From assembly GCA_013414765.1 (NCBI GenBank), contig CP058708.1, positions 3,777,553 through 3,841,552 on the forward strand: a DNA stretch of 64,000 nt, written 5' to 3'. Position numbers and translations under genes: made by a program. Positions 1-64,000 of this stretch are shown here, piece after piece (within the stretch, counting starts at the first letter, position 1; every line of letters begins with the position of its first letter). The notes under the pieces were generated by a model that saw nothing but the letters and a program-made list of their open reading frames with translations, did no database searches and had not been told where the DNA came from. This DNA comes from Candidatus Accumulibacter cognatus. GTDB lineage: Bacteria > Pseudomonadota > Gammaproteobacteria > Burkholderiales > Rhodocyclaceae.

Positions 1-941
1 GTCAGTTGCGGCACATCAGCAGCGCCGATCTCGGCCAGAACTTTGTTGACGTCGGCGATCTGGTCGTCGCGCGCCGGACTCGCCGAATCGACGACGTGCA
101 ACAGCAGGTCCGCTTCGGCCGTCGCCTCGAGCGTGGCATGGAAAGCGGCTACCAGCGAATGCGGCAGATCGCGGATGAAGCCAACGGTATCGGAAAGCAC
201 GATATGACCGGCCTCGGCCAGCCACAGTTTACGCGTCGTCGTATCCAGGGTGGCGAACAACTGGTCGGCAGCAAAGACGCCGGCATGCGTCAGTGCATTG
301 AACAGTGTCGACTTGCCGGCATTGGTGTAACCCACCAGCGATACGTTCAGCAACTCGCCCCGGCCACGCGCCTTGCGTTGCACGCCTCGCTGGCGTTCTA
401 GCCTGGCCAGGCGCTCCCTGAGCAGCTTGACGCGGATACCGAGTAGACGACGGTCGGTTTCGAGCTGCGTTTCTCCTGGGCCACGCAGACCGATTCCCCC
501 TTTCTGTCGTTCCAGGTGGGTCCAGCCACGCACCAGTCGTGTTGCCAGGTGTTCGAGCTGTGCCAGTTCGACCTGCAGTTTGCCCTCAGAACTTTGCGCC
601 CGCTGCGCGAAGATGTCGAGAATCAGACTGGTCCGGTCAATGACGCGACACTGCAGCGTACGCTCCAGGTTGCGTTCCTGACCTGCGCTGAGTTCGTGAT
701 TGAAGATGACCAGATCGGCCGCATGTGCGGCGACCTCGGCAGCCACTTCTTCGACCTTGCCCTTGCCGGCATAGGTCGCCGCATCTGGGCTGTGGCGACG
801 TCCTTGCACGACGGCACAGACCACCGCACCGGCCGACCGGGTCAGCAACCGGACTTCGGCAAGCTGCTCGGCAAGGTCTTCACGACCGAAGTCGAGCTGG
901 ACGATGACCGCTCGTTCTTCGGCGATCGCGCGCTCAACCAT
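1..941 (-). CDS. hflX: GTPase HflX, 3'-truncated by window edge
   Basis: Ribosome-associated GTPase that rescues stalled or heat-damaged 70S ribosomes in the cytoplasm. The minus strand reads continuously from an ATG at 941 to the window edge, about 313 codons. It starts MVERAIAEERAVIVQLDF; an in-frame TAG lies just upstream, which limits the start. The N-terminal HflX domain is followed by the family signature GPGETQLETDRR, then a G1 loop GYTNAGKST and a G3 segment DTVGFIRDLPH. The C-terminal end is missing. It lies 116 bp downstream of hfq on the same strand, the usual hfq-hflX order in proteobacteria, so co-transcription is likely. The family call is firm; the exact start is slightly less certain because no strong ribosome binding site is visible. 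Confidence 0.95.
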   Translation of the reverse strand, partial: MVERAIAEERAVIVQLDFGREDLAEQLAEVRLLTRSAGAVVCAVVQGRRHSPDAATYAGKGKVEEVAAEVAAHAADLVIFNHELSAGQERNLERTLQCRVIDRTSLILDIFAQRAQSSEGKLQVELAQLEHLATRLVRGWTHLERQKGGIGLRGPGETQLETDRRLLGIRVKLLRERLARLERQRGVQRKARGRGELLNVSLVGYTNAGKSTLFNALTHAGVFAADQLFATLDTTTRKLWLAEAGHIVLSDTVGFIRDLPHSLVAAFHATLEATAEADLLLHVVDSASPARDDQIADVNKVLAEIGAADVPQL

Positions 942-1057
942 GTCGAAGATCTAGGAGAGCCTGCCGCAAGCCGCAGCCGTCAGTGGATGGCAGAAGAAGG
1001 GTCTTGACGCGGCTGTCCGCCGCATCGGCGAGCCGGTACGAAACATTGCAGAGTGCA

Positions 1058-1297
1058 TCATGCCTCGTTGTCGATATCCTGATGGATGGTGACCGGGCGT
1101 GACGGAACGACCGTCGAGATCGCATGCTTGTAGACCATCTGGGTTACCGAGTTCTTGAGCAGGACGACATACTGGTCGAACGAATCGACCTGACCCTGCA
1201 GCTTGATGCCGTTAACCAGGTAGATCGAAACCGGCACCCGTTCACGCCGCAGGGTGTTGAGAAACGGGTCTTGTAAGAGTTGCCCTTTGTTGGTCAT
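1058..1297 (-). CDS. hfq: RNA chaperone Hfq
   Basis: Hexameric Sm-like protein that pairs small RNAs with mRNAs. The 79-residue protein begins [19 protein letters not shown] and carries the Sm1 core with [18 protein letters not shown], and the Sm2 signature YKHAIS. The length fits betaproteobacterial Hfq, which has only a short acidic tail (here DIDNEA). It is the first gene of a likely hfq-hflX unit. The 140 bp upstream, shared with the divergent small gene at 1438, should hold its promoter. The identification is essentially certain from the near-invariant Sm motifs. Confidence 0.98.
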
Positions 1298-1437
1298 CCT
1301 TCAAACTCCATCTTTAATTATGTTCTGGAAGGCCGAGGATAATTGATTTCGCTGTCGTTTGCCATATCCAGGCCGAAGATGCTGCGCCGATTGGCGGCAA
1401 GAAGGATAATGGTCACCGTCTTAGGGAGGAGAAATCG

Positions 1438-1659
1438 ATGGATTCCGGATTGCTGGCCAGTGTCGACTGGGGTACCTTTGCGTTGGTCGCGATCATTGCC
1501 GCGGCTCTGGTGTGGGGCATGGTCTTCTTTTTGCGGCAGAATCGAAAGGATTTCGACGATCTGCAGGAGGACCTGGATCTGCAGAGCAAGGAAGACGGCG
1601 ATGAGGATGAGAAAATGCCCGGCAGCCGAGCGAGTCATCGCCGTGGTACGGGTAGCTGA
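1438..1659 (+). CDS. Small single-pass membrane protein, unknown
   Basis: A 73-residue protein not assigned to a named family. Residues about 12-33 form one hydrophobic segment (FALVAIIAAALVWGMVFFL), followed by a basic turn and a strongly acidic stretch (DFDDLQEDLDLQSKEDGDEDE) and a basic tail. This suggests a membrane anchor with an acidic cytoplasmic domain. A strong ribosome binding site (GGGAGGAG) lies 6-7 bases before the ATG, which supports real translation. It is divergent from hfq. No function can be given. Confidence 0.65.
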   Translation: MDSGLLASVDWGTFALVAIIAAALVWGMVFFLRQNRKDFDDLQEDLDLQSKEDGDEDEKMPGSRASHRRGTGS

Positions 1660-1815
1660 TGCGCCCGCGAGACATCAGTCGCGTCCACCTCCTGGAGCTG
1701 GTTCGCCCACCGTGTGGCCTGCGTGCAGTTCCTGAGAGTTGCAGCGTCCATTGGCATTACCGCGTTAGAATGGCGCCTCACGGTCACCACTGGTTTCGAC
1801 CAACGAGGAATTACC

Positions 1816-2073
1816 ATGCCTTTTACACCCGATCTGGTCGATGAACTCAACACCTTGGTATTCTTCGATCTCGGCAGCACCCAGCAGGGAATCAAGATTC
1901 ACAAGACCGCCAACCCGGCGATCATCGCGGCAACCCGGCGGCTGCACGCCAAGGGGCTACTGACGCTGGTTGACGGGGGTTATCTGACCAGCCTCGGTCG
2001 TGATGCCGTCGAACACGCACAGGCAGTGCTGACCATTCTCAGCTCGAATCCGTCGACGATCACGGAACCGTAG
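1816..2073 (+). CDS. TIGR02647-type conserved small protein
   Basis: An 85-residue protein starting MPFTPDLVDELNTLVFFDLGS. It resembles the TIGR02647 family of small conserved gammaproteobacterial and betaproteobacterial proteins, which typically read MPFTPELL.ELN...FDL.STQ.GIK.H and end in a HAQALLTIL-like helix; here HAQAVLTIL. The pattern of an N-terminal helix, a KG-L wing (HAKGLLTLVDGGYLTSLGR) and a last helix looks like a compact winged helix, so nucleic-acid binding is possible but unproven. The ATG at 1816 was chosen over an upstream in-frame start at 1714 because it has a GAGGA site at proper spacing and matches the family N-terminus. Confidence 0.8.
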   Translation: MPFTPDLVDELNTLVFFDLGSTQQGIKIHKTANPAIIAATRRLHAKGLLTLVDGGYLTSLGRDAVEHAQAVLTILSSNPSTITEP

Positions 2074-2115
2074 GGGTAGCCTGCCAGTCCGGGATATGGA
2101 TAAATTGGAGAAATC

Positions 2116-4323
2116 ATGAACGCAATGCCCCACCGGCACCTGTTGCTGGTGCTGCTCGCCGCTGGCATGCTGGCCAACGCCAGCGCCGACGACCAGAATC
2201 CTGTCCGGCCGCGCGTCGGTCTAGTTCTCGGCGGCGGTGGCGCGCGGGGCGCGGCGCATATCGGTGTCCTCGAAGTGCTCGAAAAAATGCGCGTGCCGGT
2301 GGACTGCGTCGCCGGCACCAGCATGGGCGGACTGGTGGCCGGTGCCTATGCTGCCGGGCTCAAACCGGCGATGATGCGAACGGAACTGGCAAAAGCCGAC
2401 TGGGATGACCTGTTCCAGGATGATCCGCCCTACTCGCAAAGGAGTTTTCGCAAGAAGGCCCTCGATAAGCGCTTCCTGCCGGCTTCGGAGACCGGCGTCG
2501 GTGCGGACGGCCTGAAATATCAGACCGGGGTGGTGACCGGGCAGAAGATCAAACTGTTTTTCAACCAATTGGTGGGTGATTATTATGGGGAACGGGAAAT
2601 CGCGACGTTGCCGTTGCCGCTCTCGATCATCGCCACCGACATTGTTCGTGGTGAGCAGGTGGTATTTCGTGAGGGTAGCCTGACCACCGCGATGCGCGCC
2701 AGTATGTCGGTTCCCGGCCTGATGTCGCCGGTCGAAGCCAGGGGCTACAAACTGGTCGACGGGGGACTGGTGAACAACGTACCGATCGACGAGGTGCGTT
2801 CGCGCTGCCAGGCAGACATCGTGATCGCCGTCAACGTCGGATCGCCGCTGCTGAAAGCAAACGACATCAGCGGATTGCTAAGTGTTGCAACGCAGATGGT
2901 GAATATCCTGACGGAGCAGAACGTCACCCGATCGCTGGCCACACTCAAGCCGACTGACATCTACATCAAGCCGGACCTGGAAGGAGTCAGCGCGGGGGAC
3001 TTCAAGAGCACCTCGGAAACCGCGGATCGTGGGGTGACGGCGGCGGAGGCGATTGCCGAGCGCCTGCGCCCGCTGGCCGTCAGCGAAGCTGCCTATGCCG
3101 CCTGGGCCGGGAAGATCCAGATGGCCCGGCGCGAAATTCCGAGGATTCATGAGATCCAGATTGCCGGACTCAAACGGGTTAATCCGGCGATGGTTGAACA
3201 GCATATCGAGGTCAGGCCGGGTGACACGGTCGACCCGGCAAGAATCGATGCCGATTTGTTGCGGACCTATGGCGATGGCTTTTATGAGCATGTCGATTAC
3301 GCAATGCTCACCGAACGCCAGCGCAACATTCTGCGCGTCACGCCGCTCGAAAAGAGTTGGGGACCCGACTACCTGCGCTACGGCATCAACCTCGACACCA
3401 ACTTCAAGGCCGACTCGACCTACAACCTGCGCATCGCCTACCACAAAACTTGGCTCAACTCGCTGGGTGGGGAACTCCTGACCTATGGCGAAATTGGTTC
3501 GAACAATGGCGTCGTATTCGACTACTACCAACCGGTCGACGAGCGTCAGCGCTATTTCGTCGAAACCAACCTGCGCTATGGCAGTAAATTGTCCAGCATT
3601 TATCAGGATAATCACAAGCTTGCCGGGTACCAGGTTCTCGAAGGCAGCGCGAAATTCGGCGGTGGCATCAATCTTGGCACTCTGGGCCAGGTCCGCGCTG
3701 GTTGGGACGAAAAATGGTGGAATCCCAGGCTCGATACCGGTGTGCCGCTGCTGCCGGATGTTTCGAAGCGGTATGGCGGCTGGTTTAGCCGGATCGACTT
3801 CGAACAGACCGATCGTCTCTATTTCCCAACCAGTGGTTGGCGTTCAGCGGTCGAGTATTTCGACTCACCGGCAAACCACTTCAGCAAACTCGATGCCGGT
3901 GCCAGCGTCTTTCACAGCTTCGGCGACTGGGTGCTGAGCAGTCGGCTGTCGTATCAGGGATCCCCAGTAGGACAGTTGCCCATTTACGATTCCGGCAGCC
4001 TCGGCGGCATGTTGAACATGACCGCCTTCGCTGTTGGCCAGTTGAAGGGTGACAACATCCGCTATGGCAATCTGCGTGCCGAGAGGATCATCGGCCACCT
4101 ACCGCTCGGGCTGCGCGGCGACATGCGCCTGGGGTTTGCCTTCGAAGGAGCAAAGGTCGGTACGCCCTATACGGAAACCAATCTCAAGGGCTGGATCAAC
4201 TCGACTGCCATTTACCTCGGGGGTGAAACGCCACTCGGCCCGGTCTATCTGGGCTACGGCTACTCGACTTCAGGATCGAAGGGCGGCTACTCCAATTTCT
4301 ACCTGTTCCTCGGGACACCCTGA
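2116..4323 (+). CDS. Patatin-like phospholipase with outer-membrane barrel (PlpD-type)
   Basis: A 735-residue type Vd autotransporter-like protein. A signal peptide (residues 1-24, ending NASA-DD) precedes a patatin lipase domain with the oxyanion loop GGGGARG (39-45), nucleophile motif GTSMG (Ser69) and the dyad DGG (Asp215). A POTRA-like segment follows (about 340-400, IHEIQIAGLKRVNPAMVEQHIEV). The C-terminal 330 residues alternate aromatic and polar residues as in a 16-stranded Omp85-family barrel. The predicted role is a surface-exposed or secreted phospholipase A. The catalytic Ser and Asp are both present, so it should be active. A GGAG site sits 6 bases before the chosen ATG. Its only near neighbour on the same strand is the small gene at 1816. 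Confidence 0.9.
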   Translation: MNAMPHRHLLLVLLAAGMLANASADDQNPVRPRVGLVLGGGGARGAAHIGVLEVLEKMRVPVDCVAGTSMGGLVAGAYAAGLKPAMMRTELAKADWDDLFQDDPPYSQRSFRKKALDKRFLPASETGVGADGLKYQTGVVTGQKIKLFFNQLVGDYYGEREIATLPLPLSIIATDIVRGEQVVFREGSLTTAMRASMSVPGLMSPVEARGYKLVDGGLVNNVPIDEVRSRCQADIVIAVNVGSPLLKANDISGLLSVATQMVNILTEQNVTRSLATLKPTDIYIKPDLEGVSAGDFKSTSETADRGVTAAEAIAERLRPLAVSEAAYAAWAGKIQMARREIPRIHEIQIAGLKRVNPAMVEQHIEVRPGDTVDPARIDADLLRTYGDGFYEHVDYAMLTERQRNILRVTPLEKSWGPDYLRYGINLDTNFKADSTYNLRIAYHKTWLNSLGGELLTYGEIGSNNGVVFDYYQPVDERQRYFVETNLRYGSKLSSIYQDNHKLAGYQVLEGSAKFGGGINLGTLGQVRAGWDEKWWNPRLDTGVPLLPDVSKRYGGWFSRIDFEQTDRLYFPTSGWRSAVEYFDSPANHFSKLDAGASVFHSFGDWVLSSRLSYQGSPVGQLPIYDSGSLGGMLNMTAFAVGQLKGDNIRYGNLRAERIIGHLPLGLRGDMRLGFAFEGAKVGTPYTETNLKGWINSTAIYLGGETPLGPVYLGYGYSTSGSKGGYSNFYLFLGTP

Positions 4324-4410
4324 CTGCCCATCATCTACCTCGTACGCGGACGCGGTGCTTGCGAAACTGCCAAGCGGTATGGGGTATCGAGATCCCAGGT
4401 CGGCAGGGGC

Positions 4411-5754
4411 TCAAGTCGCCGATGTCGATCGCGGCCGATGCAGCAGACGCGTCGCCAGGGCTTTCAGTCCGGTCGGATGCGTTGCGCGTAGTGCCCTCCT
4501 GTACGCTTGCGTAGATTGCTTGAGTCTCCTGTTCACCTCGGGATCCAGCGTGATATTCACACTCTTGAGGGTTGTGGCAACAGCCTCCATCTTCACCGCG
4601 TCGGCGCGCAACCCCAATTCACGATAGATGACCGCCAGATGCATGGCAGCCGGCAGGGCTGCCTGGGCAGTCACCTCCGGTCCGCCGAGCGCCTTGAGGA
4701 AGTAGCTGATTGCGCGTGGAATCTCTCCGATGGCGGCGGCGGCCTGCCCGCGCATCGACCAGGCGCCGCATTCGAAAGTCGCCATCAACCCTTTCGTGAT
4801 TGCCTGCTCCAGCAGGGTATCGGCATCCGAAAAGCGCTCACCCTGGAGGGCGCGCAGGGCAGCTTCGAAATCGGCTTTTCCGGGTCCGGCGCTTGTTCCA
4901 ACACGGACGAAGCTGGTGCGACAATGCTCTGAGGATACGCGCTCAGGTTCGACCAGTTCGTATCCAGGAGATCTGGATGCGTCCCCTTCGGCAGTCGCGA
5001 CATCGGGGTCGTCCGGAGATTTCGCATGCCTTGCCGGGAGCAAGGCCCGATGCGTTCGCCACCGCCAGATCGCCAGCGTACCCAGACCCAGGATGAGCAG
5101 ACAGAGCCCGGCGAGGGTGGCACGCGAAGAGAGCAACCCGTCCCAGTAAGGCCTGGTCGGGGGGTCGGCGGTAGCCTTCGCCGCTTGCCGGGGCCTCTCC
5201 ATAGGCGTCAGCGGTATGGTAAAGGAGTGCCCGGCGAATTCGAGCGAGACGCTGCCACCCATCCTGCCTGTACCGGCAAAAGCCATGCACAGATCGACGT
5301 GCGAACCCTCGATCGCGAGCGTCAGCGGAGCGCTGGCGCTGTCTCTTGACAAGCCGAGGCTGCCGTCATGGCCAACGATCCTTCTCGACAAGTCGTGCGC
5401 GCGCGTTTCCGGAGGCAAATAACGGCACGTCAAGATGCTTAAACCGACAACGAACGGGCTTTGCGGCTTGGCGATCGCCGCCGATCTGGTGTTCCTGACC
5501 CGGATCTCGGAAAGCGCCATCGGGTCCAGCAGCGCACCCGGCGGCACGGTCAGCCGACCCTGAATCTCAAGGAAGTTTTCGCCCTGTGGCGGGGACTCGC
5601 GGACGTACTCATTGCCGTCGAGTACCCAGATCGCCGGAACCATTTGCGCCTTGAGCGTGGTCAAGGTCCACGAGCTGGTCGAAGGCTGACCAGCGGCAAG
5701 CTGAGGCCACACGACAGTCGAAAGGATAAGAAAGGCCGATGCCAGGGCACGCAT
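4411..5754 (-). CDS. Secreted/anchored protein with TPR-like tail, unknown
   Basis: A 447-residue protein I cannot assign to a named family. It has a signal peptide (1-22, cleavage near LAAG-Q), a beta-rich extracytoplasmic part to about residue 205 with two cysteines, one membrane helix (about 212-232, ATLAGLCLLILGLGTLAIW), a basic stop-transfer stretch and a cytoplasmic part. Residues about 295-390 look like helical TPR-type repeats (FEAALRALQGERFSDADTLLEQAI; ..AISYFLKALGG). It is convergent with the phospholipase gene and divergent from the caspase-FGE gene, so co-regulation from the shared 319-bp region is possible. The membrane topology is visible; the function is not. Confidence 0.75.
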   Translation of the reverse strand: MRALASAFLILSTVVWPQLAAGQPSTSSWTLTTLKAQMVPAIWVLDGNEYVRESPPQGENFLEIQGRLTVPPGALLDPMALSEIRVRNTRSAAIAKPQSPFVVGLSILTCRYLPPETRAHDLSRRIVGHDGSLGLSRDSASAPLTLAIEGSHVDLCMAFAGTGRMGGSVSLEFAGHSFTIPLTPMERPRQAAKATADPPTRPYWDGLLSSRATLAGLCLLILGLGTLAIWRWRTHRALLPARHAKSPDDPDVATAEGDASRSPGYELVEPERVSSEHCRTSFVRVGTSAGPGKADFEAALRALQGERFSDADTLLEQAITKGLMATFECGAWSMRGQAAAAIGEIPRAISYFLKALGGPEVTAQAALPAAMHLAVIYRELGLRADAVKMEAVATTLKSVNITLDPEVNRRLKQSTQAYRRALRATHPTGLKALATRLLHRPRSTSAT

Positions 5755-6073
5755 CGAGAATCACTCAATTCGAATAGTCGATCATGGAGTAGAGCTTTAC
5801 ACATTTGGGGTTCTGGATCAAGCTAGCGCCGGGTGCGTATGCAAGTGAAGTGAGCTGGAGAGGAGCGGATTCCCGCCGCAACCCAGGCCATGTCGAAAGC
5901 TGGTTGAAAGTGGATCTGTTACCTGGGACAGGATTGCTTTGTAGGCAGGGTAGTACCCATAATAATGATAATGTCGCTTGCGCCTTTCAGCTTCGTTACG
6001 GCACATACGCAGTTAAGGGGCGATCCACTCGGCGTCATGGTTATTTGCTCCCCGATCTGAACGGCTTTTCGCC
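5755..6073. other. Divergent intergenic region
   Basis: 319 bp between two divergent genes. It is locally AT-richer than the surroundings, with an ATAATAATGATAAT tract near 5959-5972 that could serve as a -10 region for the gene at 6074. No convincing -35/-10 pair, operator or coding sequence was identified; overlapping open frames look non-coding. Confidence 0.4.
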
Positions 6074-8521
6074 ATGCCTGAACACCGTTTGTTATCCTTC
6101 CTTCGTGTTGCAGCGATCGTGGCCATGGCCGCCTTTTCGCTGGTCTGCGCATTCGCCGCCGGGCCGGCCGAAACGGGCTGGTGGGAGTCGCCGGGCCAGC
6201 GGTTCGAGGCCCGGCCGCAAACTCTGGTCGCCCAGGCAAGCGCTCAGCCTCAACCCGCTGGCGTTGCCCGCAACCCGGCTCTTCAGGGCGGACAGGCTGG
6301 CCGGCGGATGGCGCTGGTCATCGGCAACGACGCCTACGAAAAAGTCGCCAGACTGGAAAAGGCCGGCAACGACGCACTTGCCATGGCGCGAGAACTCAGG
6401 GCAGCCGGATTCGAAGTGTTGGAGCACCGCAACCTCAACTACCGGGGCATGGTCAAGGCGGTGGAAACCTTCATCAACAGAATCACCGGTGGCGATCAGG
6501 TGGTCGTGTTCTTTGCTGGACATGGGGTGCAGATCAGGTCGGGCAGTTACCTGTTGCCGGTGGATATCGAAGCCAGCAGCGAAGGTGAAGTCGAGAAGAC
6601 CGCGTATGGGCTCACCGACCTCACCGAAAGGCTCAGCGAAGCGAAAGCCTCGTTTGCCCTGGTAATCGTTGACGCTTGCCGCGACAACCCTCTTAAATCG
6701 AAAGGGCGCAGCGTCGGCAGCACGCGCGGATTGAGCGCCATCGAGCCTCCCAAGGGGCAAATGGTGGTGTATTCCGCCAGCAAAGGCCAGCAGGCACTGG
6801 ACCGCCTGAGCGATCATGATCAGGACCCCAACGGTGTCTTCACTCGCGAGTTCATCGCCCGCATGAAACGGCCGGGCGTGCGCATTGAAGATCTGGTGCG
6901 GGAAGTGCAGGATGCCGTCGAAGTACTGGCAAGCAAGATCAGCCATGAGCAAAGACCCGCGCTATACAACGAATCGCGAGGCAGCTTCTTCTTTTACGGG
7001 CCGACGGTGGTGGTGCAGGTGCAGCCGACGACCGACCCGGAGGGCGAGGCGTGGAGGGCGGCGCAGGAAGCGGCGAGCATTGCCGGGTATCAGGCGTATC
7101 TCGACAGCTACCCCAATGGTCGCTACGCGGCCGCGGCGAAGGTGAAACTTGCCGTCCTCAAGAAACCCGACCATGTCGATCGCCCTGTCGTGGCGCCACC
7201 ACCGCCAGTCGCCGTGGAAGACCCGGAAACCCAGTTCTGGAACGAGGTGAAGGCCAGTGGCGCGCGCGAATACCTCGACGCCTATCTCAAAAAATACCCG
7301 AGGGGCAAGTATGTCGCTCTGGCGAGGATCGAACTGAAGAAGCTCGACGACCGTGACAAGGCACAACAGGCCAGGGAGGATGCCGAGAAACAGCAGGCCG
7401 ACGAGCGCGAACGGCAGGAAGCGCTACGTACTGAACAGGCCGTGTGGGAAGAGGCCAAGGCCGGTGCCAGTACTGGCGCCTATGCTGCTTACCTGGCGCG
7501 CTACCCGAAGGGGCGCTATGCGGTGCTGGCGCAGGCGGCTCAGCAAAAATTGCAACGTGAAGCGGGCGAACGGGAGAAGCAGGACAGCGCGCAGCGCCGG
7601 CAGGTGGAAGATCGACAAAAGCGCACCGTCGAGCGAGACCCGCGCGGAGCCGACAAAACGGCCGGCGAACTGCAACCCGACAAGGTCAAGGTCTTCAGGG
7701 ATTGTCCGGACTGCCCCGAGATGGTGGAGATTCCGGCGGGCAGTTTCGAGATGGGCTCGCCGGCCTCGGAGGCCGGCCGTTTCGACTCTGAAGGTCCGCA
7801 GCACCGCGTCAGCGTCAACCGCTTTGCGGCCGGCAAGTTCGAAGTCACGCGCGGTCAGTTTGCGGCCTTTGTCAATGCCTCCGGCTACAACGCCGGCAGC
7901 GAGTGCTACACGTTTGAAGGGGGCAGGAGCGAAAAGAGGAGCGGTCGCAACTGGCAGAACCCCGGCTATGCGCAGGCCGAAAACCATCCGGTGGTCTGTG
8001 TGGGCTGGGACGACGCCAAGGCTTACATTGCGTGGCTGAGTCAGAAGACGAACAAGAGCTACCGCTTGCTGAGCGAGGCCGAATGGGAGTACGCGGCGCG
8101 GGCAGGCAGCAGCACGGCCCGATACTGGGGCGCGAGCCCGGACGCGGCGTGCGCCCACGCCAACGTGATGGATGCCACTGGCAAGAGCCAGGTGCCTGGG
8201 GTCAGTTGGGAAGTACACAACTGCAACGACGGCAGTGCCTATACAGCGGCGGTCGGCAGTTACAAACCGAACGCTTTCGGGCTGTACGACATGATTGGCA
8301 ATGTCTGGGAATGGACCGAGGATTGCTGGAACAAGAACTATACGGGTGCGCCGAGTGACGGGGCGGCCTGGACGACCGGAGAATGCTCTGTCGGGCGCGT
8401 GTTGCGCGGCGCTTCCTGGTACTTCATTCCGCGCTACGCCCGCGTGGCCACGCGCGACTGGTTCGTCCCGTCGAGCCGGAACATCAACTACGGTTTTCGT
8501 CTCGCCAGGACGCTGCCATAG
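6074..8521 (+). CDS. Secreted caspase-like protease with FGE-sulfatase domain
   Basis: An 815-residue protein. An N-terminal hydrophobic signal or anchor (about 9-30) precedes a caspase/orthocaspase p20-like domain starting MALVIGNDAYEKV. The catalytic His is in VVFFAGHG and the Cys in VIVDACRDNP. About residues 325-500 hold three copies of a helical repeat of the type W-x-x-(A/V)-K-x(n)-Y-L-x-x-YP-x-G-R/K-Y, separated by charged linkers. The C-terminus, from about residue 540 (EMVEIPAGSFEMGSP), is an FGE-sulfatase domain with a C-type-lectin-like fold, ending VLRGASW...YGFRLARTL. It combines the same module types as the DGR-linked proteins at 45-58 kb, but its 3' end shows no nucleotide match to the template repeat there. 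Predicted role: envelope-located protease or sensor. Confidence 0.85.
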   Translation: MPEHRLLSFLRVAAIVAMAAFSLVCAFAAGPAETGWWESPGQRFEARPQTLVAQASAQPQPAGVARNPALQGGQAGRRMALVIGNDAYEKVARLEKAGNDALAMARELRAAGFEVLEHRNLNYRGMVKAVETFINRITGGDQVVVFFAGHGVQIRSGSYLLPVDIEASSEGEVEKTAYGLTDLTERLSEAKASFALVIVDACRDNPLKSKGRSVGSTRGLSAIEPPKGQMVVYSASKGQQALDRLSDHDQDPNGVFTREFIARMKRPGVRIEDLVREVQDAVEVLASKISHEQRPALYNESRGSFFFYGPTVVVQVQPTTDPEGEAWRAAQEAASIAGYQAYLDSYPNGRYAAAAKVKLAVLKKPDHVDRPVVAPPPPVAVEDPETQFWNEVKASGAREYLDAYLKKYPRGKYVALARIELKKLDDRDKAQQAREDAEKQQADERERQEALRTEQAVWEEAKAGASTGAYAAYLARYPKGRYAVLAQAAQQKLQREAGEREKQDSAQRRQVEDRQKRTVERDPRGADKTAGELQPDKVKVFRDCPDCPEMVEIPAGSFEMGSPASEAGRFDSEGPQHRVSVNRFAAGKFEVTRGQFAAFVNASGYNAGSECYTFEGGRSEKRSGRNWQNPGYAQAENHPVVCVGWDDAKAYIAWLSQKTNKSYRLLSEAEWEYAARAGSSTARYWGASPDAACAHANVMDATGKSQVPGVSWEVHNCNDGSAYTAAVGSYKPNAFGLYDMIGNVWEWTEDCWNKNYTGAPSDGAAWTTGECSVGRVLRGASWYFIPRYARVATRDWFVPSSRNINYGFRLARTLP

Positions 8522-8552
8522 CATCCGCAGTGGAAAAGCCTGCCTTGGCGCG

Positions 8553-10634
8553 TTATCGGGTTTCCCCGCCGGTCGCCCGCTGCAGCGTCAGAACGAAACT
8601 CACGCCCCCTTCGAGGTTGCAGGCGGCGATGGTGCCGCCCATCTTGGCCATGTAGGTCTTGGCAACGAACAGTCCCTGGCCACGGTTGCCTTTGGCGCCG
8701 GCCTCCGGCTGATCGGACACCCCGTACTCGAAGATTTTGTCGATCAGATCGTCGGCGATCGGCAAGCCTTCGTTGTGGATGATGACCGTGGCCGTGTTTT
8801 CACGGGTCTCCAGGGTGAGCGTGATCGGGGTACCGGGGTATCGGTAGCGGTCGGCGTTTTTCAGGATATGCGAAAAGACGTCTTCGAGTGGGTATTCGTC
8901 GGCACGCACCAGAACCGGTTTGTCGGTCGGCGTGTAGCTCAGATCGGTGATGCCTGCGTTGTCGGCGACGTTGCGGAGGAAATCGGCAATATCGATGGTT
9001 TGTACCTGCAGGGCGGATGATTGAAAGGCCTCGCTGGGGCTGGCGCTGCCGTACAGGATGCGTATCGCCTGCTGCATACGGTTGATGTAGCGATGACTGG
9101 GGTCGTCCGGGTGCCCATGCAGCGCCAGCAGGGATTGCAGCGGCGACATGATTTCGTGGCCGACGGCATGCCACAGATCCTTTTCCTGCTCGGCGCGGAT
9201 TCTCTCCCGTTCGGCATCTTCCTTGACCCGGCGCAGGAGGTCGTTGAGGCAGTTGGCGAGGATACCCAGTTCGTCACTGCCCCGCAGATCGGCCAGATCG
9301 AATGGCGCCAGGCCACCGGTAGCCTGGACGCTTCTGGATAGCTCGCTGGAACGTCGGGTCAGACGGGTAATGCGGCGGACGATGCCCCATTCGATGACCA
9401 GCCACGCAAGCCCGATGGCCAGCAGCATCGCGCCGACGAACCAGGAAACGCGGGTGGCGACGGCACTCAGGGTCTTGTTGACGCTGCGGGCATCGCCCTT
9501 GAGCAGAATCCGGTAATTTCCGAGCGGAGTCGCCACTTCGTCGACGAGTTCGACGGGGGTGTCATAGCTTTCTACCGGCAGCGTGCGAATCAGCCGGGTG
9601 AGCAGGGGTGAGGTTTGTTCGAGCACCTCGTCCCGGCCTTTCAGTTGCACCAAATCCACCTCGTTGCCACTGCCCGCCTTGCGGATGCTCAGCGTTTCTC
9701 CCGGCAGCAGCAGGCCGGTCAGTTCGTTGAGCGAAAAGGGCGGGACCGCCCCCTCTTCATGGCTGTCGAAGAGCGGCTTCTCGTCACCGGGCGGTAAAAC
9801 TTCGATGCGAACCTGGAACTGGTCGAGGTCGGGTGGTGGCCACAGGGGCCGTTTGCCCTCGAAAAGCGCATCGCGCAGCGCGTCAACCGGCAGGCGCAAC
9901 GAGAAGAAAGACTTCTTCGTGCAGTGCGCCTCGTTCTCGCTGGCGACATCGAGGCATTTCCCACTCTGCCATACCCAGCCGCGGAATTCCTTTAACGGCT
10001 TGGCCGTGCTGTAATCCCGGCCGGCAAGTTCCAGGTAGCCGGTAAAACGGCCGCGTACGCCCTCGGCCTGCGGACGGGCGTTGCCGGTCAGGATTTCAAA
10101 GGGTGCCAGCCAGCGGTAGGTCTGGCCGCGCAGGCTCATGACCACTCGCAAACGGTGGGCGCCATCGAGGTATTCGTCGCCGATCCGGTGCGGGACGAGT
10201 GCGCCGCTGGCGAAGGTGCCGGCAGCATAGATGAAGCCGCCAGCCCACGGGTTGTTGCCGATGGCAATGCACAGGCTGCCGTAATTCCTGTATTGAACCA
10301 GGCAACCGGCCATTTCCACGGCATGCCGGACCTTGTTCTGGTCGTCGAAATCAATGCTTGCGAAGGGCAGCACGACCGGCCGCGGCGCGATCGCCGGAAG
10401 CAAGCTGCGGGGCGGGTTGAGGAGCGCCAGTTGCCCGGCAGGGTGGCGCAACCGGGCGACGATCTGTTCCTTGGTCTTGGCGAAGCCCTCCTGATAGTTG
10501 TCGTAGCTGCGCTGCTTCTCCTCCTGCAGGACGGTGACGGTCATGGCGACGACCGCCAGAGCGAGGAGCAGGAAGGCGCTACGGAAAAGGATGCGCAGCC
10601 GGAAGGATGCTAGCCAGCCCAGCGCTGTGGTCAT
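8553..10634 (-). CDS. Sensor histidine kinase
   Basis: A 693-residue membrane kinase. TM1 lies at about 12-35 (ILFRSAFLLLALAVVAMTVTVL) and TM2 at about 396-415 (WFVGAMLLAIGLAWLVIEWG), which leaves a large periplasmic sensor of some 360 residues. A HAMP-like linker follows, then a phosphoacceptor helix LWHAVGHEIMSPLQSL (His about 491) and a HATPase domain with N-box HILKNADRYRY, G1 motif DDLIDKIFEYG and G2 motif NRGQGLFVAK. Its ATG overlaps the stop of the response regulator gene (ATGA, 10631-10634), so the two are translationally coupled. The signal it senses is unknown; the sensor domain is not one I recognise. Confidence 0.92.
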   Translation of the reverse strand: MTTALGWLASFRLRILFRSAFLLLALAVVAMTVTVLQEEKQRSYDNYQEGFAKTKEQIVARLRHPAGQLALLNPPRSLLPAIAPRPVVLPFASIDFDDQNKVRHAVEMAGCLVQYRNYGSLCIAIGNNPWAGGFIYAAGTFASGALVPHRIGDEYLDGAHRLRVVMSLRGQTYRWLAPFEILTGNARPQAEGVRGRFTGYLELAGRDYSTAKPLKEFRGWVWQSGKCLDVASENEAHCTKKSFFSLRLPVDALRDALFEGKRPLWPPPDLDQFQVRIEVLPPGDEKPLFDSHEEGAVPPFSLNELTGLLLPGETLSIRKAGSGNEVDLVQLKGRDEVLEQTSPLLTRLIRTLPVESYDTPVELVDEVATPLGNYRILLKGDARSVNKTLSAVATRVSWFVGAMLLAIGLAWLVIEWGIVRRITRLTRRSSELSRSVQATGGLAPFDLADLRGSDELGILANCLNDLLRRVKEDAERERIRAEQEKDLWHAVGHEIMSPLQSLLALHGHPDDPSHRYINRMQQAIRILYGSASPSEAFQSSALQVQTIDIADFLRNVADNAGITDLSYTPTDKPVLVRADEYPLEDVFSHILKNADRYRYPGTPITLTLETRENTATVIIHNEGLPIADDLIDKIFEYGVSDQPEAGAKGNRGQGLFVAKTYMAKMGGTIAACNLEGGVSFVLTLQRATGGETR

Positions 10635-11353
10635 TCTGATTTGAACGCGTTTCCGGAAGTCTGCCCGGACCAGCGGAAGCCGCGCATGGGGATGTTCTCG
10701 ATGCAGTCGAAATCCTCGTCCAGTTCGCGAAAGGCCTCGCGAATGGTGCTGATGTGCTTGCGGACATTGTCCCGGTTGCGGCCACTCTTGACGACCTGAA
10801 AGAGTTCGTCATAAGAGACGACCTGGCCACGTTTCTGGTACAGGGTGGCAAGGATGCGCTGTGCGGTCAGCGGCAGGTTCACCCGCTTGCCCCGCCACAG
10901 GGGGGTACTCTGCCGCAGAGGGTCCAGGGAAAGTTCGTCGCCGGCGGACACGGAGGCTTTGCCGTGGCTCCGATCCCGAGCGGCGCGGAGGATTTCCAGG
11001 AAAGTATCGATGAAGTCCGCCTCGGAAAAGGTGGTCTTCTGCAGATAATCCCAGGCGTCGAGCGCTTTCATGATGCTGCGGTAGATCGTGGCGGGCATTG
11101 CCGAGACCACCAGTACCGGTGTGCCACGTCCCCCCTTGTTGATGGCGTTGATGATCGCCACGCCGGCATGGCGCTCGCGTCCCAGTTCGATATCCAGCAC
11201 CACCAGGTCGTAGGGCTCGCGGGCAATGGCCGCCTCCGCGTCGTCGCGGGTGAACCATTGCGCTACGGTGATTCCCGGCCGGGCGGAGAGGATCCACTCC
11301 TTGAGTTGATTGCTGGTCGGCAGGTCGTCTTCGATGACGGCGACTTTGAACAT
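10631..11353 (-). CDS. Response regulator, REC plus winged helix
   Basis: A 240-residue transcriptional regulator paired with the overlapping kinase gene. The receiver domain starts MFKVAVIEDDLPTS with the acidic pocket E8/D9/D10 and phosphoacceptor D54 in VVLDIELG. The conserved switch region (VLVVSAMP) and lysine (YLQK) follow. The C-terminal part (about 150-230) resembles an OmpR/PhoB-like winged helix (LPLTAQRILATLYQKRGQVVSYDELFQVV...DNVRKHISTIREAF). I chose ATG 11353 over upstream in-frame starts (to 11380) because GGAG lies 6 bases before it and the receiver fold begins there. Target genes are unknown; the divergent pdh promoter region lies immediately upstream but nothing shows it is regulated by this protein. 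Confidence 0.9.
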   Translation of the reverse strand: MFKVAVIEDDLPTSNQLKEWILSARPGITVAQWFTRDDAEAAIAREPYDLVVLDIELGRERHAGVAIINAINKGGRGTPVLVVSAMPATIYRSIMKALDAWDYLQKTTFSEADFIDTFLEILRAARDRSHGKASVSAGDELSLDPLRQSTPLWRGKRVNLPLTAQRILATLYQKRGQVVSYDELFQVVKSGRNRDNVRKHISTIREAFRELDEDFDCIENIPMRGFRWSGQTSGNAFKSE

Positions 11354-11519
11354 GGCGCGCTCCATGACGGTTTGGCGCAAGTATCCCTGATTTTCCGGGT
11401 GCGGACATCGCCATCCGGTGTGTCATCGCCTGCGCGTGCGGATATTGTCCTCGTAACGGCTGTCCGGCGGTAGCCGGGCGACACCCCTCCAGGCTGGCGG
11501 AGTACGCATCGGAGACTTA

Positions 11520-11548
11520 TTGCACGATACAAGATTAAATTTTACAAT
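11520..11548 (+). promoter_or_regulatory. Sigma70-type promoter of aceE operon
   Basis: TTGCAC at 11520-11525 and TACAAT at 11543-11548 are separated by exactly 17 bp, close to the sigma70 consensus. This lies about 130 bp before the aceE start and would give a leader of roughly 125 nt. The rest of the 327-bp gap between the regulator gene and aceE shows no clear operator; no PdhR-like palindrome was seen. Confidence 0.6.
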
Positions 11549-11680
11549 GCGGGATGTTCTGATTGCTGCACCGCGGTACCGCGAGGTCCGTCAAGGGTTT
11601 AAGCTGCTTAACGCCGTTCATCTCGGCCGCTAGCAAAGAAAACCACCCAATTCACGATTCTGAAGATCAGGAGACAAGTC

Positions 11681-14374
<2,694 letters not shown>

Positions 14375-14386
14375 GGGAGGCCCCTG

Positions 14387-15733
14387 ATGAGCCAATTGAT
14401 CGAAGTGAAAGTCCCGGACATCGGTGATTACACCGACGTGCCGGTCATCGACATCTGTGTTCTGCCCGGCGACCTGGTCAAGCTGGATGATGCGCTGGTG
14501 ACCCTGGAATCCGACAAGGCGACCATGGATGTGCCATCGACGGTGGCCGGCGTGGTCAGGGAAGTGCGCGTTCAGCTCGGCGAGAAGCTGTCCGAAGGCG
14601 CCGTGGTCGCCATCATCGAAGCGTCTGCCGCGGGCGACGCCGTGCCGGCTGCCGCCGACACGGCTCCCCCGGCGGCCGCCACCGTGGCCAGCGCAGCACC
14701 AGCGGCGAGTGGCGGCCTCCCCGTCGAGGTCGCAGTACCGGGTAGTGGCACTGACCGTGGCGTGCCTACCCCGGCGCCGGCGTCGCCGGCAGCGCCGCCG
14801 GTCGCCGGCCTCGCGCTCGGCGCCCGCGCCCACGCCAGCCCGTCGGTACGCCTGCTGGCGCGCGAACTCGGCGTCGATCTCGCCAGGGTCCCGGCCAGCG
14901 GAGCGAAAGGCCGCATCCTCAAGGAAGACGTCACGGCCTACGTCAAGGGGGTCATGACGGCCGCCCCGGCGCCTGCCGCCGCGCCTTCGCTCGGCGCTGG
15001 CCTCGACCTGCTGCCCTGGCCGAAGGTCGACTTCGCCAAGTTTGGACCAGTCGAAGTCCGGCCGCTGGCACGAATCAAGAAAATCTCCGCGCAGAACCTG
15101 GCGCGCAACTGGGTGATGATCCCGGCGGTGACCTACCACGAGGACGCCGACATCACCGATCTAGAAGCCTTTCGCGTGGCGATGAACCAGGAGAACCTGA
15201 AATCGGGTCTGAAGATCACCATGCTCGCCTTCCTGATCAAGGCCTGCACCGTCGCGCTGAAAAAATTCCCCGAATTCAACAGCTCGCTCGACGGCGACAA
15301 TCTGGTGCTCAAGCAGTATTGCCATATTGCCTTCGCAGCCGACACGCCGAATGGCCTGGTCGTTCCCGTGATCAAGAACGCCGATCAGAAATCGGTCGCG
15401 CAGCTCGCCGTCGAAAGCGGCGAACTCGCCAAAAAGGCGCGCGACGGCAAGCTGACACCCGGCGAAATGTCCGGTGCCTGCTTCACCATTTCCAGTCTCG
15501 GCGGCATCGGTGGCACCTATTTCTCGCCGATCATCAACGCCCCGGAAGTCGCCATCCTCGGCGTCAACCGGTCGGTGATGAAACCGGTCTGGAATGGCCG
15601 CGAGTTTGCGCCGCGGCTGATCCTGCCGATGTCGCTGACCGCCGACCACCGCGTCATCGACGGCGCGCTGGCCACCCGCTTCAACGTCTTTGTCGCGCAA
15701 CTCCTTGCCGACATGCGGCGCGTGCTGCTCTGA
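14387..15733 (+). CDS. aceF: Dihydrolipoamide acetyltransferase E2
   Basis: Core E2 of the pyruvate dehydrogenase complex, transferring the acetyl group from lipoamide to CoA. The 448-residue protein has one lipoyl domain (1-80, lipoylated Lys44 in ESDKATM), an Ala/Pro linker, a peripheral-subunit-binding domain (about 145-185, SPSVRLLARELGVDLARVPASGAKGRILKEDV) and the acyltransferase catalytic domain ending with the signature DHRVIDGA. Many enteric E2s have three lipoyl domains; one is normal in betaproteobacteria, where E3 carries another. GGGAGG lies just before the ATG. It is the middle gene of the operon, 14 bp from lpdA. Confidence 0.97.
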   Translation: MSQLIEVKVPDIGDYTDVPVIDICVLPGDLVKLDDALVTLESDKATMDVPSTVAGVVREVRVQLGEKLSEGAVVAIIEASAAGDAVPAAADTAPPAAATVASAAPAASGGLPVEVAVPGSGTDRGVPTPAPASPAAPPVAGLALGARAHASPSVRLLARELGVDLARVPASGAKGRILKEDVTAYVKGVMTAAPAPAAAPSLGAGLDLLPWPKVDFAKFGPVEVRPLARIKKISAQNLARNWVMIPAVTYHEDADITDLEAFRVAMNQENLKSGLKITMLAFLIKACTVALKKFPEFNSSLDGDNLVLKQYCHIAFAADTPNGLVVPVIKNADQKSVAQLAVESGELAKKARDGKLTPGEMSGACFTISSLGGIGGTYFSPIINAPEVAILGVNRSVMKPVWNGREFAPRLILPMSLTADHRVIDGALATRFNVFVAQLLADMRRVLL

Positions 15734-15747
15734 TCCGGAGAAAAATC

Positions 15748-17493
<1,746 letters not shown>

Positions 17494-17515
17494 GCGAAGC
17501 GATTTCCGCTGGTAC

Positions 17516-17553
17516 GACGCCGCCGCACGCGTAGTTCGGCGGCGTCCTTCTTT
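17516..17553 (+). terminator. Rho-independent terminator of pdh operon
   Basis: A perfect 10-bp GC-rich stem (GACGCCGCCG at 17516-17525 with CGGCGGCGTC at 17537-17546), an 11-nt loop and the pyrimidine-rich tail CTTCTTT. It lies 23 bp after the lpdA stop. Confidence 0.85.
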
Positions 17554-17554
17554 C

Positions 17555-17862
17555 GATGAACCGGAAGGGATGTTTGCGCTTGACGTTGGATGCGGGTTTC
17601 GGAAGTACTTTGGCGGCGAGGGAGGTCCGATTCTGCCCTATTGCCTCACTCCGCCGTGGGAAGGGAATCCTCCGAGATGAGCGAACTCAATGGAATCGTA
17701 TCCCTTTCGTAATCTGCTGCCTGGGCAGGTCTGAGCCGGACCTGTTGATCTTGAGATGGATGCAGCGCTGCTTGACGGCAGGGAGGATGCTGGCTGCTGG
17801 ATTGCAAGACTGGACCGCAGCGCTCGCTGCGTTTCCTGGTTTCTCGTGATGTGGAGGTCGCC
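17555..17862. other. Intergenic region, nothing recognised
   Basis: About 308 bp between the pdh terminator and the DUF29 gene. An open frame at 17556-17849 has no ribosome binding site and protein-like features are weak; I do not call a gene. The ribosome binding site of the next gene lies at its end (GGAGG at 17853). Confidence 0.5.
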
Positions 17863-18306
17863 GTGGGGACTGACTACGAAACGGACGTGGTGGCCTGGGC
17901 CAGCGAGCAGGCCCGGCTGATTCGTGCCGGGCGTTTCGATCTGCTGGACCGGGAACATATCGCCGAGGAGATTGAAGACGTGGGCAAGAGCGAACAGCGC
18001 GAGCTGGCCACCCGCATGGCGGTCCTGCTCTCCCATCTTCTCAAGTGGCAGCACCAGCCTGAGCGCCGGGGCGCCAGTTGGGAAGTGACGATCAGCAATC
18101 AGCGACAGAGAATGGCTCGCCACCTGAACAAGACCCCGAGTCTGCGTCACTGCCTCAACGACCCGGACTGGTGGGCCGACGCCTGGAGCGATGCCTGCGA
18201 TCTGGCCAGTGCCGAGACGGGAATCGGGATAGACAAGCTCCCACGCCATTGCCCTTGGGCAATAGCCACGGAAGTCCTCGATGAAAGCTGGCTACCGAAT
18301 GGGTAG
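17863..18306 (+). CDS. DUF29 family protein
   Basis: A 147-residue protein of the DUF29 family, common in cyanobacteria and proteobacteria, often multicopy and of unknown role. It shows the expected pattern YETDVVAWASEQARLIRAGRFDLLDREHIAEEIEDVGKSE, then the central LLKWQHQPE...SW..TI..QR and the C-terminal LPRHCPWAIATEVLDESWLP. The GTG at 17863 is preferred because GGAGG lies 5 bases upstream and it gives the usual DUF29 start; a GTG at 17851 is also in frame. It abuts the integron. A fragment of a second DUF29 gene lies 20 kb away at 38883. Confidence 0.85.
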   Translation: MGTDYETDVVAWASEQARLIRAGRFDLLDREHIAEEIEDVGKSEQRELATRMAVLLSHLLKWQHQPERRGASWEVTISNQRQRMARHLNKTPSLRHCLNDPDWWADAWSDACDLASAETGIGIDKLPRHCPWAIATEVLDESWLPNG

Positions 18307-18403
18307 CAGTAGGGCTAGGGGTGATCGGGGTAGCGGCGATCATGCTGAGTTGCAAGACGTACCCCTACGCGCGACTGACCTCCGCGCGACTCCAGGCGGC
18401 GAT

Positions 18404-19813
18404 CTACAACGCATCCAGGGGGCTTTGCACCCCCTTGCCGCCGCGGTTGAGCACGTGCGTGTAGATCATGGTGGTGGACACATCGGCATGGCCCAACAGA
18501 TCCTGCACGGTGCGAATGTCGTATCCCGACGCCAACAGATGCGTGGCGAAGCTATGCCGCAGCGCATGGCAGTTCACCGGCTTCGTCAGGTGTGCGCGGA
18601 TGGCGGCCTGCTTCACGGCCTTCTGCAAGCTGTTCTCATGCAAATGGTGGCGCCGCGTCACCCCGCCGCGGGGGTCCACCGATAGCCTGCCGCTCGGCAA
18701 GAGGTATTGCCACCCCCACTCCCTGGGCGCGCCCGGATACTTGTTGGCCAGCGCGAACGGCAGATAGACCTCCCCATGACCCGCTTGCACATCGGCCTCG
18801 TGCAGCGCCCTGACCCGTTCCAGGTGCGCCCGCAGGGGATCGATCAGCCGATCGGGCAAGGGCACCACCCGATCCTTCTGCCCCTTCCCGTCCCGCACCA
18901 CGATCTGCCGATAGTCGAAATCCACATCTTTCACCCGCAGCCGCAGACACTCCATCAACCGCATCCCCGTGCCATACAGCAGCGATGCCATCAGATGATA
19001 AGTCCCCTCGAGATTCTCCAACAACCGGCCCACCTCGCCCGGCGTCAACACCACAGGCAAGTGCCGCGGACGCCTGGCCCGCTGAAACGTCCCCATGTCG
19101 CCCAAGGGCCGCTCCAGCACCTGCCCATACAGGAACACCAAAGCGTTCAGGGCCTGATTCTGCGTGCTGGCCGCCACATTCCCCTGCACCGCCAAGGTCT
19201 CCAGAAAGGCGGCAACCTCCGTCGCGCCGGCCTCCCCCGGATCACGGCCGCCGATAAAGGTCAGGAACCGTAGCGTCCAGGAGCGATACGCCTCCTCGGT
19301 ACGAATCGAATAATTCCGCTGGCGGATGACCGCCACCAGACGCTCGATCACTGCGCAACCCGCACCCACCCCCGTTCCATCTCCCGGCGCGTGACTGGCG
19401 TCCGCGGCAGCCCCATCCCCAACGGGCAGCGAACGGGCAAGGGTCGGATGATCGGTGGGCAGCGATCGAGCCGATTCCCGCCAATACCGCCAATCCACCT
19501 CGCGCAGCCAGGACACTCCGACCAGTTCGAAGAGTTTTTGTAAAGCATCGACCGCCTGCCGGAACTGCCAGTCCTGCATTCTGCCTAGTCTGCCGAGATC
19601 GGCCAGGTAGCCAGTCACGTCCGCCGGCCGATGCTCGCCCAGGCGACGTCCCGGAAGCGACTCGATATACCGTTCCGCGTGTCGGACATACCACCGGTCC
19701 GCAGGCGGTTTGACCCCGCAACGGTGCAGAAGCGCCAGATACTTGTCCCAAAACCGCTGGATCGCTGCCGGCTGGGCCGGGCTGGAGGTTCTACTTGACG
19801 TGACTTGCGGCAT
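18404..19813 (-). CDS. intI: Integron integrase with extra N-terminal core-binding domain
   Basis: Tyrosine recombinase that inserts and excises gene cassettes at attI and attC. The 469-residue protein is about 130 longer than class 1 IntI. Residues about 10-130 form an extra SAM-like core-binding domain; a second one follows (about 160-245, [25 protein letters not shown]). The catalytic domain has the first Arg in [40 protein letters not shown] with the nucleophile Tyr, and the IntI-only insertion [21 protein letters not shown]. That insertion separates IntI from XerC/D. ATG 19813 is chosen for its AAGGAG site over an in-frame start at 19852. It is transcribed away from the cassette array, the normal layout. 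Confidence 0.95.
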
Positions 19814-19957
19814 GGGATAATTTCTCCTTGAGATAGGCCAAGTCCGGGGCACAGGAGATCGTCGTCGATGATGCTACACAGAATGTCGGCGTACCACAAT
19901 AGACAGATTCTGTGTAGCGCACGATTGGCCTATTCTGTCTATTACACTGTTAGGGCT
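19814..19957. other. attI recombination region and intI promoter
   Basis: The stretch between intI and the first cassette. It holds the inverted pair CTACACAGAAT (19874-19884) and ATTCTGTGTAG (19907-19917), and an overlapping pair AATAGACAG (19898-19906) and CTGTCTATT (19935-19943). The core site GTTAGGGC (19950-19957) marks the crossover into cassette 1. Repeats of this kind are the expected integrase-binding sites of attI. A promoter was not pinned down. Confidence 0.75.
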
Positions 19958-20715
19958 CATCCCAGATCGAACCCTTGTTGCTCGGCCACGGCCTGCGGCG
20001 CTGGCGGCAGCAGTTGCGGCTGTGAGGCCGCAGCACGCACGCGCGGCACCGCGATGCCGTGGAAGTATTCGGTTTCGCGCTCCATGCCAATGAAGCGGCG
20101 CCCCTCCAGGTATGCGGCCTCGCCAGTCGTGCCGCTTCCCATGAAACAGTCCAGCACCAGCCCGCCAGGCTTCGTCGTCAGCCGGATCAGGTGGCGCATC
20201 AGGTCCACCGGCTTCTCGGCCGCGTGGTCTGTGGTCTTGCTGTTGCCGGCCATCCAGCGGCAGCGGTACACGTCGCTCGCGCTGCGGTCGTCAATCTTCG
20301 CCTTCGGCATGCCAGCGAACAGCACCACCTCATAGGTCGGGCGCAGTTGGCGCGGGCCTGCTGGCCCGATCCATTCCTTGTCCCAGATCAGCAGTGAGTC
20401 CACCTGCCACTTGATCTTGCTGAACGCATACAACAGGGTCGGCAGGCTGCGCCAGTTCCCGAACACGCACGCGAACCCGTCTTGCTTCAGTGCGCGCCGC
20501 GCCAGCTTCAGCCATTCGGCATACCACCAGGCGCTGTTCTCCATGTCTGCCCAGCCGCCAGCCTTCGCACTCGCGTCGCCGGTCGAGATGGCGCCAATCA
20601 TGTATGGGGGATCGGTAATCACCGCGTCCACGCTGCACGGTTCAAGCTCGGCCATCAGCTCCACGCAGTCGCCCTGCAGCAGCCTCGCTTCGCCTACGGT
20701 CACATCGGTTTCCAT
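19957..20715 (-). CDS. Cassette 1: beta-class DNA methyltransferase, reversed
   Basis: A 252-residue site-specific DNA methyltransferase. Motif IV DPPY (about 36-39) comes before motif I, DCFMGSGTTGEAA (about 190), which is the order of beta-class N6-adenine or N4-cytosine enzymes; the region between is the target-recognition part. No restriction enzyme gene is adjacent, so it is an orphan. The gene occupies the first cassette but points toward attI, against normal cassette orientation, so it cannot use the integron promoter. Its stop codon overlaps the crossover site at the cassette edge. The target base and site cannot be told from sequence. Confidence 0.88.
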   Translation of the reverse strand: METDVTVGEARLLQGDCVELMAELEPCSVDAVITDPPYMIGAISTGDASAKAGGWADMENSAWWYAEWLKLARRALKQDGFACVFGNWRSLPTLLYAFSKIKWQVDSLLIWDKEWIGPAGPRQLRPTYEVVLFAGMPKAKIDDRSASDVYRCRWMAGNSKTTDHAAEKPVDLMRHLIRLTTKPGGLVLDCFMGSGTTGEAAYLEGRRFIGMERETEYFHGIAVPRVRAAASQPQLLPPAPQAVAEQQGFDLG

Positions 20716-20743
20716 GCGTTCCTTTCTCTCGCTTCGGCACCAA

Positions 20744-20803
20744 GCCCTAACAAGCCGGTCAAGGGCGACCGCCTACGGCGGCGCCTTACCGGCAGCGTTA
20801 GGC
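20744..20803 (+). repeat. attC site of cassette 1
   Basis: Begins CCCTAAC (20745-20751) and ends at the core GTTAGGC (20797-20803); an imperfect palindrome lies between. The left end is the complement of the cassette's own start (GTTAGGGCT at attI), as expected for an excisable circle. Confidence 0.85.
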
Positions 20804-20846
20804 ACTGCGGTACTGTCATAATGTGCCGAATTTTGAGGAGTGAAAC

Positions 20847-21563
20847 ATGAAAATCAAGAGTCTTCTTTCAGCGGCAATACTTGCTGTAGTCTCATGGCAA
20901 TCACATGCGACACCAATTACCCTGGACTTTACATCCCTACCCAGCGCGCAGGGGTGGACGTTCGTACGTGATGCCGGTAACACGGAAGCGAGCGTATTTT
21001 CAGTCGATGGCCATGTATTAACAATGGATTCACGCATAGGCAATGCGAACGGCTACGACCGAAGCAGCGCGATAAATCCAGCACTCCCCTACGTGATTAA
21101 AGCACGGTCACGAGCCTTCGATGGCGGTATCTCGATGTCGTTCTCCTTTGCCAATGGCTCAAAGGGTGGGGCACTCTATTTATCCCCCAATGCACTTTTC
21201 ACAGTGAATTCGGCTGGCCATTTTCAATTGCTTGCTCTCATCGATAATTCTGTTTTCCACGACTTCCAAATCGAGGGCGACTTCATCTCTGGATACACTG
21301 TGTCTGTCGATGGCTCAGTAGTTGGAGGCGGACAACTCTTCAACGCAAACTTTACCGAACTGTTCTTTGGCGACCAAGGTAGTGCGGGTTCTGGGCAGGC
21401 CCAACTGTCGGCCTACTCGTTTTCGCAATCAGATAATTTAAATGTGCCCGAGCCGGGAACCTACACTTTATTGTTTGGCGGCCTAGTAGCGTTGGTGAAT
21501 GTCACCCGCCGTGAAACGCGGGGTCTGAAACGCGGGGTCTTGAAATCATGCATCCATGCCTAA
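20847..21563 (+). CDS. Cassette 2: PEP-CTERM sorted exported protein
   Basis: A 238-residue protein with a signal peptide (1-22, cleaved near SHA-TP), a beta-sandwich-like body, and a C-terminal PEP-CTERM signal VPEPGTYTLLFGGLVALVNVTRRE. Such proteins are exported and processed by exosortase, typically in EPS-forming biofilm bacteria. Finding one as a mobile cassette is unusual. The tail is odd: a 14-bp unit (GAAACGCGGGGTCT) is tandemly repeated near 21511-21538, and the frame then runs on through GLKRGVLKSCIHA to a TAA inside the attC. GAGG lies before the ATG. The sequence is less GC-rich than the chromosome. Confidence 0.85.
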   Translation: MKIKSLLSAAILAVVSWQSHATPITLDFTSLPSAQGWTFVRDAGNTEASVFSVDGHVLTMDSRIGNANGYDRSSAINPALPYVIKARSRAFDGGISMSFSFANGSKGGALYLSPNALFTVNSAGHFQLLALIDNSVFHDFQIEGDFISGYTVSVDGSVVGGGQLFNANFTELFFGDQGSAGSGQAQLSAYSFSQSDNLNVPEPGTYTLLFGGLVALVNVTRRETRGLKRGVLKSCIHA

Positions 21564-21622
21564 CCACGCATTCCAAGGGACCGGCCGCATAAAGCCGCGG
21601 CCGGCCCCTGAACGCGAACGTT

Positions 21623-23330
21623 GTAAACGTTCACCCCCCTGCTCAGTGAACGTTAATTTTCCTGAAATTTACGCCGCAGCGAAAATTTCTATGTCATGAT
21701 GTCGGTACCCAACGACGACCCGCCCCGATGTACCTGCGTAAGCACGACCTTCTCCAGATGGACGACGACTGGCTGAAAAGGCTGCCGGCGGAGCTATTGC
21801 TGGAAGTGTCGAAGCGTCTGCTGCACGACGTCAAGGAGTTGCAGGATCGGCTGCACCGGAACCCGGAGAACAGCTCGCGTCCGCCGACCAGTCAGGCGCC
21901 CTGGGCGAAACCCGAAGGCCCTGAGGAGAGCACTGTTCCGGTCATCGAGACTTTGCCCGGCGAGACCGAGACAGAAGTCACCGAGGTCGAGGAAGACACG
22001 GCCAAAGCCGCCGTGAAGCCTTCGACAGCGGCGAAAGCTTCCCGCAAGAAAGCGGGCAAGCAGCCCGGCAGCCCGGGCTACGGCCGGACGCAAAAGCTCG
22101 CGGTCACTGGCACCTGCGATCACCGCCCTGAGAACTGTACCGCTTGTGCGCAGGCGCTTTCAGCGGACGCTCCTTCGAAGCGTTACACCGCCTGGGACGA
22201 GATCGACATTGCACCACCGGTCGAGGGCCAGATTGGGCTGATGTTCCTTATCATCCGCCACTATCTGCTCGAAACGAACTGCGACCACTGCGACCATGTC
22301 AGCCGTGCGCAGCCCTGGCGGTCCGCAGGAGAGCATGAGTGGGAGCAGGTTGAGTTGGGCGAATGGCGCCTGGTTGGTCCGCAGTTGGCCGGACTCATCG
22401 TGTTCCTTGCGCTGCGCCTGCGTCTGTCCCGGCCGCGGATTCGGGAGGCGCTGATGGAAATGTTTGGCCTGCTGCTCAGTGTCGGCGTGATCGACGAGAC
22501 CCTCCGGGAAGCCGGGCGCGCCAGTTTTCCGCTGGAGGACGTGCTGGTGGCCGACCTCCTGCAGGAACCGCAACTGAATGTGGATGAGACCTCCTGGCCG
22601 GAGAACCGCCTGCTGCTCTGGCTGTGGGCCTTGGTAACCCCCTGGACGGTCCTCTTCGTGATTGGCCCGCGGCACGCGGAAATGCTGGAGAATGTCCTGC
22701 AGGATGGCTATTACGGCATCCTGATCAGCGATGGTTACCGTGTCTACCGGGCCTGGCTGAATCGCCTGCGCTGCTGGCCGCATCTGATACGGAAGCTGCG
22801 GGGCCTGGCCGAATCCAGCGATGGCCGGGTATCTGGCGTCGGGCAGGAGATGGAAGGCCTCATGCACACGCTGAAGGATGCCATCTACGCGGCGCGGATC
22901 GATCTTCCGCCGGAAGGGCTACCCTTCCTCTACGCGACCCATGTCGATCGGCTGAAGAGCCTGTGCACCGCTCACTGGAGTGATGCCCACCCGGCGCTGC
23001 GCAGCGTCGCGCGTGAATTCCTCTACGACTGGGAGGTGATCATGCGTCCGCTCGGCGAGCCGCATTTGCCGCTCTCCAACAACGCCGCCGAACAGGCCCT
23101 GCGCCACTGGGTCATTGCCCGCCACATCAGCCACGGCACGCGCTCCGAAGCGGGTACGCGTGCTTTCGCTCTCCTCGCCAGCGTCATCGAAACTTGCCGT
23201 CTTCGCGGCGCCTCCTCATGGCGCTATCTCGGCACTGTCATCCGGGCGGCTCGCAAGGGCCTGGAACTTCCCCCGCTTCCCGCTATCCCGGCAGCAGCGT
23301 AAAAAAACGGAGGGGGATGTGAACGTTTAC
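21623..23330 (+). mobile_element. IS66-family insertion sequence (single-ORF type)
   Basis: A 1708-bp element with terminal inverted repeats starting GTAAACGTTCAC at both ends and an 8-bp target duplication CGAACGTT (21615-21622 and 23331-23338). Eight bp is typical for IS66. It carries only the large transposase and lacks tnpA/tnpB, like the ISBst12 subgroup. Ends and duplication are intact, so the insertion looks recent. Confidence 0.93.
21728..23302 (+). CDS. IS66-family transposase
   Basis: A 524-residue DDE transposase. An N-terminal helical region with NPENSSRPPTSQ, typical of IS66 TnpC proteins, leads to a charged linker, a zinc-finger-like block (CDHRPENCTACAQAL...CDHCDHV) and the catalytic core with NVDETSW, ILISDGYRVYRAW and the final NNAAEQALRHWV. 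No frameshift or stop interrupts it. Length is normal for the family. It lies alone between intact inverted repeats. Confidence 0.95.
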   Translation: MYLRKHDLLQMDDDWLKRLPAELLLEVSKRLLHDVKELQDRLHRNPENSSRPPTSQAPWAKPEGPEESTVPVIETLPGETETEVTEVEEDTAKAAVKPSTAAKASRKKAGKQPGSPGYGRTQKLAVTGTCDHRPENCTACAQALSADAPSKRYTAWDEIDIAPPVEGQIGLMFLIIRHYLLETNCDHCDHVSRAQPWRSAGEHEWEQVELGEWRLVGPQLAGLIVFLALRLRLSRPRIREALMEMFGLLLSVGVIDETLREAGRASFPLEDVLVADLLQEPQLNVDETSWPENRLLLWLWALVTPWTVLFVIGPRHAEMLENVLQDGYYGILISDGYRVYRAWLNRLRCWPHLIRKLRGLAESSDGRVSGVGQEMEGLMHTLKDAIYAARIDLPPEGLPFLYATHVDRLKSLCTAHWSDAHPALRSVAREFLYDWEVIMRPLGEPHLPLSNNAAEQALRHWVIARHISHGTRSEAGTRAFALLASVIETCRLRGASSWRYLGTVIRAARKGLELPPLPAIPAAA

Positions 23331-23364
23331 CGAACGTTAGCTGCTTATACCTAGGGCCGCCCAA

Positions 23365-23919
23365 ATGCCTCTTAATGACGACAAGCTCATCTACCTTGAT
23401 CTCGAGTTCATTTCCAGAAAGTATGAGGAGAAATTCGGAGCCGACCCTGCAGCGAAAATCACAAAGCAAGAGGGTGCTTCAGCAGGAGTAAAAGCATTCT
23501 TCGCAAATGCAGGCGTCACCACTCAGGAGTCGAGGACATATTCAATCACATCCCGACAGATGCTTCATGCGCTTTGGGAGCACTTAAATGAAACCTATCT
23601 AAGCTTCGAACAATTTGAAAACTACAAGGGAACCCAAATCGCGTGGATGCAGGGATCTCTAACATTAGGAGAATGGAGAGACGCTGGTAGCAAGGAGCTT
23701 GGGTATGAGTTTTATCAACTTAACCACAATTCAAAACGCACAGCCTTTTTAGCTGACAACAGCTACTTTGCGGCTGGATTTTCGAAAATATTCGGCGCCT
23801 CCTCCGCGCTCAAAGGCAATATTGGTATTCCAGTCAGAAGCCTAACGAGAATCATGTGGCACGTTGATGATGCAAGAAATTATGTTGCCTGCCCATTTGT
23901 CATCATCGAAAACAGCTAA
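23365..23919 (+). CDS. Cassette 3 protein, unknown
   Basis: A 184-residue soluble protein with no family I recognise. It starts MPLNDDKLIYLDLEFISRKYEEKFG and has no signal peptide or membrane segment. It is rich in aromatic residues (WMQGSLTLGEW, GYEFYQLNHNS). Codon use and GC are lower than the chromosome, typical of cassette genes. The stop codon abuts the attC at 23914. The IS66 insertion 35 bp upstream now separates it from promoters closer to attI. Confidence 0.7.
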   Translation: MPLNDDKLIYLDLEFISRKYEEKFGADPAAKITKQEGASAGVKAFFANAGVTTQESRTYSITSRQMLHALWEHLNETYLSFEQFENYKGTQIAWMQGSLTLGEWRDAGSKELGYEFYQLNHNSKRTAFLADNSYFAAGFSKIFGASSALKGNIGIPVRSLTRIMWHVDDARNYVACPFVIIENS

Positions 23920-23985
23920 CAGTCCGGTCCAGCGGATGGTCCGCCAGCTGCGCTGTCGGCCCGCCGCTGACCTCCAACGTTAGGC
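23914..23985 (+). repeat. attC of cassette 3
   Basis: From AGCTAAC (23914-23920) to the core GTTAGGC (23979-23985), with paired inner arms (AGTCCGGTCCAGCGG...CCGCCGCTGACCTCC). The left end complements the cassette start GTTAGCTG at 23336. Confidence 0.88.
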
Positions 23986-24001
23986 CACATAAGGAATCGC
24001 C

Positions 24002-24424
24002 GTGTACGAAGGTAGGCCAAGTGGAGGCGTAGAGTTTTACCGGCTTCTATTTGAAAGCCCTGAATTTTGTGCGGAGCTAGGTCAGGTCACGCTGGCGTCT
24101 GGGCAACTTGAAGCAGAGTTAATTCGCCTACTGAAGCGAAAGAGTCCAACCAAAGCCGCAGAAGGCCAACCGCTTGGAAAACTCATACAGCTTGCCGAAA
24201 AACACCAGGCTCTCGATTCAAACGTGATTTCATGCCTCAATGAGCTTTGCAAGCAGCGAAACTACCTTGCACATAACATCTATTCGCTTTTTATCGAATT
24301 GATAGAAGAAACCCGATTGGAGCGAAGCAACTTGCTTGACTCAGATGTTCATACATACATTGAGCGTGCTTGGCAGTTAAAAGAAAATCTCATTCACCTT
24401 GCAGAGGTGGTCAGAGATGCATAG
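24002..24424 (+). CDS. Cassette 4: HEPN-motif protein
   Basis: A 140-residue, almost all-helical protein. The segment CLNELCKQRNYLAHNIYS contains an R-x4-H motif (RNYLAH), the catalytic signature of HEPN ribonucleases, in a helix context like other HEPN proteins. HEPN proteins are common RNase toxins and abortive-infection effectors. No nucleotidyltransferase (MNT) partner is next to it, so it may act alone or be a divergent HEPN relative. GTG start at 24002 follows an AAGGAA-like site. The HEPN call rests on one motif and helicity, and an RNase role is inference. Confidence 0.65.
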   Translation: MYEGRPSGGVEFYRLLFESPEFCAELGQVTLASGQLEAELIRLLKRKSPTKAAEGQPLGKLIQLAEKHQALDSNVISCLNELCKQRNYLAHNIYSLFIELIEETRLERSNLLDSDVHTYIERAWQLKENLIHLAEVVRDA

Positions 24425-24445
24425 TCATTGTTGTCGGCGAGCGTG

Positions 24446-24526
24446 GCCTAACACTACAGTCAAGGCGCGGCCTTCGGCCGCTGGGACGTCCCGCAAGCGG
24501 GCCGCCCCTTACCTAGAACGTTAGCG
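24446..24526 (+). repeat. attC of cassette 4
   Basis: From GCCTAAC (24446-24452) to core GTTAGCG (24520-24526), 81 bp, with a strong inner palindrome (GCGGCC TTC GGCCGC). The left end complements the cassette start GTTAGGCCAC. Confidence 0.88.
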
Positions 24527-24533
24527 TCCACGT

Positions 24534-25778
24534 ATGCCGGCCGGCCCCATTTCTCTATTCGATAAGTCCTTCATCCAATCTCTGAGTGTGGACGAATCCG
24601 TTTGGTTTGATGCGCTCTATCTTCCCGTGGTTTGCCCAATTTTTTATGCAGAAACACTCTCCGATCTCTCCAAGGAAATGAAGGGTGGGAAATCGGCTGC
24701 AGAGGAAGTCGAGAAAATTGCTAATAAATTCCCAGATATGGGAGGTACCCCATGCTTGGGTCATATGGATCTTTGCATAGGTAACTTGCTCGGCCATCCA
24801 GTATCGATGGATGGCCGAATAATGACGCCTGGTGGTTATCCCGTAAAGGACAGAGGAAAGACGGGATATGTGTTTGACAGTTTTCCAGAGGTCGAAGCCT
24901 TTAACCGCTGGCAACAAGGTGAGTTTCAATTTGTAGAAGACAACCTCGCCAGATTCTGGCGCGCCTCGGTATCAAACCTGGACTTAAACAAGCAGGCAGA
25001 GGTGTTTCGGTCTGCTGGAATAGACAATAAAGTCTGCAAGTCACTTGATGATGTTAAAGCTATTGCATCGGAAATAGTAAAGGCGTCAAAGCCATTCGAT
25101 CAGATGGCGCTATTGGTTCATTTTCTAAATATCCCACATGAGTACCAGCAGAAGATCTTAAAGCGATGGAGTCTTATGAATTATCCTCCGCTAGCTCGAT
25201 TTGCGCCCTATGCCGCGTTCGTTCTTGAGGTAGAGCTCTTCTTTCAGATTGCTGTCGCTTCAAAACTTATAGCGTCCGAGAGGCCGTCCAATCGTGTGGA
25301 TATCTCATATTTATTTTATTTGCCGTTTTGCATGATTTTTGTTTCGTCGGATAAGCTACATCGCCGCTGCGCTTCACATTTCCTGAGAGGCGACCAAGAA
25401 TTTGTTTGGGGCCAAGATTTAAAGGCCGACTTGGCGCGTATAAATGAAAGACATCTAGCGCTCCCGGAAGCGACAAAACAGATTGGTGTGCTGAGCTTTG
25501 CCAACAGTCCGCCCAAAGAAGCCGGATTTATGACGACCGAACTATGGGACAGGCACATGAGCCCTAGGTGGAGAGATCGTCAGGAGATTCGCCATGAAAT
25601 GCCTAAGAGTAGTCCGAACCTTGTAGCTACCATGAAGAAAGTCGGGGACGCGCCACCAGCCAAACCGGAAGAAGTAGATATGAACGACATCCAGAGTATG
25701 GTTCTGAAAAGGATGGTGAGGAAGAAGAAAGGTAGTTGGTTTCAAATTCACAAGGACATCAAGAATGATGAACGCTAA
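24534..25778 (+). CDS. Cassette 5 protein, unknown
   Basis: A 414-residue protein, large for a cassette. I recognise no family. It has conserved-looking N-terminal blocks (LPVVCPIFYAETLSDLSKEMKGGKS) and GTPCLGHMDLCIGNLLG, a mixed alpha/beta body, and a very basic C-terminal tail (KRMVRKKKGSWFQIHKDIKNDER). There is no signal peptide; a hydrophobic stretch near 230-250 (YAAFVLEVELFFQIAVASKL) may be buried rather than a membrane helix. The gene starts 14 bp inside the cassette and stops at the attC, so it fills the cassette exactly. Its lower GC than the host suggests foreign origin. Confidence 0.75.
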   Translation: MPAGPISLFDKSFIQSLSVDESVWFDALYLPVVCPIFYAETLSDLSKEMKGGKSAAEEVEKIANKFPDMGGTPCLGHMDLCIGNLLGHPVSMDGRIMTPGGYPVKDRGKTGYVFDSFPEVEAFNRWQQGEFQFVEDNLARFWRASVSNLDLNKQAEVFRSAGIDNKVCKSLDDVKAIASEIVKASKPFDQMALLVHFLNIPHEYQQKILKRWSLMNYPPLARFAPYAAFVLEVELFFQIAVASKLIASERPSNRVDISYLFYLPFCMIFVSSDKLHRRCASHFLRGDQEFVWGQDLKADLARINERHLALPEATKQIGVLSFANSPPKEAGFMTTELWDRHMSPRWRDRQEIRHEMPKSSPNLVATMKKVGDAPPAKPEEVDMNDIQSMVLKRMVRKKKGSWFQIHKDIKNDER

Positions 25779-25877
25779 CAAGGCGTTCCAACGGGACGCA
25801 ATCGCCGTGTCACATCTTTTGCATAAAGCGCAAAAGCTGCGCCACGGCAATTCCGCCCCTGAACAGCGGCGTTGGGC
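25773..25877 (+). repeat. attC of cassette 5
   Basis: From CGCTAAC (25773-25779) to core GTTGGGC (25871-25877), about 105 bp, the longest attC here. The left end complements the cassette start GTTAGCGT. Confidence 0.85.
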
Positions 25878-25912
25878 ATCACGAACATCAACATCATCAA
25901 AAGGATCGAGAA

Positions 25913-26236
25913 ATGCCTTTGGGAGACTTTCGCTCTATTTACCTGCCGTATTGCATTCAACAGAATCCCGACGGTTCGTGGGTCGTGCTTAATCGCGAGT
26001 ACAAACCTGTGGGCTTCAACACCAATGACTACATAAAATATGAAGACTACCCAGTCTCTGTGAAACTTAAAGGGCTCGGCCCATCAACTCTGGAAAAACT
26101 CTCATATAGCGGTCAAGTTAGCGGTAATCGCATATATCTTTACAACGACGGTTCCAATCCAGTACTTGGCTCAGCCGAAATGAAGGCCTACTTGAAGCGC
26201 GTCGAACTCCTCTCAAAGCTTGCAGTTGCGAAATGA
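25913..26236 (+). CDS. Cassette 6 protein, unknown
   Basis: A 107-residue protein, unassigned. It begins MPLGDFRSIYLPYCIQQNPDGSWVVLNREYKPVGFNT, a pattern seen in small beta-rich cassette proteins, and ends in a helix (AEMKAYLKRVELLSKLAVAK). It has no signal peptide or membrane segment. A GAG-rich site (GGATCGAGAA) precedes the ATG. It sits between two good attC sites and has low GC. Confidence 0.7.
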   Translation: MPLGDFRSIYLPYCIQQNPDGSWVVLNREYKPVGFNTNDYIKYEDYPVSVKLKGLGPSTLEKLSYSGQVSGNRIYLYNDGSNPVLGSAEMKAYLKRVELLSKLAVAK

Positions 26237-26248
26237 AGGAAACGCCTT

Positions 26249-26306
26249 GCCCAACCCGGCATTCCAGCGGACCGCCTTCGGCAGCCGCTGAATTTCAACG
26301 TTAGGC
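26249..26306 (+). repeat. attC of cassette 6
   Basis: From GCCCAAC (26249-26255) to core GTTAGGC (26300-26306), 58 bp, with paired arms CATTCCAGCGG / CCGCTGAATTT. The left end complements the cassette start GTTGGGC. Confidence 0.88.
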
Positions 26307-26355
26307 CCCGTAGCCGCGCCATTCTTAGTTACGCCAAAGTGGAGAACTGGTCACT

Positions 26356-28017
26356 ATGAGTTGGATTCGCACAATAGTTGCCGTCCTTTTGGGCTGCATT
26401 GGCTGGACCTCCAATGCATTTGCGCAAGACTACGACCTGGTCATCAACGGCGGCCGGGTGATGGACCCGGAAACGATGTACGACGAGATCGCGAATGTCG
26501 GCATCAAGGGCCACCGAATCGTCGCCATCACCAAGGACAAGATCACCGGCGAGGAGACCATCGACGCCAAGGGCCTGGTCGTCGCGCCAGGCTTCATCGA
26601 CACCCAGTTCCACAGCCTGACGCCCTTCGGCATCAAGATGGCGCTGCGCGACGGCGTGACGACGGCGCTGGACCTCGAGAACGGCATCCTGAACACCGCC
26701 GAGTGGTACGACGCCAAGGCCAACAAGTGGCAGGTGAACTACGGCGCGACGGTCGGACTGGGGTACGTGCGCATGGTGGTGCACGACGGCCTCGATATCA
26801 GGGGCGGGCTGGACACCCCGATCGCCACGCCGCTGCTGGCCAAGGCGGCGGCCGACGGCGTGCCCGGTTGGTCGGTCACCCGCAGCAACATCGATCAGAT
26901 GAACCAGATCACGGCCCGAATCGACGAAGAGCTGCGGCAGGGGGCGCTGGGGGTGGGCGGCCTGCTGGCCTACATGGCCAAGGGGGTCACCACCTACGAG
27001 ATGTATGCGGTGCAGCGTACCGCCGCACGTTACGGGCGGCTGACCGATTTCCACCATCGCTTCCATCTCAGCTCGCAAACACCGACCGAGGCGCCGCTCG
27101 GTTTCGACGAGGTGTTCACCAATGCGTTCCTGACCGATGCCCCGCTGCTGATGGCCCACAACAACGACTACGGCTGGTGGGAGATCGAGGAGAAGCTTCA
27201 GCTGGCGCGCAAGAAGGGAGCGAACATGTGGTCGGAGCACTATCCGTACACGACCGGTTCGACGATCATCAGCGCCGACTTCCTGGCGCCGGCCAAATGG
27301 GAGGCCAAGCAGGGCTACAAGTACGAAGAGACGATCTACGACCCGCAGCAAGACAAGAAGCTGAACAAAGAGGAGTTCCTCGCGATCGTGAAGAGCGATC
27401 CCGGGCGGATCATCATCGTCGACTTCCCCGCCCGCAAGAAGTGGCTGCCGTACTGGCTGCGGATGGAGCACATGACGGTGGCGTCCGATGCCATCCCCGG
27501 CACGGACAGCAAAGGCAAGCTGCTGGACTGGGACGCACCGTATGAAGCGTTCGCGGGGCACCCGCGCACCGCCGGTGCCCACGCGGCGACCTTGCGGCTG
27601 GCGCGCGAGGCAAGCGTGCCGTTGATGCACAGCCTCTCGCAACTGAGCTACTGGTCGGCGTTGCACCTGGGCAAGGCCGGCCTGGAATCTATGAAGGTGC
27701 GCGGTCGCCTGCAAAAGGGGATGGTGGCCGACATCACCATCTTCGACGCCGCGAACGTAAAGGACAACGCCGGCTACAAGGTAGGCACCAACGGCCTGCC
27801 GTCCACCGGCATCCCCTACGTGATCGTCAACGGCACGATCGTCGTCAAAGAGTCCAAGGTATTGAAGGACGTGTTCCCGGGACAGCCGATCCGCTACCCA
27901 GTGGAGAGCAAGGGCCGTTTCGAGCCGCTGGATGTCAAAGGGTGGGTCAACATCCATGCGGTGCCGCTTGTCGAGCACGATGAAGGCGCCGTGGCGAACT
28001 GGCCGAAAACGAAATAG
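26356..28017 (+). CDS. Exported amidohydrolase (D-aminoacylase-like)
   Basis: A 553-residue amidohydrolase with a signal peptide (1-24, cleaved after AFA). It resembles the N-acyl-D-amino-acid deacylase group: DYDLVINGGRVMDPET, VVAPGFIDTQFHS, and a C-terminal GMVADITIFD. The usual metal-binding H-x-H after GFID reads Q-F-H, so the first metal ligand is changed, as in some uncharacterised relatives. Substrate unknown. It starts 50 bp after the attC6 core. A GTCTAAC at 28094-28100 downstream could be the left end of its own attC, which would make it a cassette gene, but its higher GC looks chromosomal. Both readings remain open. Confidence 0.85.
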   Translation: MSWIRTIVAVLLGCIGWTSNAFAQDYDLVINGGRVMDPETMYDEIANVGIKGHRIVAITKDKITGEETIDAKGLVVAPGFIDTQFHSLTPFGIKMALRDGVTTALDLENGILNTAEWYDAKANKWQVNYGATVGLGYVRMVVHDGLDIRGGLDTPIATPLLAKAAADGVPGWSVTRSNIDQMNQITARIDEELRQGALGVGGLLAYMAKGVTTYEMYAVQRTAARYGRLTDFHHRFHLSSQTPTEAPLGFDEVFTNAFLTDAPLLMAHNNDYGWWEIEEKLQLARKKGANMWSEHYPYTTGSTIISADFLAPAKWEAKQGYKYEETIYDPQQDKKLNKEEFLAIVKSDPGRIIIVDFPARKKWLPYWLRMEHMTVASDAIPGTDSKGKLLDWDAPYEAFAGHPRTAGAHAATLRLAREASVPLMHSLSQLSYWSALHLGKAGLESMKVRGRLQKGMVADITIFDAANVKDNAGYKVGTNGLPSTGIPYVIVNGTIVVKESKVLKDVFPGQPIRYPVESKGRFEPLDVKGWVNIHAVPLVEHDEGAVANWPKTK

Positions 28018-28093
28018 CGAGGTGCAGTGACGCAGTGATGCTCCGAAACGGCTGCGACTCCTAGAGCTACTGAGGGTTTGTGAGGGCACGATG

Positions 28094-28100
28094 GTCTAAC
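28094..28100 (+). repeat. Possible attC left end cut by IS110
   Basis: GTCTAAC fits the consensus RYYYAAC. Its complement GTTAGAC is one base off the cassette start GTTAGGC at 26300. The IS110-type gene begins right after it, so the remainder of an attC may have been displaced or lost. Confidence 0.4.
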
Positions 28101-28122
28101 GAATAAGCAACTGTCTTTCGAG

Positions 28123-29500
<1,378 letters not shown>

Positions 29501-29972
29501 GTTGGACAAGCCCGGTCCGGGAGGCGCGGGGCCAGTCCATAGAAAATATATTTTTGGAATATGCCTAATGCAAAAACTTGGCATAAAAAACTTCCCTACC
29601 GGGGACTTCGCCGATACCGTTGCGGCCGTCGGCGTCCCTTCTTGGCGGTGAGGCATTGATTATGCCAAAATTCGAGACAGACCGTTCCGTCGGCTTGCGA
29701 ACATCACTCTCCCATCCCTCGTCGAGGACGGGGGAGGCGCTTACGTGGCCAAAGGTCTCCCTAAACGGTACACGCTGCAGCGGCCTTCGTACTTGGCTGT
29801 CTCCCGGGCAAGATCATTCCCGCGTTGATCAAGAAGCGGTTCCTCGCAACGAAGGCCAGATGATATCTTTCGGGCGAGCCCATCGACTTCGGCCGGATCT
29901 CCTCCGCGTAGCGGCTTCGTCCAACAACCGGTTCCAGCGGACGGCGCTTGCGCGCCGCCGCTGAACCGGAGC
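29501..29972 (+). other. Cassette 7, no confident gene
   Basis: A 472-bp segment from the core GTTGGAC (29501) to the attC at 29919. The start and the attC left end GTCCAAC are perfect complements, so it is a proper cassette. Frames of up to 114 codons exist on both strands, but none has a ribosome binding site or recognisable protein. It begins AT-rich and becomes GC-rich. Confidence 0.55.
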
Positions 29973-29979
29973 GTTAGCC
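29919..29979 (+). repeat. attC of cassette 7
   Basis: GTCCAAC (29919-29925) to core GTTAGCC (29973-29979), 61 bp, with arms AACCGGTTCCAGCGG / CCGCTGAACCGGAG and a GC hairpin tip. It is the last attC in the array. Confidence 0.9.
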
Positions 29980-31133
29980 GAAACCACGGCGCTCCTGGTG
30001 CTGGCAAAAAAGCTCTCGGCGATTCTCCCTGGGCACGCGGACGCATGATTGCGCTGGAGAATCGCCGCGAAATCGCGGCTCATATCGAAGAGGCTCATGC
30101 TGCAGGATCGCGCTTGGTACCTGCTTGCTGTTTGGCGGGGATCGACGCGCGCACCTGGCAGCGTTGGCGACGCGAAGGTGGACTAACCCGCGGAGATAAG
30201 CGCCCGGAGGCGGTTCGTCCCCCGCCCGCGCATGTGCTTACCGATGGCGAGAAGGAGGAAATCCTGCGTGTGATCAACGAACCACGGTTTGCTGATCAGC
30301 CTCCTTCTCGCATCGTTCCGCAGTTGGCCGACGAAGGGCGCTACCTCGCCTCAGAGTCGACCTTTTATCGTGTCATGCGCGCCCACGAGCAACTCGCACA
30401 TCGTGGTCGCGCCAAACCGCCGAGCGCCCACCGCGAACCGACCACCCATATTGCGACGGGTCCCGGGCAGCTCTGGTGCTGGGATGTGACCTACCTGCCC
30501 ACTTTGGTCATCGGTGCGTGGTTCTACCTGACGGTCATCCTCGACGTCTTTAGCCGAAAAATCCTTGGCTTCACGGTCGAGACCAGCGACAACGCCGAGC
30601 ACGCCGCGAAGCGGGTTCGGCGTATCGCCTTGCAAGAAGGAATCCACGCGCAGTCGGTCAAGCCAGTCCTGCATGGCGACAACGGTCCTACCATCAAGGC
30701 CACCACGATTTCTCAGATGCTTGCCTGGCTTGGGATTTCCCCGTCCCATTCCCGGCCGCGCGTGTCGGACGACAACCCGTTTGCAGAGGCCTGGTTCCGA
30801 ACCGCCAAATACGCTCCCGCGTTTCCTGCTACGGGGTTTGCCACCATCGACGAGGCCCGAGACTGGGTCCACCCCTTCGTCGCCTGGTACAACAACCAGC
30901 ACTTGCACAGCGGGATTCGTTATGTCACCCCGGGACAACGCCACCTCGGGGAGGATCGAGCGATCCTCGACCATCGCCACGCCGTTTATCAACAGGCCAG
31001 AGCCCGAAACCCGCGCCGCTGGACAGGAAACACTCGTGACTGGTCTTACCTCGACACCGTGACCCTTAACCCGGAGCGAGACGTCATCGTTTCCGACAGC
31101 TTGCAACGCTCCGAAAGTATGCACGCCGCTTGA
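29980..31133 (+). mobile_element. IS3-family element, 5'-truncated
   Basis: Starts directly at the attC7 core with the last codons of orfA (frame ALLVLAKKLSAILPGHADA, stop at 30046-30048), followed by full-length orfB. The slippery tract A6G at 30006-30012 inside the orfA end is the usual -1 frameshift signal of IS3 elements. The orfA 5' part and left inverted repeat are missing, so this is a remnant that cannot move by itself. Confidence 0.75.
30045..31133 (+). CDS. IS3-family transposase OrfB
   Basis: A 362-residue rve-type integrase-core transposase. An N-terminal HTH_21-like part (VPACCLAGIDARTWQRWRREGG...FADQPPSRIVPQLADEGRYLASESTFYRVMR) leads into the DDE core with catalytic Asp in LWCWDVTYLP, Asp in VLHGDNG and a distal Glu in NPFAEAWF. 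It would normally be made as an OrfAB fusion by frameshifting; the ATG at 30045 lies at the overlap. The frame is intact, but orfA is truncated, so function is doubtful. Confidence 0.9.
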   Translation: MIALENRREIAAHIEEAHAAGSRLVPACCLAGIDARTWQRWRREGGLTRGDKRPEAVRPPPAHVLTDGEKEEILRVINEPRFADQPPSRIVPQLADEGRYLASESTFYRVMRAHEQLAHRGRAKPPSAHREPTTHIATGPGQLWCWDVTYLPTLVIGAWFYLTVILDVFSRKILGFTVETSDNAEHAAKRVRRIALQEGIHAQSVKPVLHGDNGPTIKATTISQMLAWLGISPSHSRPRVSDDNPFAEAWFRTAKYAPAFPATGFATIDEARDWVHPFVAWYNNQHLHSGIRYVTPGQRHLGEDRAILDHRHAVYQQARARNPRRWTGNTRDWSYLDTVTLNPERDVIVSDSLQRSESMHAA

Positions 31134-31166
31134 TCACCCAACGCGACAACTATCTTGACAAACACC

Positions 31167-31199
31167 GGGGGGAGCCGTGAGGCTTCTCCCCATCCCGAT
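31167..31199 (+). repeat. Group II intron 3'-end fragment, copy 1
   Basis: The tail GAGGCTTCTCCCCATCCCGAT matches in pattern the 3' end of the degenerate group II intron at 32573-32609 (GAGGCTTTCTCCTATCCCGAT). Only the last 30-odd bases remain, directly after the IS3 remnant. Confidence 0.45.
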
Positions 31200-31266
31200 G
31201 ATAAGTCGAAGATGTCAGGCACGCTGACCTGGTGACAAAAGGCACACATGAGCGTAGCATTGCGCC

Positions 31267-31560
31267 ATGAAGCCGTTCCGTTGGAGTCCCGAGAAGAACG
31301 ATCTACTCAAGTCCGAGCGCGGCGTCTCGTTCGAGCAGATGACCGTCGCCATCGAGACCGGCAGCCTGCTTGACGTGCTGAGTCACCCCAACCAAGCCAA
31401 GTACCCTAACCAACAGATCCTTGTCGTCGCGAGCGACGGCTACGTGTACTTGGTGCCCTTCGTCGAGGAAGCGGATCACTACTTCCTCAAGACGGTCATA
31501 CCGAGTCGCAAGGCGACTCGCGACTACCTGAGCAAAGGTGAAGAAGATGTCGACCGCTGA
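31267..31560 (+). CDS. BrnT-like toxin
   Basis: A 97-residue protein of the DUF497/BrnT-like toxin type, predicted ribosome-independent RNase of a type II toxin-antitoxin pair. It starts MKPFRWSPEKNDLLKSERGVSFEQM, which matches the family pattern of an N-terminal F-W-x-x-EKN and a helix with ERG-SFE, and contains the central LVVASDGYVYLVPFVEEADHYFLKTVIPSRKATRDYL. The last codons overlap the start of the antitoxin gene, toxin first, as in brnTA. It sits between two group II intron fragments in a mobile-element-rich stretch. Confidence 0.8.
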   Translation: MKPFRWSPEKNDLLKSERGVSFEQMTVAIETGSLLDVLSHPNQAKYPNQQILVVASDGYVYLVPFVEEADHYFLKTVIPSRKATRDYLSKGEEDVDR

Positions 31561-31834
31561 CCCGTACGAACTTGAAATACTCGCCTCCTACGAGAAGGGC
31601 GAGCTGAAGTCGGTTGCAACAAAGGCCGAACTGGCAAAGTTCAAGTCTGCCGCCCGAGCAACAGCCCTCAAAGACAAGCGTGTCAACATCCGACTTTCCT
31701 CTGGCGATCTGAAGGACATTCAGGCCAAGGCGCTGGAGGAAGGCATGCCTTATCAAACGCTTATTGCGAGTGTTTTACACAAGTACGTTACTGGCAAGCT
31801 AGCAGAGCCAAAACCAGATGGCTCGGGGAGTTGA
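31547..31834 (+). CDS. Antitoxin of BrnT-like toxin (CopG-type)
   Basis: A 95-residue antitoxin. The C-terminal half has the ribbon-helix-helix pattern [40 protein letters not shown]; the acidic N-terminal part ([19 protein letters not shown]) would wrap the toxin. ATG 31547 is preferred (AAGGTGAAG before it); GTG 31538 is in frame. It overlaps the toxin stop by 14 bp, so the pair is translationally coupled and probably autorepressed by the RHH domain. Confidence 0.8.
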
Positions 31835-31860
31835 ATTTCCAACAAAGTTCTTGGGGCGGA

Positions 31861-32523
31861 TCGTGTGACATGAGTCTGACCGAGTCGATTCAGACCCAAG
31901 CCATGTCGGTCGATGCTCTGCCAGAGTACCTCCGACAACACTGGCCGGAAATCCGCGAGCAACTGGAGACGGGCCGCTACCGTCCGCAGCCGGTCAAGCG
32001 CGTGGAAATCGACAAGGCCGACGGGAAGAAACGCCCGCTGGGCATCTCGACGGTGTTCGACCGCTTCATCCAGCAAGCCGTCGCGCAAGTCGTCTCGGTG
32101 CAATGAGAACCGCACTTTCACCCCCAGAGTTACGGATTCCGCCCACAGCGTTCGGCCCATCAGGCTTTGCGTGAAGTGCGGGCGAACCTCCGGGCGGGAT
32201 ACGGCTGGGTAGTGGATAGGGAACTGCCAGCCTTCTTCGACCGGGTCAATCCTGACCGGCTGATGGCGCGCCTGAAGCAAAGGTGTCCAGATGCCGGTCT
32301 GCTGCGCCTGGTCAATCGCTTCCTGAAGGCGGGCGTGAGCGTGATGGGGTCGAGCGGGCTATCGGGAACTGCGCAAACACGGCGTGTCGGTGCGTGAAGC
32401 GTGGAACACCAGCAAGTCCGCGCACGGTCCGTGGCGGGCGTCGCAGATACCGGCCCTGTCGATCGCGCTCCCCTTGCGCTTCTTCGAACAAGTGGGACTA
32501 CCGAGTCTTGCGCCCCGGTAGGA
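31861..32523 (+). pseudogene. Group II intron reverse transcriptase/maturase remnant
   Basis: A broken LtrA-type gene. Residues resembling RT-0/RT-1 ([54 protein letters not shown]) are followed by an in-frame TGA at 32104, then the same frame resumes with SYGFRPQRSAHQALREV and FFDRVNPDRLMARL. After KAGV the central RT, including YADD, is deleted and the frame shifts into the maturase tail GYRELRKHGVSVREAWNTSKSAHGPW...LGF-type end FFEQVGLPSLAPR. The N-terminus is also missing. No endonuclease domain is visible. It is a dead element. Confidence 0.88.
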
Positions 32524-32572
32524 ATTGGCTTCATCGAACCGCCGGGTACGTGACCCGTTCGTCCGGAGGTGT

Positions 32573-32609
32573 GGGAGGGGGAGGCCGCGAGGCTTTCTCC
32601 TATCCCGAT
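32573..32609 (+). repeat. Group II intron 3' end, copy 2
   Basis: GGGAGGGGGAGGCCGCGAGG followed by CTTTCTCCTATCCCGAT, the pattern of intron domain VI and 3' splice end just downstream of the maturase remnant. Intron class was not determined. Confidence 0.5.
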
Positions 32610-32625
32610 TAGCCCGTGAATTGAC

Positions 32626-33038
32626 CTACGGCGCGTCACCCTCGAACGGATTGAGAAGAGAAACGCCGAAGTGAGCGAAATCGGAAACGTTTCTCGTCAC
32701 CACTGTCAAGCCATGGGTCTTAGCTATGGCAGCGATCATGGCGTCCTCGTACAACGTGTCAGATCGGCGATGCATCAGTTTCGCCCACATTCGAAAGGCA
32801 GCCGAATCCATCGAAAGTACGTTGTATGTGGCCGCGACCATGTCCAACCAGGCCTCGATTTCCGTTGCCTTTGCGCTGTCTTGTTCCCGAGTCAATTCAA
32901 TACCGGCCTGAACTTCACCCAGGGTAACGGCTGCAACAGAAGCTGCGCGTCCTCTACGGAGGCAATCCACGCCAGTACTGCGCCATGAGGTCGCAGCTTG
33001 CGCAGTTCTGATATGACGTTGGTTTCAAGGAGGTACAT
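32626..33038 (-). pseudogene. VapC-like PIN toxin, frameshifted
   Basis: A PIN-domain toxin split over two frames. The start at 33038 reads MYLLETNVISELRKLRPHGAVLAWIASVEDAQL; the frame is lost near 32945 and the rest reads SVAAVTLGEVQAGIELTREQDSAKATEIEAWL...LYEDAMIAAIAKTHGLTVVTRNVSDF in the other frame. Besides the indel, the first catalytic Asp of the usual LDTN motif is Glu. The start lies 5 bp after the antitoxin stop, as in an intact operon. Either a decayed toxin or a one-base assembly error; the Glu change favours decay. Confidence 0.8.
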
Positions 33039-33043
33039 GACGG

Positions 33044-33301
33044 CTACCGGAGGGCCGTAGGCGGCCGACGCCTCGCATGTCCGCGCTCAGGCAACACGAA
33101 GTCCGCACGAGCTACATCCGACAGCAACAGTTGCTTGAGCGAAGGCCGCGCGGCGGCCTGCAAGCGCCGCCACTCGTCTACGGGCACAAGAACAGCGGCT
33201 TCCACCCCTCGCCTGGTTACCATCTGCGGGCCGTCGGCCAGATAAGCGTCCAAGAACTCGCTGAACTCCGCCTTCGCATCTTGCACTGGCCAAGTGTGCA
33301 T
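33044..33301 (-). CDS. Phd/YefM-type antitoxin
   Basis: An 85-residue antitoxin: WPVQDAKAEFSEFLDAYLADGPQMVTRRGVEAAVLVPVDEWRRL is the classical Phd/YefM DNA-binding fold, followed by a disordered toxin-binding tail. GGAG lies 6 bases before the ATG. It is the first gene of a phd-vapC-like pair whose toxin is broken. The IS1182 insertion ends only about 15 bp upstream of the start, so the native promoter-operator has been displaced. Confidence 0.88.
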   Translation of the reverse strand: MHTWPVQDAKAEFSEFLDAYLADGPQMVTRRGVEAAVLVPVDEWRRLQAAARPSLKQLLLSDVARADFVLPERGHARRRPPTALR

Positions 33302-33394
33302 AGCATCTCCTGCGTCTAGCAGCCTGTCGGACTTTACCCTTGCCGCCCGCTGAATATGCTACAATCATAGCTGTTCCAGGAACGGAGGTCCGGC

Positions 33395-34753
33395 ATGTCC
33401 CATTTCATCGTCACCGATCGCAAGACCGACTACCTGCTGCCGCCGTCACTCGACGATTGGTTGAACGAGGATCATTTGGCGCGATTCATTGTGGAGGTGA
33501 TCGACTCGCTTGATTTGTCGAAGCTGACGCGGCAGTACGCTGGACGGGGATCGAAGGCGTACCATCCGGCGACGCTGCTGGCCATTCTGGTCTATGGCTA
33601 CGCGACGGGTATTTTCTCCAGCCGCAGGCTGGAGCAGGCGACCTACGATTCGGTCGCCTTTCGCTACATTGCCGCCGGCAGCCATCCCGATCACGACAGC
33701 CTGGCGACGTTCCGCCGGCGTTTTCTGGAGGAACTGAGCGACTTGTTCGTGCAGGTTCTGGAGATGGCCCGGGAGATGAAGCTGCTGAAACTGGGCAATG
33801 TCTGTCTTGACGGCACGAAGATTCAGGCCAACGCCTCCCGCCACCGTGCGCTTTCGCACGGCCACATTGAAAAGCTGGAAGCGCAACTCAAGGCGGAGGT
33901 GCAGGAACTGTTCGCGCTGGCCGAACAGGCGGATCAGGCGGAGGTTCCGGACGGCGTCAGCCTGCCGGAAGAAATCAAGCGCCGCGAAGATCGGCTGGTG
34001 GCGATGGCGGCGGCCAAGGCGAAGATTGCGGCGCGGGCCGAGGAGCGCTATCAGCGAGAGAAGGCGCAGTACGACGAGAAGATGGCGCGGCGCAAGGCGA
34101 AAGAAGAAGAGACCGGCAGGAAGTGGGGGGGCAGAGTGCCCAAAGCCCCCGAGCCCGGCGTACGGGATAGTGACCAGATCAATCTGACCGACGAAGAATC
34201 GCGCATCATGCCGGTGGCCGGTGGCGGCTTCGAGCAGGCGTACAACGCCCAGGCGGCGGTTGATCCCGCGACCCTGCTGGTGGTGGCGGTCGGCGTGACG
34301 CAAGCCCCCAACGACAAGGAGCAGGTCGAGCCGATGCTGGCGACGCTCCAGGCGCAGGCCGATGGGCTGGGTTCCGTGCACGGGATGATCGCCGACACGG
34401 GCTTCTACAGCGAGAAGAACATCAAGGCGTGCGAGGCGGCCGGCATCGTCCCCTTGATCGCGGTGGCGCGCGACGAGCACCATCCTGACTGGCGGGAGCG
34501 GCATAGCGAACCGGCCGCGCTACCGGAGAATGCGACACCCGTGCAGGCCATGTCGCATCGTTTGAAGACCAGAGCGGGGCGAGCGCTCTATGCGTTGCGC
34601 AAGCAGACCGTCGAGCCGGTCTTCGGCATCATCAAGTCGGTCATGGGCTTTCGCCAGTTTTCCTTGCGGGGTTGGCAGAAGGTCACCGGGGAATGGACGC
34701 TGGTCTGCCTGGCGTGGAATTTGAAGCGCATGGCCAAGTTGCGCCCGCAGTAG
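33395..34753 (+). CDS. IS1182-family transposase
   Basis: A 452-residue DDE transposase. The N-terminal DUF772-like region (SSRRLEQATYDSVAFRYIAAGSHPDHDSLATFRRRF) is followed by the first catalytic Asp in GNVCLDGTKIQANAS, a charged coiled-coil insertion (about 165-245), the second Asp in IADTGFYSEKN, and the C-terminal Glu in VEPVFGIIKSVMGFRQFSLRG. Complete and in frame between intact inverted repeats. Confidence 0.95.
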   Translation: MSHFIVTDRKTDYLLPPSLDDWLNEDHLARFIVEVIDSLDLSKLTRQYAGRGSKAYHPATLLAILVYGYATGIFSSRRLEQATYDSVAFRYIAAGSHPDHDSLATFRRRFLEELSDLFVQVLEMAREMKLLKLGNVCLDGTKIQANASRHRALSHGHIEKLEAQLKAEVQELFALAEQADQAEVPDGVSLPEEIKRREDRLVAMAAAKAKIAARAEERYQREKAQYDEKMARRKAKEEETGRKWGGRVPKAPEPGVRDSDQINLTDEESRIMPVAGGGFEQAYNAQAAVDPATLLVVAVGVTQAPNDKEQVEPMLATLQAQADGLGSVHGMIADTGFYSEKNIKACEAAGIVPLIAVARDEHHPDWRERHSEPAALPENATPVQAMSHRLKTRAGRALYALRKQTVEPVFGIIKSVMGFRQFSLRGWQKVTGEWTLVCLAWNLKRMAKLRPQ

Positions 34754-34775
34754 AGAAAAACGAGGAAAAAACCTC

Positions 34776-34811
34776 AAAAAGGCCGGAAAATCGACAAATT
34801 CCGGCCTTTTT
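34776..34811 (+). terminator. Terminator of IS1182 transposase
   Basis: A perfect 13-bp stem, AAAAAGGCCGGAA (34776-34788) and TTCCGGCCTTTTT (34799-34811), with a 10-nt loop and a T-run in both directions. It lies just after the transposase stop and would also block read-through out of the IS. Confidence 0.88.
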
Positions 34812-35061
34812 CATGCCGAAAAGTAAAATTTGTCGGTTTCCCGGGCTCCAAGTCCGACAGGCTGCTAGTCAAATGACTGGTCTACTAGAGTCCGAGCGCA
34901 TCATCAAGCGGGCAACGCGCGCGCGGGCTAAGCCGCGGCTCTAGCTGAGAATTGCTGATTCCATGCAGGAGATCACGGAGCGTTTCCGAGTTCCGAGTAT
35001 ACTTCTTCGTTCCGGATCCAGCCTTCAGGGAAAGACAAACGAAACGAGAGGTCGCCGCGCG

Positions 35062-37080
35062 ATGATCCAAACCCAGTCGATCCGCTTTCGCATCGCCGCC
35101 ATGGTGTCGCTCGCCATCGTGCTGTCGCTGGGCGGCTTCGCCCTGTTCCTCAACGCCGAGATTCGCGACATCAACGAACGCGACGAGACCGAACAGCTCC
35201 GGAAGACGAACATGATGGTGCTCGACATGATCGGGCAAACCGACTCGATCCTTCGCGGGCAGGCTGAAAGCTGGGCACACGCTTTCACGACTGCGCTCGC
35301 CGGCCGATACACGCTCGAAGGCGGAGACGACCCGGTTCTCAAGCTCAATGGTGTCGTGCTCAACGGCAGCACTGGCGAGGTTGATACCTTCAGTCTGCGG
35401 ACCAAGGGCAACGTCGCGACCGTCTTTGCGAAGAAAGGCGACGACTTCGTACGCGTGACGACCTCCGTGAAGAAGGAAGACGGCTCGCGAGCCGTCGGCA
35501 CGCTGCTCGGCAAGGAACACCCGGCCTACGTGCTGGTGCGTGAAGGCAAGTCCTTTACCGGCAAGGCCACCCTGTTCGGGCGCGACTTCATGACCAAGTA
35601 CGACCCGATCCACGACGCGGCCGGCCAGGTGATCGGCCTGCATTTCGTCGGCATCGACATCGTCGAGTCGATTGCGCGCATGAAGGAGACCATAAAGAAG
35701 ATCAAGCTCGGCACAACCGGTTACGCCTATGTGCTCGACGCCACTCCCGGCCCGAAGGCCGGTACCCTTATCGTCCATCCTACGTCGGAAGGCAAGAACA
35801 TCATTGAAGCCAAGGACAACGAAGGCCGTCCGTTCATCCGCGAAATCGTCGAGAAAAGAAACGGCACCATCATCTACCCGTGGATGAACACTGAGGCCGG
35901 CGATACTCGCCCGCGCAACAAGATTGTCATTTACAACGACTACAAGGACTGGAACTGGATCGTCGCCTCGGGCAGCTATACCGAGGAAATCTTCAGCCTC
36001 GCCGACCGCGCACGCAACCTGACGATCGCCGCCACCTTCGTGCTGACGATCACGCTCCTGGCGATTCTGACCTTCTACCTGAACCGCATCGTCATCCGAC
36101 CCCTGACCGGACTGGTGGGTAGCTCGCAGCGCATTGCCAACGGCGACCTGACGATCCGCCTCGATACCGGCCGGGGCGACGAAATCGGCGCCGTGATGCA
36201 TGCGATGCACGAGATGGCCGAAAAGCTTGGAACGATCATCGGGGGCGTCCGTTCCGCATCCGACACCATCGGTGACGCGGCCCGACAGATGTCGGTAGCG
36301 ACGAGCCAGGTGAGCACGGCCACCGAGGCACAGGCGCAGGCCTCGGCGGCTTCGGCGGCGGCCCTCGAAGAAGTCACGGTGAGCATCAACGAGGTATCGA
36401 CGCTGGCCGGCGAAACCGAAGCCAGCTCGCAGAAGACCTCCCGCCTGACCGAGGAGAGCGTGGCCGCGATTCACGACGCGGTCGACGAGATCGAGTCGAT
36501 GGCCAGCGCGATCAGCGCGTCGTCGGAGCAGGTCGCCGGGCTCGTCAAGCGATCGGAAGAGGTCGGCGGGATCGCTGGCGTGATTCGCGAGATTGCCGAC
36601 CAGACCAACCTGCTGGCGCTCAACGCGGCCATCGAGGCGGCTCGTGCTGGTGAGCAGGGCCGCGGCTTCGCGGTGGTCGCCGACGAGGTGCGCAAGCTGG
36701 CCGAGCGCACGGCCAAGGCAACGCATGAAATCGCCCAGATGATCGGGCAGATTCAGGACGAGACCCGCCAATCCGTTTCCTGCATGGAGGCCGTCGCACC
36801 GAAGATCCAGCACGGGCTTGCCAAGGTGAGCGCTGTGTCGGACATGCTCGACACGATCTCGGCCGAGGCCACAGACTCCCGGAAGCGCGCGCTGGAAGTG
36901 GCGAACGCGACCCGCGAACAGGCCGTGGCCGCCAACGATGTGGCCAAGAACGTCGAGCACGTCGCGCAGATGACCGAGGAGACGAACGCGACGATGCGCG
37001 CCAACGTCGCGAACGCCGCGCGGCTGCAACAGATGGCGCAGGATCTTCGCCAGCAGGTCGCCTACTTCAAGGTGTCCTGA
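35062..37080 (+). CDS. Methyl-accepting chemotaxis protein with Cache sensor
   Basis: A 672-residue transmembrane chemoreceptor. TM1 is at about 11-32 ([18 protein letters not shown]). A periplasmic Cache-type sensor follows ([63 protein letters not shown]), then TM2 at about 318-340 ([21 protein letters not shown]), a HAMP domain and a signalling domain with the hairpin tip [20 protein letters not shown]. There is no C-terminal CheR/CheB pentapeptide. ATG 35062 is chosen because it puts TM1 right at the N-terminus; the frame is open to 34963. The ligand is unknown; Cache receptors often bind small organic acids or amino acids. Confidence 0.93.
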
Positions 37081-37255
37081 TCCGGCTGGTCCAATAGTCC
37101 AAGTCCAGGAAGCGAGCCGTCAAGCGCGATTTGCCCCGTCCAACGTCCAGGCGATAGCAGCACCCGAAGACCGGCGGGCATGGAAAAACGGACTCGCCCC
37201 CGGGATCGGCACCGGTAATCACGTGACAATCAGCCAACTTGCAGGAGGAATGCGC

Positions 37256-38791
37256 ATGCTCGAATTCTGGAACAAGGCGCTCGCTTACTTCTGGCGTCCG
37301 GAACTGCCCTGGGCGCTGCTCTTCACCTTCGGGCTCGGCCTGATCCTCTTTCAGCTGCTGCCCGCCAGCCGGCGGGCGATCGTCACTTCGCTCGAACTCT
37401 ACGGCTTGTGCGTCCTCGGCAAGTTCAGTTCGGCTTGTCTCAATGCCTTCGCTCTGCACAACAGCGCCGAGATCGTCCACGAGATGTTCGTCGTCGGCTC
37501 CGGCCTGATCATGATCCACCTGCTCGGGCTTCTGCTCTTTCGCCTGGCTTTCCCGCTGATCCGCCTGCGCATCCCGCGGATCATAGAGGATCTGCTGACT
37601 TTCCTCGGCTACATCGCCTGGGTCCTTGTCCGCCTGCGTCTCGCCGGGATGGATCTGACGAGCCTCGTCGCGACTTCGGCCGTACTGACCGCGGTGATTG
37701 CTTTTTCCATGCAGGATACGCTCGGCAACACGATGGGTGGCCTGCTGTTGCAGATCGAGAGCTCGATCAAGGTCGGCGACTGGATCACGATCGGCAACGT
37801 CGCCGGACAGGTCTCCGAAATTCGCTGGCGCTACACGGCGCTCGAGACGCGCGACGGCGAAACGGTGATCTTCCCGAACAGCGTATTGATGAAGAATTCT
37901 TTCACCATCGTTTCAAGTCCGATGCAGAGAAGGCCCGAGTGGCGTCGCTGGCTGTGGTTCAACGTCGCCTCCTCGATTCCGCCGGGACGTGTGCAGGAAG
38001 TCGCTCTGGCAGCCATTGGTACGGCAGACATGCCGAACGTCGCACGGACGCCCGAGCCGAGCTGCGTGCTGATGGAATTCGGCCCCGGCTTTGCGCGCTA
38101 CGCGCTGCGCTACTGGTTGATCGACGTGGAGCCCGATTCACCAACCGATTCACAAGTCCGTGGCCGTCTGCTCGCCGCACTGCAGCGCGCTGGCATCGAA
38201 CTTGCTGTCGCGCAGAATGAGGTGAGTCTGTCTTTCGACACCCGGAAGGCGCCCGAGGAACGCGAGCAGCAACGTCGTTGCCAGGCGCTTCGGTCCGCCG
38301 AGATCTTCGCGGTGCTCAGCGACGAGGAGATCGCACAAATGGCCAGCAATCTAGTTTACGCTCCGTTCGCCAGCGGAGACGTCATTCTCCGTGAAGGCTC
38401 GACAACCGGTGATTCGCTCTACCTGCTCGCCGAAGGCGAGGTTGACGTCTGGCTCGACGAACTGCCCGACAGGCCCGGTGGACACGTGGCGGTGCTCGGC
38501 ACGGGCGAGGTGCTCGGCGAGATCGGAATGATGACCGGCGAGCCGCGCCGCGCGACGCTGATCGCCCGGAGCTACGCGCAGTGCTACCGGCTCGACAGGG
38601 CCACATTCGAACGGGTCATCCAGTCACGACCGGAGGTCGCCGGCGAAATCGCGCGCGTTCTCGCCAGCCGGGAACAGCGATTGAGGATGCCTGCCGGAGA
38701 ACGGGCACAACCGCTGCCCAGCGGCCTCTCCTTACGAACGAAGAGCATTCTCGACAAGATGCGCGAGTTTTTCGGCTTTTGCGACGGTTGA
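37256..38791 (+). CDS. MscS-type channel with C-terminal cyclic-nucleotide domain
   Basis: A 511-residue inner-membrane protein. Several N-terminal membrane helices lead to the MscS core with TM3 (LVATSAVLTAVIAFSMQDTLGNTMGGLLLQIESSIKVGDWI) and the beta domain (ISEIRWRYTALETRDGETVIFPNS-type). Residues about 370-480 form a cyclic-nucleotide-binding domain (LVYAPFASGDVILREGSTTGDSLYLLAEGEVDVWL...GEVLGEIGMMTGEPRRATLIA), with the phosphate-binding cassette degenerate but present. This matches the bacterial cyclic-nucleotide-gated (bCNG/McaP-like) MscS subfamily. ATG 37256 follows AGGAGG by 7 bases, better than the upstream GTG at 37223. Confidence 0.9.
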   Translation: MLEFWNKALAYFWRPELPWALLFTFGLGLILFQLLPASRRAIVTSLELYGLCVLGKFSSACLNAFALHNSAEIVHEMFVVGSGLIMIHLLGLLLFRLAFPLIRLRIPRIIEDLLTFLGYIAWVLVRLRLAGMDLTSLVATSAVLTAVIAFSMQDTLGNTMGGLLLQIESSIKVGDWITIGNVAGQVSEIRWRYTALETRDGETVIFPNSVLMKNSFTIVSSPMQRRPEWRRWLWFNVASSIPPGRVQEVALAAIGTADMPNVARTPEPSCVLMEFGPGFARYALRYWLIDVEPDSPTDSQVRGRLLAALQRAGIELAVAQNEVSLSFDTRKAPEEREQQRRCQALRSAEIFAVLSDEEIAQMASNLVYAPFASGDVILREGSTTGDSLYLLAEGEVDVWLDELPDRPGGHVAVLGTGEVLGEIGMMTGEPRRATLIARSYAQCYRLDRATFERVIQSRPEVAGEIARVLASREQRLRMPAGERAQPLPSGLSLRTKSILDKMREFFGFCDG

Positions 38792-38882
38792 CAGACCTCA
38801 TGGCCGGTCTTCGAAACACAGCAAATTGAATGGGGAGAATTGTTGTGGTCACGCATCGAATTGTCCCCCGTCGTGGCGAATG

Positions 38883-38969
38883 GACAGGCTTCCCCGTCAT
38901 TGCCCCTGCGCGATCGCCAAGGAAGTCCTCTATGAAAGCTGGCTACCGAATGGGTGGCGGTATACGTAA
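38883..38969 (+). pseudogene. DUF29 gene 3' fragment
   Basis: Twenty-nine codons that translate as RLPRHCPCAIAKEVLYESWLPNGW, matching the last residues of the DUF29 protein at 17863-18306. No upstream part remains. It is a remnant of a second DUF29 copy. Confidence 0.75.
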
Positions 38970-39002
38970 TGGAATGCGGGCTGGCAGGGAACAATCACGT
39001 TC

Positions 39003-39332
39003 ATGAAAAAAACATCCAATCCCTATTCTCAACCACTCGAACTACTACTTCAGTGCCTGAATCGGCTTCACCCTGAAGAAATCGAGAAGCGCTTTGCACC
39101 AGACGGTGAGGGTTTGTTCTTGCAAGAAGTCGTCGATGTTTCCAGATTATCGACTACCGAAGATCTGTTGGATTCGTTTGGGGTGGATATGACATGCCCA
39201 GATCACCCCAAACCTGAAACCGAGGAGTGGTGGATGATTTATCAATGGCACCCTGTATGCAAACAGTTAATCTCTGGCGTGGAGCTTAGAAAGAATATCG
39301 AGAAACTGTTTCCGCACGGCGAGGACGCCTGA
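39003..39332 (+). CDS. Hypothetical acidic protein
   Basis: A 109-residue soluble acidic protein of unknown family. It starts MKKTSNPYSQPLELLLQCLNRLHPEEIEKRF and contains EEWWMIYQWHPVCKQLISG. It has no signal or membrane segment. Moderately AT-rich compared with its neighbours, next to a DUF29 remnant, so it may be recently acquired. It ends before a strong hairpin at 39376-39403. Confidence 0.55.
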   Translation: MKKTSNPYSQPLELLLQCLNRLHPEEIEKRFAPDGEGLFLQEVVDVSRLSTTEDLLDSFGVDMTCPDHPKPETEEWWMIYQWHPVCKQLISGVELRKNIEKLFPHGEDA

Positions 39333-39375
39333 CCAGGCCAGACCCCTGCTCAAGCGCTGGCCCTCGACAAGACCG

Positions 39376-39403
39376 GCACCCCCAGGTGAAAGCCTGGGGG
39401 TGC
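39376..39403. terminator. Hairpin between convergent genes
   Basis: A perfect 11-bp stem (GCACCCCCAGG, 39376-39386; CCTGGGGGTGC, 39393-39403) with a 6-nt loop between the stops of two convergent genes. No T-run follows on either strand, so it is a terminator only by position and stability. Confidence 0.5.
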
Positions 39404-39423
39404 GTGTCATCAACGGGAAGGAC

Positions 39424-39771
39424 TTACTTGCTGACCGGCGCTGGCGCCTCGGTTTTGCTTACCGCCTTGGCTTCGGTTTTCGGTTCGGTCTTGACCACAT
39501 GCTTCTTGGGATGCTGCGGTGGCTTGGCTGCGTGCTCTTCGCCCGTGGCCGTGCCGGCAGCGGCCATCGTCGGCTGGGCGGTCTTGACGGCTTCGGCCTT
39601 TACCGGCTCGACGGCCTTCGGCGCTTCGACCTTCTTGTCCGCAGCCGCCGGCGCCATCACTTTGGTCGCCGGAGCGGCGGCGGGGGTGGCAGCGGCAGGC
39701 GCACTCCCCTGCGCAAAGGAAGAGGAAGCGAAGCCGGCGGCAAGCATCAGAGCGATCAGGGTCTTGTTCAT
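39424..39771 (-). CDS. Exported Ala/Pro/Lys-rich protein
   Basis: A 115-residue low-complexity protein with a clear signal peptide (MNKTLIALMLAAGFASSSFA-QG). The mature part is nearly all Ala, Pro, Lys, Thr, Val and Glu, in irregular AP and KVEAPKAVEPVKAE repeats, with a His/Lys patch (HPKKHVVK). Likely disordered and periplasmic. Similar short proteins are common in Rhodocyclales and Burkholderiales; no function is known. AAGGAG lies before the ATG. Confidence 0.75.
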   Translation of the reverse strand: MNKTLIALMLAAGFASSSFAQGSAPAAATPAAAPATKVMAPAAADKKVEAPKAVEPVKAEAVKTAQPTMAAAGTATGEEHAAKPPQHPKKHVVKTEPKTEAKAVSKTEAPAPVSK

Positions 39772-39996
39772 TTTGCATCTCCTTGAGTGGTTGGGTTTTC
39801 AGGTACTGCGATAGTGCAGTGCCTTGTGCCGAATAACGCCTGCAGCAAGCAGGAGATGTCATGAGCAATGTAAGACCATGTATCGCTCTGTGACCTGGGG
39901 AGGGGGTGCATGGAGTACAACGCCGTGCACATCGAGGGCACGGGTACAGGTCTCGATATTTGCATTCGCCCGGGTTTCCGTGCCACGATTCGGAGC

Positions 39997-41202
39997 ATGG
40001 ATACTTCAGACACCTTTCGGAAAACGCGGGCGGCCTGGCTATTGGCGGCGGTGGAGCTGTTCTTCTCGCTGAGCTGGGTGGTCTATGTCATCTTCCTTCC
40101 CGAGCTGCTGGCGCGTGGCGGCGTGGACAAACGCTATCTGCCGTGGCTCCTCGCCGCCGACCAACTGCTGTTTGCGCTCGCCGACTGGTCGATGGGGGTG
40201 GCGGTCGATCGCGTACGCGCGGCACTGCGCGGGATCGGGCCGATGCTGGTGCTGCTCGCGGCCGTCTCGGCGGTGGCGATGCTGCTTCTGCCCTGGCTGG
40301 CCGTGATGCCGATGCTCTTCCTCGCGGTCACGAGTGTGTGGGTCGCAACGTCGTCGGCCTTGCGCGCGCCACCCTACGTGCTGCTCTCCCGCTATGCCGG
40401 CCGCTTTGCCATGCCACGTCTGGCCGGCATCCAGCTGCTCGGTCTGGCGGTAGCGTCGGCGTTGGCGCCCTACCTGGCGATCATCCTCAAGGGCGTCGAT
40501 CCATCCCTACCGTTCTTTTTGAGCGCCGCGGCGGTTGGCGTCTCGGCGCTGGCGCTGGTGGTCGTCGAACGCGGTCAGCCCGTCGATCAACCATGGGAGG
40601 CCGACGTCCAACCGGCGGTACCCGCCGACGCGGCGCGCGGCGCGTGGATTGTCCTGCTCGCCATCGCGCTTCTGCTCGCGTTCGGGCAGCAGGTACATAC
40701 CGCCATCAACGCCGCGCCGCAATTCAAACGTCTGGCTGATCCAGCGCTGCTCACCTGGTTGATGCCCGTCTTCTGGGTCGGTTTCAGTTTCGGGCTGCTG
40801 CTGGTCGACCGCCTGGTGCGCCTACGCGGATCGCTGCCGGTGCTGCAGCTTGCCTGTATCGCCGGCACGCTGTCGCTCGCCGGTACGGTGCTTGCCGGTT
40901 CGCTACCGCTGCTCGTCGCCAGCCAGTTTGCCGCCGGAGCCTTCTGGGGCCTGATCCTGTGTGCGTCGATCGGGGTTGCCAGTGAGCGCGGTTATCCGCT
41001 GCAGACGGGCCGCAGCACCGGTGCGCTGATGGCGACGCTGGCCGTCGCAGCGATGTCGCGGCTGAGTCTCGTGGCGTCGGGCGGCGCCGGGTCTGAAGCC
41101 CTGATGGAATGGCTGCCGGCGATCATGTGGGCCGCGGCGGCGCTGCTCCTCCTGCGCCTCGGAGGCCAGCGTGCCGGACAGGAATGGCGACCGGCAGGGT
41201 GA
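39997..41202 (+). CDS. MFS-type transporter
   Basis: A 401-residue integral membrane protein with about 12 hydrophobic helices and a loop near the middle (RGQPVDQPWEADVQPAVPADAARG), the layout of major facilitator proteins. The loop 2-3 region (ALADWSMGVAVDRVRAAL) resembles the MFS signature with D-x-x-G-x-x-x-D-R. No close subfamily is recognised, so the substrate is unknown. ATG 39997 is preferred over 39910 because the longer N-terminus is not hydrophobic or conserved-looking. It is convergent with the metallophosphoesterase gene. Confidence 0.8.
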   Translation: MDTSDTFRKTRAAWLLAAVELFFSLSWVVYVIFLPELLARGGVDKRYLPWLLAADQLLFALADWSMGVAVDRVRAALRGIGPMLVLLAAVSAVAMLLLPWLAVMPMLFLAVTSVWVATSSALRAPPYVLLSRYAGRFAMPRLAGIQLLGLAVASALAPYLAIILKGVDPSLPFFLSAAAVGVSALALVVVERGQPVDQPWEADVQPAVPADAARGAWIVLLAIALLLAFGQQVHTAINAAPQFKRLADPALLTWLMPVFWVGFSFGLLLVDRLVRLRGSLPVLQLACIAGTLSLAGTVLAGSLPLLVASQFAAGAFWGLILCASIGVASERGYPLQTGRSTGALMATLAVAAMSRLSLVASGGAGSEALMEWLPAIMWAAAALLLLRLGGQRAGQEWRPAG

Positions 41203-41261
41203 GTCCATACAGGCAGGCGAGGGCAGAGAACGGCCTGTAGCAGACCAGCCCCATTTCCCCC

Positions 41262-42593
41262 TCAGGCTCTCCGCTCGAAACACTCCAGCCTGGCCACCAG
41301 CGGCGTGCCATCGGCGTCGGCTTCGACGACGACGTAGTTCAGCTCGTACGGGAAACGGGCTTCGTCGCGCAGATCGTCGAGCCTGAGAGGCGGATGTTTT
41401 TCGAGGTCGAGGTAGCGTGTCCAGCTACCGGGATTCAGGTAATGGCGCTTGTCGAAGCTCCGCGTGTCGGGCAGGTGGGTGTGGCCCATGACGATCACCT
41501 GCGCCGCCGGACAGGCATCGAATCGTCGCTGCGCGAGATCGCGCAGCGCCTCCCGGCCGAAGTGGCGCGCGCCGATGATCGTGCCGAGCGTCTTGCTGCC
41601 GCCCGCGCCGAGCACCGGCGCCGGCCGCAGCGCGAACAGTGCCAGCCACTCGTCCGCCGGTAGCACCGCGAACAGTCGCTGCATCAAATCGGCGAGCTGC
41701 TCCTCATCGGACACGTCCCGGCGTACGCTGGCGCAACTCCGGTCGTCGCCCAGCAGCCGAGACGCGGCGGCCAGGCGTTGCGCGAAAGCGTCGTCCTCGC
41801 GCAGCCGCACCAGCAGACGCCGCCCGACATCGGCAGCCTCTGACGAGCCGAGCGTCTTGGCATGGCGGGCGATGAACTTCAACAACATCCAGCCGGCGCT
41901 GGCGAAGCCGCCGGCATCTTCGCGCAGCAGGATCGTCGCCAGGTTCTGCACCGGGTGCAGATTGTCGGCGAACGGGTAGCGCGCTTCCAGACCATTGACG
42001 AAGCGGACCATGAACAAGGTGCCGGGGCACATTTCGAGCCGCGCTCCGTCCGGCGCTCGCAGGATCGGCGCCGACCAGTGTTTGAAGCGGTTGGCCGGAT
42101 CCTCGAGGTGGCCGTGGCCGATGTGCAGCCGGCCGTCGTGGCGCTCGACCCAATCGACGCCGGTTGCGAAACGCAGGCCGGGGCCGATGCGCGCCCGCAA
42201 ACGCTTGCGCACCGCCGGCCAGTACAGGTCGACATCGTGGTTGCCGGCCGCCAGGGTCACCCGGTTGCCCGCCGCCTGAAAGTCGTGCAGCGCGGCGAAG
42301 CTGTTGTCGTGTCCGGCGAGGATCGCCTCGAGCTTCTCCAGCGACTCCGCTTCCGAGCACCAGTAGTCGGCCGACGGGCTGCGATAGGCCTGCGGCCGGA
42401 CCTGCGCGAACTCCAGGAAATCGCCGTTGAAGAACAGTTCGATGTCGCCCGCCTGGCCGGCCGGCGAGGCCAGGCGCTGGCGGACGAAGCGTTCGAGCTG
42501 CCGGTCCTGGTAGACATGGTCGTCGCCCGGATCGGCCGCGCCGCCGCCCAGGTGGAGGTCGCTGACGATCAGCGTTTGCCGTCTGTCCGACAT
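41262..42593 (-). CDS. Metallophosphoesterase next to caspase-CHAT gene
   Basis: A 443-residue calcineurin-like phosphoesterase. The metal-site motifs are visible in order: D-x-H in LIVSDLHLGGG, GD in FFNGDFLEF, the GNHD signature (LAAGNHDVDLYWP), a His in IGHGHLEDP, and GHTH (VIVMGHTHLPD). It has no signal peptide or membrane segment. It begins 15 bp after the stop of the caspase-CHAT gene on the same strand, so the two form an operon at the edge of the DGR-conflict locus. The substrate is unknown; nucleotide, phosphoester or nucleic-acid hydrolysis is possible. Whether it is an effector, a regulator or a bystander is open. Confidence 0.88.
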   Translation of the reverse strand: MSDRRQTLIVSDLHLGGGAADPGDDHVYQDRQLERFVRQRLASPAGQAGDIELFFNGDFLEFAQVRPQAYRSPSADYWCSEAESLEKLEAILAGHDNSFAALHDFQAAGNRVTLAAGNHDVDLYWPAVRKRLRARIGPGLRFATGVDWVERHDGRLHIGHGHLEDPANRFKHWSAPILRAPDGARLEMCPGTLFMVRFVNGLEARYPFADNLHPVQNLATILLREDAGGFASAGWMLLKFIARHAKTLGSSEAADVGRRLLVRLREDDAFAQRLAAASRLLGDDRSCASVRRDVSDEEQLADLMQRLFAVLPADEWLALFALRPAPVLGAGGSKTLGTIIGARHFGREALRDLAQRRFDACPAAQVIVMGHTHLPDTRSFDKRHYLNPGSWTRYLDLEKHPPLRLDDLRDEARFPYELNYVVVEADADGTPLVARLECFERRA

Positions 42594-42608
42594 CGCATCG
42601 CTCCTTGC

Positions 42609-45440
42609 CTAGAGATCGAGCTGGCACTGCACGGCATAGAGCAGCGGCAGCGGATTGCCGCGCCGTACGTGCTGCTGCCGGAAGCCGAGCAGCAGGCCGG
42701 CAAGGCTGCGGCCCGGGCTGTGGAAACAGGCGTCGACGACATCGGCGCCGAAACGGGCCGCGAAGCCGGTCGGCACCGGAAAACTCGGGGCAATCAGACC
42801 GAGCGCCTTCTTCCGGCGGAAGGCGCGCAGGAAGCCGGTGAAGGACAAGGGCGAGAAGGCGCCGGCGCTGCAGGCGTTGAGAAAAATCACCGGCGCATTC
42901 CGGTAGACGCGTTGCTCGTCGATCTGATCGACCGAGACCGAGCAGCCATTGTCGAGTTCGAGCGATTCCGGCCGCGGCGCCGCGGGCGAGGGCGGCGGGC
43001 TGCCGTGGCAGAAGAGATAGATCAGCGTCGCGTCGGTCTTTGCCCGGACGACGACATCGCGAATATTCCGGCCATCGGCGTTGACCTCGACTGTTGGGCC
43101 CTGCGCCCTTAACGCGGCGGCCAGGGCGTCGTGCACCTTGCGCGGCTGATCGGCGTCGACGGTGATCGTCGGGTTGAGGTTGAGGCTCGCTGTCGCCTTC
43201 GCCTGCCGCCGGGCCTTCAGCAGCGAAGCGTAGTCGCCTTCGCCGAGGAACTGCGTTTCGAGCGCGAAGCGCGTGCCCCAGAACAGCTCCGGCTGCAGCG
43301 GCCAGTCGTCGGGCGCGTCCGCGTCGAAGCGCTGCGGGTACAGCAATTCCCACGGCAGCGATACGTCGCGGGTGACGATGGTCAGCCGCGTTCCCGGTTC
43401 GGCCTGACCTTCGATGTAGTCGAGGACGCTGCAGAATGTCGGATCCTCGCGCAGGGCCCGATAGAGCACGCCACCGGCCTGCGCGAACTGCCTGGCGACG
43501 CTCGTCAGCGCGCGCCGGCAGGCTGGCGCCGTGGTGTCCGAGCCGTCGAAGCCGTACCACACGGAGGAAGTCTCGTAGAGATTGGCTCCCAGGGTCGTCG
43601 CGAGTTGCGCGCGCAGCGCGTCCAGCCGGGCGCGGTCGATCGATGACGTGAAACCCCCGACCGAGTTGCTGAATTCTCCGTCGACGTAATCCTCCAGGTC
43701 GAGGTACAGGAGGTTGTTTTCAAAGCAGGCTTTCAGCCGCAAGCGACGCAGCGGCGGCTTGCCGACCTCGGCGCAGTCCTGCACCGCCCGCAATCCGTCC
43801 AGGTCGATGATCGTTGGCGAAACCACCGCCGGCAAGGCCTTGCCGGGCGGCAGCACGATGATCGGCAGGCGGAACTCGTAGAGCCGCGCGCCGGCGTGGT
43901 GGAACTCGACATGCACCCCGTATTCACCCGCCGAGCCGGCCAGCGCCCGCAGGGCAAAGGGCTGCGCCTGCTGCAGTCGGCCGTCCTTGAACTGTGCCTG
44001 GCGCGAATGCGGGCCGTCGATCGCCAGCCCGTCTTCGGGCGTCACGCTGATCGCCAGCGTCTGTTCGCCGGCCAGCAGCGGCTCGAGTTTTTCGCCTTCG
44101 ACGATCGCTCCTGCCGCGTCGCCCGCCGCGAACTGCTTGAAGACCAGCAAGGCGATTCCTTCGGCGAGCAGCGTCAGGCCCCTGGCCGCCGGACCTTCGA
44201 GGACGAAACCCAGCTTGCCGGCCGCCGCGCTCGCCTGTGCCTTCTCCTGCGGCGCCTCGTCGGACGACCCGTCGGCGATGCCCTTGCCGGTCCGCCCGGT
44301 TGGGTCGGGCAGCCGAAAGACATCGCGTCCGTCGCCATCGTCGAGAAAAGCGAAACCACGCTCGGCAAAGAGCGCGCGGAATCTCTTGGACGACGACCGC
44401 TCGCGCGCCGGGCCGGCGTCGTCCACCGTGGCCGGCGCCTCGCGCATCGTCTCCGTGTCGCCGCGGCGGCGCTTCTTGCCGCCGATGAGGGTGGCCCCCT
44501 TGCCGAGGGCCGTGGCGCCGTCGCCATGGGCGATGGCGCCGCCGCCGCGCAGTTTGGCGCGGTAGGAAACCGCCCCGGACGCCGGCAGCGCCAGCGGATC
44601 GGGCAGCCGCTGTCCCTTGGCGAGTCCCTCTCCGCCGAGCAGCAGCGCCACCGGAAAGTTGCCGCGCAACTCCGGCCACGGCGTTTGCACCGCCCCGTGG
44701 TCGGCGCGGGCGCTCTCCGGTACGCGGCGATGGAGGTGACCGATCAGGTCGGAAACCAGCACCCCGGTTGCGCCGCCGGCCGCCTGCGCGTGCCCGCTCA
44801 GCGCCTCGATCAGGTGATAGGTGAAAATGCTCATGCGGCCGTCGGCGCGCAGATACGAGAGCTGCCCCGGCCGGCACGAACTGAGCACGGCGCGGCCCTC
44901 GCCCTGGGCGAGCGGCGTCGCGGGCGACTTTCCGGCGGGCAGGAAGAGCGTCGGCGGCAGCGCCGCGCTGTGCAGTGCCGTGGCGGCGAGCGTGTCCTTG
45001 ACCCCCATCCCGCCCGCGTGGCAACAATCGAGCAGCACCAGCAGGCGGCGCGGCGCCAGCTTGGCAATCCGGGTCGCGAAGGTGGTGGCCGCCACCGCGC
45101 TTTGGCCGACCTGTTTCAGGTCGAGATCGTAAGGAATCAGGAAATACTCGCCGTCCTGCTCGTGGCCGTGGCCGCTGAAATAGACGATCGCCGTCGCGTC
45201 GTCGTCGGCGGCCACGCACTCGGCCAGCCAGTCGAGCCCGGCCAGGATGCCTTGCCGGCTGCTCTCGGCGCCGGTCAGCAGGCGGACCTTGTCGGGCCGG
45301 TAGGCGCAGCGCTGCGGGTGGACCAGCACGTCGTATAGCGCGCGCGCATCGGCGGCGACGGCGGGCAGCGCCGCCGCGGCTTCCCGGTTCTGGTCGACGG
45401 CAATCAGCAGCGCGTAGGCGTTTTCGAAGCGACGGCTCAT
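42609..45440 (-). CDS. Caspase-CHAT double protease
   Basis: A 943-residue protein with two predicted clan CD protease domains. Residues 1-270 are a caspase-like domain (ALLIAVDQN; catalytic His in YFSGHGH about 90, Cys in LLVLLDCCHAG about 138). Residues about 290-320 carry the Gly/Ala motif RGGGAIAHGDGATALGKG shared with the three DGR targets. The C-terminal half is a CHAT domain, with His in LIYLFCHGS and Cys in VIFLNACSAG. ATG 45440 follows GGGAGG by 7 bases; a GTG at 45455 is also in frame. It is divergent from the first NACHT target (111 bp). Its N-terminus is paralogous to that of the target at 54410. Probable executioner protease; inference from family. Confidence 0.9.
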   Translation of the reverse strand: MSRRFENAYALLIAVDQNREAAAALPAVAADARALYDVLVHPQRCAYRPDKVRLLTGAESSRQGILAGLDWLAECVAADDDATAIVYFSGHGHEQDGEYFLIPYDLDLKQVGQSAVAATTFATRIAKLAPRRLLVLLDCCHAGGMGVKDTLAATALHSAALPPTLFLPAGKSPATPLAQGEGRAVLSSCRPGQLSYLRADGRMSIFTYHLIEALSGHAQAAGGATGVLVSDLIGHLHRRVPESARADHGAVQTPWPELRGNFPVALLLGGEGLAKGQRLPDPLALPASGAVSYRAKLRGGGAIAHGDGATALGKGATLIGGKKRRRGDTETMREAPATVDDAGPARERSSSKRFRALFAERGFAFLDDGDGRDVFRLPDPTGRTGKGIADGSSDEAPQEKAQASAAAGKLGFVLEGPAARGLTLLAEGIALLVFKQFAAGDAAGAIVEGEKLEPLLAGEQTLAISVTPEDGLAIDGPHSRQAQFKDGRLQQAQPFALRALAGSAGEYGVHVEFHHAGARLYEFRLPIIVLPPGKALPAVVSPTIIDLDGLRAVQDCAEVGKPPLRRLRLKACFENNLLYLDLEDYVDGEFSNSVGGFTSSIDRARLDALRAQLATTLGANLYETSSVWYGFDGSDTTAPACRRALTSVARQFAQAGGVLYRALREDPTFCSVLDYIEGQAEPGTRLTIVTRDVSLPWELLYPQRFDADAPDDWPLQPELFWGTRFALETQFLGEGDYASLLKARRQAKATASLNLNPTITVDADQPRKVHDALAAALRAQGPTVEVNADGRNIRDVVVRAKTDATLIYLFCHGSPPPSPAAPRPESLELDNGCSVSVDQIDEQRVYRNAPVIFLNACSAGAFSPLSFTGFLRAFRRKKALGLIAPSFPVPTGFAARFGADVVDACFHSPGRSLAGLLLGFRQQHVRRGNPLPLLYAVQCQLDL

Positions 45441-45551
45441 CTTTTTCCTCCCCACCTCCGGTCATTCGCCGGCCTCCGGCATTGACAGCCGCGCGCGCAG
45501 ACAGGCATCCTCGTATCCTACTCCAACGATCACCCGGCGAGCGGCACGGCG

Positions 45552-48341
45552 ATGAACAGCGAACACCTTCCCCCAGCGAAAAAGCCGCGCCGAGGCGCGA
45601 AAGGCCGCGTCGAGGGCGACGGCGCGGTCGCCCAGGGCAAGGCGGCCACGGCCCTGGGCCAGGGTGCGCGCCAGGCCGGCCGCGACATCCACGAAGTCAC
45701 GATCGTCCTGCCGGCGGCAGCGCCCGACGCCACCGCCGCCGAACTGCGCCAGGCTTATCTGGGCTGGCTGGTGACGCAGGCCAACCGGCTGCCGCTCTTC
45801 GTCAGCGACGACAAGATGGTGCAACTGCCGGCGGTCTACACTGCGCTGCTCACCACGGCAAGCGACGACAGCCGCTTCCCGCCGGCCGCCGCAGGCGCGG
45901 CCCGCCAGCCCGGCGAGGGCGAGCCGCGCCAGGGCGAGCGCCTGTCGGCGCTCGAAGCGCTCGACCGCGAGCGCTCGCTGGTGCTGATGGGCGGACCGGG
46001 GAGCGGCAAGACGACCTTCCTCAACTTCGTCGCCTTGTGCCTGGCCGGCGAGCTATTGGGCTCTCCGGCCGCCAACCTGAAACTTCTCCGCCAGCCGATC
46101 CCGCGCGAACCTGACGCGGCGCGCGGCAGCAAGGCCAAGCGGCAACGCTGGACGCACGGCGCGCTGCTGCCGGTCTGCGTCGTGCTGCGCGATTTCGCCG
46201 CCAGCCTGCCGGCCGACGCCGCGGTCGACGCCGACACCCTCTGGCGCTTCATCGTCGGCCAGTGGCCCGAGCCACTGCGGCCCTACGCCGCCCCGCTGCA
46301 GCGCGAACTGCTCGGCCGCGGCGGACTGATCCTGCTCGACGGGCTCGACGAAGTCCCCGACGCCGAAAACCGGCGCGCCCAGGTCAAGCAGGCCGTGCAG
46401 TCCTTCGCCGGCCTGTACGGCCAGTGCCGCTTCCTCGTCACCAGCCGTACCTACGCCTACCAGCGCCAGGACTGGAAACTCATAGGCTTCGCCGAACGCG
46501 AACTGCTGCCCTTCACGCGCGGCCAGATCGAGCGTTTCATCGACGCTTGGTACGCGCACATGGCGCACGACCTGGCGCGCCTGAGCGCGTCGCAGGCGGC
46601 CGACGGCGCGGCGCGGCTCAAGCGCGCCAGCGAGCGCCCCGAGTTGAGCGAACTCGCCGCGCGGCCGCTGCTGCTGACCCTGATGGCGCGGCTGCAGACA
46701 CGCGGCGGCGGCGCGCTGCCGGAAAGCCGAGAGAAGCTGTACGCCGAATCGGTCGACATGCTGCTCGACGAGTGGGAACGTCACAAGCCGCGCTTCGACC
46801 GCCGCGGCCAGCGGATGGACGAACCCTGCCTCGGCGAGTGGCTGGGCGCCAGCCGCGAGAGCATCCGCCGAGAAATCGACCGGCTGGCCTACGAGGTACA
46901 TCTGGCGCAGCCCTCGCTGACCGGCACCGCAGACATCCACGAAGACGCGCTGACGGCGGCGCTGCGTGCCGCCTCGCGCGACCGGCCGGACGCCCGGCTG
47001 ATGCGCCTCGAGGAATACCTGCGCGACCGCGCCGGGTTGCTCAGCGCGCACGGCGAAGGCTGGTACCAGTTTCCGCACCGTTCCTTCCAGGAATATCTCG
47101 CCGCCTGCCACCTGGCTCGCTTCCAGTTTCCCGACCGGCTGAGCGAACTGGCGAAAGCCGATCCCGACCGCTGGCGCGAGGTCCTTCTGCTCGCCGCGGC
47201 GAGCGTCAGGAACGCGCCCACTGCCATCTGGGATCTGGTCGACACCCTGTGCGGCGAGCGCGTCGATCCGGACCCCGATGCGCCCGAACCCGACAGCGAA
47301 ACGCAATGGGGCGCGCTGCTTGCCGGCCAGGCGCTGCACGAAACCGGCCTGGCGGCGGCCGACCCCCACCTGCAGGAGCGCCACGAAAGCAAGCGCCGGC
47401 GCGTTCGCAACTGGCAGTGCTGGCTGTTGCGCAGCCGCCGTCTGCCGGCACGCGAACGCGCGCTCGCCGGCGACCTGCTCGCCGCGCTCGGCGACCCGCG
47501 ACGGGAACTGCTCGACGTCGACCACCTGCGCTTCGCCTTCGTGCCGCGCGGCGCTTTCTGGATGGGCGACGAAGGAGACAGCGACGCGCCGCTGCACCGC
47601 AACGAAACGCTGGACTATGACTACTGGATCGCCGAATCGCCGGTCACGGTGGCGCAGTTCGCGCAGTTCGTCGCCAGCGCCGGCGGCGAAGCGCACTATC
47701 CCTTGGCCTTGCGCGATCCGCCGAACCGGCCGCTGGCCTCGGTGAGCTGGCACGATGCCCTGGCCTTCTGCGCCTGGCTAGGCGAGCGCTGGCGCGACCG
47801 GCTGCCGGCCGGCTGGTCGGTCGCCCTGCCGTCGGAAGCCGAGTGGGAGAAAGCCGCGCGCGGTGGCGTCGAGCTTCCCGTCGCCGCGCAGTACGCCACG
47901 GTCGGCCCGGGCCTCACCCTTGCCGACCCGGCACGGCGGAAGAACCCGCAACCGCAGCGCGCCTGGCCCTGGGGCAGCGAGTGGGAACTCGACCGGGCGA
48001 ACGCCGAGGAGATCGTCGGTGCGAGCAGCACGCCGGGCTGCTTCGAGGCCGGGCGCAGCCCTTATGGCTGCCTGGATATGGCGGGCAACGTCTGGGAGTG
48101 GACGCGCAGTCTGTGGGGTACCGAAGGGTGGCAGCCGGCTTTCGTCTACCCCTACGATGCTAGGGATCGGCAACGTGAAGACCTGAACGCTCCGGACGAT
48201 GTCTGGCGGGTCGTGCGGGGCGGCTCGTGGGACTATCGTCGGGATAGCGCCCGCTGCGCCTTCCGCAGCAGGCTTCCCCCTGGCTCCCGGTTTGACTTTC
48301 TGGGTTTTCGGGTGGTGTTGCGTTCTTCCCCTGTTCCTTGA
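45552..48341 (+). CDS. NACHT NTPase with diversified FGE/lectin-like C-terminus (DGR target 1)
   Basis: A 929-residue STAND-type protein. A short basic N-terminus runs into the locus-wide motif EGDGAVAQGKAATALGQGA (about 20-40). NACHT follows: Walker A LMGGPGSGKTTF (about 145-156) and Walker [13 protein letters not shown] (about 258-269), then a helical region with RPLLLTLMARLQTR and FPHRSFQEYLAACHLA typical of NACHT proteins. From about 655 (FVPRGAFWMGDEG) an FGE-sulfatase domain ends in VVRGGSW...[10 protein letters not shown]. The last 41 codons before the tail are VR1 (48209-48330). There is no effector domain of its own, so it probably works with a partner such as the divergent caspase-CHAT. 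Predicted role: ligand sensor whose binding face is varied by the retroelement. Confidence 0.92.
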   Translation: MNSEHLPPAKKPRRGAKGRVEGDGAVAQGKAATALGQGARQAGRDIHEVTIVLPAAAPDATAAELRQAYLGWLVTQANRLPLFVSDDKMVQLPAVYTALLTTASDDSRFPPAAAGAARQPGEGEPRQGERLSALEALDRERSLVLMGGPGSGKTTFLNFVALCLAGELLGSPAANLKLLRQPIPREPDAARGSKAKRQRWTHGALLPVCVVLRDFAASLPADAAVDADTLWRFIVGQWPEPLRPYAAPLQRELLGRGGLILLDGLDEVPDAENRRAQVKQAVQSFAGLYGQCRFLVTSRTYAYQRQDWKLIGFAERELLPFTRGQIERFIDAWYAHMAHDLARLSASQAADGAARLKRASERPELSELAARPLLLTLMARLQTRGGGALPESREKLYAESVDMLLDEWERHKPRFDRRGQRMDEPCLGEWLGASRESIRREIDRLAYEVHLAQPSLTGTADIHEDALTAALRAASRDRPDARLMRLEEYLRDRAGLLSAHGEGWYQFPHRSFQEYLAACHLARFQFPDRLSELAKADPDRWREVLLLAAASVRNAPTAIWDLVDTLCGERVDPDPDAPEPDSETQWGALLAGQALHETGLAAADPHLQERHESKRRRVRNWQCWLLRSRRLPARERALAGDLLAALGDPRRELLDVDHLRFAFVPRGAFWMGDEGDSDAPLHRNETLDYDYWIAESPVTVAQFAQFVASAGGEAHYPLALRDPPNRPLASVSWHDALAFCAWLGERWRDRLPAGWSVALPSEAEWEKAARGGVELPVAAQYATVGPGLTLADPARRKNPQPQRAWPWGSEWELDRANAEEIVGASSTPGCFEAGRSPYGCLDMAGNVWEWTRSLWGTEGWQPAFVYPYDARDRQREDLNAPDDVWRVVRGGSWDYRRDSARCAFRSRLPPGSRFDFLGFRVVLRSSPVP
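48209..48330 (+). repeat. Variable repeat VR1
   Basis: 122 bp, aligned without gaps to the TR at 54120-54241 (opposite strand). There are 16 differences by hand count, all at template adenines. The last 30 bases, which contain no adenine in the template, are identical. It encodes the surface loop at the end of the FGE domain in target 1. Confidence 0.95.
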
Positions 48342-48425
48342 CTCTGTCCTCCGTTCCCTCCGGCCTCTGTCACTCCGGGATCTCGGACTCCGGAGGGGGT
48401 GCGGGGGAAACTTCCCCCGCCGCGC
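48331..48425 (+). repeat. Conserved VR-downstream flank, copy 1
   Basis: Follows VR1 and holds the stop codon, GACTCTGTCCTC, a stem of ACTCCGGG...CCGGAG type and the palindrome GGGGGAAACTTCCCCC. Near-identical copies follow VR2 (52185-52272) and VR3 (54319-54420, minus); the TR lacks it. Likely target-recognition or homing structure, possibly also a terminator. Confidence 0.8.
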
Positions 48426-48566
48426 CGGGTGGCCTTCAGGCGCGGCGTGCATTTCCTGGTCTTCCGCCGCCCTCGTGCCATCGTGAGGCCAGTACAATCA
48501 AGAGTCTCGATGCCCGCCGGCACCGGTATCAGCCCATACTCGGTGTTTACCCTATCTGACCCTGGA

Positions 48567-48818
48567 ATGTCGAAAGCCATTCAAGCCTTGCGCCTGATTA
48601 CCAGACCAAGTAACCATCAACTGCTGATCGAACTGCCCCCCGGCATGGACGATTGCCTGCTGGAGGTCATCGTGTTGCCGGCGGCCGAAACGGATCCGGC
48701 TTACGCCGTGTCAAGGCGAAGGCGCCGGCCTGCGCCGATGCTCGCCGGAACCGTCACCCTACAGGACGACCTGCTTGCGCCAGCCATTCCGGATGGCGAT
48801 TGGGAGGTACTGCGGTGA
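48567..48818 (+). CDS. VapB-like antitoxin remnant pair, first gene
   Basis: An 83-residue protein starting MSKAIQALRLITRPSNHQLLIELPPGMDDCLLEVIVLPA. It resembles small DUF2281-type antitoxins that precede PIN toxins, with a C-terminal DGDWEVL tail that would sit on the toxin. It overlaps the next start by 4 bp (GTGA at 48815), as such pairs do, but the following PIN gene is reduced to a stub. It lies between DGR targets 1 and 2 and is not obviously part of that system. Confidence 0.65.
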   Translation: MSKAIQALRLITRPSNHQLLIELPPGMDDCLLEVIVLPAAETDPAYAVSRRRRRPAPMLAGTVTLQDDLLAPAIPDGDWEVLR

Positions 48819-48889
48819 TCGTCCTCGATTCGCACATCGAGCGTTTCGCAGACTACACCGAGCTGATGGCTAGGCTCATTCCACATTGA
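48815..48889 (+). pseudogene. PIN-toxin gene stub
   Basis: Twenty-four codons starting with GTG, reading MIVLDSHIERFADYTELMARLIPH. The first eight match the N-terminus of VapC-type PIN proteins (VLDTHI); the body of the domain is missing. It looks like an internal deletion that left both ends of a vapC gene. Confidence 0.5.
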
Positions 48890-48922
48890 TCAGTCGTAAA
48901 TCTTTCGTCGCGAGCCGACAGC

Positions 48923-51900
48923 ATGATCATTACCCGAAAAATTTTCCTCGCCTCCTCGCAGGAACTCGAAGACGACCGCCGGGAGTTCGAAATCTTCATC
49001 GCGCGCGAGAACAAGTCGTGGGTCAAGCAGGGGGTGGAACTCGAACTCGTCCTTTGGGAAGACTTCCTCGACGCGGTTTCGCGCACGCGCCTGCAGGACA
49101 AATACAACGAGGCCGTCCGTAGCTGCGACCTCTTCGTCCTGCTCTTCTTCACCAAGGTCGGCCCCTATACCGCGGAAGAGTTCGCGGCGGCCTACGAGCA
49201 CTTCCAGGCTACCGGCAAACCCTTGCTGTACACCTATTTCAAGGACGCGCCGCACAACGCCGCGCGCGCCGACCTGCTGAGCCTGTGGGCGTTTCAGGAC
49301 AAGCTCGAGGCCCTCGGCCACTTCCCGACGAAGTACAGCAACGCCGACCAGCTCAAGCTGCACTTCCGCCAGCAGCTCGACAAACTCGCCGCCAGCGGTT
49401 TCGGCGAGCTCCTTCCGGATCGGGCTGCCCCTGCCTTACCCGGCGGCAGCCGCTTCGACGCGGTGCTCAAGGGCGACGGGGCTATCGCCCAGGGTGCCGG
49501 CGCCATCGCCGTCGGTGCCGGCGGCCAGTTCACGCAGATCGTCCAGCAGAAGGTCCCGCGCCGCGACAAGGCCGCCGAGGAGCGTGCGGTCATCGCCGAC
49601 TACCTCGCCGCGCTGGCCAGCGAACTTTCCGGCCTGAAACTCGGCGAGATCGACGTCGCCGCCAGCGACGCGCGCCGCGAGCCCTTGCAGCTTGCCGACG
49701 TCTACGTGCCGCTGGCCACCCATCTGCGCTTGCCGGCGCAGACGACGCTGGCGCAGTGGCTGGCCAGCGACCGGCAGCGCACGCACGGCGAGCGCGCCGA
49801 TCTCGAAACTGCCGCGCACGACAGCCGGCCGGTGCCGGCGCTCGAAGCACTGGCGCAGCATCGGCAACTGACGCTGCTCGGCGCCGCCGGCAGCGGCAAG
49901 AGCACTTTCGGCGCCAGCGTCCTGCTGACACTGGCGCAGGCCTGGCCGGGGCAGGCCGATCGGCTCGTCGATCTGGGGGACTCCTGGACGCACGGCGCGC
50001 TGCTGCCGGTGCGCGTCGTTCTGCGCCGCTTCGCCGAAGCGCTTCCGGCCGGCGGCACGCCGTCTTGCGCCGGCGACCTCTGGGCCTTCATCGGGCGCTC
50101 GCTCGACGCCGCGGGCTACGGCCTGTCGCCCGCCACCTGCCAGACCATTCGGCGCGTTGCACGCGACCAGGGGGCGCTGTTTCTCTTCGACGGCCTCGAC
50201 GAATGCGGCAGCGAAGCCGCTTGCCGGCGCGTCCTCGGCGCGGTCGAGGAGTTCATGCGCAGCGCCGGCCGGCACTGCCGTTTCCTGCTCACCGCACGGC
50301 CCTACGCCTGGCCCGGCGGTGCCGATCCGGCGCAAGGCGTGTACGCGCTGGCCGACCTCGACGACGAACAGATCGAGCAGTTCATCCGCGCCTGGTACGC
50401 CGCGCTGGCGAAGCGCCAGTGGTTGTCGCCCGGCGACGCCGGGCGCAAGTGCGACGACCTGCTCGCCGCGCGCCAGCGCCCGGACCTGCGGCCGCTGGCG
50501 CAGAACCCCCTGCTGCTGACGCTGATGGCCTCGCTGCACGCCAATCGCGGTCGCCTGCCCGACGACCGCGCCGACCTCTACGACGACTCGATCCACCTGC
50601 TGTTGCTGCGCTGGAACCGGCAGATCGGCGCCGACCAGGCGCTGCTCGACGCGCTGGCGATTCCGACGCTGAAGCTCGCCGACCTGCGCGGCGTGCTCGA
50701 AGAGCTGGCTTTCGCCGTGCATGCCGGGAGCGCCGTCGGGCCGGTCGTTCTGCACGCCGGCCCGGCCGCCGCCGGCGCCCCGGCCGACATCGACGAAGGC
50801 CGCCTGCTGGCGGCGTTCCGGCCCTTGCTGCAGGACAGCCTGGACAAAGCCGCGATCGTCGTCGACTACATCGAGAAACGCGCCGGCCTCCTGCTCGGCC
50901 AGGGCTTCCGCAACGGGCAACGGCAGTTCGCCTTCCCGCACCGCAGCTTCCAGGAATTCCTCGCCGCCTGCCATCTCGCCGCGCGGCCGGATTTCGCCAC
51001 CGAGTGCGCGCGCCTGGCCCGGCAAGCTCCCGGCCACTGGCAGCTCGTTCTGCCGCTGGCGGCGCGGCTGGCCAAGGCCGAGCGCGGCGCCAGCGCGGCC
51101 GACGAGCTGATCGGCGGCCAGGCGGTTGCCGAGCGCCGCCGGCAAAGACCGCTCGACGCCGCCGACTGGAGCTGCGCCTTGCTGGCCGGAAGGCAGTTGC
51201 TCGAGATCGGCGTCGGCGCGATCCGCCAGCGCGAGCGCACCGCCGCCATCGCGGAGCGCGTCGCCGGCTGGCTCGCCGCGTCGCTGCCGCTCCATCCCGA
51301 CGACGGTGGCGCGACGCGAACGCAGCGCGCGCAGGCCGGCGACGTGCTGGCGCAACTCGGCGATCCGCGTTTCGATGCGCAGCGATTCTTTCTGCCGGCC
51401 GACGACGGGCTCGGCTTCGTGCGCATTGCCGCCGATCCCGAGTTCGCGATCGGCACGCGACCAAGAGACAGGGAACAGGTTTCACGCATCGCCGATTACG
51501 CGATTTCCGATGACGACATCAACGACACGCCGACGCCCACGCCGGAATTCTACATCGCGCGTTATCCGGTCACCGTCGCCCAGTTCCGCGCCTTCGTCGA
51601 GGCAACGGGATACGCGATCGGCGACAGGAACGCCTTGCGCGACCCGGACAGCCGGCCGGTGCGCTACGTGAGCTGGCACGAGGCACTGGCCTGGTGCGAC
51701 TGGCTCACCGAGGTGCTGGCCACTTCCGGCGTTTTCGCCGGCCATCCGATCGCCAGTCTGGTGCGCGAACGCGCCTGGCGGGTCGCTCTGCCGAGCGAAC
51801 TCGAGTGGGAAAAAGCGGCGCGCGGCGGTTCCACCGGCGCGATTTTTCCATGGGGAGACGAGGCCGATCCCGAACGCGCCAACTCCGATGCGGCGGAGAT

Positions 51901-52195
51901 CAACGACAGCTCAGCGGTCGGTTGCTTCCCGGCGAACGGTTTCGGTCTGTATGATCTGGCGGGCAACGTCTGGGAATGGACGCGCAGCGTATATCTTCCC
52001 TATCCTTACGACCCCGGCGACACGAAGCGCGAAGACCTGAAGGCCGCTGACCGGGTGACTCGGATCGTGCGGGGTGGCTCGTGGCTCAATCATCGAGTCA
52101 GGGCCCGCTGCGCCTTCCGCAGCGGGTATCACCCCGGCGTCCGAGACGGCGGTCTCGGTTTTCGGGTGGTGTTGCGTTCTTCCCCTGTTTCTTGA
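48923..52195 (+). CDS. TIR/DUF4062-like NACHT protein with diversified FGE C-terminus (DGR target 2)
   Basis: A 1090-residue protein. The N-terminal 150 residues (KIFLASSQELEDDRREFEIFI...LELVLWEDFLDAVSRTRLQDKYNEAVRSCDLFVLLFFTKVGPYTAEEF) have the Rossmann-like pattern of DUF4062/TIR-like effector-associated domains. The motif KGDGAIAQGAGAIAVGAGG (about 182-203) follows, then NACHT with Walker A LLGAAGSGKSTF (about 318) and Walker B LFLFDGLDEC (about 418), helical repeats, and an FGE domain from about 825. VR2 (52063-52184) encodes the end, [13 protein letters not shown]. It is convergent with the RT gene, 12 bp apart. The TIR-like part could be an NADase or only an adaptor; the sequence does not settle this. 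Confidence 0.9.
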   Translation: MIITRKIFLASSQELEDDRREFEIFIARENKSWVKQGVELELVLWEDFLDAVSRTRLQDKYNEAVRSCDLFVLLFFTKVGPYTAEEFAAAYEHFQATGKPLLYTYFKDAPHNAARADLLSLWAFQDKLEALGHFPTKYSNADQLKLHFRQQLDKLAASGFGELLPDRAAPALPGGSRFDAVLKGDGAIAQGAGAIAVGAGGQFTQIVQQKVPRRDKAAEERAVIADYLAALASELSGLKLGEIDVAASDARREPLQLADVYVPLATHLRLPAQTTLAQWLASDRQRTHGERADLETAAHDSRPVPALEALAQHRQLTLLGAAGSGKSTFGASVLLTLAQAWPGQADRLVDLGDSWTHGALLPVRVVLRRFAEALPAGGTPSCAGDLWAFIGRSLDAAGYGLSPATCQTIRRVARDQGALFLFDGLDECGSEAACRRVLGAVEEFMRSAGRHCRFLLTARPYAWPGGADPAQGVYALADLDDEQIEQFIRAWYAALAKRQWLSPGDAGRKCDDLLAARQRPDLRPLAQNPLLLTLMASLHANRGRLPDDRADLYDDSIHLLLLRWNRQIGADQALLDALAIPTLKLADLRGVLEELAFAVHAGSAVGPVVLHAGPAAAGAPADIDEGRLLAAFRPLLQDSLDKAAIVVDYIEKRAGLLLGQGFRNGQRQFAFPHRSFQEFLAACHLAARPDFATECARLARQAPGHWQLVLPLAARLAKAERGASAADELIGGQAVAERRRQRPLDAADWSCALLAGRQLLEIGVGAIRQRERTAAIAERVAGWLAASLPLHPDDGGATRTQRAQAGDVLAQLGDPRFDAQRFFLPADDGLGFVRIAADPEFAIGTRPRDREQVSRIADYAISDDDINDTPTPTPEFYIARYPVTVAQFRAFVEATGYAIGDRNALRDPDSRPVRYVSWHEALAWCDWLTEVLATSGVFAGHPIASLVRERAWRVALPSELEWEKAARGGSTGAIFPWGDEADPERANSDAAEINDSSAVGCFPANGFGLYDLAGNVWEWTRSVYLPYPYDPGDTKREDLKAADRVTRIVRGGSWLNHRVRARCAFRSGYHPGVRDGGLGFRVVLRSSPVS
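52063..52184 (+). repeat. Variable repeat VR2 (diverged)
   Basis: 122 bp aligned to the TR without gaps. By hand count 22 differences: 14 at template adenines and 8 at other bases (repeat positions 2, 13, 37, 40, 73, 82, 85, 94). The 3'-most 28 bases are identical. The extra changes suggest it has not been rewritten by this TR recently, or was written by an earlier TR version. Confidence 0.9.
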
Positions 52196-52272
52196 CTCTG
52201 TCCTCTGTCACTCCGGGTACTCCGACTCTGGAGGGGGTGCGGGGGAAACTTCCCCCGCCGCGCGCAGCGCGG
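52185..52272 (+). repeat. Conserved VR-downstream flank, copy 2
   Basis: Same elements as copy 1, with a deletion of about 17-20 bp between two CTCTGTC repeats. It also encodes the last 18 or so codons of the RT on the other strand. Confidence 0.8.
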
Positions 52273-53338
52273 ACTTTAGGTGCGGCGTGCCGGGATCGGA
52301 TGCGCCGCGAAGAGGTGCTTGCGCAAACCCCCAGGTGTCGGCGTAGCGAACGTGATTGATCCAGCCGCGCACGCTGGCGTCGAGTTCGGCGAAGGAGATC
52401 GACCCCGCGCCATACGCGTCGAGATTGCCGCTCAGCCGGCGTGTGAAGTTGACCGCGTTGCGCCGCTTGAGCAGACGATGCGTCGGGTACACGACGAAGC
52501 CGAGCCAGGGGATTCCGCAGCGCGTCGGCAGTACCTGCGCCTGCGCCGCGTGGATCGTCAGCCTCTCCTGTTCCAGGCGGGCGATCAGCGCCTCCTTCCA
52601 TTGCCACAGCGTTTTCCGGTCGTCGCCGAACAGGGCGAAGTCGTCGACGTAGCGCAGGTAGGCGCCGCAGCCCAGTTGGCGCTGCACGAACCAGTCGAAG
52701 TCGTCGAGATAAACGTTCGACCAGAACTGCGAAGTCAGATTGCCGATCGGCAGGCCGCGTGGGCGGCAGGCGGCGAGCAGGTCGTCGCCGGGGAAGTACA
52801 CCGGACTGTACTCGTCCGCCAGCACGCCGACGCCGCTGTCGAGGATGAGGCCGGCCAGCCACAGCAGATCCGGATCGTCGACCACGCGCGCCAGCTTGCC
52901 GCGCAGGAGATCGTGGTCGAGCGACGGGAAATGCTGCACGATATCGGCGCGCAGCACGTAGCGATAACGCCGCGCATGGTGCTGCAGCCGGTCCAGCGCC
53001 CGGTGCGTTCCCTTGCCGCGGCGATTGGCGTAGCTGTCGGCGATGAAGCTCGCCTCGAACAGCGGCTCGATCACCTGGCACAGGGCGTGATGGACGACGC
53101 GGTCGCGAAACGGCGCGGCACTGATCTTGCGGCGCTTCGGCTCGTGAATGAAGAAGTGGCGATAGGCGCCGGGGCGATAGGACTTGCTGCGCAACTCGTC
53201 CTGCACGGTCACCAGTCGGTCAGCCACTTGCTGTTCGAAAGCCGCCGCGCTGCCCTTGCGGCGCTTGCCGCGCGCGGCGACGGCAAAGGCCTGCCAGAGA
53301 TTGTCCCATTCGATGACGGCGTCGAAGAGCTCAGCCAT
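52208..53338 (-). CDS. Diversity-generating retroelement reverse transcriptase
   Basis: A 376-residue reverse transcriptase. The fingers and palm motifs are in place: [44 protein letters not shown] (RT1-2), [18 protein letters not shown] (RT3), [23 protein letters not shown] (RT4) and [14 protein letters not shown] (RT5, YVDD). The RT4 pattern I-G-x-x-x-S-Q rather than QGxxxSP is diagnostic of DGR enzymes. There is no maturase or endonuclease domain. The C-terminal tail ([20 protein letters not shown]) is encoded by the VR flank repeat. ATG 53338 is chosen; a GTG at 53347 is in frame. It copies TR RNA with adenine-directed errors for homing into VRs. Confidence 0.95.
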
Positions 53339-53441
53339 TGGCGACACGGCCCGCCGCCGCGCGAGCCGACCAAGTCGCTCGAGTCGCCTGCGGTGCCGGC
53401 GAACGGCGCTGCTTCATTCTTCCTGCCCGGAGTTGCCCACG

Positions 53442-53834
53442 ATGCCCACCACGAAAGAACTGGTGATTTTCACCCAAACTTATGATCTCCTTAGCTGGCT
53501 CCTGCCGCACTGCGAGCGCTTCCCGAAGAATCAGCGCTTCGTCGTCACCCAGCGCCTGCAGGCGGCGGCGCTCGATTTCCAGGAGGCGATCTTCGAAGCC
53601 AACGCCCGCCACGGTGCTCAGCGCCTGCAGCATCTGCACGCCGCCGACGCGCAGCTCAACAAGCTGCGACTGTACTTGCGGCTGGCCCGGCAATGGGATT
53701 GGCTGAGCAGCGGCCAATACGAGCACGTCAGCCGCCTCGTCGCCCAGGTCGGACGGCTGCTCGGCGGCTGGATTCGGCAAACGGCATCCGGCAGGCCCGG
53801 TGACTCGGGTCGCGAGGCCGAGGAGTTCTCCTGA
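53442..53834 (+). CDS. avd: Avd-type accessory protein of the DGR
   Basis: A 130-residue, all-helical protein of the four-helix-bundle (23S-IVP/Avd) family: ELVIFTQTYDLLSWLLPHCERFPKNQRFVVTQRLQAAALDFQEAIFEAN, then HAADAQLNKLRLYLRLARQWDWLSSGQYEHVSRLVAQVGRLLGGWI. In DGRs Avd forms a basic pentamer that binds the RT and the TR RNA and is needed for cDNA synthesis. GGAG lies 9 bases before the ATG. Unusually it is divergent from the RT (103 bp between starts) and convergent with the TR, which lies 285 bp downstream on the other strand. Confidence 0.93.
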   Translation: MPTTKELVIFTQTYDLLSWLLPHCERFPKNQRFVVTQRLQAAALDFQEAIFEANARHGAQRLQHLHAADAQLNKLRLYLRLARQWDWLSSGQYEHVSRLVAQVGRLLGGWIRQTASGRPGDSGREAEEFS

Positions 53835-54119
53835 CTCAGGGCATTCCGGTGGCGGGAGCCGGGGCGGGAACGGCGGGCGCGTCGGCCTGGCCGTTCCCGT
53901 GCTTCGCTATGCGCCCGGCGCGGGCGATTGCCCCGCTGTCGCCCTGCCTTGCGGCCTGCGCGCGGACCAGACCGGTCTGGCGCTGTTCTTCTTCCTTCGC
54001 CTCGGCCGGCAAATCCGCTCGCGCGAATCGACCGGCATTTCCGGAACACGACCGGCACGGGGGGTGCCGGCGCGCCGTCCCGCCTGACGGCGGAACCAGA
54101 AGAAGGGGCGGAAGAACGT
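53835..54119 (-). other. Sequence downstream of TR
   Basis: 285 bp between avd and the TR. In the TR direction it would form the 3' part of the TR transcript. It has two GC-rich hairpins (for example GGCACCCCCCGTGCC near 54055-54069). A minus-strand frame runs through TR and this stretch (to 53836) but has no start of its own and is not called. Possibly structural RNA needed for priming, as in phage BPP-1. Confidence 0.45.
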
Positions 54120-54241
54120 GGGAAGAACGCAACACCACCCGAAAACCCAGATTGTCATTCCGGTTGCCAGGGTGATTCCTGTTGCGGTAGGCGCAGCGGG
54201 CGTTATCTCGATGATTGTTCCACGAGCCGCCCCGCACGACC
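54120..54241 (-). repeat. DGR template repeat (TR)
   Basis: 122 bp, read on the minus strand. It has 23 adenines, most in eight AAY codons when read in the target frame ([25 protein letters not shown]). The last 30 bases before the end contain no adenine (CTGGGTTTTCGGGTGGTGTTG and on). All VR1 and VR3 differences fall on these adenines. It lies downstream of target 3 and upstream of RT on the same strand. Confidence 0.96.
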
Positions 54242-54257
54242 TCTCCAGACTGCCTGA

Positions 54258-54275
54258 CCGGGTGTTGCCACCCGG
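54258..54275 (-). other. Hairpin upstream of TR
   Basis: A perfect 7-bp stem CCGGGTG / CACCCGG with a GCAA (GNRA-type) loop on the TR strand, 16 bp before the TR. It could be part of the TR transcript or its promoter region. Confidence 0.55.
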
Positions 54276-54290
54276 CCGGCGAAGGATAGC

Positions 54291-54345
54291 AAAAAAAAAT
54301 CGCGCGCCGCGCCGCGCCGCGCTGCGCGCGGCGGGGGAAGTTTCC
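54291..54345 (-). terminator. Terminator between target 3 and TR
   Basis: On the minus strand, a GC-rich palindromic stretch (GCGCGCAGCGCGGCGCGGC and on) follows GGGGGAAACTTCCCCC and ends in nine Ts (complement of A9 at 54291-54299). It should end the target 3 transcript, so the TR needs its own promoter or read-through. Confidence 0.7.
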
Positions 54346-54420
54346 CCCGTACCCCCTCCAGAGTCGGAGTACCCGGAGTGACAGAGGCCGGAGGGAGCAG
54401 AGGACAGAGTCAAGGAACAG
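54319..54420 (-). repeat. Conserved VR-downstream flank, copy 3
   Basis: Follows VR3 on the minus strand; same stop region, CTGTCACTCCGGGTACTCC and palindromic GGGGGAAACTTCCCCC as the other two copies. It is full length like copy 1. Confidence 0.8.
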
Positions 54421-57400
54421 GGGAAGAACGCAACACCACCCGAAAACCCAGAACGACATCCCGGTAGCCAGGGCGATTCCCGTCGCGGTAGGCGCAGCGG
54501 GCGAGAACTCGATGACTGTCCCACGAGCCGCCCCGCACGACCCGTAGAATGCCATTGGTAGCATCCAGCGCCTCTCGCCGGGGATCTTTCGCCTCGTAGG
54601 GATAGGCAAAGGTCGGTTTCTCCCAGTCGTCGCCCCAGAGGCTGCGCGTCCATTCCCAGACGTTGCCGACCATGTCGAAGAGCCCGAAGCCATTGGCCGC
54701 GAAGCAGCCGACCACCGACGTATCACCGATCCGCGAATAGTCATGGTTCGCGGCGTTCAGGTCGGCCTCGTCTCCCCAGGAGAAGACCGCAGCGCTCAGA
54801 CCGCCACGCGCGGCTTTCTCCCACTCGAGTTCGCTTGGCAGGGCGACCCGCCAACCGTGCTCACGCACCAGGCTGGCGATCGGATGGCCGGCGAACACGC
54901 CGGAAGTGGCCAGCACCTCGTTGAGCCAGCCGCACCAGGCCAGCGCCTCGTGCCAGCTCACGTAACGCATTGGCCGGCTGGCCGGGTCGCGCAAGGCGTC
55001 CCTGTCGCCGATCGCGTATCCAGTCGCCTCGACAAAAGCGCGGAACTGGGCAACGGTCACCGGATAACGCGCGATGTAGAACTCGGGCGCCGGCGTTGGT
55101 GTGTCGTTGACCTCGCGCTCGTACACCTTTTCCCCGATGATCCTGGCCACGCGCGCCGTGTCCTGTCGCCGCGTGCCGATCACGAAGCCCGGATCGGCAG
55201 CTATGCGAACGAAACCCAGCATTTCGTCGGCCGGCAGATAGAAACGCTGGGGGTCGAAGCGCGGATCGCCGAGCTGCGCCAGCCGGTCGCCGGCGCGAGC
55301 GCGGATGACCGGTTGCGACTTCGCCAGCGCCTCGGCGTCGCTCAAGAGGCTGACGATGCGGCGCGCGCACTCGGCGCGCAGCGCCTCGCCGCTGTCGCGC
55401 CATTCGATCGCCGCCGTGGCAGCCAGCTCGGCGGCCGAGAACTGTACATTGGCGACGCTGCCGGTTTCGGCCAGGGCGCGCAGGAGGTCGCGTGCCGAGC
55501 GGGCGGCGTGCGTCGCCTGATAACCGGCCAGCAGCAGGATCGGCTCGCGCCACCAGGGGTCCTCGATTCGTTCGGCGAGGAAGGAGAGCATCGCTTCGCG
55601 GCTGTCGCGCCCGATGACCTCGCTCAGGTAGCGGGCGACGAGGAATTCCTGCAAGGCGAGATGCAGGAAGCGGAAGGCGCCGTCGCGCTCTTCGAGCACG
55701 CTGCCGCGTTGCCGCGCATGACGGACGAAATCGTCGAGCCGCGGCTGAAACGCTTCTTCGGCGCGCAGGATGGCGCGCAGCGCCGGCTCCTCGATCTCGC
55801 GCCCCTGGTCGGCGCCCTGCTGGTGCATGTGGAAAGCGAGCTGCTGCGCCATGTCGCGGTACAGCGTCCAGTCGGCGGACAGTTCGCGTCTGTCGCTCTC
55901 GTCGTACCCGTAATCGACCTGCAGCAGCGCGTTGATCGCCTTGTCGAAGAGGTCGGCGCGCTGTTCGGGCAGCGCGCGGTTGTTGAGATGGACGATCAAC
56001 AGCAGGCGCACCATCAGCGGGCTGTCGACCAGCGCGGCGGCGTTCTCGCCCAGGCGCTGGCGGCGATCGGCCTCGAGCCGCAGGATCCCGCTCAGCAGGT
56101 CGTCGGAGCGCTCAAGCCGGAGCACGCTGTCCTTCGGGTGGCGGCAGGCGTAGGCTTGACGCACCATCGGCGCGATGTGCTGCTTGTGGTCGAGCGCCTG
56201 CACCAGGATATCGCGAAAGTCGGCCCCGAGGGCAGTGCTGCCACTGCGGTAGGCGATCGTGCGGCAGGTGACGACGACGCGCATTGCGTTGCGGCCGGCG
56301 ACGAGATTCTCCACCGACTGGCGGACCTCGGCGCGTTCGCCCTCGTTCGCCACCTCGTCGAGTCCGTCGAGCAGCAGCAGCACGTTACGTCCGTCATTGA
56401 GCAGGCGGACGAAGAAGTCGGCCGACAGGTCGAAGGGGGATTCTTTGCTGATCAGATGGTAGGAGATGAAATGCGCCAGCGTTTTTTCGCGCGCCGGCGC
56501 CGCAGCCGGCAAATGACGACGATAGCGCGCGAAAGAGGCTAGCGGCACGAGGATCGGCAGCGGCAGTTCGCTCGCCGCCATCGTCAGGCCGAGGCGCGAG
56601 CGCGCGGGTTCAGGCCGCCCGGCGAGCAGCGAAGACGCCAGTGCCCAGGCCATGTGCAGCAGGACCGTCGTCTTGCCGCAACCCGGCCCGCCGATGATCG
56701 CCAGACGATGGCCGAGACCGAGCACCTCGTTCAGGGCGATGTCGGCTTCGCGGCCGGAAAGCCCGCCGGAGCGCGGCAGCGAGCGGGCGCGCAGCGGCAC
56801 ATAGGCGGTCTCGATCGGCAACACGACGACCGGAGCGCCACCCGCCTGTTCGATGCCGCGCAGCTCGATACTCTGTGTGCGCTCCTGCAGCCAGCGCAGG
56901 TAGCCGGCGACCTGTCGAGCGATGTTTTCCTTGCTCGGGGCGTCGGCGGCGCGGTAGTAGTGGTTGACGATTTGCGTGCCGCTGACGACGGTGCCGCGGT
57001 TGTCGCGGCGGACCTGGATCGCACCTTTGCCGAGGGCAGTGCCGCCGGCCTGCGCTACGGCGCCCGAACCGCTGACGCTGGCCTGCCAGGAAACCGCCGG
57101 CGGCAGGGGCGCCAAGGGGTCGGGCGCCGCCTGCCCCTTGCCGAGCCCTTCGCCGCCGAGCACCAGCGCGACCGGAAAGTTGCCGGTGAGGCGTGGGTCC
57201 GGGGTCTGTGGGGCGCCATGCTGCGCCCGCGCGCTTTGCGGGACGTGCCGCTGCAGGTAGCCGATCAGGTCGGAAACCAGCACTTCGGGTGCTCCACCGC
57301 TCGGCTGCGCGTGTCCGGTCAGCGCCTCGATCAGGTGATAGGTGAACAGACTCATGCGCCCGTCGGCGCGCAGGTAGGAGCGTTCGCCGGGCTGGCACGA

Positions 57401-57967
57401 ACTGAGCACGGCGCGCCCGGCGCCACGGGCGAGGCGACCGGCCGCCAGCGACTTGGCCTCGGGCAGGAAGAGCGCCGGCGGAATCGCCGCACTGACGAAT
57501 GGCGCCGGCGCGGCCTGCTTGACCGCCATGCCGGCCGCGTGACAGCAGTCGAGCACGACGAGCAGGCGGCGCGGCGTCAGTTGCGCGACGGCGTCGGCAA
57601 AGTCGGCGGCACGGATCGCGCTGCTGCGCATCCGGCGCAAGTTGAGGTCGTAGGGGATCAGGTAGTGTTCGCCGCCCTCGACGTGGCCGTGGCCGCTGAA
57701 GTAGAGGATGGCCGTCGAGTCACCGTCCGGAGTCGCCGCCAGTTCGTCGGCCAGCCAGTCGAGTCCGTCGAACAAGCCTTGCCGGCTGCTCTCGGCGCCG
57801 GTCAGCAGGCGAAGCTTGTCCGGCGCGTAGCCGCAGCGCGCCGGATGCACCAGGACATCGCGCAGGGCGCGCGCGTCGGCGGCCACGGCCGGCAGGGCGG
57901 CACTGGCTTCCTTGTTCTGGTCCACGGCGATCAGCAGCGCACAGGCGTTCGCGAAGCGAGGGCTCAT
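54410..57967 (-). CDS. Caspase-NACHT protein with diversified FGE C-terminus (DGR target 3)
   Basis: A 1185-residue protein. Residues 1-270 are a caspase-like protease (ALLIAVDQN; His in YFSGHGH about 91, Cys in LDCCHAA about 139). The motif [17 protein letters not shown] lies at about 292-310. NACHT has Walker [12 protein letters not shown] (about 422) and Walker [12 protein letters not shown] (about 527), followed by helical repeats ([17 protein letters not shown]). The FGE domain starts about 915 and ends with VR3 (54421-54542) and [13 protein letters not shown]. So sensor, switch and protease are in one chain. ATG 57967 follows AGGAG by 5 bases; the frame is open to 58027. It is the first unit of the typical order target-VR, TR, RT. 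The predicted outcome, suicide proteolysis on ligand binding, is inference. Confidence 0.93.
54421..54542 (-). repeat. Variable repeat VR3
   Basis: 122 bp aligned to the TR without gaps; 13 differences by hand count, all at template adenines (A to G 7, A to T 5, A to C 1). It is 179 bp from the TR on the same strand, the nearest target. Confidence 0.96.
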
Positions 57968-58143
57968 CTGGTCTCCTGGTTGGGCGGCGGTGGGGCAGGA
58001 AACGCGATAGAGCGCGTCCCCCGGCACCGACTATCGTACCCGAGATCGCCTGCTCCGATCCGTGCAGCGGGCGCGCCGCGCGCTCACCACGGCTGCCGGG
58101 TCAGCCAGCGGGCGGCAATCGACGCCCTGGCAATCGGCGGATG

Positions 58144-58362
58144 TCATCGCTTCTCCGGGTCCTCGGCCTTGTCCGGCACGGCATCACCCTGGCCCTCGGC
58201 GTACCGGTGCATGGCCTGGCGCAGGAAGGCGAGGTGGGTGCGGAAGTTTCGGCAGGCGACGCAAATCGTCAGGTGCGTCCTCAGCGTCACGCGCTCACGC
58301 AGCGTCAGCTCGCGTTCGAGCGCATCCGAGCACAGGCGGGTTATTTCCCGACAGTTGGGCAT
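58144..58362 (-). CDS. zf-HC2 (anti-sigma-like zinc finger) protein
   Basis: A 72-residue protein: CREITRLCSDALERELTLRERVTLRTHLTICVACRNFRTHLAFLRQA. The H-x3-C-x2-C motif and flanking helices are those of zf-HC2 domains, found at the N-terminus of anti-sigma factors (ZAS). No sigma factor gene is adjacent in the window and the protein has no membrane segment, so its partner is unknown. It lies upstream of target 3 on the same strand with about 175 bp between them, so a link to the DGR locus is possible but not shown. Confidence 0.8.
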   Translation of the reverse strand: MPNCREITRLCSDALERELTLRERVTLRTHLTICVACRNFRTHLAFLRQAMHRYAEGQGDAVPDKAEDPEKR

Positions 58363-58694
58363 GATCGCTCGATGCTGGCGCTGGCGCCCACTGTCTGGCC
58401 GCCATCATGTTGTGAACGCTTCGGGGCGGCTCGCCGGACTGCTCCGGAACGGCAATCGGCGGGCATCGTCAGCGGCGTCGCCGGGCCAACATCCAGGTGT
58501 TCAAGCTTGCTCTCCTCGGGTGAAAACCCGCGCCCGGTGATCAGGAAGCTGGCAGAGCCGGCGGCGCGAGCGCAACCCTGCCAGTCGCAGTGACCGGACG
58601 ACGACCGGACTGTCATTGGTTCGTCGTCTGGCGGCGCCGATCCTTACACTTTTGTTGCCGGAAATTCGCCGCGCGGGCCTGGCCACGCCGATGC
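58363..58694. other. Intergenic region, nothing recognised
   Basis: 332 bp between the zf-HC2 gene and the TVP38-like gene. Open frames on both strands lack start signals and protein-like features. It presumably holds the promoter of the zf-HC2 gene. Confidence 0.5.
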
Positions 58695-59267
58695 CTAGCC
58701 GAGATCAAGCAGGCTGGCCAGGAAGTCAAAGAACAGGCAGTAGAGGGCGATCGGCAGAGGCAGGCCGAGCAGTGTGCCGAGCATGTACTCGCGAAAGCCG
58801 ACCCCCGACATGGCGAGGACGTAGTTGAGCGCCGGCACTGTCTGAAACAGGATGCGCAGGCAGAGAACGCTGCGGATCGGGTGGCCATCGAGCTGTGCCA
58901 GCAGGCGGAGCGCAAGCCGGCTCTTCAACTGTCGCAGGGCATCGCCGCCGAGCAGCCGGATGCTGAGGAAGGTCAGTGCGCAGGAGAGGCTGGCGGCGAG
59001 GTAGGTGACGATGCCGCCCCAGCTCCGTCCCAGCGCCAGCACCGCGGCAGCGAGAAAGATCCACCCCGGGATCTGGATCAGATTGCCCAGCGAGAACAGC
59101 AGGACAAAAACCAGCACTCCGCTCAGCCGGTTTTCCAGGAACTGGTCGTGCAGGAACTGCCGGCTGAAGTGGTCGCGCCAGCCGGACAACTCGAAGGTCG
59201 CGAACAATACGCCGAGAAACAGCGCCACCGCGAGCAGCCGCGGGTAGGGTAGGGGCGATCGGTTCAA
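58695..59267 (-). CDS. TVP38/TMEM64 family membrane protein
   Basis: A 190-residue inner-membrane protein with about five hydrophobic helices. The VTT/SNARE-associated core is visible: NLIQIPGWIFLAAAVLALGRSWGGIVTYLAASLSCALTFLSIRLLGG and LRILFQTVPALNYVLAMSGVGFREYMLGTLLGLPL. Members are DedA-related and implicated in lipid scrambling or membrane homeostasis; the substrate is unknown. It appears to be a single-gene unit. Confidence 0.88.
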   Translation of the reverse strand: MNRSPLPYPRLLAVALFLGVLFATFELSGWRDHFSRQFLHDQFLENRLSGVLVFVLLFSLGNLIQIPGWIFLAAAVLALGRSWGGIVTYLAASLSCALTFLSIRLLGGDALRQLKSRLALRLLAQLDGHPIRSVLCLRILFQTVPALNYVLAMSGVGFREYMLGTLLGLPLPIALYCLFFDFLASLLDLG

Positions 59268-59352
59268 TCAGGCATGTGAAAGTCGCGTCGGCGACTCACG
59301 AATCTCCCCTCCCTACTTGCCGGGGAAGGGTCGGGGGTGAGAGGAGGAATCC

Positions 59353-60333
59353 TCAGAGCCAGTGTTGTCGGCGCAGTAGCCAGCCGCCCAGGAGTCCCAG
59401 CACCGTCAGCAGCAGGCACAATATCCAGAATGCGTCGGGTTCGTTCGACCCCGGGATTCCTCCGACATTGACCCCCAGCAGACCGGTGATGAACACCAAG
59501 GGGAAGAAGACCCCGGTGATCACGGTAAGCTGGTATATCCGTTGGCTCAGGTGATGGTCGAGCAGGCCGTTCATCTCATCCTGAAGGCTGTGCAGGTGCT
59601 CGCGGAGATCGCGCATCTCTCCCAGTAGCCGATGCAGGCGCTCCCGCTGCTCCCGGATGCCCTTGTGAGGTTTTCCGGCCAGCCAGGACAAGTCCTGGTT
59701 CAGGAGGTCGTCCACCAGGCGCAGGCTGTCGTCCAGCAGTCCTCCAAGACAGCCCGCGTGCCGCCGCAGCAGGGACAGGCGGGTCTGGAGAACCTTCGAC
59801 TGTTCATCGTAGACTCGCTCCTGAAGCAGGTCCACCTGGTCCGACATGCCTTTCAAGCGCTCCCGGTAGGTCACTGCCAGTAGATGCAGCAGGGCGGCGG
59901 GGAAATCGCCGGGCAATGACGGCCCCTCGCCGGCCTTCAATCGCTCCTGCAAACGGGCGATGACCGGAGATTCCTCCAGACTGATGCTCACCGCCCGCTG
60001 GGCTTCCAGACACAGCCCCAGGCCCGGTTTGACACGATAGACCGGCAAGGCGGGAAGGGTGCGCAGCACCAGCAGTGTCCCCGAATCCCTGGGGATGAGC
60101 CGGGGGTGACCGGTCTCGTCCAGCAGGGCATCGCAAGAGGAGTGCTCGAGCCCGAACTCTCGGGTGAGCAGAGCCGGAACTCCTGGATCTTCGGCCCGCA
60201 GATGTACCCAGAGAAACCCCTCCTCGGGCCGCCAGGCCGTCAGCTCATCTTCGGCCAGGGACCGGGCGCCGCCCTTGCCATCCAACACCAGGGCGAAGGC
60301 CACGGCCCCTCCCGTGCTTGACTCGGAACTCAT
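59353..60333 (-). CDS. CorA/ZntB-like divalent metal transporter
   Basis: A 326-residue CorA-superfamily protein: a long cytoplasmic N-terminal domain rich in helices (ERLKGMSDQVDLLQERVYDEQSKVLQTRL) and two C-terminal membrane helices (about 265-285 and 298-318). The loop motif reads GVNVGGIPGSNEPDAFW, so the CorA GMN is GVN here, as in ZntB-type members where G-x-N-V-G-G is typical. ZntB proteins move zinc driven by protons; a different metal is possible. GGAG-type site not strong; the start at 60333 was kept. Confidence 0.87.
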   Translation of the reverse strand: MSSESSTGGAVAFALVLDGKGGARSLAEDELTAWRPEEGFLWVHLRAEDPGVPALLTREFGLEHSSCDALLDETGHPRLIPRDSGTLLVLRTLPALPVYRVKPGLGLCLEAQRAVSISLEESPVIARLQERLKAGEGPSLPGDFPAALLHLLAVTYRERLKGMSDQVDLLQERVYDEQSKVLQTRLSLLRRHAGCLGGLLDDSLRLVDDLLNQDLSWLAGKPHKGIREQRERLHRLLGEMRDLREHLHSLQDEMNGLLDHHLSQRIYQLTVITGVFFPLVFITGLLGVNVGGIPGSNEPDAFWILCLLLTVLGLLGGWLLRRQHWL

Positions 60334-60373
60334 CGTCCGACAGGGCCGGTGCGTTCAGCCGCGGATTTCAGGC

Positions 60374-61150
60374 TCAACGGTTGTTGAAGGCGGGCTTGCG
60401 TTTTTCGACGAATGCGGCCATGCCTTCTTTCTGATCGTCGAGAGCAAAAGCCGAGTGGAAAGTGCGGCGTTCGAAGAGCAGGCCTTCCGACAGCGAGCTT
60501 TCGTAGGAGCGGTTGATGCATTCCTTGATCATCATCACCACCGGCAACGAGAAACCGGCGATCCTGGTGGCCGCCGACATCGCCTCGTCGAGGAGCTTGT
60601 CGGCCGGGACGACACGCGAAACCAGCCCGGCGCGTTCAGCTTCAACGGCGTCGATGGTGCGCGCGGTCAGGCACATTTCCATTGCCTTGGCCTTGGAAAT
60701 CGCGCGTGGCAGGCGCTGCGTGCCACCTGCTCCGGGAAGAATCCCGAGGCGAATTTCAGGCTGACCAAACTGGGCGGTGTCGGCTGCCAGGATGATGTCG
60801 CACATCATTGCCAATTCGCAGCCTCCACCCAGGGCATAGCCGGCGACGGCGGCGATGACCGGCTTACGGCAGCTCTTGAGGGTATCCCAGTTGCGCGTGA
60901 TGAAGTCTCCCTTGTATGCCTGCATGTATGAAAGTGACTGCATCACGGTGATGTCGGCACCGGCAGCGAAGGCCTTGTCCGAGCCGGTGATGACAATCGC
61001 CCCGATGTTCTCGTCGCTCTCAAAGCCACTGAGCGCATTGCCGAGTTCGTCCATCAGGTCATCGTTCAGGGCATTCAGTTGCTTGGGGCGGTTGAGAGTG
61101 ATCAGGCCGACTTTTCCGCGCACTTCGGCAGTAATGTTGACATAGGTCAT
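60374..61150 (-). CDS. Enoyl-CoA hydratase/isomerase
   Basis: A 258-residue crotonase-fold enzyme that hydrates 2-enoyl-CoA in fatty-acid or butyrate-type metabolism. Seen: [22 protein letters not shown], oxyanion residues in [12 protein letters not shown] and [13 protein letters not shown], the catalytic Glu in [19 protein letters not shown] with the second at E-M/E-L positions, and the C-terminal helix [12 protein letters not shown]. The length and sequence fit FadB1/PaaF-type short hydratases. ATG 61150 follows GGAG by 9 bases and gives the normal length; the open frame to 61321 adds 57 unrelated residues. It lies downstream of the PhaC-like gene on the same strand. Confidence 0.93.
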
Positions 61151-61285
61151 AAAGAAGATCTCCGGACTCAATAGGGATGAATACGAGAACCTTGACGAGG
61201 CACAGGTTCTCCTGGGTACTCTGAGCGGGACTTGCGTCTCCGCGGGTTTGACGAAATCGAAAGCAGGGATACTTTGAGTCAAGCT

Positions 61286-61309
61286 GACGACGCCTGGCTG
61301 GGCGTCGTC
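61286..61309. terminator. Hairpin between PhaC-like and hydratase genes
   Basis: Perfect 9-bp stem GACGACGCC / GGCGTCGTC with a 6-nt loop. No T-run follows, so termination is uncertain. Confidence 0.35.
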
Positions 61310-61408
61310 ATAAGTTACCAATTGCGCAGGCCGATGGCAAGCGCCACCGACCTGAACCGGGGGTGGGTGTTCAGGTCGTGGCGCCGCTTGTTGTCAGCAG
61401 ATCCGGTA

Positions 61409-62875
61409 TCAGGAGATGTCGATCTGGAACTTCACCGGACCGCGAGAATCCTTGCCGTTGGCGTCCTTGAAGGTGCCGGTGACGGGGGCTTTCTTGGCAT
61501 AGGGGCTGGTCAGGATGGCCACGTGACCACCGAAGAAAGCAACCGACTCGAGGCCTTTCCAGCCCTCGAGGTACTTGTTGCCGGCGGTGGCACAAGGTGG
61601 TGTGACCAGGTCGTCCTTGATGGCATAGTTCTGGTACCAGGGCACGTTGAGATCGACCAGGTTCTTGATGTTCAGCGGCTGGTCAAAGAGTTTCACCGGC
61701 AAGGTGCCGTCATCGGCAATCGGATCCTGGAAGGTGTGCGAACTCATGTTGGCGATCGCCAGCGGCAGATGTACACGTTCCTTGAGCAGCCAGCGGAAGA
61801 GGGCGGCCGGCGTCTTGCCGGGGTTGAGGTCGGTGGCGCGATGCAGCGAAGCCTGATCGAGCACCTTGACCAGCGGGGTTTCCCGGTCGATGGCAACGAA
61901 ACGCATTCCCAGGCTCAGCAGGTAGCCGTTGGCCACCTTGTTGCCGCTCGGCAAGGTCGTGGTGATGAAGTCGTGGTGCATCGTCGGCATGCCGCTGATG
62001 GCATCACTGTAGGTGCCGTCGACCGGGGTCACGTTGGTGATCAGGGCATCGCAGACATCCTTCAGTTTTCCCGACAGAATGTTCATCAGGGAAATGTAAC
62101 CGCCCTGGCAGGTCCCATTGAGCGTGACTTTCTTGCCGCTATTGAGCTCCATGACCTTGGCGCAGAGCTGGCGCGTCTGCTCGCAGTCCTGTTCCGGGGT
62201 CATCTTCTGGACATTCTCATTGGTCATGATGTCCTTGACGACACGGACGTAGGTCGGGATGCCTTCATTGGCGAAGGAGTGGCTGTAGCTCTTGTTCTCG
62301 AAGGGCAGGAACGACAGGATATGTACGCCGAGCATGTACGGCGGGACGAGAATCACCGGCTTGAGATCCTTGCGCACCTCGACGCCCTGCTTCAGCGGCA
62401 GGACCTGATAGAGTTCGAAGGCGTCTGTTTCATGCACCAGCTTGTAATTGGAGGTGTTGAAATGGAAACCGAATTCATCGGCGATGGCTTCGATCTGCTC
62501 GTTGAAATTGGAGACCGCCTCCATGATTTCGGCCTCGCGGCGCATGTAGCCGCCGAGTTTCTCTCCTTCCGAATTGAGAATGCTGTTCAGGAAGGCGCGC
62601 GTTCCTTCCTCGATCTGGTCGAACGAGTAGTCGACCAGTTTTGCCTGCATCCCGGACAGGCCCTTACGCCCCATGGCGACGTTGTGTTCGAGGATCTCGA
62701 AGGTCTCCATCATGCTCAAGGGGTTGTCACGGGCCGCTGTCATGGCGATGTGAGCGGCAATGAAGAGATTGTCGTTAAACTCGCTGACTTCGCGATTCGT
62801 GGCGCGCATCATGGCCAGTGTATATCTCCACCAGCTCGTGGTGAAATCAGGCATTTCCCTTAGCAGAGTATTCAT
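61409..62875 (-). CDS. PHA-synthase-like alpha/beta hydrolase
   Basis: A 488-residue protein of the PhaC-related alpha/beta hydrolase type. The nucleophile elbow reads TLNGTCQGGYIS, so the nucleophile is Cys in G-x-C-x-G as in PHA synthases, not Ser. The N-terminal strand PVILVPPYMLGVHILSFLPFENKSYSHSFANEGIPTYVR parallels PhaC, and the catalytic His lies in FFGGHVAILTSPYAKK. It is shorter than class I PhaC at the N-terminus and lacks its usual W-rich signature, so it may be a divergent synthase or a related acyltransferase. It lies between enoyl-CoA hydratase and acyl-CoA ligase genes, which supports an acyl-CoA-linked role. AGGTTGT precedes the ATG. Confidence 0.8.
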   Translation of the reverse strand: MNTLLREMPDFTTSWWRYTLAMMRATNREVSEFNDNLFIAAHIAMTAARDNPLSMMETFEILEHNVAMGRKGLSGMQAKLVDYSFDQIEEGTRAFLNSILNSEGEKLGGYMRREAEIMEAVSNFNEQIEAIADEFGFHFNTSNYKLVHETDAFELYQVLPLKQGVEVRKDLKPVILVPPYMLGVHILSFLPFENKSYSHSFANEGIPTYVRVVKDIMTNENVQKMTPEQDCEQTRQLCAKVMELNSGKKVTLNGTCQGGYISLMNILSGKLKDVCDALITNVTPVDGTYSDAISGMPTMHHDFITTTLPSGNKVANGYLLSLGMRFVAIDRETPLVKVLDQASLHRATDLNPGKTPAALFRWLLKERVHLPLAIANMSSHTFQDPIADDGTLPVKLFDQPLNIKNLVDLNVPWYQNYAIKDDLVTPPCATAGNKYLEGWKGLESVAFFGGHVAILTSPYAKKAPVTGTFKDANGKDSRGPVKFQIDIS

Positions 62876-63414
62876 TGTACAACCTCCAAATTTAACGTCG
62901 TAACGTCAGTCAAAACAGGCCAGCCCGCGGTGAGCGACCCGCAATTACCCTGGCTCCGCCAGAAGGACGGAGACCGGTGATTTCTTCTCAATAAACGATG
63001 CCAGCAGCCATCGCGTGCGGACATGCTGGATGCTGGCCAAGCCGGACCCGACAGCATGCACGCTGGCCCTCTCGCGACAACTGTAGCCCAGCATTTTTCT
63101 GCAGCGCACAATGCATTCTACTCCTCTGTGCAGGAATTGTTCACCCCACCTTGCCGTTCGCAAGGATTATTTTTGAGGCTTCTGCAAGCCCTCTATAATC
63201 AATGGTTAAATGGTTTTCCGGAGGACTTGTCGCGGCCTTTCGTCGAGCCCGCGCCAGAGTTTGAGCAAGGGCTTGCACGAGCGGGTGAAATTGCACGGTA
63301 TAGTAACGTTTTGTTGCGCTGCGACAGCATGCCGGCGATGAACGCTCTGGACCGATTCGGGAAGGACGACACAATTGGCCTGGCGTGGCGCGGATATTTT
63401 GGAGGGTAAGGAAA
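62876..63414. promoter_or_regulatory. Divergent promoter region
   Basis: 539 bp between the divergent PhaC-like and ligase genes. TATAAT at 63194-63199, with TTGAGG some 15 bp before it, is a possible but short-spaced sigma70 promoter toward the ligase. An open frame at 63023-63409 is not protein-like. The last bases hold the ligase ribosome binding site (GGAGGGTAAGG). Confidence 0.45.
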
Positions 63415-64000
63415 ATGCTGCAACTTGCGACACTGATCAAACATCACTCGACTTTCCGGCCGGCACAGGTGGCCGTCGTGGTCGAGCAGGAACGTCTGAG
63501 CTGGCGTGAGTTCGAGGCGCGTGTTGACCGTTGCGCCTGCTTGCTGTCGTCGCTTGGGGTGCGCAAAGGTGATCGGGTCGCAACGGTCTTGAGCAACTGC
63601 CGGGAACTCCTCGAAGTTTACTGGGCGGTGCCGTCGATCGGTGCGGTACTGGTTCCCCTGAGCCCGCTGTTGATGGCTTCCGGTCTGGCCAGCCTGCTGC
63701 GTGATGCAGGTGCCGTTTGTCTGATCACGGATCGCTCGATGGCGCCGGTTGTCGATCAGATACGTGGCGAGTTGCCGGGGCTGACGGCTGAACACGTGCT
63801 GATGATTGACGGCCCGACGGGGGATTATGCGGATTACGCTGCGGCCCCGTTTGGGAATGCTTCCGAGGGAGGGTTCGAATCCGTGCCGGTTGGACAGGAC
63901 GAATTGTTCAATGTGATGTACACCAGCGGCACGACGGGTCTTCCGAAGGGGATCATGCATACTCATTTCGTGCGCTCGATGTATTGCACCCTGTTCGCCT
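63415..64000 (+). CDS. Acyl-CoA synthetase (AMP-forming), N-terminal part
   Basis: Start of an ANL-superfamily ligase, cut by the window edge after 195 codons. It begins MLQLATLIKHHSTFRPAQVAVVVEQERLSWREFEARV and reaches the AMP-binding P-loop motif MYTSGTTGLPKGIMHTH. It activates a carboxylic acid to acyl-AMP and acyl-CoA; chain-length class cannot be judged. GGAGGGTAAGG ends 4 bases before the ATG. With the PhaC-like and hydratase genes it suggests a fatty-acid or PHA-precursor cluster. Confidence 0.93.
   Translation, partial: MLQLATLIKHHSTFRPAQVAVVVEQERLSWREFEARVDRCACLLSSLGVRKGDRVATVLSNCRELLEVYWAVPSIGAVLVPLSPLLMASGLASLLRDAGAVCLITDRSMAPVVDQIRGELPGLTAEHVLMIDGPTGDYADYAAAPFGNASEGGFESVPVGQDELFNVMYTSGTTGLPKGIMHTHFVRSMYCTLFA

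Follow-up and report, generated by a model that had tools for sequence, protein, structure and literature searches.

A chromosomal diversity-generating retroelement with one template and three NACHT-FGE targets in Accumulibacter, and a candidate target-site array beside its variable repeats

RESULTS

Organization of the locus

The window analyzed here, the whole stretch of 64,000 nucleotides from Candidatus Accumulibacter cognatus (contig CP058708.1), carries a chromosomal diversity-generating retroelement (DGR) in a wastewater-associated genus. The reverse transcriptase (RT), the accessory protein Avd, the single template repeat (TR), and the three gap-free 122-bp variable repeats (VRs) claimed by the initial annotation were all located in the sequence, alongside the other features listed below.

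42609..45455, plus-strand numbering, minus strand: caspase-like neighbor without a VR, with the GxGAxAxG-type linker common to T1 and T2
45552..48341, plus strand: target T1; NACHT and FGE-sulfatase (C-type-lectin type) domain
48209..48330, plus strand: VR1 in T1; 16 differences from TR, all at TR adenines
48342..48392, plus strand: phased array of CNC(T/C)G following VR1, with 6 units that match and a further one reading CTCGG; begins directly past the T1 stop codon
48401..48420, plus strand: GC-rich hairpin downstream of VR1
48923..52195, plus strand: target T2; weak TIR/DUF4062-like N terminus (PADLOC PDC-S60), NACHT, FGE-sulfatase
52063..52184, plus strand: VR2 in T2; 22 differences from TR, 14 at A and 8 at non-A
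52196..52230, plus strand: array following VR2, with 5 units; falls 16 bp short of the VR1 and VR3 arrays
52208..53347, minus strand: RT, 379 aa; RVT_1; its translation contains IGNLTSQ and YVDD
52239..52258, plus strand: hairpin downstream of VR2, same as that of VR1; within the RT gene 3' end, antisense
53442..53834, plus strand: Avd, divergent from RT
54120..54241, minus strand: TR, 122 bp with 23 adenines; outside the target genes, read 54241 to 54120
54332..54349, minus strand: hairpin downstream of VR3, same as that of VR1
54359..54409, minus strand: phased array after VR3; 7 units
54410..58027, minus strand: target T3; caspase (Peptidase_C14), NACHT, FGE-sulfatase
54421..54542, minus strand: VR3 in T3; 13 differences from TR, all at TR adenines

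The RT frame is open and its product carries an RVT_1 domain, YxDD, and (I/V/L)GxxxSQ, the last being the definition of the DGR RT SQ motif in the text of PMC3521204 available to us. The gene had been placed at 52208-53338; its lower coordinate is correct, but the minus-strand frame runs to 53347, from a GTG start. The Avd frame is likewise open (bAvd, PF22296; 79.2 bits versus a cut-off of 40), and both proteins keep their motifs. The locus is a DGR of the conflict-system kind described in the available part of Dore 2024 (PMC10907252). Its reading as one template with three targets stands as regards the single TR, the three VR-bearing genes, and an open RT whose motifs are of the DGR type; VR2, however, is drifting. 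DGRs with several VRs are on record: the accessible text of PMC3521204 counts 19 with two VRs, two that have three, and another three that have four.

Target genes combine NACHT and FGE-type domains

An effector, NACHT, and C-terminal sensor architecture is complete in T3, where the effector is a caspase. T2 has only a weak TIR-like end (TIR_2, E=0.012, weak; PDC-S60, 2.8e-8), and domain searches for an effector domain in T1 recognized none. The modeled sensor (mean pLDDT 69) matches formylglycine-generating enzymes and Treponema denticola variable protein 1 (2y3c), suggesting an FGE-type C-type-lectin fold. The T. denticola protein is an outer-membrane lipoprotein target, according to the part of PMC10907252 available, whereas the targets here are NACHT proteins; STAND/NACHT targets for such DGRs are described in the same text. 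A literature search for YadA/NACHT found nothing.

VR1 and VR3 differ from the template at adenines only

With TR read on the minus strand, 16 of 16 differences in VR1 and 13 of 13 in VR3 fell at template adenines, confirming the initial count. Given 23 adenines in 122 bp, random draws of sites would yield such A-only patterns with probabilities of 6e-15 (VR1) and 1e-11 (VR3). Comparing VR1 and VR2 with TR on the plus strand was uninformative because TR and VR3 lie on the minus strand. The strict pattern holds in two of the three VRs, as VR2, for which the initial annotation gave no count, has 8 non-A differences, 7 of them at third codon positions by hand count. Judged from these substitutions, VR2 is stale, drifting rather than freshly templated; VR1 and VR3 look recently rewritten and VR2 looks abandoned.

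Two accounts of VR2 were discarded. None of six TRs compared fits it better than the window TR (9 non-A differences; 10 for the TR of related locus L139). Its location at the RT 3' end was also rejected as the cause: VRs so placed show 0 non-A differences in L118, L139, L025, and L031, although L012 and L127 have 1 each and L120 has 4. As a separate observation, VR2 breaks the A-only rule although the RT adjoins it.

Non-A mismatches track RT integrity across relatives

Loci with an intact RT had a mean of 0.61 non-A mismatches (33 VRs of 19 loci; zero in 24 of 33), versus 2.19 at loci with a truncated RT (16 VRs of 8 loci; zero in 6 of 16; Mann-Whitney p=0.003 by VR, 0.016 by locus). This comparison covers loci outside groups B and C (see below) with a called TR and a core count, the latter lacking in L013, L024, and L166; it leaves out a VR of L033 with 14 non-A mismatches, L035 (RT ambiguous), and L122 (a copy of L121).

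A dead RT in all relatives, named by the initial annotation as evidence against its reading, was not what we found: the RT is truncated in L119, L139, and L137 and open in others. Truncated RTs at related Accumulibacter loci (these three, L155, L089, and L090), as well as the drift of VR2, would suit a relic locus, with an inactive RT and A-only differences left by past activity. Such a relic is quite unlikely, however, as the RT and Avd frames are open with motifs kept, and VR1 and VR3 have 0/94 core non-A differences each versus 3 and 8 in the VRs of the truncated-RT ortholog L119. At the orthologous locus L139, TR differs from the window TR at 5/137 aligned positions and both VRs show 0/94 core non-A differences from L139's own TR, a pattern of concerted evolution.

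A single intact RT might also serve several RT-less TR/VR cassettes in the genus as non-autonomous DGRs; trans action is proposed for DGR 4 and 5 in the available part of PMC10907252. The window's own genome holds more TR/VR loci, L089 and L090, in which the RT is present only as fragments akin to the window RT, and L137 and L139 each combine a truncated RT with 0 non-A differences in 2/2 VRs, which may reflect either recent RT loss or service in trans. Recent loss also accounts for L137 and L139, however, and the RT-less loci of the own genome drift: L089 VRs have 0 (with a 1-base gap, apparently frame-shifting) and 7 non-A differences, and those of L090 have 2 and 5. We therefore see no support for the window RT acting in trans on L089 and L090, and we consider a genus-wide network of this kind rather unlikely. 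The repeat signal of L092, with differences at A and non-A, looks like ordinary FGE gene duplication and was rejected.

A phased array lies between each VR and its hairpin

A hairpin follows each VR, and IMH differs from IMH*, as in DGRs generally. Between VR and hairpin lies an array with units every 7-8 bp, the spacer bases of which vary among units of one array. With one mismatch permitted, the window holds 5 copies of CTCTGNNCTCTG (4.6 expected), although every one of them is at a VR array. The VR2 array has a 16-bp deletion (two units) flanked by CCTCTG direct repeats. VR2 may be stale because of this loss, a single case, and the VR with two units fewer probably stopped being written. Array loss is not the sole road to staleness, since L120, with an intact RT and full hairpin spacing, has one VR with 4 non-A differences.

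The array unit follows the RT group

Groups A, B, and C were drawn up manually, using RT identity and locus type. Inspection of group A led to the choice of CNCTG and inspection of group B to that of CNCTT; the cyanobacterial and phage sets came later. One VR per locus was counted. At least two CNCTG were present within 75 nt in 31/31 counted loci of the window RT clade, spanning several phyla, with 144 units in total versus 45.1 ± 5.2 in dinucleotide shuffles. Group A loci without a passing TR/VR pair were left out (L023, L026, L030, L036, L125, L128, L129, L130, L135, L138, L140, and L161-L164); with a looser pair, L125 and L130 have 6 and 8 units. Within Accumulibacter, at least two CNCTG occurred in 14/14 group A and 0/4 group B loci, CNCTT in 3/4 group B loci, and neither in 13/13 group C loci. 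Arrays of a similar kind but with other units were seen in another RT group, on cyanobacterial plasmids, and in a single group of phages; the unit varies with the RT group (CNCTG, CNCTT, or [C/T]TG). The ungrouped L141 and L142 showed no clear array (0-1 CNCTG and 0-2 CNCTT per VR).

A tree built after grouping took in 79/89 RTs (10 were too short), phage RTs coming from 22/56 loci. Group A formed one clade of 24 rows with support 100/100 (24/31 RTs were long enough to place), and 11/13 group C rows formed one clade, L169 and L170 lying elsewhere. Group B fell into two clades, with L172 elsewhere; the cyanobacterial plasmids share one of these and are thus not a lineage apart from B.

Rather than a DGR site, the array could be a tandem repeat made by slippage, a terminator, or a repeat spread through the genome. 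Its units are short and pyrimidine-rich, the VR2 deletion lies between direct repeats, and intergenic heptamer repeats are known elsewhere (PMC4679880, in the text available). However, spacer bases differ among units of one array; the unit follows the RT rather than the host; TR flanks of array-bearing loci gave no comparable signal; and of 11 CTCTGNNCTCTG occurrences in the own genome, 5 are at DGR targets and the other 6 within open frames. We regard this origin as improbable.

For phages, 117/153 loci had a clean pair, 71 remained after removal of similar flanks, and 56 (25 + 31) had a run of at least 100 nt. A tblastn search with the window RT returned 134 phage records, at <60% identity, and the related-locus search found no relatives of the window RT on viral contigs. 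BPP-1-like phages show such an array at best weakly and are not counted as support because their lag-7 z depends on segment choice: cutting at the hairpin gives 3.9, whereas a fixed length of 51 nt gives 0.0.

DISCUSSION

We consider it highly probable that this chromosomal DGR writes adenine-mutagenized copies into the ends of NACHT-FGE sensor genes, with array and hairpin as the target site. RT and Avd would copy TR RNA into adenine-mutagenized cDNA, to be written into the 3' ends of the NACHT genes, altering the ligand-binding face of the C-terminal C-type-lectin (FGE) sensors. The target site would be read in the order VR 3' end, phased pentamer array (~7.5-bp period, an extended IMH), and hairpin. 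TR would stay a donor because it lacks the array, and at VR2, two units short, writing probably ended. Adenine-directed change is known here from between-species comparison, and we infer that VR writing still continues.

A broader proposal, to which we give somewhat less than even chances, is that the array, not described before, generalizes the IMH directionality element and is read by the complex of RT, Avd, and RNA, with a unit that differs by RT group and a unit number that sets writing competence; the VR2 deletion would then be a natural loss of function. The DGR type itself is already known. No description of the array was found in the literature searched, including the available part of Dore 2024 (PMC10907252).

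In the portion of Guo et al. 2011 (PMC3240598) available to us, the Bordetella phage BPP-1 DGR likewise has RT, Avd, TR, VR, a hairpin downstream of VR, and an IMH that differs between VR and TR, but its target is a tail protein rather than NACHT proteins. The array occupies the position of the BPP-1 IMH directionality element. Here the hairpin lies 58-75 nt past the VR core, with an array of 5-7 units; for its phage DGRs, that paper gives a distance of 4-34 bp. Unlike in the arrays here, periodicity is unstable in BPP-1-like phages. As far as the available text of Dore et al. 2024 (PMC10907252) goes, clade 5 DGRs of multicellular bacteria share NACHT and FGE/C-type-lectin targets, caspase/TIR-type effectors nearby, several loci per genome, and degenerate loci, and Accumulibacter is mentioned there as one of the hosts that have several related DGRs. 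In contrast to these, the window has three targets round one core and one stale VR. The likeness to clade 5D concerns target architecture, our RT tree holding none of the Dore reference sequences.

How a DGR writes VR yet spares a near-identical TR is only partly understood. The array, which targets have and templates lack and which differs from one RT group to another, is a concrete element to probe. If our reading is true, a signal beside targets may tell the DGR where to write. The window offers a natural set under one RT, in which two clean VRs are followed by arrays of full length and the stale VR by a shortened one. As candidate hypervariable immune sensors, the targets may detect invaders in the manner of NLRs, with effectors of the caspase or TIR type; the caspase-like neighbor at 42609..45455 is a possible partner.

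One template, three targets, and related loci in the same genome

The window spans C1:3777553-3841552 of a genome that consists of one contig of 5,169,514 bases, and the diversity-generating retroelement (DGR) within it is real and of a kind already known. Its reverse transcriptase (RT) frame is open (379 aa), Avd is divergent from RT, and the template repeat (TR) lies as follows:

54241-54120, minus strand: TR, 122 bp, 23 A

On the minus strand, the TR aligns gap-free with all three variable repeats (VRs), bearing out the initial annotation of one template and three gap-free VRs; TR-VR comparison also confirmed its claim that VR1 and VR3 differ from the TR at 16 and 13 positions, respectively, each a template adenine. 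VR2 carries 22 differences, 14 at A and 8 at non-adenine (non-A) template positions, and 7 of these 8 fall, by hand count, at third codon positions, the pattern expected when ordinary selection acts on a gene that has long gone without re-templating. Two features deserve a second look, namely, this stale (not freshly templated) target and the phased array of short pentamer units following the VRs. Elsewhere in the window (32008-32349), an RVT_1 match with one internal stop, flanked by frames judged by eye to be transposase-like, is perhaps a broken reverse transcriptase of a different kind.

A TR search and a scan of 14 stretches yielded further TR/VR sets at four loci in the same genome (L089, L090, L091, and L093), and thus the window's three targets belong to a larger DGR repertoire. 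L089 and L090 retain related RT and Avd as fragments only, and the VR at L089:9923-10035 has zero non-A changes but a one-base gap relative to its TR, which appears to shift the target reading frame. At L093:6366-8052 (C1:686000-702000), which holds a TR and two VRs, the RT fragment terminates at the TR, and the TR and one VR differ in length by 18 nt. L091 (C1:208000-226000; L091:7233-10401) has an RT more distant from that of the window (about 35% identity) and 1 non-A difference per 96 positions in each VR. It is a second DGR, from a different RT group; both VRs are nearly clean, and the RT frame appears to be open. FGE-sulfatase matches across the genome number 29.

Target proteins

NACHT and FGE-sulfatase domains are present in each of T1, T2, and T3, the genes bearing VR1, VR2, and VR3. 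T3 begins with an N-terminal caspase domain, in which SGHG and DCCH stretches occur. T2 matches TIR_2 weakly (E = 0.012) and also matches PADLOC PDC-S60 (2.8e-8), and domain searches recognized no effector in T1. Beside T1 lies the following gene:

42609-45455: caspase-like protein gene, without a VR

A short GxGAxAxG-rich linker, common to this gene (44480-44550), T1 (45615-45680), and T2 (49472-49535), could join the three proteins in one complex. When the T3 sensor domain was modelled (mean pLDDT 69), its best structural matches were formylglycine-generating enzymes, with the Treponema denticola variable protein (2y3c) ranking 37th of 85 (E = 6e-6).

VR drift accompanies RT loss

L119 and L139 are orthologous to the window DGR. 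L119 (Accumulibacter contiguus) shows ~87-93% identity to T1, T3, RT, and the caspase gene; the T2 body finds no match there. L119 also lacks 504 bp (window 53155-53658) spanning the RT and Avd starts, and, measured against its own TR, its VRs have 3 and 8 differences at non-A positions. L139 (Accumulibacter sp. Bin45) begins within the T2 ortholog, includes the T3 ortholog, and keeps RT residues 259-374, with no Avd match. Its TR differs from that of the window at 5 of 137 positions, yet both of its VRs track its own TR (0/94 non-A each); hence, both lineages were re-templated after their split.

Across the locus set, non-A differences averaged 0.61 with an intact RT (33 VRs, 19 loci) versus 2.19 with a truncated RT (16 VRs, 8 loci). 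The difference has P = 0.003 when VRs are compared and P = 0.016 when loci are compared, values that serve as guides because the loci are related to one another. In this set, VR drift thus goes with RT loss. Separately, L121 and L122 (G012:C9 and G004:C45), assigned to two species, seemingly share one DGR locus, and their A-difference counts are identical; recent transfer or cross-binning may account for this.

A phased array follows the VRs

In the window's RT clade, VRs are followed by a run of CNCTG-type pentamers and then a GC-rich hairpin; in the window, the run begins directly after the target stop codon. Among 113 CNCTG-to-CNCTG intervals (46 loci, all groups, one VR per locus), spacing was 7 in 41, 8 in 20, 9 in 8, and 13 in 13, the remainder being mostly close to two or three periods. 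Group A, to which the window DGR belongs, comprises 31 counted loci, 14 from Accumulibacter and 17 from records named Chloroflexi or Anaerolineae, Planctomycetota, Gammaproteobacteria, Poribacteria, and others. All 31 carry at least two CNCTG units (144 observed versus 45.1 ± 5.2 in dinucleotide shuffles), and motif-free autocorrelation gave z values of 7.3 at lag 7 and 8.3 at lag 15. In group B (15 loci, RT identity 40-49%), CNCTT replaces CNCTG (43 observed versus 14.2 ± 2.8; at least two units in 12 of 15 loci), with z values of 7.6 and 7.5 at lags 7 and 8.

Group C (16 loci of the L091 type) showed no period of 7-8 (z = 0.5 at lag 7, -2.1 at lag 8); z reached 4.2 at lag 9, and two CNCTG units occurred in 1 of 16 loci. 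Five cyanobacterial plasmid DGRs, examined after the groups, have 3-4 CNCTT units after the VR (one VR each) versus 0-1 after the TR (z = 3.0 at lag 7, 6.5 at lag 8). A set of 31 nonredundant phage DGRs, found with two RT queries, gave z values of 6.1 (lag 7) and 4.4 (lag 8) after the VR versus 1.5 and 1.5 after the TR. In 28 of them, CTG/TTG spacing was 7 in 38/73 and 8 in 19/73 intervals after the VR, versus 0/7 and 1/7 after the TR. The periodicity result for 25 BPP-1-like phages was unstable. TR flanks gave z values no higher than 2.1 at these two lags in any group (the maximum came from group A at lag 8), group B being represented by 4 flanks. In a tree of 79 RTs, group A forms one clade (100/100), 11 of 13 group C rows fall in another single clade, and group B is spread over two clades, one of them shared with the cyanobacterial plasmids. 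One phage DGR group (contigs L328, L333, L337, and L349) carries AATC units ~7-8 nt apart ahead of the hairpin, possibly an additional unit type.

The array as a candidate IMH and its shortening at VR2

As a pattern, the phased array is well supported; its function is a candidate one. According to Guo 2011 (PMC3240598), the direction of transfer is set by a 21-bp part of the IMH, the BPP-1 target-site element, that differs from the TR at five positions; the distance to the hairpin is also important, although it can vary somewhat. The array holds the place corresponding to that of the BPP-1-type IMH, and we infer that it is an extended IMH. The literature drawn on, in partial text (PMC10907252, PMC3240598, PMC3521204, PMC12875486, PMC7159879, PMC2704941, PMC4679880, PMC10743442, PMC7517822, PMC4891356, PMC7290462, PMC5006420, PMC6328139, and PMC8144416, where a term search gave no match), yielded no description of the array, which a 2018 DGR survey or a 2008 IMH paper may contain.

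The hairpin lies 74-75 nt beyond the VR core at VR1 and VR3 versus 58 nt at VR2, where, relative to VR3, a 16-bp loss bounded by CCTCTG direct repeats has cut the array from 7 units to 5. In L139, the T2 ortholog keeps the full spacing (74 nt), and its VR is clean. Array loss beside a stale VR is a single case. The VR2 hairpin falls inside the RT gene, at its 3' end and in antisense orientation, and because of this, the last ~20 RT residues match sites beside VR1 and VR3.
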